Shown: positions 1 to 26,848 of the stretch, one piece after another
Numbering within the stretch: the first letter of the stretch is position 1
Layout: each line of letters begins with the position of its first letter
Origin: a virus
Reading direction: 5' to 3' (one strand)
IMG/VR virus record: IMGVR_UViG_3300010368_000086
Location: 1-26,848 of that record
DNA: 26,848 nucleotides
Position numbers and translations under genes: made by a program
The notes under the pieces: generated by a model
The model's input: the letters and a program-made list of their open reading frames with translations, nothing else
What the model was told of the DNA's origin: nothing
Databases searched by the model: none

Positions 1-2
1 CT

Positions 3-38
3 GCACTGATGACTGCTATTGACGGAGCCATAGCATGA
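3..38 (+). CDS. 3' end of an upstream gene (partial)
   Basis: Only one + strand frame is open from the left edge; it ends in TGA at 36-38 and gives an 11-residue C-terminal tail (ALMTAIDGAIA). The stop overlaps the next ATG (35-37) as ATGA, the coupling style used elsewhere in this window, which supports a real upstream gene in the same operon. Too little is present to name it. Terminase large subunit often precedes a portal gene, but nothing here shows that. Confidence 0.45.
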   Translation, partial: ALMTAIDGAIA

Positions 39-268
39 ACGCCCTGATCTTCACTAACGACGACGCTCAGGAATTAATCGCCTACCAAGAAGGGCAGCAT
101 CGCCTTGCCCCTGTGCAACTCACTGACGGGCGCTGGTTCCTGATGGAAGACATCCTGACGGAAATCCCGAAAGGGCTTTTTCAGGACAAGCTGAATGTTT
201 CCTACATTACTGATTCTTTTGATAACATAAAAGATTTGTTAGTAAAACCTGATTCAGAAGAACTCTAA
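35..268 (+). CDS. Small hypothetical phage protein (77 aa)
   Basis: I do not recognise this 77-residue protein. The ATG at 35 has a GGAG at 24-27 and overlaps the stop of the preceding frame. The product is soluble and acidic at its C-terminus, with no membrane segment or signal peptide. Residues about 25-45 include a TDGRW segment that resembles QDGRW in the next gene, so the two may share a small fold or be distant paralogs (weak). The 9-base gap to the next gene suggests co-transcription. The last 25 codons are visibly more A/T-rich than the first part. Position before the terminator at 600-630 places it at the end of an upstream transcription unit, not in the late head operon. Confidence 0.7.
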   Translation: MNALIFTNDDAQELIAYQEGQHRLAPVQLTDGRWFLMEDILTEIPKGLFQDKLNVSYITDSFDNIKDLLVKPDSEEL

Positions 269-277
269 GGAGCAACC

Positions 278-523
278 ATGAAATACCGAATCTTTGACAC
301 TGAACAAGAAGCCCTAGACGCAGAAGCACAAGTGGCTCTGGACATAGGTTGCATTAAGGTGGGCGTAAACGCCAAGACCGGAGAGGCACAGCCTGAGAAG
401 CAGGTAACTGAACGCTGGGCCATCCCACAACAGATTCAAGACGGTCGCTGGGTATTCGCATCTCCAGACGATGAAGGTGTAGAAGCTGGCGACGATTGGT
501 GGCCGCAGGAAGAGTTGGTATAA
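278..523 (+). CDS. Small acidic hypothetical phage protein (81 aa)
   Basis: An unrecognised 81-residue acidic protein with an AAGGAG ribosome binding site just before the ATG at 278. It begins with MKYRIFDTEQEAL, then carries a WAIPQQIQDGRW segment in the middle and a tryptophan-rich acidic end (DDWWPQEELV). There is no membrane segment. Proteins of this look are common small genes of unknown role in podovirus genomes. It is the last gene before the terminator. Its reverse-strand shadows have no ribosome binding sites and were discounted. Function unknown. Confidence 0.72.
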   Translation: MKYRIFDTEQEALDAEAQVALDIGCIKVGVNAKTGEAQPEKQVTERWAIPQQIQDGRWVFASPDDEGVEAGDDWWPQEELV

Positions 524-530
524 CAATAGC

Positions 531-558
531 TTGCGTATTTGTGTTATTGCGATATACT
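531..558 (+). promoter_or_regulatory. Candidate sigma70-like promoter upstream of the terminator
   Basis: TTGCGT at 531-536 and TATACT at 553-558 are separated by 16 bases. The -10 matches consensus at 5 of 6 positions and the -35 at 3 of 6. Transcription from it would start near 565 and meet the terminator at 600-626, giving a leader RNA of about 60 bases unless there is read-through. It could be chance in an A/T-rich gap. Confidence 0.35.
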
Positions 559-599
559 ACACACAACCTCATAGGTTCACTCCAAAGCACACCCCCCTT

Positions 600-630
600 A
601 CCCGGCCCCCTTCAGCCGGGTTTTTTATTT
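600..630 (+). terminator. Rho-independent terminator
   Basis: A perfect 7-base stem, ACCCGGC at 600-606 with GCCGGGT at 615-621, has an 8-base loop and runs straight into six T residues (621-626) followed by ATTT. This is a textbook intrinsic terminator on the + strand. It ends the transcript carrying the two small genes and isolates it from the head operon that starts at 693. Confidence 0.88.
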
Positions 631-656
631 GCAAACACTTGATAACCATGTAGAAT
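628..656 (+). promoter_or_regulatory. Candidate sigma70-like promoter for the head operon
   Basis: TTTGCA at 628-633 and TAGAAT at 651-656 are separated by 17 bases. Matches to consensus are 4 of 6 and 5 of 6. It lies directly after the terminator and about 36 bases before the portal ATG, the place expected for a promoter of the structural operon. The motif match is moderate, and a phage-encoded polymerase promoter cannot be excluded. Confidence 0.4.
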
Positions 657-692
657 ATTGGTAAGTAACGACAAACTTATTAGGGTTTGCTA

Positions 693-2753
693 ATGGCCGG
701 ACTGACATTCTTACGCGTAGTACCTAACTCAGAGCTAGTTAAACAGGAGAAAGCTACGGCTGATGCTGAGCTTCAGGCGCGTCAGAACCAACCGCTGATC
801 CTTGGTATAACGGCGTACTTAAAAGAGTGTTGGGAAGCAGCACGGGTGGCTAAACGACCCCTTGAAGATAGAATGCTAAAGGCTATGCGCCAGCGTAACG
901 GCGAGTATGAACCTGAGAAGCTACAAGCTATACGTACTCAGGGTGGGTCAGAAGTCTTTATGATGATAACTGATGTCAAGTGCCGAGCCGCAGAAAGCTG
1001 GCTGCGTGATATTTTGTTAGATGAAGGCACACCACCGTGGAGTATGTCACCCACTCCACTCCCTACTCTTGACCCTACTACAGTGCAGGAGATACAAGAC
1101 GGATTCTCGCAAGAAGTAATCAGGCTACTCGAAACAACCATGCAGGCACCAACCCCCGAGGAGCTGCGTGAAATAAAAGAAATGGTTGCGCAGGACTACA
1201 GGTTCAAGATCTTACGAGAAGCACAAAACCGCACTGATGGTATGATACTTAAAATCAAAGATCAGTTTGCTCAAGGTGGTTGGCCCGAGGCATTTAACGA
1301 TTTTATCACAGACTTAGTTACCTTCCCTTGTGCTTTTGTTAAAGGGCCGATAGTACGCCGTCAGCGTACACTCAAGTGGGAAGTAGATCCAACCACAGGC
1401 AAGACTAACCCTGTAGCCGCTGAAGTTATTGCACCTGAGTACGAGCGTGTTGACCCATTCCATATCTACCCCGAGCCCGGCATAACCAACTTTGCTGACG
1501 GCTATCTATTCGAACACCACAAAATGCCACGGGCTGAGCTTGCTGACCTGATTGGTGTACCCGGCTATGATGACGATGCTATTCGCAAAGTGCTTGAGAT
1601 CGGTAATGGGCAGAGCTGGATCAGTGATGCGTACGAAATGGCTAAGGATGAGGAAGAGTCTAAGTACTACACTGAGATGCGACCCACCGAAGTGTTTGAT
1701 GCCCTAGAGTTTTGGGGGTCTATAAGCGGAGAGATGCTGATTGAGTGGGGCGTGGATGAAGCAGAGATTGACGACCCTGCTAGGGAATATGATGCTAACG
1801 TATGGATAGTTGGCAACTACGTAATCAAAGCGATCCTGAACTACGACCCTCTTGGTGAGAAGCCATACAGTAAAACATCTCTGTTCAAAGTCCCCGGTGC
1901 GTTTTGGGGTCGCGGTATACCAGAAGTTATCGAAGATGTGCAGGGCGTATGTAACGCAGCTGCCCGCGCACTGGTTAACAACATGGGCATTGCGTCAGGC
2001 CCACAGGTCGAAGTCAATGTCGAGCGCATACCACCTAACGAAGATATCACCAACCAGTACCCTTGGAAAATCTGGCAGGTTACAAACGATCCTGTGGGGT
2101 CAAGTGCGCCTGCGGTTAGATTCAACCAGCCCAACGACAACGCGGCTACATTAATTGGCGTGTACGAAAAGTTTAGTATGCTTGCTGATGACCACTCAGG
2201 TATCCCTGCGTATGTGTCGGGCAACATTGATGTTCAAGGCGCTGGCCGAACAGCATCCGGTTTGTCAATGCTCATGGGGTCTGCTGGTAAAGGTATTCGG
2301 CAAATCGTCATGCACATCGACAGCGATATAATTAAACCTATTGTACATCGGCAGTACGTATACAACATGCGTTACGATACAGACGAGTCAATTAAAGGCG
2401 ACGTACAGATCCAGCCCCGTGGTACAGTCAATCTGGCGATTAAAGAGACTGTTAACGTACGTAGGATTGAGTTCCTCAACGCGACAGCCAACCCGATTGA
2501 CGCTGAGATCATTGGTAAAGAAGGCCGCTCAGCTATCCTCAGGGAAGTTGCTAAGGGGCTACAGATGCCTGTCGACGATATTATTCCTTCGAGAGAGAAG
2601 GAGTTATACATGCTTCGATCAGAAGCAAACATGGCTGCACAGCAGGCGCAAGCCCAAGCGCAACAGCCAACACCAACGCAGCCTGACGGCACTCCGAAAG
2701 GGGGAATGCAGGCTAACACGGTGATGAACCGTGACACGGGGGGTGCAGGGTGA
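693..2753 (+). CDS. Portal protein
   Basis: A 686-residue protein, close in size to P22-type portals (about 725 aa) and longer than T7 gp8. The dodecameric portal sits at one capsid vertex, nucleates assembly, and is the channel for DNA entry and exit. The family look is clearest around residues 405-445, where GAFWGRGIPEVIEDVQG is followed by CNAAARALVNNMGIASG. Recall of phage portals supports this, and so does the gene order portal-scaffold-capsid. The C-terminus is Gln/Ala/Pro rich (AQQAQAQAQ) and probably flexible. I chose the ATG at 693, preceded by AGGG at 682-685, over the in-frame TTG at 687. Its stop overlaps the GTG of the next gene as GTGA. Confidence 0.88.
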   Translation: MAGLTFLRVVPNSELVKQEKATADAELQARQNQPLILGITAYLKECWEAARVAKRPLEDRMLKAMRQRNGEYEPEKLQAIRTQGGSEVFMMITDVKCRAAESWLRDILLDEGTPPWSMSPTPLPTLDPTTVQEIQDGFSQEVIRLLETTMQAPTPEELREIKEMVAQDYRFKILREAQNRTDGMILKIKDQFAQGGWPEAFNDFITDLVTFPCAFVKGPIVRRQRTLKWEVDPTTGKTNPVAAEVIAPEYERVDPFHIYPEPGITNFADGYLFEHHKMPRAELADLIGVPGYDDDAIRKVLEIGNGQSWISDAYEMAKDEEESKYYTEMRPTEVFDALEFWGSISGEMLIEWGVDEAEIDDPAREYDANVWIVGNYVIKAILNYDPLGEKPYSKTSLFKVPGAFWGRGIPEVIEDVQGVCNAAARALVNNMGIASGPQVEVNVERIPPNEDITNQYPWKIWQVTNDPVGSSAPAVRFNQPNDNAATLIGVYEKFSMLADDHSGIPAYVSGNIDVQGAGRTASGLSMLMGSAGKGIRQIVMHIDSDIIKPIVHRQYVYNMRYDTDESIKGDVQIQPRGTVNLAIKETVNVRRIEFLNATANPIDAEIIGKEGRSAILREVAKGLQMPVDDIIPSREKELYMLRSEANMAAQQAQAQAQQPTPTQPDGTPKGGMQANTVMNRDTGGAG

Positions 2754-2965
2754 TTAAACCCGACCAACACATAATTCGGCAGCTTGCCTCTATTGCGACC
2801 CAGCATCCAGATATTCTGACGTGGTTGGAGCAGTGGCGGCAACACGAATTAGAGCAGCTCCCGTTTGCAACTAACAACCCGACACTGTATCAGGGGCGGT
2901 GTCAGACGTTGAACGAGCTTGTAAAGCTTGTGAAAGAATCCCCTACAATCGCGGCAAAGTCATAA
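2750..2965 (+). CDS. Small protein between portal and scaffold (71 aa)
   Basis: A 71-residue protein starting at GTG (2750), translationally coupled to the portal by a GTGA overlap. It is probably mostly helical: HPDILTWLEQW, then a segment with NPTLYQGRCQTLNELVKLVKES. Small proteins with a YQGRxQxLxEL segment in this position are familiar from phage head modules, but I know no established function. It could be a scaffold or portal assembly factor; that is inference from position only. There is no membrane segment. A gap of 45 bases follows before the scaffold gene. Confidence 0.68.
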   Translation: MIKPDQHIIRQLASIATQHPDILTWLEQWRQHELEQLPFATNNPTLYQGRCQTLNELVKLVKESPTIAAKS

Positions 2966-3010
2966 TGACTCGCCTTACTTAATTAACGCACACCGATAGG
3001 AGCGTAACAC

Positions 3011-4012
3011 ATGGCAATTCCAGAACAACTTCGCAAACAAACTGAGGCAGTACAGGAACTCTACAAGCAGATGGAGGAATCCACTGGTAATGAAGAGGCA
3101 ACTGGAGATCAGGCCGATTCAGAACAAGAGCAACTACCAGCCGACAGTAATGTGCAGAGTGTACAACAGCCCGCTACCGAGAAAGAGCAAAAGGTAGACG
3201 AGCCAAAGTCTGAAGAAGATTATGTCCAGAAGTACAAGACCCTACAGGGTATGTACAACGCAGAAGTACCGCGTCTGCATTCTCAAAACCGTGATTTGAC
3301 AAACCGTGTTCAGCAGCTAGAGCAACTACTAGCTTCGATGAATTCACAACCTGCTAAGAAAGATGAGCCAACCCAAGAGAAGTATGTCACTGACAGCGAT
3401 ATCGAGGAGTATGGCGATTCTATTGATATGATGCGTAAAGTAACTCGTGAGGAGATTTCTGCCGCAGCGCGTAAAATTGCTGAGTTAGAGAACACTATCA
3501 ACAAGTTAAATTCTAGCGTCGTACCTCAAATGCAACAGGTTGTGCAGCGTCAAGCAGCTTCATCGGAACAGCAGTTCTGGTCTGACCTGACTGCGGTAGT
3601 ACCTGATTGGCGAGACATAAATGACAGCGCTGATTTCCAAGCGTGGTTGTTACAGGTTGACCCACTGACTGGTATTAACCGCCAAACATATTTAGAGGAT
3701 GCACAACAGAATCTTGATTCTCGCCGTGTTGCGAGTTTCTTTGAGACTTGGCAAGGGATGTCTGGGAACCAATCTGTTGCTCAAAACAAAAATGTCACTA
3801 ACTCTGAACTCGAAAAGCAAGTTGCTCCGGGCCGTGCAAAAAGCGGTGGAGCACCTACAAACAACTCTGCTAAAATGTACACACCCGAAGATATCAAGAA
3901 GTTCTTTGAGGATGTTCGCAAAGGTAAGTATGTTGGCAAAGAGGCAGAGCGTGATCGGATAGAAAGCGATATCTTCTCGGCACAACGGGAAGGTCGCCTT
4001 CAAAACAGTTAA
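3011..4012 (+). CDS. Capsid assembly scaffolding protein
   Basis: A 333-residue, highly charged, low-hydrophobicity protein. The N-terminal third (residues about 20-75) is Glu/Gln rich and probably disordered. Residues about 78-115 (KYKTLQGMYNAEVPRLHSQN onward) and about 150-190 look like coiled coil. A conserved-looking segment FWSDLTAVVPDWRDIN begins near residue 192. The C-terminus is basic and helical, ending with IKKFFEDVRKGKYVGKEAERD, as expected for the capsid-binding end of P22-like scaffolds. Location directly between portal and capsid genes, together with coiled coil content, supports the call. No protease motif is visible. The ATG at 3011 has an AGGAG ribosome binding site. Confidence 0.82.
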   Translation: MAIPEQLRKQTEAVQELYKQMEESTGNEEATGDQADSEQEQLPADSNVQSVQQPATEKEQKVDEPKSEEDYVQKYKTLQGMYNAEVPRLHSQNRDLTNRVQQLEQLLASMNSQPAKKDEPTQEKYVTDSDIEEYGDSIDMMRKVTREEISAAARKIAELENTINKLNSSVVPQMQQVVQRQAASSEQQFWSDLTAVVPDWRDINDSADFQAWLLQVDPLTGINRQTYLEDAQQNLDSRRVASFFETWQGMSGNQSVAQNKNVTNSELEKQVAPGRAKSGGAPTNNSAKMYTPEDIKKFFEDVRKGKYVGKEAERDRIESDIFSAQREGRLQNS

Positions 4013-4031
4013 TTAGTTAAGGAGATTTACA

Positions 4032-4970
4032 ATGAGCTTTCCAGTAGCTTCAGGCCGTGTAAACTATAGCGGCAACTTCATCCCCGAAATTTGGTCGGGT
4101 AAATTGATCGAGAACTTTTACGATGCGACTGTACTTGCTGCAATCGCTAACACTGACTACGAAGGTGAGATCCGAAACATGGGTGACACGGTTAACATCC
4201 GTACCACTCCTGAGATCACTATCAAGGACTATGTAAAAGGCCAAGCTATTCAGGTCGAAAACCCTGACAAGCCTAAGATCCAGTTGCTTATCGACAAAGG
4301 TGAGTACTTCGCTTGCGTTGAAGACGACATTGATCGGGTTCAGTCAGATATCAAATTGATGGACACTTGGTCTAAAGACGCATCTGAGAAGATGAAGATT
4401 AAGATTGACCAGCGTGTATTAGTCGATATGCTACCTGACATCTCTGCGATCAACAAAGGCGCTGCTGCCGGTCGTATTAGCCAGAGCTTCAACTTAGGTA
4501 CTTCAGGCAGCCCTGTGGCTGTTACTAAGGACGGCGCTTCAAGCACTACTCCTGTCGTTGACCTTCTGGTCGATATGGGCACAGTACTTGACGAGGCTAA
4601 CGCACCTGAGTCAGACCGCTTTGTTATTATCCCAGCACGTATGGCGGGACTGATTAAGAAATCAGAACTCAAAGATGCTTCTATTACTGGTGATTCTATA
4701 TCTCCACTCCGTAATGGCCGCTTGGGTATGATTGATCGGTTCACAGTCTATGTATCGCACAACTTGAACGTAACAGGTTCAGGAACTGGCGCTAAGTACG
4801 ACATCGTTGCTGGACACAAGATGGGCTTTACTTTTGCTTCGCAAATGACTGAGATGGAAACTTTGCGTTCAGAAACAACTTTCGGCGATATCATCCGTGG
4901 CCTGCAAGTATACGGCTACAAAGTGACTAAGCCCGAAGCTCTTTCTACTGCGGTAGTAACCTTAGGTTAA
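4032..4970 (+). CDS. Major capsid protein (HK97 fold, P22 coat-like group)
   Basis: A 312-residue protein with a strong AAGGAG site before the ATG at 4032. It is the expected main shell protein. Features recalled from this coat family are visible: an early EIWSGKLIENFYDATVLAAI helix, a GDTVNIRTTPEITIKDY strand region near residues 52-68, and an internal segment near 195-205 (DRFVIIPARMAGLIKK). The C-terminal region has VAGHKMGFTFASQ and RGLQVYGYKVTKPEA, typical of the axial domain in HK97-fold coats. There is no N-terminal prohead protease delta domain, consistent with use of a separate scaffold. It is followed immediately by a UACG-loop hairpin. Confidence 0.88.
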   Translation: MSFPVASGRVNYSGNFIPEIWSGKLIENFYDATVLAAIANTDYEGEIRNMGDTVNIRTTPEITIKDYVKGQAIQVENPDKPKIQLLIDKGEYFACVEDDIDRVQSDIKLMDTWSKDASEKMKIKIDQRVLVDMLPDISAINKGAAAGRISQSFNLGTSGSPVAVTKDGASSTTPVVDLLVDMGTVLDEANAPESDRFVIIPARMAGLIKKSELKDASITGDSISPLRNGRLGMIDRFTVYVSHNLNVTGSGTGAKYDIVAGHKMGFTFASQMTEMETLRSETTFGDIIRGLQVYGYKVTKPEALSTAVVTLG

Positions 4971-4973
4971 AAA

Positions 4974-4991
4974 TAGGGGCTACGGCCCCTA
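4974..4991 (+). other. UACG-tetraloop hairpin after the capsid gene
   Basis: TAGGGGC (4974-4980), loop TACG (4981-4984), GCCCCTA (4985-4991): a perfect 7-base stem with a UNCG tetraloop, an exceptionally stable loop class. No T-run follows (it reads AATTATTAGGAG), so it is not a classical terminator. It lies 4 bases after the capsid stop and before the next gene's ribosome binding site. An mRNA-stabilising, pausing or processing element is likely (inference). Confidence 0.75.
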
Positions 4992-5009
4992 ATTATTAGG
5001 AGATTTAGA

Positions 5010-5471
5010 ATGACTGCATATACTGATTCTTTAGGGTTCCAGAAAGGTTCTGCTGCGCTACCTGTTAACGCGGGTCTGCATAGAACTTCTTTGGTTGAAG
5101 TAGAACTTAACTTCGCCGACGTGGTTGCTGCGCGCTCTGCGGCTGGCGTGGCTGCATTAGTAGCTACCGATACGCTACAGGTAATCCCTCTACCTGCTAA
5201 GTCTATTGTACTATCAGCCGGTATTGACGTAACCTCTGCGGAGACCACCAATACCACTGCTACATTCGACCTTGGGTTTACCGGTGGCTCTCCTGCTGCT
5301 GCTAATGCCTATGGGAATGACGTAGCATCTAACGCAGTTGCGTTTACTTCCACAGCTTTGGCTAACCCAACTGTTGTAGCATCCGCTGACACTATCGACT
5401 TGTTGCTTAACACAGCAGCTCCGACTGACGCGGTTATCCGTTGTTGGGCGGTTGTAGTTGATTGCAGCTAA
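5010..5471 (+). CDS. Probable head decoration / capsid-associated structural protein
   Basis: A 153-residue protein rich in Ala, Thr, Val and Ser with few charged residues, as in small beta-rich virion proteins. It follows the major capsid gene directly with a TTAGGAGA ribosome binding site. Segments such as NFADVVAARSAAGVAAL, DTLQVIPLPAKSIVLSAGID and TATFDLGFTGGSPAAANA suggest a beta-sandwich surface protein. No catalytic motif or membrane segment is seen. The call rests on position and composition; a short head fibre base or another capsid-stabilising protein is equally possible. Matching UNCG hairpins on both sides suggest its transcript level is set separately. Confidence 0.6.
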   Translation: MTAYTDSLGFQKGSAALPVNAGLHRTSLVEVELNFADVVAARSAAGVAALVATDTLQVIPLPAKSIVLSAGIDVTSAETTNTTATFDLGFTGGSPAAANAYGNDVASNAVAFTSTALANPTVVASADTIDLLLNTAAPTDAVIRCWAVVVDCS

Positions 5472-5474
5472 TTA

Positions 5475-5492
5475 TAGGGGCTTCGGCCCCTA
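5475..5492 (+). other. UUCG-tetraloop hairpin after the decoration gene
   Basis: TAGGGGC (5475-5481), loop TTCG (5482-5485), GCCCCTA (5486-5492). The stem is identical to that at 4974-4991 and only one loop base differs (A to T). It starts 4 bases after the stop codon, exactly as the first copy does. No T-run follows, so full termination is doubtful. Confidence 0.77.
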
Positions 5493-5541
5493 ACAAATTT
5501 ATAGCCTGTGTCATGGCAATCGTAGCAAAGAGGACTAAGAA

Positions 5542-6168
5542 ATGGCCACTAGCCTAACAGGATTAACCATAGCAAGTACGTATGCGCAGCTACTGCATAT
5601 AGACGCTGGGCCTACTGCGGTTGAGAAGACACTGTATAGTGGCACAGGAGTGGCAACTGCACTAAAACTAAGTACAGACTCAGCTTCAGTAGGTAACATA
5701 CGGCTATCCGGCAATACCATCCATACGCTAGATACTGACGGCAACCTAGTATTAAGTCCAGACGGTACAGGGGCCGTGGTCGCAGCCAAAGTAGATATTA
5801 ACGGCGGCACGATAGATGGCGTGGTTATTGGTGACAGCACCGCCGAAGCAGGCGCGTTTACTTCTTTGAGTGCTAACCATCTTAATGAGGGCGTATACGA
5901 ACTCACAGGTACTGACATAGACGCCACTAACGGCTCTATCCAATACAAGACCCTAGCTGCTACTACCACTTTTACTGAGTCACTGACTAGCGGTGATAAC
6001 GTCCTGCTAAGGATTTCAGGGGCCAACACATATCCTGTAACATGGCCGACGATGACGTGGGTAACACCCGATGGAGACCTTGCCCCTGCTTTAGTCGGGG
6101 ATGACGTTGTAGTTATCTGGAAAGAAGGGACTACTGTTTACGGCGCATATGCAGGGAACTATTTGTAA
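5542..6168 (+). CDS. Tail fibre-like / virion structural protein
   Basis: A 208-residue Thr/Ser/Gly-rich, beta-repeat-type protein. Residues about 45-115 contain short strand-turn units typical of trimeric phage fibres, including LSPDGTGAVVAAKVDINGG and TIDGVVIGDSTAEAGAFTSL; the INGGTIDGxxIG...AGxFTSL pattern is one I recall from many phage tail fibre proteins. The C-terminus (VWKEGTTVYGAYAGNYL) looks like a compact beta cap. It may be a connecting fibre or a base for the large adhesin, whose start codon overlaps its stop as TAATG. The ATG at 5542 follows AAGAGGA. Host receptor contact is inferred, not shown. Confidence 0.65.
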   Translation: MATSLTGLTIASTYAQLLHIDAGPTAVEKTLYSGTGVATALKLSTDSASVGNIRLSGNTIHTLDTDGNLVLSPDGTGAVVAAKVDINGGTIDGVVIGDSTAEAGAFTSLSANHLNEGVYELTGTDIDATNGSIQYKTLAATTTFTESLTSGDNVLLRISGANTYPVTWPTMTWVTPDGDLAPALVGDDVVVIWKEGTTVYGAYAGNYL

Positions 6169-8525
6169 TGCTCTATAAGAATTTATTGTCGGCGGCAGGG
6201 AACGCTTCGTATGATATTGAGCATTCTTTGCGTTTTAATAGATTTGGTAGCCATTACCTGACACGAACACCGAGTGTAGCGGGCAACCGCAGAACTTGGA
6301 CATGGAGTGCATGGGTAAAACTATCTAAGATATCCGAAAACCGTACATTGTTTTACGCTACTAGCACCGGGGCTAACGACGACATCTACTTCTATATTGA
6401 TAACGGCAACAAGTTTAGACTATATACACCAGACGGGAGCCCGACTGTAGGTATTAGCTTTGTAGAATCAGTTGTTTGGAGTCATATAGTAGTTGCTTTT
6501 GATAGCACGCAAGCCGACGCTAACGACAGGGTACGGCTGTATCTTAATGGTTTGGAAATATCTACAGTCAATAGCCCTACCCTGAATAAAGAATATGCTA
6601 TGAACGCTACGACTGAGCATACCATAGGGGAAAAAGCGAACACCTCAAATGAATACTATGACGGGTATATGGCTGATGTTCACTTCATTGACGGACAAGC
6701 CTTAGGGCCAGAGTATTTCGGTAGACCTAGTGACAACAAGCTTATCGGATGGGTTCCTAAGAGATACAACGGTTCATACGGTACTAATGGGTATTTCCTA
6801 GAGTTCGGAAATAGTGCGGCACTAGGTAATGATACAAGCGGTGGAAACAATAATTGGACCACGGGTAACGTAGCGTCCTATGACCAGATGCTAGACACAC
6901 CCACAAACAATTTCTGCGTACTCAGCACATTCGATTCGAAAAATAGCGCAACCATTTACGAAGCTGGTTTAGCCGCTAACACTAGCGGAATTGATGGGTT
7001 TATAAAATCTACATTCTCTGTAGGGACTGGGAAGTGGTATTGGGAAGTGCGGGTCGCCACTCTAAACAATACGGCAATGATAGGCATCGCTACAATTGAC
7101 CAAGATCCAATGGCTGCCCCACTACTTAATCCAAATCTAATCGCTGTAAATGGTGCGGATGGGAACATATATTACGATGGGGCTGACCAAGGCGCTTATA
7201 TGAGCCCGCTCGTCAACGGCGACATAATAGGCATAGCTATTGACTTAAATGTCGGGCAAAGAACAATTACTTTCTACAAGAATAATGTTTCGCAGGGAGT
7301 GGTATCTACTACCATATCGTCCGAAACGGGTTGGACACCAACGCTAATTAACCGACAAGACAACTTCACCAGCAGTGTTGCGAAGGTAAATTTTGGTGCC
7401 GACTCATCATTTTCAGGCGAGGTCACGCGCCAGTTTAACCCCGACTATCTCGGAAGGGGGGATTTTTATTATACGCCTCCAAATGAACACCGAGCGATTA
7501 CTGCTAATAGCTTTAAGGGATTAGTCTACGAAGAACTCGACAAGCCGCAAAACTACTATACTGTTCTTACCTTCAATGAAAGTACTAACCCCCTAAGCGT
7601 AAAGAGTTTTGCCCAAAACCTATACCCTAACGAACTTGCAGTTATTAAAGACTATGAAACGTCGGGAACAAACTACCAATTATTAGATTCTTTACGCGAT
7701 CCAGACTCGGCGTTTCATACAGACACTGCTTCCCTCGAAGAGCCCTATGTTGCACCTATTAGCTTTAATTCAATAGCTTGGATCTGGAGGGCAGGAGATG
7801 GCCCCCCTGTTGGTAGTACTTATGGGACTGTACCTTCTATCCACTCTGTTAATGATATAGGAACTTTTAGTATTGTACGGTGGACAGGTACAGGAGAGAT
7901 ACTTGGTACTGTAGAGCATGGGCTACCCTCGATTCCCGAGATGATGATCGTTAAAGATCTGGATAACGTATCAGCGCCAGCGTATCAGTATGTTCGGGCC
8001 TCCGGTCTGCCGAGCGTATGGGGGTATTGGTCAACGCTTGGCGGTGTTTTTCAAAGTAATCCCTTTGGTCCACCACCAACACCCCCTGATACGCTTACTT
8101 TCCCCGTAGGAGAAACTTTTGATGCTACTTCACTAAATACATTAGGGCATAGATACGTTGCTTATCTATACAACAGCAAGTTTGGGTACTGCGATTTCGG
8201 TACGTATACGGGAACTGGTTTTCCCTACCCTAACTCTTACGAGCTGATTCTCGGCTGGACCCCAAGTTCTTTCATGGTAAGAAGGGTACAGCGAAGCGAC
8301 GCAGTATTGGTCTCTGACCAGATTCAGATGCACAATAGTAGGAAACTTGGCAAATCTATAAGGTGGAGTTCAAGCGCTGTCGAAACGAACCTCCAAGTTT
8401 ATTTTATGTCAGACAGGCTCTTCCAATCAGGTGAATCTTCGGCAGGTGTAAACTATAACAATGCGGGCGATGTATTTTGGTATGGTGTATGGTCAGCTAC
8501 TCCGAGCGGCGGAGCGTTTTTGTGA
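6168..8525 (+). CDS. Large adhesin with LamG-like and SPRY-like lectin domains
   Basis: A 785-residue virion adhesin. Residues about 35-180 look like a LamG/concanavalin-type jelly roll: RTWTWSAWVKL, then DRVRLYLNGLEI near 120-131 and GYMADVHFIDGQAL near 166-180. Residues about 275-400 look like a SPRY domain, with TGKWYWEVRV, then NGDIIGIAIDLNVGQRTITF followed by YKNN. From about 530 to the end is a third beta-rich region (SIAWIWRAGDG; VEHGLPSIPEMMIVKD) that I recall as a common C-terminal module of phage tail proteins of unknown function. Such stacks bind cell-surface glycans or proteins and decide host range. Its ATG overlaps the previous stop, and a small chaperone-like gene follows. No depolymerase active site is evident. 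Confidence 0.78.
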   Translation: MLYKNLLSAAGNASYDIEHSLRFNRFGSHYLTRTPSVAGNRRTWTWSAWVKLSKISENRTLFYATSTGANDDIYFYIDNGNKFRLYTPDGSPTVGISFVESVVWSHIVVAFDSTQADANDRVRLYLNGLEISTVNSPTLNKEYAMNATTEHTIGEKANTSNEYYDGYMADVHFIDGQALGPEYFGRPSDNKLIGWVPKRYNGSYGTNGYFLEFGNSAALGNDTSGGNNNWTTGNVASYDQMLDTPTNNFCVLSTFDSKNSATIYEAGLAANTSGIDGFIKSTFSVGTGKWYWEVRVATLNNTAMIGIATIDQDPMAAPLLNPNLIAVNGADGNIYYDGADQGAYMSPLVNGDIIGIAIDLNVGQRTITFYKNNVSQGVVSTTISSETGWTPTLINRQDNFTSSVAKVNFGADSSFSGEVTRQFNPDYLGRGDFYYTPPNEHRAITANSFKGLVYEELDKPQNYYTVLTFNESTNPLSVKSFAQNLYPNELAVIKDYETSGTNYQLLDSLRDPDSAFHTDTASLEEPYVAPISFNSIAWIWRAGDGPPVGSTYGTVPSIHSVNDIGTFSIVRWTGTGEILGTVEHGLPSIPEMMIVKDLDNVSAPAYQYVRASGLPSVWGYWSTLGGVFQSNPFGPPPTPPDTLTFPVGETFDATSLNTLGHRYVAYLYNSKFGYCDFGTYTGTGFPYPNSYELILGWTPSSFMVRRVQRSDAVLVSDQIQMHNSRKLGKSIRWSSSAVETNLQVYFMSDRLFQSGESSAGVNYNNAGDVFWYGVWSATPSGGAFL

Positions 8526-8541
8526 TGTTAGGAGATTATCT

Positions 8542-9027
8542 ATGTTTGTAAAAGTCAGTAATGGGGTCGTTGAGGAATACCCATATACACTTAGCCATCT
8601 TAAACGAGATAACCCCAATACCTCGTTCCCCTCAAGTATGAGTGATGCGATACTAGCTAACTACAGCCTAGAGCGCGTGGTGTTTACGCAAGAGCCAGAC
8701 ATAGACCATAGAACACAGACGCGCAAACAAGACACAACGCCTACCCTAGTAGACGGGAGGTGGACTATAGGCTGGTCGGTTCATGACAAAGACCAAGCGC
8801 AGATAGAACTGGAATATAGAGATAAAGCTTATCTATTGCGGGAACAACGCGATTATTTATTGGCTAAATCTGACTGGACTGCCTTGTCTGACTCGCCGCT
8901 GACTGAAGAGAAGCGAGCTGAGTGGGTAACCTATCGACAAGCTTTGAGGGATATTACTGCGCACGCAGACTTCCCATATACTAAACTACCGGCTGCCCCC
9001 AATGCGGGAGATATAACTGATGGCTAA
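8542..9027 (+). CDS. Tail fibre assembly chaperone-like protein
   Basis: 161 residues from the ATG at 8542, which has an ideal AGGAG 8 bases upstream; the longer in-frame start at 8461 lies inside the adhesin gene and was rejected. Residues about 93-150 (LREQRDYLLAKSDWTALSDS, then TEEKRAEWVTYRQALRDI and FPYTKLP) match the pattern of the phage tail assembly chaperone domain found at the end of many fibre assembly proteins. The N-terminal part (VEEYPYTLSHLKRDNPNTSF) resembles the start of the same group. It probably helps fold or trimerise the adhesin encoded directly upstream; it could instead be a short virion component. It overlaps the next gene by 8 bases. Confidence 0.75.
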   Translation: MFVKVSNGVVEEYPYTLSHLKRDNPNTSFPSSMSDAILANYSLERVVFTQEPDIDHRTQTRKQDTTPTLVDGRWTIGWSVHDKDQAQIELEYRDKAYLLREQRDYLLAKSDWTALSDSPLTEEKRAEWVTYRQALRDITAHADFPYTKLPAAPNAGDITDG

Positions 9028-9268
9028 ACAAATCGACAAGGATAAGATGGCGTGTAATAAACCACAGCGCACACCCGGCGGGTCAAAGAAGTTTGTGGTT
9101 AAAGCCTGCGAGAACGGTAAGCAGAAGATTATTCGCTTTGGTGATCCAAACATGACCATCAAGAAAGACCAACCAGCTAGACGCAAGTCGTTCCGCGCTA
9201 GACACAAATGCGATACTAACCCACCATCTAAGATGACCGCTCGATATTGGAGCTGTAAAAAGTGGTAG
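9020..9268 (+). CDS. Small basic Cys protein with RKSFRARH / ARYWSCKKW motifs
   Basis: An 82-residue, strongly basic protein with four cysteines (12, 30, 64, 79) and His62 that could form a zinc site. Signature segments are IIRFGDPNM (37-45), RRKSFRARHKC (54-64) and ARYWSCKKW (74-82). I recall this signature from many uncultured phage genomes and from some large algal viruses, always without known function. A basic, possibly DNA-associated or virion-packaged role is inferred from charge and from its place among late genes. It is the first of three neighbouring small basic Cys proteins. The ATG lies within the end of the chaperone-like gene, with GGGAG 10 bases upstream. Confidence 0.75.
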   Translation: MAKQIDKDKMACNKPQRTPGGSKKFVVKACENGKQKIIRFGDPNMTIKKDQPARRKSFRARHKCDTNPPSKMTARYWSCKKW

Positions 9269-9283
9269 ACAAAGGACATAGCT

Positions 9284-9436
9284 ATGGCGGGTAAAAAAGA
9301 TGCGTGCTACACCAAAGTTAAGTCGCGATATAAAGTCTGGCCTTCGGCGTATGCTTCCGGGGCTCTCGCGAAATGTAGGAAAGTGGGCGCTAAGAATTGG
9401 GGTAATAGTACATCTAAGTCAAAAAAGGCTAAGTAA
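9284..9436 (+). CDS. 50-aa basic protein, DUF5872-like
   Basis: A short gene of 50 residues starting at ATG 9284 and ending TAA 9434-9436; the last base of the stop is the first base of the next ATG. The product is very basic with two cysteines (8 and 31). Its core, DACYTKVKSRYKVWPSAYAS followed by GALAKCRKVGAKNWG, is a highly recognisable pattern that I place in the DUF5872-like group, seen in phages and in giant algal viruses. The C-terminus is a Lys/Ser tail. The strong pattern makes it a real gene despite its size. Function unknown; nucleic-acid binding is plausible from charge. Confidence 0.8.
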   Translation: MAGKKDACYTKVKSRYKVWPSAYASGALAKCRKVGAKNWGNSTSKSKKAK

Positions 9437-9705
9437 TGGTACGAAAAACTAAAGAAGGTGCTAAGCTTAAACGCTGGTTTAAGGAAGACTGGAAGGACGT
9501 GCGTACAGGCAAAGCCTGTGGTAGGCAAGAAGGCGAGAAGCGCGGCACTCCCTATTGCAGGCCAACTAAGCGGGTATCTAAGGATACACCAAAAACTGCG
9601 TCTGAAATGACAGCTAGTGAAAAAAGCTCACGTATAGCAGAGAAGAAAAAGCTAGGGCAACCAGCAGGTGCGCCTAAGCGAGTAAAACCATTAAGGAGAA
9701 AGTAA
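9436..9705 (+). CDS. 89-aa basic Cys protein, DUF5872-like
   Basis: An 89-residue basic protein. Residues 11-43 hold the pattern LKRWFKEDWKDVRTGKACGR then EKRGTPYCRPTKRVS, with two cysteines at 28 and 41; residues 44-89 are a Lys/Ser/Ala helix-like basic tail ending KPLRRK. I recall this W-F-K-E-x-W / CGR / PYCRP pattern beside the 50-residue pattern of the preceding gene, in phages and in algal giant viruses, again without known function. The ATG overlaps the preceding stop as TAATG, and its own stop overlaps the next ATG in the same way, so all of these are co-translated. DNA condensation or virion packaging is a guess from charge. Confidence 0.77.
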   Translation: MVRKTKEGAKLKRWFKEDWKDVRTGKACGRQEGEKRGTPYCRPTKRVSKDTPKTASEMTASEKSSRIAEKKKLGQPAGAPKRVKPLRRK

Positions 9706-9971
9706 TGAGTGGAAAATATCTAAGAAACACGGCTGATGGGACTATCTATGATTGGCACCCAATCCTTGCGAACAACCCTAAATGCGAGGAAGTAACTGAG
9801 GAAGAAGCATATCCTGAACGCTTTGTTAAGCCTGAAGCTGTGAAGAAAGTACGCAAGACACGTGCGCGGACTAACACTAAATTAGACTTGACAACTACTG
9901 ACATACCAGATGATCCAGTATATACTCTGGATGAGCTTAATGAGGAAGCATCGAGAGGGCTGCCCGAGTGA
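9705..9971 (+). CDS. Small hypothetical protein (88 aa)
   Basis: Not recognised. The 88-residue product starts SGKYLRNTADGTIYDWHPIL, a segment that looks like a small beta domain common in phage structural regions, then has a basic patch (KKVRKTRARTNTK, about residues 45-57) and an acidic C-terminus. There is no membrane segment and no cysteine pair like its upstream neighbours (one Cys only). It is fully coupled: ATG within TAATG of the preceding gene, and its TGA overlaps the GTG start of the first adaptor paralog. A small head-completion or tail accessory role is possible from position. Confidence 0.65.
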   Translation: MSGKYLRNTADGTIYDWHPILANNPKCEEVTEEEAYPERFVKPEAVKKVRKTRARTNTKLDLTTTDIPDDPVYTLDELNEEASRGLPE

Positions 9972-10609
9972 CACCAAGTAGTGTAATAACTGAAGTCAGA
10001 GACCTAATTCAGGACAACGGATCTTCGCTTCGGTATAGTGATACTATCCTACTTAGGTTTGTCAATCAAACCCTAAAGCGTATGGCTATGCTACGCCCTG
10101 ATTTATTCTCGATCACCGCAGATATTACAACTACACCCAATGTGTCTGAACAAGAGCTACCCAGTGCAGCAGTACGACTGGTAGAGATCTTCCGTAACAA
10201 AGATGGCACCTCGATTGAAGAAATAGGACGGGATCTATTTGACCGTACGTACCCTCAGTGGACTACAGACCCTGCGGGGGTGCCAACTAAGTATATTAGG
10301 CATTCACGTAACCCACGTAGGTATTTCCTATACCCTCGTCCTGCTGTAGATACCGTGCTTGTGGGTGAATATATTACTACACCACCGACTTACACTATTT
10401 CTGAAACGATCTCAGTACTGCCTGACGTGTATTTACCAACTTTGGTCGACGGCACTGTCTACTTAGCTGAGTCTATAGACAACGAACATATTAACACTGG
10501 TAGGGCTAAGATGTTTTACGACTCCTTTGTTGAATCTTTAGGCGTATCTTTCCAAGCGCGTAGTATAACTGACAACGAAGATACCAACACAGGTCAACAG
10601 CGAGGCTAG
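9968..10609 (+). CDS. Head-tail adaptor-like protein, paralog 1 of 3
   Basis: 213 residues, GTG start at 9968 overlapping the upstream stop. It belongs to the phage adaptor-like family I know as DUF6682: an N-terminal helical bundle (TPSSVITEVRDLIQD, LLRFVNQTLKRMAMLRPDLF) followed by a beta part with YFLYPRP near residues 118-124 and a C-terminal helix. Adaptors of this kind form a ring beneath the portal that joins the head to the tail. It shares RPDLF, the xxYFLYPRP block and a DxYxPxxVxGxVY-like segment with the next two genes. This copy has RRYFLYPRP where the other two have NKYFLYPRP. Confidence 0.75.
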   Translation: MTPSSVITEVRDLIQDNGSSLRYSDTILLRFVNQTLKRMAMLRPDLFSITADITTTPNVSEQELPSAAVRLVEIFRNKDGTSIEEIGRDLFDRTYPQWTTDPAGVPTKYIRHSRNPRRYFLYPRPAVDTVLVGEYITTPPTYTISETISVLPDVYLPTLVDGTVYLAESIDNEHINTGRAKMFYDSFVESLGVSFQARSITDNEDTNTGQQRG

Positions 10610-10611
10610 GT

Positions 10612-11286
10612 ATGACACCAAATGATGTGATTGACAGCGCCAAGCGTATTCTACAGGACTCAAAGTTCTTGCGCACGCCTGATTCGTATTCAGCGTCTAC
10701 GCTACTAATCTTTGTAAACAACACAGTTAAACGCATGGTCATGGTTCGCCCAGACTTGTTCACTACTACAGACGATATCGCTACTACTCCTAACACTGTG
10801 TTGCAGACAATGCCTTCAGATTGTTTTAGATTGGTAGATATTTTTCAAGTGGTAGACGGCAATACCTTAGAGGAAGTTGATCGAGACCAGTTTAACCGCA
10901 CCAATAGGGACTGGGCTACTGAACCAGCGGCATCTCCTGTTAAGTTTATGCGCCACGCTCGTAGTCCCAACAAGTATTTTCTCTACCCACGGCCATCTTC
11001 AGGCATAGAGCTTGTTGCTGAGTATGTAAAGATACAGCCTATATACACGCTAAACGATACAATCTTAAACTTGCCAGATGACTATCTCCCGGCGCTAGTG
11101 GATGGAGTGGTCTACAACATTCTGTCTGTTGAGACTGATGAGAATAGCAGTCAAGTTGGTATGGCGCGGGCTAAGATGTTTCTTGATGGATTTAACCAAG
11201 CGTTGGGTATTTCGCTTCAGGCTAGAGTATTGTCGGATATCGAAGACGGCGCAGTAACACCACCATCTACGGAAGCTAGGCGATGA
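10612..11286 (+). CDS. Head-tail adaptor-like protein, paralog 2 of 3
   Basis: 224 residues, starting 2 bases after paralog 1 and overlapping paralog 3 by ATGA. The architecture matches its neighbours: MTPNDVIDSAKRILQD, FVNNTVKRMVMVRPDLF, PSDCFRLVDIFQ, NKYFLYPRP near residue 122, ELVAEYVK and LPDDYLPALVDGVVY. It has a longer C-terminal tail (VTPPSTEARR). The clear conservation of the same blocks over the whole length shows gene duplication. The copies differ at many positions, so the duplication is old and each copy has probably been kept under selection for its own place in the connector (inference). Confidence 0.75.
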   Translation: MTPNDVIDSAKRILQDSKFLRTPDSYSASTLLIFVNNTVKRMVMVRPDLFTTTDDIATTPNTVLQTMPSDCFRLVDIFQVVDGNTLEEVDRDQFNRTNRDWATEPAASPVKFMRHARSPNKYFLYPRPSSGIELVAEYVKIQPIYTLNDTILNLPDDYLPALVDGVVYNILSVETDENSSQVGMARAKMFLDGFNQALGISLQARVLSDIEDGAVTPPSTEARR

Positions 11287-11936
11287 CACCTAACGACATT
11301 ATCGAGGATGCGCGTAGGCTAGCGCAGGACAACGGACTGTTGCGTGTATCTGATACATACACTGCTGCGGCATTACTAGCCTTTGTGAATCAGACGATAC
11401 GGCAGGTTGCGTTAATACGCCCCGATCTTTTTGCTGTAATTACAAATATACCTACTACGGCGAATGTAGTTGAGCAGTCCATGCCTAGCGACTCTATGCG
11501 ACTGATGAATATATTTGGAGTAAAAGACGGTAGCGGCGTGGTAGAAGTAGATCGCCAGACTATGGATCGGGCGTACCCCCAGTGGAGAACTGATACCGCT
11601 GGAACGCCAGTAAACTACATGCGCCATGCGCAGAACCCGAACAAGTACTTCCTCTACCCACGACCAACAGCTGGTACTGAGCTTGTTGCTGAATACGCAC
11701 AGACTCCACCCATATATACACTCAGCGCAACCATAAACTTATTACCAGACTCATACCAACCTGTTATAGTATCAGGGGTAGTAATGTTGATCGCTGGTAT
11801 TGAGAATAACACCATTGATCCGAATCGGTACAAACAGTTTGAGGATTCTTTTAGACAAGCGCTTGATACGAATTTCCAGTCTAGGGTAGTGACGGACGTA
11901 AAATCAAGTGGTTTTGATCCTAAGCAGGTGATTTGA
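11283..11936 (+). CDS. Head-tail adaptor-like protein, paralog 3 of 3
   Basis: 217 residues, ATG at 11283 in an ATGA overlap with paralog 2. The same block order is present: MTPNDIIEDARRLAQDNG, FVNQTIRQVALIRPDLF, MPSDSMRLMNIFGVKDGSG, YMRHAQNPNKYFLYPRP, ELVAEYAQTPPIYTLS, LPDSYQPVIVSGVVM. It looks closer to paralog 1 in the N-terminal (QDNG) and YPQW segments and closer to paralog 2 around NKYFLYPRP and ELVAEY. That mosaic could reflect gene conversion or simple drift. Its TGA overlaps the ATG of the next connector-like gene. Confidence 0.75.
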   Translation: MTPNDIIEDARRLAQDNGLLRVSDTYTAAALLAFVNQTIRQVALIRPDLFAVITNIPTTANVVEQSMPSDSMRLMNIFGVKDGSGVVEVDRQTMDRAYPQWRTDTAGTPVNYMRHAQNPNKYFLYPRPTAGTELVAEYAQTPPIYTLSATINLLPDSYQPVIVSGVVMLIAGIENNTIDPNRYKQFEDSFRQALDTNFQSRVVTDVKSSGFDPKQVI

Positions 11937-12613
11937 TGGCTGATCGTGAGTTTGTTTCTTTTATACCTAAGATACAGCCCAGCGTACCGGGGTGTCCTCA
12001 GCCGTTGATACTACAGCACATCCGTGATGCTGCTATAAGAGCTTGCGAGCGCACTCTAGTGTGGCGGTACATGATACCCCTGTTTGATCTAACTCCCGGT
12101 GAGTACGAGTACACATTTAACGTACCGAGTGGTACGAAAGTACATGCAATTTTTGAAGCTATGGTCAATGGCAACCCACTTCAAAGACTTACTTTGGAGC
12201 AAGCGTTAGTTAAATACCCAGAATGGGCCGACCTGTACGACACTATTCCTTTTGATCCAGTGGCTGCTAAAGCCAGTCAGCCTCGCGCTATAACCCAGAC
12301 AACTCCTAATGAATTCATAATCTTACCGTTACCAGACGATGAAGATACCTATACAGTGCGAATGTTTACAGCACTGAAGCCTACCAAAACTGCTACGGGT
12401 ATCGAAGAAACAATTTTCGATGAGCTTGAAGACGCTATTATGCACGGTGCACTGCAACATCTACTACTGATACCTCAGGTACACTGGTCAGATTTAAACT
12501 TGGCGTCTTACCACGCTAAGCAGTTTGTTTACCACCTTGCTGAAGCTAGAGCTAGAGCTAATCTTGGGAACGTACGTGGCTCAATGTCTGTACGTATGCA
12601 GCCTTTTGCGTAG
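11936..12613 (+). CDS. Connector / tail protein (gp11-like position)
   Basis: 225 residues from the ATG at 11936, which overlaps the previous TGA; an in-frame TTG at 11933 is the only alternative. The N-terminal helix region (HIRDAAIRACERTLVWRYMI) and following beta part (GEYEYTFNVPSGTKVHAIFE, NEFIILPLPDDEDTYTVRMF) give an alpha-plus-beta layout like phage connector proteins. The C-terminal helix is Ala/Arg rich (FVYHLAEARARANLG). It follows the three adaptor paralogs and precedes lysis and nozzle-like genes, so I infer a second connector or tail-tube component. It may be a distant fourth member of the same fold, but the YFLYPRP block is replaced by IILPLP. Confidence 0.65.
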   Translation: MADREFVSFIPKIQPSVPGCPQPLILQHIRDAAIRACERTLVWRYMIPLFDLTPGEYEYTFNVPSGTKVHAIFEAMVNGNPLQRLTLEQALVKYPEWADLYDTIPFDPVAAKASQPRAITQTTPNEFIILPLPDDEDTYTVRMFTALKPTKTATGIEETIFDELEDAIMHGALQHLLLIPQVHWSDLNLASYHAKQFVYHLAEARARANLGNVRGSMSVRMQPFA

Positions 12614-12624
12614 GAGACTTATGA

Positions 12625-12813
12625 ATGGACGAGCCACGGTACTTAACAGAGCACGACATTGACGATATAGCAGAGAAAGCAGCCGAGCGTGCGCTTGAGA
12701 AAGTGTACACCGAAGTAGGCAAATCTGTTCTAACAAAAGCAGCATGGATTGTCGGTGTTGTAGTGCTAGGACTTTTCATGTGGCTAGCAAGCAGTGGTAA
12801 CTTACCCAAGTAG
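12625..12813 (+). CDS. Small single-pass membrane protein of the lysis cassette
   Basis: 62 residues with a charged amphipathic N-terminal half (LTEHDIDDIAEKAAERALEK) and one membrane segment at about 39-56 (AAWIVGVVVLGLFMWLAS). The ATG at 12625 has AGGAG at 12612-12616; an out-of-frame ATG at 12621 opens only a few codons. Directly followed by a Cys4 microprotein, a 3TM-type holin and an endolysin, so it is probably part of lysis control: an antiholin, pinholin-like or spanin-related protein. No lipobox is present, so an o-spanin is unlikely. The precise role cannot be set from sequence alone. Confidence 0.65.
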   Translation: MDEPRYLTEHDIDDIAEKAAERALEKVYTEVGKSVLTKAAWIVGVVVLGLFMWLASSGNLPK

Positions 12814-12824
12814 GAGATTGTAGT

Positions 12825-12962
12825 ATGATGAAGAAAGGAATGAGCAAGCAAAAGACTATGGGTTATGCTAAAGGCGGCATGACGTTTAAGCCTTGCGCTA
12901 ACTGCCCCTCCCCTGCTAAGTGTAAGAAAGCAGGTAAGTGCTTGAAAAAAGCCAAGAAGTGA
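12825..12962 (+). CDS. 45-aa basic Cys4 microprotein
   Basis: A short gene (45 residues) between the membrane protein and the holin, with TAGGAGATTG upstream of the ATG at 12825 (a second in-frame ATG is at 12828). Its TGA overlaps the holin ATG at 12962. The product is very basic and has four cysteines at 24, 27, 33 and 39 (C-x2-C-x5-C-x5-C) in a compact C-terminal half, as in a minimal zinc knuckle. The N-terminus has GYAKGGM, a pattern common in small phage virion proteins. Good ribosome binding site, tight coupling and the Cys spacing support a real gene. Function unknown. Confidence 0.66.
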   Translation: MMKKGMSKQKTMGYAKGGMTFKPCANCPSPAKCKKAGKCLKKAKK

Positions 12963-13327
12963 TGGGAGTATTGGCCAAGATATTCGGCTCAGGTGAGGTA
13001 GTAAAAGCTGGTATAGATCTTATTGACTCACTGCATACGTCGACGGAAGAGGAGATCCAAGCCAAGTCAAAGGCGAAGATTGATCTTCTTGAGGCATATG
13101 CGCCGTTCAAAATAGCTCAGCGCTACTTGGCCGTTATGTTTACTGTTACTTTCCTAGCATGTTTTGTTTTGGTACTCACTATGACTCTGCTTGGTGAGGG
13201 TGATATAGACGCAGTGAAACAGGTATTAGGTGACTTTTATATTGGCGAGATCATGCTGACCATCGTGTTCTTCTATTTTGGTGGCGGCGCGTTTGAAGGT
13301 GTTTTACGCAACAGGGTAAAGAAATGA
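12962..13327 (+). CDS. Holin, 3TM gene-transfer-agent-type
   Basis: 121 residues from the ATG at 12962. An upstream in-frame TTG (12938) lies inside the microprotein gene, whose coupled TGA supports the later start. An N-terminal amphipathic region is followed by membrane segments at about 56-77 (LAVMFTVTFLACFVLVLTM) and 94-110 (IGEIMLTIVFFYFGGGAF). The AQRYLA start of the first segment and the FYFGGGAFEG end of the second fit the GTA-type 3TM holin family as I recall it. It would form membrane lesions that let the endolysin reach the wall. Its stop overlaps the endolysin ATG, a standard holin-endolysin arrangement. Confidence 0.75.
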   Translation: MGVLAKIFGSGEVVKAGIDLIDSLHTSTEEEIQAKSKAKIDLLEAYAPFKIAQRYLAVMFTVTFLACFVLVLTMTLLGEGDIDAVKQVLGDFYIGEIMLTIVFFYFGGGAFEGVLRNRVKK

Positions 13328-13680
13328 ACTACTTCTCTGATGATGAGCTACGATGCCAGTGTGGTTGCGGTAAGCTAGTCTTCGACCCAACCGTACGTAA
13401 TGCCCTTAATGCTATACGTAAAGAATACGGTAAGCCGATGGTTGTAAGCAGTGGGTATCGTTGCCCAGATCACCCTATCGAGGCTAAGAAGTCTAAGCCC
13501 GGTGAGCATACCACTGGTACGTGTGTAGATATTGCTTGTCATGGGTTTGATGCAGCGGCACTAACTAAGCTGGCACTAGAGAACGGAGCCACTAGAGTAG
13601 GTTGGAACCAAAAGGGCGCGTCTAGGTTCATACATCTTGGCTGGTCTAAAGAATATCCTAGGGGCACTTGGACATATTAA
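13324..13680 (+). CDS. Endolysin, M15 D-Ala-D-Ala carboxypeptidase-type
   Basis: 118 residues, a single-domain peptidase of the M15_3 type that cleaves peptide cross-links in peptidoglycan. Zinc ligands are visible in the expected order: His62 and Asp69 (GEHTTGTCVDIAC) and His104 (RFIHLGW); the conserved S-S-G-Y-R-C block is at 42-47. The N-terminus carries CxCGCG (11-16), which with Cys47, Cys67 and Cys72 gives an unusually Cys-rich enzyme. No signal peptide is present, so export depends on the holin encoded just upstream. The length is typical for this family. A virion-tail lysin is an alternative, since tail genes lie on both sides. Confidence 0.88.
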   Translation: MNYFSDDELRCQCGCGKLVFDPTVRNALNAIRKEYGKPMVVSSGYRCPDHPIEAKKSKPGEHTTGTCVDIACHGFDAAALTKLALENGATRVGWNQKGASRFIHLGWSKEYPRGTWTY

Positions 13681-13689
13681 GAGGTATGA

Positions 13690-16344
13690 ATGGCGGCAAT
13701 AAAGATAAACAAGTTTCTAGGGATAGCTCCGAAGATATCGGGTGAGTTACTACCTAATACTGCCGCGCAGATAGCCAAAAACTGCAAGCTATATTCAGGC
13801 GATTTGATACCCTACACGACTCCGCTAATAGTAGACAACAGCGGTGTAACTGGTACAACCAGAACTATATACGCCATGCGAGCTCCTAATACAGGGGACA
13901 TAGTGTGGCTAGCTTGGGATACTGATGTAGATATAGTATCGACTGCCGCAGGCACATCCGAAGAACAACGTATCTACTATACAGGCGACGGTGTACCTAA
14001 GGTAACTAACTATGCACTAGCTACAGATGGTGCAAAACCCTATCCGGTAAACTACTATAGCCTTGGGCTACCCTTACCTGATATAAAACTAGACACATAC
14101 CCAGTATCTACAGCCAACGTAGATAGCGTTAGCTACGCCAGAGACGCTGGTAATACTGCCACCATTGTAACGGCAGACCCACACGGATTTGTAAGTGGGA
14201 ACGTAGTCACTATTAGTGGGTTTGAAGCGTTTTCTGGTACGTATACGCAGTCGGGTTTTGCGGTTACTGTAGATACTGACGATGCTCATTCGTTCCAAGT
14301 TGGCGACCAAACCTTCGTAGAGTTTACATCGGGTGTTGCTATCAACGAAGTCCTTACTGTGACTATAGTTCATAACCCCAACAAGTTTACGGCTACGGGG
14401 TCTAACTCTGTTACTGCGTCTGGTAGTTGTATCTCAGTACGAGAGGGGTTTAACACAGTCAACTCAGAAATATCTGTAATCGACAACACCACGTTTACAT
14501 ACTATAGCCCCGGTATTCAAGTAGATACAACACTTGACGACACAGCAACTATCGCATTAGCAGGTAATACCCAAGCCCGGTCGTATGTCTTTACATGGAT
14601 AACTCCGTGGGATGAAGAGTCTATTGGTTCTGATCCTAGCGAAGAGATATTTATTAAGGAAGGTCAGATCGTTGGGGTACCTAATGTACCGAGTAACTAC
14701 GCTGGCGGTGGCAACTATAACATCCGTGGCGTGCGGCTCTATAGGACTATCCCCAGTGGATTAGGTACGGAGTACTATAAGCTAAACGACCTGTGGTTCC
14801 CCTCTACTGCGGCTACTATTTCTAGGGTATCGAATATAGTTACTGTCACCACCGCAGAGACACACAACTTTAACATCAATGATAAGTTCAGAGTTCGCAG
14901 CACAGTCGCCACGTTACAGATACTAGGCGGCACAGTTGTTACTGATGTCATAGATGACTATACATTTAAGTACACGCAAGTAGGTGCAGACTACTCAGGT
15001 GCAGTTGGCACTACCGTATACTATCACGATGTATCTGAGTCCGATGATGACCAAGCCCAGTATTTTGGTGATACTCAGGTAAACGGTATAACCCCCATAT
15101 CCACGTATGTGCAGTCAGGTACAGCCATAACAGTTACAACTACGTTCGATCATGGGTATAGCGTGGGTGATAGGGTGATACTCAACTTTATTACTGGTGT
15201 AGCTACTGATGATCTATACCAAATATATGATGTCCCTAGCAGCACTCAGTTTCGTGTTGACGCCAGTGCATCTTTCTCGACAAGTGGAGATGTATTTGTA
15301 GATAACTCGTCGTTTATAGACACGTTCAATCCCCTAGGTCTTACGGACATACTAATCACTGATGACTTTGATCCACCGCCGTCTAACTTGCAGGGCATTA
15401 TAGCTATACAAGACAACATTCTGGCGGGGTTTGTGGGTAACGAACTGTACTTCTCAGAACCTGCATACCCGCACGCTTGGCCTTTTAAGTATAAGATAAC
15501 GCTTGAGTATGAAATCGTTGCGCTGTCTGCTGTAGCTGGCTATTTGTTTGTCATGACCAAAGGATACCCATACCAGTTCTCCGGTGGTAATCCAGCGACT
15601 ATGGCGTTTGCTAGGATCGACACACTATATCCATGCCTATCTAAACGCAGCGTAGTAAACATGGGGTATGGTGCGCTATACGCAACACATGGCGGGCTCG
15701 CATTGTACTCTCCTATAAGTGGCGGTATGTTAATTACCAAACCGCTAGAAGACTGGGACACATGGAAAGTTTCGCTTGACCCAACCACGCTTAACGCACA
15801 GTTTTTTGACGACAAATACTTTGGTGTGCATAGCACAGGCGTAATTATATATGAGCGCGACGACCAAATTGGTGGAGTACTTACTACTTCTGACTACACT
15901 GCCAATGCGTTATACTATGACCCACAGTCGGGGAGATTGTTTTTTACCCAAGACGATGAGCCTGACATATATGAATGGAATAATCTCCAACAGGGCAATG
16001 ACATACTTGAGTGGAAGTCCAAGATCCTAGAGACCTCTGACTTCATAAACATAGGCGCAGCTAGGGTCATAGCTGACTACCCACCCGGTGGCCCTACTAC
16101 AATATGGGAAGACACTGGGGATGTCTGGAATGAAGAACAACAACTATGGAACGCTACTGACGGAATAACATTTAAATTCTGGGCTGATGGAGTTCTTGTT
16201 TCTACGCAAGCAGTAACTTCAAACAACATATTCAGACTGCCCACTGGCTATAGAGCTGACAAATTTGAGCTGTCTGTTACATCCGGCCTACGCATACGGG
16301 CTATACATATAGGTGAAACTCCCCTTGGGTTGAAGGATGTCTAA
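13690..16344 (+). CDS. Large tail protein, nozzle-like, with repeated beta modules
   Basis: 884 residues, almost entirely beta-rich. Residues about 148-225, 378-440 and 475-530 contain recurring units beginning H-[GSN]-[FY]-x-[VI]-[GN]-[DN] (DPHGFVSGN, DAHSFQVGD, ETHNFNIND, FDHGYSVGD) and followed by short strands, as in small Ig-like or OB-like virion modules. The C-terminal half (IIAIQDNILAGFVGNELYFS, then GYLFVMTKGYPYQFSGG and GALYATHGGLALYSP) looks like beta-propeller blades. Size, fold impression and position after connector genes suggest the tail nozzle or hub (T7 gp12-like role), which is inference. The ATG at 13690 follows AGAGG. The stop overlaps the next start as TAATG. Confidence 0.65.
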   Translation: MAAIKINKFLGIAPKISGELLPNTAAQIAKNCKLYSGDLIPYTTPLIVDNSGVTGTTRTIYAMRAPNTGDIVWLAWDTDVDIVSTAAGTSEEQRIYYTGDGVPKVTNYALATDGAKPYPVNYYSLGLPLPDIKLDTYPVSTANVDSVSYARDAGNTATIVTADPHGFVSGNVVTISGFEAFSGTYTQSGFAVTVDTDDAHSFQVGDQTFVEFTSGVAINEVLTVTIVHNPNKFTATGSNSVTASGSCISVREGFNTVNSEISVIDNTTFTYYSPGIQVDTTLDDTATIALAGNTQARSYVFTWITPWDEESIGSDPSEEIFIKEGQIVGVPNVPSNYAGGGNYNIRGVRLYRTIPSGLGTEYYKLNDLWFPSTAATISRVSNIVTVTTAETHNFNINDKFRVRSTVATLQILGGTVVTDVIDDYTFKYTQVGADYSGAVGTTVYYHDVSESDDDQAQYFGDTQVNGITPISTYVQSGTAITVTTTFDHGYSVGDRVILNFITGVATDDLYQIYDVPSSTQFRVDASASFSTSGDVFVDNSSFIDTFNPLGLTDILITDDFDPPPSNLQGIIAIQDNILAGFVGNELYFSEPAYPHAWPFKYKITLEYEIVALSAVAGYLFVMTKGYPYQFSGGNPATMAFARIDTLYPCLSKRSVVNMGYGALYATHGGLALYSPISGGMLITKPLEDWDTWKVSLDPTTLNAQFFDDKYFGVHSTGVIIYERDDQIGGVLTTSDYTANALYYDPQSGRLFFTQDDEPDIYEWNNLQQGNDILEWKSKILETSDFINIGAARVIADYPPGGPTTIWEDTGDVWNEEQQLWNATDGITFKFWADGVLVSTQAVTSNNIFRLPTGYRADKFELSVTSGLRIRAIHIGETPLGLKDV

Positions 16345-16694
16345 TGGCTAAGCAGTACGTAGCAATACCAGCCGTACCTACCGCAGGACTAGGATCTTGG
16401 GAGGGTAGTGTGCTTAATTCACTCAAAGAAAATGTCGAGCTACTTACTGGGCAACGCCGTGGTGTAAACCTAGATAGTGTTAGCCTAACCAAAGGTGACA
16501 TTAGTGTCGTGCCACTAGAGACTGTCAACATCCAGAGGATCTCAGCCAGCGGGAGAGGGTTCGATATTAGTGGACAACAGGTGCCTAGTCTTGAAGATTA
16601 TGGTAAATTATTAACGGATGTACAATTAGCCATTAACGACATAGCGACACTTCGCAACACTGTAAACTCACTAATTGTGCAATTACGAGGATAA
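16344..16694 (+). CDS. Small hypothetical tail-region protein (116 aa)
   Basis: Unrecognised, 116 residues, coupled to the nozzle-like gene by TAATG. The middle (SWEGSVLNSLKENVELLTGQ, then LTKGDISVV) is followed by a C-terminal helix rich in heptad-like leucines and isoleucines (LLTDVQLAINDIATLRNTVN), which could trimerise. I recall short proteins with a WExxxLxxLKENVELLTG segment from phage tail regions. No enzyme motif or membrane segment is seen. A small tail spike, plug or chaperone-like component is plausible from position and coiled coil. Confidence 0.66.
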   Translation: MAKQYVAIPAVPTAGLGSWEGSVLNSLKENVELLTGQRRGVNLDSVSLTKGDISVVPLETVNIQRISASGRGFDISGQQVPSLEDYGKLLTDVQLAINDIATLRNTVNSLIVQLRG

Positions 16695-16698
16695 ACAC

Positions 16699-17316
16699 AT
16701 GATGGATCCGGTAAACCAAAATAAGTTTTATGGGTACCAAGCAGGTGGTATGGTAACACCACAAGGACCAGCGCCCGCTGGGTTGCAAGCTCAGGGCCAG
16801 CCCCAACAGCCAGTATCTCCGCAGATGATGGAGATGAACATCCAAAAGATTATGAATGAACAACCTCAAGCCGTGGCACAAATACGCAATGTGATTGTTG
16901 AAGAGCTTCAGTCAGGTAATCTTAGCCCACAAGAACTTACCATGATTGTACAGTTAGCTACAGTCGCTGCCCAGAACCCCCAGATGTACCCGCAGTTACG
17001 GCAGTACGCAATACAGCAAGGCTTGGCTACTGACCAAGATCTCCCTCCACAATACGATGAGGGATTGGTGTTTGTTCTCCTTCTCGCTGGGCGTGCGGCA
17101 CAGCAAGTTATTGGATCAGGTGCTGACATGGCTCAAGGTGAAATGCCTGTACAGTCTATGGCTGAAGGTGGCCCGATTGTTGGCCCCGGCACTGACACTA
17201 GCGACAACATACCAATTAGAGTATCCCCCGGCGAGTACGTTATCCCAGCCAATGTGGTACGCATGAAAGGTAAAGAGTTCTTTGATTCGCTGCTTGACAA
17301 GTACAAGGAGCAGTAA
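16699..17316 (+). CDS. Virion-associated protein with GGxIxGPGT C-terminal motif
   Basis: 205 residues from the ATG at 16699, which has ACGAGG (16685-16690) upstream; a longer in-frame start at 16675 lies inside the preceding gene. The N-terminal 40 residues are Gln/Pro/Gly rich and probably disordered; residues about 45-125 are helical. The C-terminus (about 157-200) holds MAEGGPIVGPGTDTSDNIPI followed by GEYVIPANVVRMKGKEFFD. This GPGTxTSDxIP...GEYVIPAxVV motif is one I recall from many phage virion proteins, including ends of tape-measure-type proteins; function unresolved. It precedes the internal-virion genes. The stop overlaps the next ATG. Confidence 0.68.
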   Translation: MMDPVNQNKFYGYQAGGMVTPQGPAPAGLQAQGQPQQPVSPQMMEMNIQKIMNEQPQAVAQIRNVIVEELQSGNLSPQELTMIVQLATVAAQNPQMYPQLRQYAIQQGLATDQDLPPQYDEGLVFVLLLAGRAAQQVIGSGADMAQGEMPVQSMAEGGPIVGPGTDTSDNIPIRVSPGEYVIPANVVRMKGKEFFDSLLDKYKEQ

Positions 17317-17741
17317 TGCCCAAAATCGAAATGCTATCAGCCGAACAAGTAGAAGAGCATTGGGACCAGCTTGGCCCAATCATGGAATCCGGCTGTCAAG
17401 CAAACGAGGTTGCGGTATTAGAGATCAACTCAAAAGATATTTTAGAATTAGCCAAGTCCGGTATGTGTGCGATCTTTGCTATGTGGGAAGACAACGTGAT
17501 TGATTGCGCAGTAGCACTACAGTTCGGCTATGTTATGAACCACAAGTATGCGGAAGTAGTTTCGTTCGGTGGTCGTCGCATGCTGCTAGCTAAGTCTATG
17601 GCGTGGCAACCAATTTTGGACTGGCTACGTGCAAATGAGGTAGAATTCCTAGACGCACAAACTCATCCTAGGTTAGCGGCTATATTAATGAACAAATTTG
17701 GATTCACTGAGTCCAGCGTAAACATACGAATGAGGCTATAA
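17316..17741 (+). CDS. GNAT-fold-like protein (possible gp13-type)
   Basis: 141 residues with the layout of a GNAT acetyltransferase fold: helices at the start, strands around CAIFAMWEDNVIDCAVALQF, and a final helix-strand unit (HPRLAAILMNKFGFTESSVN) like the GNAT C-terminal part. The usual acetyl-CoA loop (R/Q-x-x-G-x-G/A) is not seen; GGRRMLLAKSM near residues 86-96 is the nearest equivalent and is not a match. A degenerate, non-catalytic GNAT-like virion protein fits. T7 gp13, also small and just before the ejection proteins gp14-16, is a positional parallel. It is coupled to both neighbours (TAATG before, 2 bases after). Confidence 0.5.
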   Translation: MPKIEMLSAEQVEEHWDQLGPIMESGCQANEVAVLEINSKDILELAKSGMCAIFAMWEDNVIDCAVALQFGYVMNHKYAEVVSFGGRRMLLAKSMAWQPILDWLRANEVEFLDAQTHPRLAAILMNKFGFTESSVNIRMRL

Positions 17742-17743
17742 CC

Positions 17744-19030
17744 ATGTCAAAGTCTGTTAAAAAAGTTGTTGGGATTGTAGCTGCTATTGCAATCCCCTTT
17801 GCCGCTCCTGCCATTGCAGGCGCTATCGGTTTATCTGGTGCTATCGGAGCTACACTTGGTAGTGCTGTAACTGGCGCTGTGTTGGGTGGGGTATCGGCGA
17901 AGCTGACAGGCGGGGACTGGAGGCGAGGGGCATTATTGGGTGGCATATCCGGAGGTATTGGTGGGTATGCGCAAGGGGCTCAGGCAGGGGCTCAGACAGG
18001 GGTTGCTCAGGCTGGGGCACCAGTAGTGGAAGGGGTGCCGTCATATATAGCTTCCGGCGAAGCTGGGATAGCAGGTTTAACAGAAGCAGGCTCAGCCGCT
18101 GATTATATGGCAAGTATTGGCGCTGGCGACGCTGGAGCTGGGACTTTCCTAAGTGCAACAACACCCGGCCAATCTTTTGTAGGCGCGACCACTGGTGCCG
18201 CTGATGCAGCTACCACTGCTGGGTTGAGTGGGGTTTCTGGGGGCGCACCTGTAGTCGAGGCTGTACCGGCGTATGTTGCTCCTACTGGGGCTGCTGGTAC
18301 TGCTGGTACTGCCGCTGGTACTGTCGCTGGTACCCCCACTACGTTTGCACAAACACTTAGAAATGTTCCATCGGCTGTAGCTGCAAAGTTCCGTGATCCT
18401 GCTGTGTTAGCTGATATGACGTTGCGTGCAGCTGGTATGCTAGCTGGCTCTGCAATTGCTGGGTCTGGGCTGTCTCCTGAAGAAGAAGAGTTACTTGAAG
18501 CGCAGCGACAGGAGTTAGAATATCTACAGACGAACAACCAAGCGTTGTTCCAAGAGCGGCTTAACCAAGCGCGTAATCTAATAGGCGAAGCGAGATACTT
18601 TGACCCCAACTACTTCGGCTTACAGCAAGCGGCAGGAGTGCAGTTGCGTGGTGCTCGGGCTAGAGAAGAAGCTTTGGCTGGTATTGACCCACGTCGCGCA
18701 GGTCTACGAGCGGCTGAAGAACGTCGTGCCAACTTAGCCATTGGTCGTGATGTAGGTACTGCGTACAGCCAAGGCTACCAAACGGGTACCGAGGGGCGCA
18801 CTGGGCTACTAGAGGCGGGCTTGCGACAATTACCGACTGGCGCACCTGCTACCGCACTGGGTGCTTATGGACAGACACTGGCTAATATGTATGGTGGCGC
18901 TGCTAGTAGGCAGGAGCAGTCCCAGAGAGACGTTGGATCGTTGTTTGAATCATTCCGTAGCCCTTACCAGACGGAAGAAGAACGTGGCAAATCTACCACT
19001 GGCGTTGGTCGTCAGGGTCTTTTCGGATAA
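17744..19030 (+). CDS. Internal virion / DNA-ejection protein (gp14-like)
   Basis: 428 residues. Residues 1-75 are hydrophobic Ala/Gly/Ile with GXXXG-like runs (IVAAIAIPFAAPAIAGAIGL), as in proteins that insert into host membranes on ejection. Residues 80-200 are low-complexity Ala/Gly/Thr and contain a duplicated segment, APVVEGVPSYIA at 92-103 and APVVEAVPAYVA at 168-179. From about 245 the protein is helical and charged (PEEEELLEAQRQELEYLQTN). The combination matches podovirus ejection proteins such as T7 gp14 in position and character rather than in recognised sequence. It begins 2 bases after the GNAT-like gene with GAGG upstream. A tail tape-measure-like protein is less likely in this layout. 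Confidence 0.62.
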   Translation: MSKSVKKVVGIVAAIAIPFAAPAIAGAIGLSGAIGATLGSAVTGAVLGGVSAKLTGGDWRRGALLGGISGGIGGYAQGAQAGAQTGVAQAGAPVVEGVPSYIASGEAGIAGLTEAGSAADYMASIGAGDAGAGTFLSATTPGQSFVGATTGAADAATTAGLSGVSGGAPVVEAVPAYVAPTGAAGTAGTAAGTVAGTPTTFAQTLRNVPSAVAAKFRDPAVLADMTLRAAGMLAGSAIAGSGLSPEEEELLEAQRQELEYLQTNNQALFQERLNQARNLIGEARYFDPNYFGLQQAAGVQLRGARAREEALAGIDPRRAGLRAAEERRANLAIGRDVGTAYSQGYQTGTEGRTGLLEAGLRQLPTGAPATALGAYGQTLANMYGGAASRQEQSQRDVGSLFESFRSPYQTEEERGKSTTGVGRQGLFG

Positions 19031-19039
19031 GGTGACAAC

Positions 19040-20638
19040 ATGGCAAACTTTGGGCAATTAGTAGCGGGTGCAGGTCGTGTCAGTCAAGGCATGGAACAAG
19101 CCCGTGGTGTAAGGCAGGCTAACGAGGCCCGTGCGCAACAGCTCCAAGAAGGTAGAATGCGACTGGAAGAACTACGTCGTATGGAAGAAGCGCGTGCGCG
19201 TATGTCACAGTTACCATCTACTGTAGGCGACTTGAGTTTTGACCCTACTGGTGGGTATCAGGCTAGACCAACATATCAAGCACCCGCTGTAGCGCCACAG
19301 GCTACGCCCTCTCCTGCTGGTGTAACTGCTCCTGCTGTAACCATGGGTGTTACAGCTCCAACTGCTGGTGTGAAACCAACTCCACCCACAGCTACGCCTC
19401 CTGTAGCTACGGCTCCTGAGCCTACGACTGCTGCGCCTGCTAAAGGACAGATGACGAGAGAGATGTTTATGGGTCTTTCTCCAGAAGTGCAGCAGCAGTA
19501 TTTGCAACGCGAAGCAGATATCCGTGGGTTTGCTAGCATCCCAGCGTTTTTAGCCGACGTGTTTGTTGGTATGCCAGCGGAGTATGCTGGGCGGGCAGCG
19601 GAATCTTTTGCAGAGTCTAGGCTTGGACGTACACTTGGACTTACTGCTCCGGGGGAAGAGGCTAATTATAGAGGTCTAACCGGTGGTACAGCATCACCTT
19701 TCCAAGAGTCGTTACGCCAAGCAACACCAACTACATTAGATGCGTATATCGCAAGCCTACCTAGTGACGCTGAAGTACAGGGCATACCGTCTGATACTGA
19801 CCAACCAGAGATAGGAGAGCCAGCGCCTGAACAACCAGTCGTAACTGGAGAAGCGCCTCCACCCCCTGTAGCTGTGGGCTTGGATGTTGGCACTAAGAAA
19901 GATCCTATCCAGTCTGTGGCTAAAGGTCGTCCACCTATGTTCGAGGCAGACCCAACACAGTACACTCCATACTTAGAGCAAGGGATGCGTAACCGCGACT
20001 ATTTGCGGCAGGTTGCAAACATATACCGACAGTCTGGCTTCCCTGATAAAGCGTTTGAGATCGAAGCTAAGATCCAAGGGTTAGATACTGACCTGTATAA
20101 AATGGCTACAGATCAAGCTATCAATGAGTTCCGCCGTGGCGGTGATCCAGCCCGTATGGTTGGTTTATTACGTGAGTTTGCCAACGTGCCTGTGGATGTG
20201 CAGTACAGAACCGATGGGCTGTATAATGTATTTGTTAACGACCAGATGCTAGAGCAACCCGTAGATGCGGCGGCACTAACAGACGAACTGCGCACACTGG
20301 TAGATACAACATATAGGGATCAGAAAATTAACGCGCAACTATCTAACCAGAAAGCAATCCTCGATGCCCAGTTAGAAACCGATAAAGAGATCATGAAGCA
20401 GAACGCTCAGATGGTTCGTGAGGCAGCAATAGCTCATATAAATGGCCAGTACAACTTAACTAAAGAGCAAATGAACCAACGTGGATATACTATTACTAAC
20501 CTAAATGATGGTAGAGTAGTCATAACCGCTAAGGATGGCTCGACAGTAGGCGTAGTTGATTTGAACAATAATGTGGTTGAGATTGACGGACAAGAGATTC
20601 CAGTAGCTCCAGAAGTACAACCATTCCAGTTCCAATAA
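19040..20638 (+). CDS. Internal virion protein (gp15-like position)
   Basis: 532 residues. An N-terminal Arg/Glu-rich coiled coil (about 15-60) leads to a Pro/Ala/Thr linker (about 72-135). A helical region of about 140-215 (MTREMFMGLSPEVQQQYLQR, then FLADVFVGMPAEYAGRAAES) follows, then a second acidic, Pro-rich linker near 245-275. The C-terminal half is helical with a beta end (NLNDGRVVITAKDGSTVGVV). No enzyme motif. The order after a gp14-like protein and before a giant gp16-like protein suggests a DNA-ejection or internal core component. The ATG at 19040 follows AAGGTGAC, 9 bases after the previous stop. Confidence 0.6.
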   Translation: MANFGQLVAGAGRVSQGMEQARGVRQANEARAQQLQEGRMRLEELRRMEEARARMSQLPSTVGDLSFDPTGGYQARPTYQAPAVAPQATPSPAGVTAPAVTMGVTAPTAGVKPTPPTATPPVATAPEPTTAAPAKGQMTREMFMGLSPEVQQQYLQREADIRGFASIPAFLADVFVGMPAEYAGRAAESFAESRLGRTLGLTAPGEEANYRGLTGGTASPFQESLRQATPTTLDAYIASLPSDAEVQGIPSDTDQPEIGEPAPEQPVVTGEAPPPPVAVGLDVGTKKDPIQSVAKGRPPMFEADPTQYTPYLEQGMRNRDYLRQVANIYRQSGFPDKAFEIEAKIQGLDTDLYKMATDQAINEFRRGGDPARMVGLLREFANVPVDVQYRTDGLYNVFVNDQMLEQPVDAAALTDELRTLVDTTYRDQKINAQLSNQKAILDAQLETDKEIMKQNAQMVREAAIAHINGQYNLTKEQMNQRGYTITNLNDGRVVITAKDGSTVGVVDLNNNVVEIDGQEIPVAPEVQPFQFQ

Positions 20639-20647
20639 GAGGTAGTC

Positions 20648-23600
20648 ATGGCAAAAGCTGGCCTGTCATTCCAAAGCCCCGCGCTACAGAGCATGGGGTA
20701 TAGTGTCGAAGAAGCGCTTGATCCGTACCGATACTACAATCCTACAGCCAGCGTTGGAACTGGTGGGCTACAATCCTCATTAGCGGACATGGCTATCGAA
20801 GGACAGCAGTTGGTAGAACAGACTCAGTTTACTATGCCGTCAATGCGCACACCTGCGCGCCCTGCATCCCCTTCCGTTGGTATCGACCCAGCCAGTGGTG
20901 ACTTGTTTGTACAGGGCAGACGGTTCAGTCAGCAAGATGCGGCTACTGCCCTAGAGACAGAGCCTTTGTTAGACCAACCACCCACTGGATTACCAGAGGG
21001 GTTCCGCGCTATCTCGCCACAAGCCTATCGTGGGTTCTTACAAACTATTAAAGACCCTGATCGTGGGCGGTTGTTTAGTAAAAGTATAGACATTGGACTA
21101 GCTAACCTTAAGCAGATAGGTGGTGCGGCGTTAGCTTTCGGTGGTGCTGAGGAGACTGGTGCTCAACTAATGGAGTCAGCCAAAGAGCGGCTTCGCCAGT
21201 TAGAACCTTATCAGCGTACGTTTACTGAGATAGAAGATACAGATGAGTTTGGCGATTGGTTCGTAGCTAACTTTGGTCAGCAAGTACCTAACATCCTTGA
21301 GTCTGTTGCCGCAGGTCTTGGCGGTGCTGTCGCTGGTACTATGATCGGTGGCCCCGCTGGTACAGTAGGTGGATTTTTCGGTGGTCTGCTAGCCAAGCAG
21401 GGTGTTAAGAATGCGGTCACTATAGCCGCTAAGAAGAAGGCAGAAGGTATCGCCCTTGATGCCGCTGAGAAAAAACTACTTAACCAAGTCGGTGGTGCCA
21501 CTGCCGCTACCCTAGGGTCTAGCTACCTCTTTGGGGTTGGTGATATCTATGGGGAACAACTTGAGTCAGGAGCCCCCAGCCGTATCGGTGCCGCACTGAG
21601 TGCTATACCTTATGCCGCCGCTGATTCACTTGGCGAACTATTTATTGGGGCTAGAGTATTAGGCGGCGCAGGTGGTCGCGCACTGCGAGACATACCCACT
21701 ACACGGGGTAAAGCAGGTGAGTTACTTAAGCGAGGTGGTGTAGGTGCAGGGGTCGGTGGTGTATTAGAGGGTACCACTGAAGCATTCCAAGAGACGTTAT
21801 TGATTGCTAACAACCCTGAGGTGGACATTGATTCTCCAGAAGCGATCAACCGTTTAATTAATTCATTCGCGGCAGGCGCGGCAATCGGTGGTCCATTAGG
21901 TGGTGCTGCCAACGTCGTGGCAAAACGTCCACAGATAAAGCCTACTGAAGAGTCGAACTTACTCAACCCTGACGAGGAGCCCAACGCGGCCTCTCAAGAG
22001 CTTACGCCAGATTTAGCCACGCCTACTGATGAGACTATACCTATTGTAACTGGGATACCCGGAGTAGGTGCAGGCCGTGAGCAGGGGGTACTGAACTTAT
22101 TTACTGACCTACCTACTGAGGGGCCGGAGGCGTTAACACAAGCTGAGTTGTTAGATAGGATGGAGCCTACTGAAGTAGGTGAACTGCGCCCAGTAACTGC
22201 TGGTCTTTTGGAAGCGCGTCCTGAGATGCAGATTATTCCACCTGTAACTCCGGCTACTGAGGTCAGTCCACAACAGGGGGTACTACAGTTTGCAGAACCA
22301 CCGCCACCAGAACAATTCGGAATTGAAGAAGGTCGTACTGCGTTACGTACGGCGCTTGGTGAGGCGCTTGCTAGGCAACGAGACTCACAACTTATTGCTG
22401 AGGAGCAGGCAAAAGCCGAAGCACAGCGCGAAGCCGAACTTGCCACGATGCAAAGGGATGCAACAACAGCCCGTCAACTACAGATATTTGAAGACGCAGA
22501 AGCAACAGAACGCCTTGCTGAAAGACCAACGCCTGTAGAACGCCCAAGCGCACCGCTTGAAGAGAGAGGGCCTGAGCAACTACCACTGGATCTACGCCGT
22601 GGTCGTCTGTCTAAAGCACAGAAAAAGAAAGGTGCCAAACAACTGCGCAAGGCATTGCGTGAAGAAGCCGCACGAGTAGAAGAAACCGCGCAACCAGAAG
22701 TAACTAGAGAATCAAGACAGGAGTTCTTGCGCACTGCTAGAGAGGCAGGACAGTTACCTTTGCTTACCCTTCGTGGTGAACCCTCTGCGGCGGCTGAAGG
22801 TCGTCCTCGCGCTCCTCGCGCTCCGCGTGCTGAACAGCCTGCACCAACTTCGGGGGCTATGCAAGGCTCGGCAGTAACACTAAGACCAGAGTTCGTGGCT
22901 TCTTTAACTCCAGAAGAGCGCGCTGATTTAGGCATAGTAGATGTAACCCCCGAAGCTACACCTACACCTACACCTACACCTACACCTACACCTACACCTA
23001 CACCTACACCTACACCTACACCTGCGGTAAACCCAATCAGTCAGCAGATACTGCGTGACTTGCCAACCTATACAGACGAGGACTTACAAACTCTTAGGGG
23101 GCGACTGACTCTTAACGCATATGGTGCAGACGTTTCTAATGAAGTGGCTACTACTGTTATCGAAGAACTTAATCGTCGTAGACAGCCGATCCCCGAAGTT
23201 ACCCCCGAAGTTACCCCCGAAGTAACGCCAACCCAAGAGGCCCCAGCAGATGCCACTCAAGAAAGGAAGCAGCCAGCGCGTCGTAAGCTCAAACGTAAGC
23301 GAGATGATGGAGTCATACAAGAAGACAGGGAAGCTCGGGTCGAGCCGACCCCAGTCGAAGAAGAAGGCCCAAGAGCAGGCCGTGGCGATAGCCTTAAGCG
23401 CGGCAAGAAAACCGAAAAAGAAAAAGTAGTACAGAAAATACCACGTGAACGCACGGAACCTGCGGCTCCTGCACCTGCTCCTGCACCTACGCTGGAAGAA
23501 GAAGTCACACAGATCGTAGAAGATTGGTCTGATACACGGATCTTGGATGATAGTATCGAGACAGCAGAGACTACGCGGAGCGTAGGCGAATATGAATTGG

Positions 23601-26600
23601 CGCTTTATAATGTTATGGAGTACGCCTTTACAGCTGACTCGAACATGCGTGAGCAAAAATTAGATACGAAAGCCAATGGGTTCCTTAATGAAATACCAAG
23701 GGATGACACATTCAAAAGTATACTACTAAAACTTGTGCGTTATAAAGCAGGATTTGCGGCAGTCTACGAGAAAGGGAATAACAAAGGAGAATTTACTCCT
23801 CTGTTCAAAGCTATCGTAGATGCTGGAGTATTCAAAGAAGCCAAGCGCTTAGCAACCATACGCAATTTACCACCTGAGTTTGCGGAAGGTGGCGTATCAG
23901 CACCCAAAACTACCAAAGACAAACCGATCAATGACGCTCGTGATAATGCAGAGCGCAAACTGTCTGACTTAATATCTGAAGTTAACGGGCGTACAACCAT
24001 TATGCCTAAGGCGCAACGCACACAAACCATTGAAAAACTTACTGATTTATATGACGCAGTAGAAGATCCGGACTTCGATACTCCCAGTGGTAGAACGCTG
24101 AGTGAGTTCTTTAACGCGGATGGTACTCCCAAGGTTCAGATAGTTAACAACAAGTTGCGTATCGTTACTAAAGTATTAACTGAAGAACAAATTCGCCAGC
24201 AAGAGCGTGATGCACGCATGGATATTGAAGCACTCCGTGCTATTGAAGACGACACACTTACGCTTGAGGACTGGAATACCTATGGTATTGACGTAGTAAT
24301 TGACGAAGACCTAGGCGATGGACGATTCTTCACCGACGATGGCGCACCAATACGCAAGTCCTTGCCCGTTGGCAAAGTTAAGATGACCGTGGCTTCGTTC
24401 GTTAAGAAGCTAGCCAAAGCGCCCAAGGTATACATCTACAAGAGCCAAGAGGATTTCCAACGCCGCAACCCCCAGCTGTATGGACAGGCTGTAGCCGCTA
24501 GGCCACAAGGTGACTTTGACACTGCGCCAGCAGTAGGGTATTCATTCGGCAAGAACAACGTCATTATCTTTACTGATCGTGTAGTGACAGAACGTCAGCT
24601 TAAGTTTGTACTGGCGCACGAAACGCTTGGGCACTATGGATTCCGTGGTCTTATGAGTGAGCGTCAGCTCAATGCCGCACTGGATAAGATATACAACGAG
24701 TCTCAATACATCAGAGACTTAGCAGACCAAGCGGCTGAGGCCAGAAACATATCTAAGATTGAGGCCACTGAAGAAGTTCTGGCTGATATGGCCGGATCAC
24801 TGGACACCAACGTAATCGCTCGGTTCTGGAACCTAATCAAGAACGCACTCAACAAGGTGGGTATCAAGTTCGAGGATGACTACGCTCGCTATCTGGTCAG
24901 TCAATCACGCAGGTACGTGCGCAATGGCAATATCTCAGGTCAGATGTTTATACCCAGTGAGGTAGGCGCGGCAGTACAGAGCTTTGAACGCATGGAAGAT
25001 CCACTAGGATCTGGTCGCTACTCCACATCGCATTATGATTCGCTTGGTCGTATAGCAGGTGGGTACAATAACGTAGGTGAGAACGGTGGCATTACTGGCA
25101 CAGCAGAGTTCTTTGAGCAACTTAACAAATACAAAGTAAACGCCGCAGATTTTGGTGAGAAAGTCCTGAGCGAACTCAAGACCATGAACTTCTCTGCACG
25201 TGATAACTTAGGGTATAGGGAGTTGTTTAGAATCCTTCGGGATACAGTACAGAAAGTAAACGTACTGCGTAACAAGTACAACCACATGATGGCCACTGCG
25301 CTTCGCCCCACTGGGGAGTTGTTTGGGTTTACCTTCGGACAAGGTGCTACAGAAGCAGAGATAAACCAAGCCGGTGAAATGCTGACGGTAACGTCTCGCG
25401 TTAAACTCCCTGCGGTGACTGAAGAGGTACTCAAAAATATACCAAATTTAGTACAGGTTGTAGGCGGCGAAGCAAGGCTGGATCAAGAAGCATTCAACGA
25501 GCTGTCTAAGATGGGTAAGTTTACCATCGAAGATTTCCAGAAGGGGTTTACATACGAGATCAATGTACCTCGCCCAATGGATGACGAAGGCCGTGCGCAA
25601 ATAACCGCAGAGCGTGACGCTGAGCTTGCAAAGACCAAAGATCCTAAAGTGATAGCGTCGATCAACAAAGAGTACCAGATACTTCTGGATGCTGATTCCT
25701 ACACTGCCACAGTTGAACAAGAGTTTCCTGCCATACCTGACCTTGCTGAAGATGGCAACGTGTGGAAGATCTACAACGAAGTCCGTGACACTATGGATCA
25801 GTCAGCAATAGATATGTTGTTGGCTAATTACGCGGCGGCTTCTGGTGAGCGGGCTAAAGTACAGGCAAGTATCGAGGGTATACTCGGACGAAGACTAACA
25901 GAAGGTGACAAAGCGTTCCTACAGATTGTTGAGGATAAGTTCCTAGAACTACGCAACGAAAACTCTACCGTGGACAACAAAGGGATAACTGTTTTTAACC
26001 CTGATAGTGTGGAGAAAGCCGACGAATTTATGGCCGCGTTTAACGCAGCTATTATCGGCAAGGACACAGATAGAAACGCGACAGTGGCAGAATACTTCGA
26101 TGAGAACCAGCGTGACGATGTATCGACAAGCATAAATGAGTTTAAAGAAGGTGCATCAATCAGCGGGCAGAACAGATTCCAGATCCAACAGGATATCCAG
26201 AACCTAGCCTTGTTTGAATTATCTTCACTTGACGCAGAGCGTTATGCAAAACGATCCATAGCTGGTAGTTATATACCATTCGGTCGTGAGGGTGCATGGC
26301 AAGTCCGTATGCAAGCCTATGATCCTACGACTGGTAAAGTACTGAAGATCTCCGAGCAGTGGAGACAAAGCCTACCATACTACCAAGTTGAAAACCGACA
26401 CGAGGCTGAGTCACTGGCATCGCGTGTAACTGACCTGTTTGATATTGAAGATGGGGTTAAGTTAGAAGTACTTGTGGATGGTGAGTACAGAGTAATGCCA
26501 GTGGCATTACGGGCTGAAGCAGAGACTGCTCGCCAAGAAGTGAGCGTCAACACAGAGACTAACCTTAACGAAGTAGTCAGCATCCTCAATCGGTTTAAAG

Positions 26601-26848
26601 TACAGCTCACACCTAAAGAACGTGAGCGGTTGGTAACTGGTTTGACATCACAGAACGCCAAGGCTCGTACTCGTTTAGAGCGTGCCGGAACGCCGGGCGA
26701 AGATAAAGACATTGTGAAATATGTCTCTCAGCATTTGGAGTCTACTGCCAGCACAGTAGCACGGAAGGAAAACCGCCATCGTTTGGATACATTGTTCGAT
26801 GAGAATAGCGCCAACAGTAATAAGCTGTGGTACGGTGACGAGGCTACA
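20648..26848 (+). CDS. Giant virion protein with zinc-protease-like and PLxRFG-like motifs (partial, runs off window)
   Basis: Open from the ATG at 20648 (AGAGGTAG upstream) to the right edge: 2,067 codons without a stop, so the 3' end lies outside. Layout: Gly/Ala-rich hydrophobic segments at about 155-170, 218-252, 281-300 and 365-415 that could cross membranes; charged coiled coil about 559-625; Pro-rich linkers including (Thr-Pro)11 at 771-792; a basic patch RRKLKRKR at 878-885; a zincin-like motif HETLGHYGFRG with His1324, Glu1325 and His1329, and candidate third ligand Glu1375 or Glu1376 in TEEVLADMA; then a long helical region with SYIPFGREGAW (1874-1884), resembling the PLxRFG motif of phage polyvalent proteins. 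Probably an ejected, T7 gp16-like or polyvalent protein that opens the envelope or acts in the infected cell (inference). Confidence 0.72.
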   Translation, partial: MAKAGLSFQSPALQSMGYSVEEALDPYRYYNPTASVGTGGLQSSLADMAIEGQQLVEQTQFTMPSMRTPARPASPSVGIDPASGDLFVQGRRFSQQDAATALETEPLLDQPPTGLPEGFRAISPQAYRGFLQTIKDPDRGRLFSKSIDIGLANLKQIGGAALAFGGAEETGAQLMESAKERLRQLEPYQRTFTEIEDTDEFGDWFVANFGQQVPNILESVAAGLGGAVAGTMIGGPAGTVGGFFGGLLAKQGVKNAVTIAAKKKAEGIALDAAEKKLLNQVGGATAATLGSSYLFGVGDIYGEQLESGAPSRIGAALSAIPYAAADSLGELFIGARVLGGAGGRALRDIPTTRGKAGELLKRGGVGAGVGGVLEGTTEAFQETLLIANNPEVDIDSPEAINRLINSFAAGAAIGGPLGGAANVVAKRPQIKPTEESNLLNPDEEPNAASQELTPDLATPTDETIPIVTGIPGVGAGREQGVLNLFTDLPTEGPEALTQAELLDRMEPTEVGELRPVTAGLLEARPEMQIIPPVTPATEVSPQQGVLQFAEPPPPEQFGIEEGRTALRTALGEALARQRDSQLIAEEQAKAEAQREAELATMQRDATTARQLQIFEDAEATERLAERPTPVERPSAPLEERGPEQLPLDLRRGRLSKAQKKKGAKQLRKALREEAARVEETAQPEVTRESRQEFLRTAREAGQLPLLTLRGEPSAAAEGRPRAPRAPRAEQPAPTSGAMQGSAVTLRPEFVASLTPEERADLGIVDVTPEATPTPTPTPTPTPTPTPTPTPTPAVNPISQQILRDLPTYTDEDLQTLRGRLTLNAYGADVSNEVATTVIEELNRRRQPIPEVTPEVTPEVTPTQEAPADATQERKQPARRKLKRKRDDGVIQEDREARVEPTPVEEEGPRAGRGDSLKRGKKTEKEKVVQKIPRERTEPAAPAPAPAPTLEEEVTQIVEDWSDTRILDDSIETAETTRSVGEYELALYNVMEYAFTADSNMREQKLDTKANGFLNEIPRDDTFKSILLKLVRYKAGFAAVYEKGNNKGEFTPLFKAIVDAGVFKEAKRLATIRNLPPEFAEGGVSAPKTTKDKPINDARDNAERKLSDLISEVNGRTTIMPKAQRTQTIEKLTDLYDAVEDPDFDTPSGRTLSEFFNADGTPKVQIVNNKLRIVTKVLTEEQIRQQERDARMDIEALRAIEDDTLTLEDWNTYGIDVVIDEDLGDGRFFTDDGAPIRKSLPVGKVKMTVASFVKKLAKAPKVYIYKSQEDFQRRNPQLYGQAVAARPQGDFDTAPAVGYSFGKNNVIIFTDRVVTERQLKFVLAHETLGHYGFRGLMSERQLNAALDKIYNESQYIRDLADQAAEARNISKIEATEEVLADMAGSLDTNVIARFWNLIKNALNKVGIKFEDDYARYLVSQSRRYVRNGNISGQMFIPSEVGAAVQSFERMEDPLGSGRYSTSHYDSLGRIAGGYNNVGENGGITGTAEFFEQLNKYKVNAADFGEKVLSELKTMNFSARDNLGYRELFRILRDTVQKVNVLRNKYNHMMATALRPTGELFGFTFGQGATEAEINQAGEMLTVTSRVKLPAVTEEVLKNIPNLVQVVGGEARLDQEAFNELSKMGKFTIEDFQKGFTYEINVPRPMDDEGRAQITAERDAELAKTKDPKVIASINKEYQILLDADSYTATVEQEFPAIPDLAEDGNVWKIYNEVRDTMDQSAIDMLLANYAAASGERAKVQASIEGILGRRLTEGDKAFLQIVEDKFLELRNENSTVDNKGITVFNPDSVEKADEFMAAFNAAIIGKDTDRNATVAEYFDENQRDDVSTSINEFKEGASISGQNRFQIQQDIQNLALFELSSLDAERYAKRSIAGSYIPFGREGAWQVRMQAYDPTTGKVLKISEQWRQSLPYYQVENRHEAESLASRVTDLFDIEDGVKLEVLVDGEYRVMPVALRAEAETARQEVSVNTETNLNEVVSILNRFKVQLTPKERERLVTGLTSQNAKARTRLERAGTPGEDKDIVKYVSQHLESTASTVARKENRHRLDTLFDENSANSNKLWYGDEAT
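22958..23023 (+). repeat. Hexanucleotide repeat (ACACCT)11 encoding (Thr-Pro)11
   Basis: Eleven perfect, uninterrupted copies of ACACCT lie in frame inside the giant gene. Codon use is identical in every unit, which suggests recent slippage expansion. Because the unit is 6 bases, changes in copy number would lengthen or shorten the linker by two residues without a frameshift. The encoded Thr-Pro stretch should be extended and rigid. Confidence 0.95.
23192..23227 (+). repeat. 12-base tandem repeat encoding (PEVT)3
   Basis: Two perfect copies of CCCGAAGTTACC (23192-23203, 23204-23215) are followed by a third that differs at two bases (23216-23227, CCCGAAGTAACG). All are in frame and encode Pro-Glu-Val-Thr three times (residues 849-860). 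With the (Thr-Pro)11 repeat it brackets a helical block of about 55 residues. Confidence 0.9.

Follow-up and report, generated by a model that had tools for sequence, protein, structure and literature searches.

Three tandem head-tail adaptor paralogs and a distant fourth family member in an uncultured podophage, with a proposed stack of adaptor rings

The Ralstonia phage GP4 reportedly has two dodecameric adaptors, I and II, and its portal-tail complex (PDB 8jov) contains two different 12-copy adaptor-fold chains together with a hexameric nozzle. Podophage tails carry one to three dodecameric adaptors, with GP4 and crAss001 cited as cases (PMC11784390). The Kuravirus SU10, whose gp11 founded the PF24175 family (PDB 7z47), has a single adaptor ring, the neighbouring subunits of which differ in conformation (PMC9509320). 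In the gut crAss-like phage phi-crAss001, five stacked dodecameric rings are formed by four paralogous proteins (R1-R4) whose copy number varies among relatives; the tail barrel is proposed to lengthen with the number of rings, and the duplication behind R3 and R4 is recent and differs from one relative to another (PMC10172136).

Here we describe an array of adaptor genes in a stretch of 26,848 bases (the window), the IMG/VR virus record IMGVR_UViG_3300010368_000086 of an uncultured podophage from environmental DNA. Like SU10, it encodes adaptors of the PF24175 family and fold. Like GP4, it encodes an A-like adaptor, a D-like adaptor and a nozzle; GP4 has one A-like chain, whereas the phage studied here has three A paralogs.

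Four SU10_adaptor-family genes in a row

The first-pass annotation had described three consecutive intact genes of 213, 224 and 217 codons built from common blocks. Both the open reading frames and the alignment bear this out: c1, c2 and c3 align end to end, with 49-50% identity to copy 1 and many invariant columns, including the RPDLF and YFLYPRP motifs (Table 1). The genes are also closely spaced. There is a GTGA overlap between the upstream gene and the c1 start at 9968, a 2-base gap between c1 and c2, an ATGA overlap between c2 and c3, and a TGATG overlap between c3 and D. The same virus is represented by a second, independent contig (IMGVR_UViG_3300007540_000190), and the two differ at 1 of 10,639 bases, so the array is not an artefact of assembly.

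Table 1. Features of the window discussed in the text.
Feature	Position	Strand	Details
Portal protein	687..2753	+	PF23899 SU10_portal, 51 bits; phrog_332
Major capsid protein	4032..4970	+	phrog_267, E 6e-60
Adaptor copy c1	9968..10609	+	GTG start; 213 aa; intact ORF
c1 helix 1-helix 2 loop	10010..10042	+	Ancestral short RY type; distal pole kept; columns 17-25 match single-copy relatives in c1 only
Adaptor copy c2 (middle copy, only in triple-copy phages)	10612..11286	+	224 aa; intact ORF
c2 helix 1-helix 2 loop	10660..10692	+	3-residue insertion common to c3; distal pole lost (alignment)
Adaptor copy c3	11283..11936	+	217 aa; intact ORF
c3 helix 1-helix 2 loop	11331..11363	+	Same insertion as c2; distal pole lost (alignment)
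c3 C-terminal arm	11892..11933	+	...GFDPKQVI, like the GLDP[RK]QV[IV] end of many single-copy relatives; C-tail retention 0.77
Gene D (distant fourth family member)	11936..12613	+	ATG at 11936; listed TTG start 11933
Nozzle protein	13690..16344	+	PDB 8jov chain A, E 3.5e-55; phrog_511

Against the PF24175 SU10_adaptor profile (curated cut-off 27 bits), c1, c2 and c3 scored 91.7, 85.9 and 81.6 bits over 180-184 of 194 positions, and all three matched phrog_399. The next gene, D, also exceeded the cut-off (31.5 bits) and matched phrog_437. The window thus encodes four SU10_adaptor-family genes in a row: the three adaptor genes seen earlier are real, but the array is not limited to them. PADLOC gave no match for c1.

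The adaptor identity is further supported by AlphaFold2 models of c1 (pLDDT 92.4, pTM 0.84) and c2 (pLDDT 88.6, pTM 0.81). Different folds would have spoken against paralogy; instead, both models have the adaptor fold (helix bundle, beta dock domain and C-terminal arm), with the elements in the order helix 1, helix 2, beta domain, helix 3, helix 4 and a disordered C-tail. In both cases the best structural match was chain 2 of 8jov (c1: Z 20.0, rmsd 2.4 Å over 196 residues, 22% identity; c2: Z 18.8). It was followed by the adaptors of cyanophage A4, Pa223, KHP30, VP1, SU10 and N4-like phages. The Z scores were 13.2-13.6 for the SU10 adaptor and 8.5-9.2 for the ring proteins of phi-crAss001.

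The comparison with GP4 extends to the neighbouring genes. The c-type protein resembles chain 2 of the GP4 complex (12 copies), the product of gene D resembles chain G, that is gp81 (12 copies; E 1e-16), and the nozzle protein resembles chain A (6 copies). The window therefore has the adjoining A-type and D-type genes and the GP4-like nozzle of a GP4-type double-adaptor neck, with three A genes in place of exactly one. Gene D is present in nearly all single-A relatives whose contig extends far enough. The usual state of this lineage is thus two adaptor genes (A and D), and the phage studied here has four; the earlier assumption of a single adaptor as the rule for podoviruses does not hold here.

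Several other genes of the window deserve mention. A likely holin (a small protein of membrane type) and a likely endolysin (Peptidase_M15_3) are encoded at 12938-13680, after the adaptor genes and before that of the nozzle. At 6168-8525 lies the gene of a 785-aa fibre-like protein, residues 278-387 of which resemble the SPRY domains of eukaryotic SPSB3 and the ryanodine receptor (E 5e-4); downstream of it (8461-9027) is a protein with a Phage_tail_APC domain at its C-terminus (PF16778, E 1e-17). One frame is open for at least 2067 codons from 20648 to the window end at 26848; it contains a long proline-threonine repeat and probably encodes an internal virion or ejected protein.

Copy number and age of the copies

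We scanned IMG/VR viral contigs and sorted their open reading frames by HMM. Most loci have one A gene and D. The arrangement c1-c3-D was found in thirteen contigs, including 3300001605_000506, in which c1 lies in several frames, and c1-c2-c3-D in six, including the window's own virus and one contig that starts inside c1; one further contig ends inside c2. The gene order is always c1-(c2)-c3-D, and no contig scanned had four or more A genes. Among INPHARED records, tblastn found matches in 111 (c2 query) and 132 (c1 query), at one place in each, and six annotated phages examined as examples have a single A each. Since no isolate among the public phage records searched has a second A copy, the multi-copy state is known only from uncultured phages. 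Prokaryote genomes scanned with the c3 profile yielded no relative. As a separate observation, in the tail module of Aeromonas phage phiARM81mr the adaptor gene is closely followed by genes for a retron-type reverse transcriptase and a 23S rRNA-intervening-sequence protein (L119:8477-10110).

The maximum-likelihood tree of 87 proteins placed c1 (8 rows), c2 (4) and c3 (9) each in one clade with a bootstrap support of 100, and c1 and c2 were sisters (98/96). The three clades were recovered in a later, enlarged tree with more members and an outgroup (c1, 14 rows, support 93; c2, 5 rows, 100; c3, 14 rows, 100). As each copy forms its own clade across phages, the duplications predate the split of these phages. 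For ortholog pairs with a computable dS, dN/dS did not exceed about 0.2; synonymous sites were saturated in many pairs. The copies are thus old and maintained under strong purifying selection, which agrees with the selection suggested in the first-pass annotation.

The middle copy has a different history. On the tree of c1, c3 and D, its presence requires at least three to four changes, which means that c2 was lost or moved repeatedly; a two-copy phage (L088) groups with the three-copy phages L008 and L009. Missing as it is from close relatives, c2 is dispensable, at least over evolutionary time.

Decayed copies in close relatives would argue against a role for all three genes, and one broken copy was indeed seen. 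In 3300001605_000506, c1 is split over several frames (L138:4587-5243); the genes for capsid, scaffold and D in its vicinity are intact. In a second contig from metagenome 3300001605, it is D that is broken in the same manner, in three frames (L139:5642-6420), with c1-c3 intact, so indels introduced in that assembly are a more probable cause than decay; all other complete copies examined have open frames. Patchy c2 and the broken c1 would suit a redundant duplication that has no distinct function and is heading for loss, but we regard this as very improbable, given duplications older than the divergence of all these phages, the open reading frames under strong purifying selection and the signs of sequencing indels in the one exception.

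Two poles of the adaptor and the arrangement of the copies

Judging from the order of elements in the models, the loops between helices 1 and 2 and between helices 3 and 4 would lie at one pole of the adaptor, with the beta domain and the C-tail towards the other. In P-SCSP1u, residues 19, 20 and 24 of the adaptor are in contact with the nozzle, and its C-terminal embracing helix with the portal (PMC10575957). By alignment offset (model 1 = chain 5), these three residues fall in the helix 1-helix 2 loop. In SU10, the portal is likewise bound by C-terminal embracing loops of the adaptor (PMC9509320). By analogy with these homologs, which are about 10% identical, the loop pole presumably faces the tail tip, and the C-tail the head.

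The copies differ in which pole they have kept. Single-copy relatives agree with c1 only at 12 columns, all of them in the region of the helix 1-helix 2 and helix 3-helix 4 loops, and with c3 only at 8 columns, all in the beta domain or C-tail; there is one column at which they agree with c2 only. A Fisher test of this pattern gave p 8e-6, although the columns are not fully independent, and 1 of 222 circular shifts was as extreme. In a control, all ten single-copy clades had retained the loop pole better than the other pole (difference +0.03 to +0.23). Copies c3 (-0.35) and c2 (-0.22) break this rule and c1 (+0.23) does not; the head-side pole of c3 is the best retained of all (0.79). Further single-copy phages that were identified later (L212-L214) again had the short RY loop, the D[ND]EH motif and a long C-tail.

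These comparisons firmly indicate that the pole for docking on the tip side, kept in c1, is lost from c2 and c3. We also considered that both poles had been lost in a complementary way, an idea weakened by the control, as a portal-side retention like that of c1 also occurs among single-copy clades. The polarity pattern is thus only half strong: the portal-side loss in c1 does not exceed ordinary single-copy drift.

As paralogous subunits of a GP4/SU10-type head-tail adaptor, c1, c2 and c3 probably each form their own 12-subunit ring. These dodecamers would stack coaxially, together with D, between the portal and the nozzle, so that four adaptor rings in place of two would give a longer tail barrel. 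From head to tip, the A rings would follow the order c3, c2, c1, opposite to that of the genes, since the pole by which homologs dock to the tail-tip side is retained in c1 alone.

The first-pass annotation had left the choice between stacked rings and a hetero-oligomeric ring. The kept and lost surfaces and the precedent of phi-crAss001 favour the former. In a mixed ring, c1, c2 and c3 would co-assemble in fixed or random positions of one 12-subunit ring between the portal and D. Their identity of about 50% and the many common invariant residues mean that lateral contacts are possibly compatible, and the differing conformations of neighbouring SU10 subunits would fit such an arrangement. However, every subunit of a mixed ring would dock to the same tip-side partner, whereas c2 and c3 have lost that pole and c1 has kept it; moreover, c2 comes and goes among relatives without loss of c1 or c3. 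We therefore consider a mixed ring unlikely.

It is also improbable that only one or two of the copies form axial rings and that the others serve as an outer collar, as a fibre-attachment ring, in another virion role or in assembly only. The divergence of c3 and c2 at one pole might reflect such a relocation, and in related podophages (DEV, like GP4) a 15-subunit collar surrounds a 12-subunit adaptor (PMC10925440). On the other hand, the beta domain and C-terminal arm of c3 are better kept than in single-copy clades, which fits a continuing adaptor role. The collar of GP4 is reportedly described as a separate part that belongs with the fibre and tail, which also counts against relocated copies.

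Origin of c2 and meaning for tail evolution

The suggestion of a mosaic origin of c3 from c1 and c2 was not supported: whole-protein trees, segment trees and sliding identity speak against it, and c3 groups with its counterparts in other phages in a separate clade (support 100%). A chimeric origin, if there is one among the three, would concern c2, in its first ~30 residues. In the tree of the N-terminal segment, c2 joins c3 (SH-aLRT 88), whereas for the remainder of the protein it joins c1 (96, 92). Additionally, c2 and c3 have a 3-residue insertion in common and a similar loop (FLRTPD.YSAATLL vs LLRTPDTYSAA.LL). For c2 as a hybrid of c3 and c1, AU tests reject nothing and the shift test over residues 1-47 was not significant (40/222).

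A tentative and rather doubtful reading is that c2 is a plug-in spacer that arose by unequal crossing-over in a c1-c3 tandem. In this reading c3 would have supplied its first ~30 residues, with the inner-type loop, and c1 everything after them. A hybrid of this kind would have carried the two interfaces that face inwards from the moment it arose, and it could be gained or lost while the adjacent copies stayed as they were. If this is true, tail length would be changeable by single recombination events.

Should the stacked arrangement be right, the phage would resemble phi-crAss001. In both podophages, one genome carries several paralogous genes for ring proteins of the adaptor fold, here four SU10_adaptor-family genes in a row. 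The crAss paralogs differ in being 15-31% identical, in not forming one contiguous four-gene run and in being distant in sequence from the proteins studied here; stacking is proven there and proposed here. The portal, adaptor and nozzle of the window match GP4/SU10-type proteins and place the phage outside Crassvirales. The array represents a separate tandem duplication, with one-, two- and three-copy states in one lineage.

The finding corrects the view of a fixed adaptor set in GP4/SU10-type podophages and shows a multiplied head-tail adaptor gene in a second lineage of phages besides the crAss-like ones. Relatives with one, two and three copies and the same types of capsid, portal and nozzle form a natural series in which the evolution of tail length and of ring-ring interfaces may be followed.
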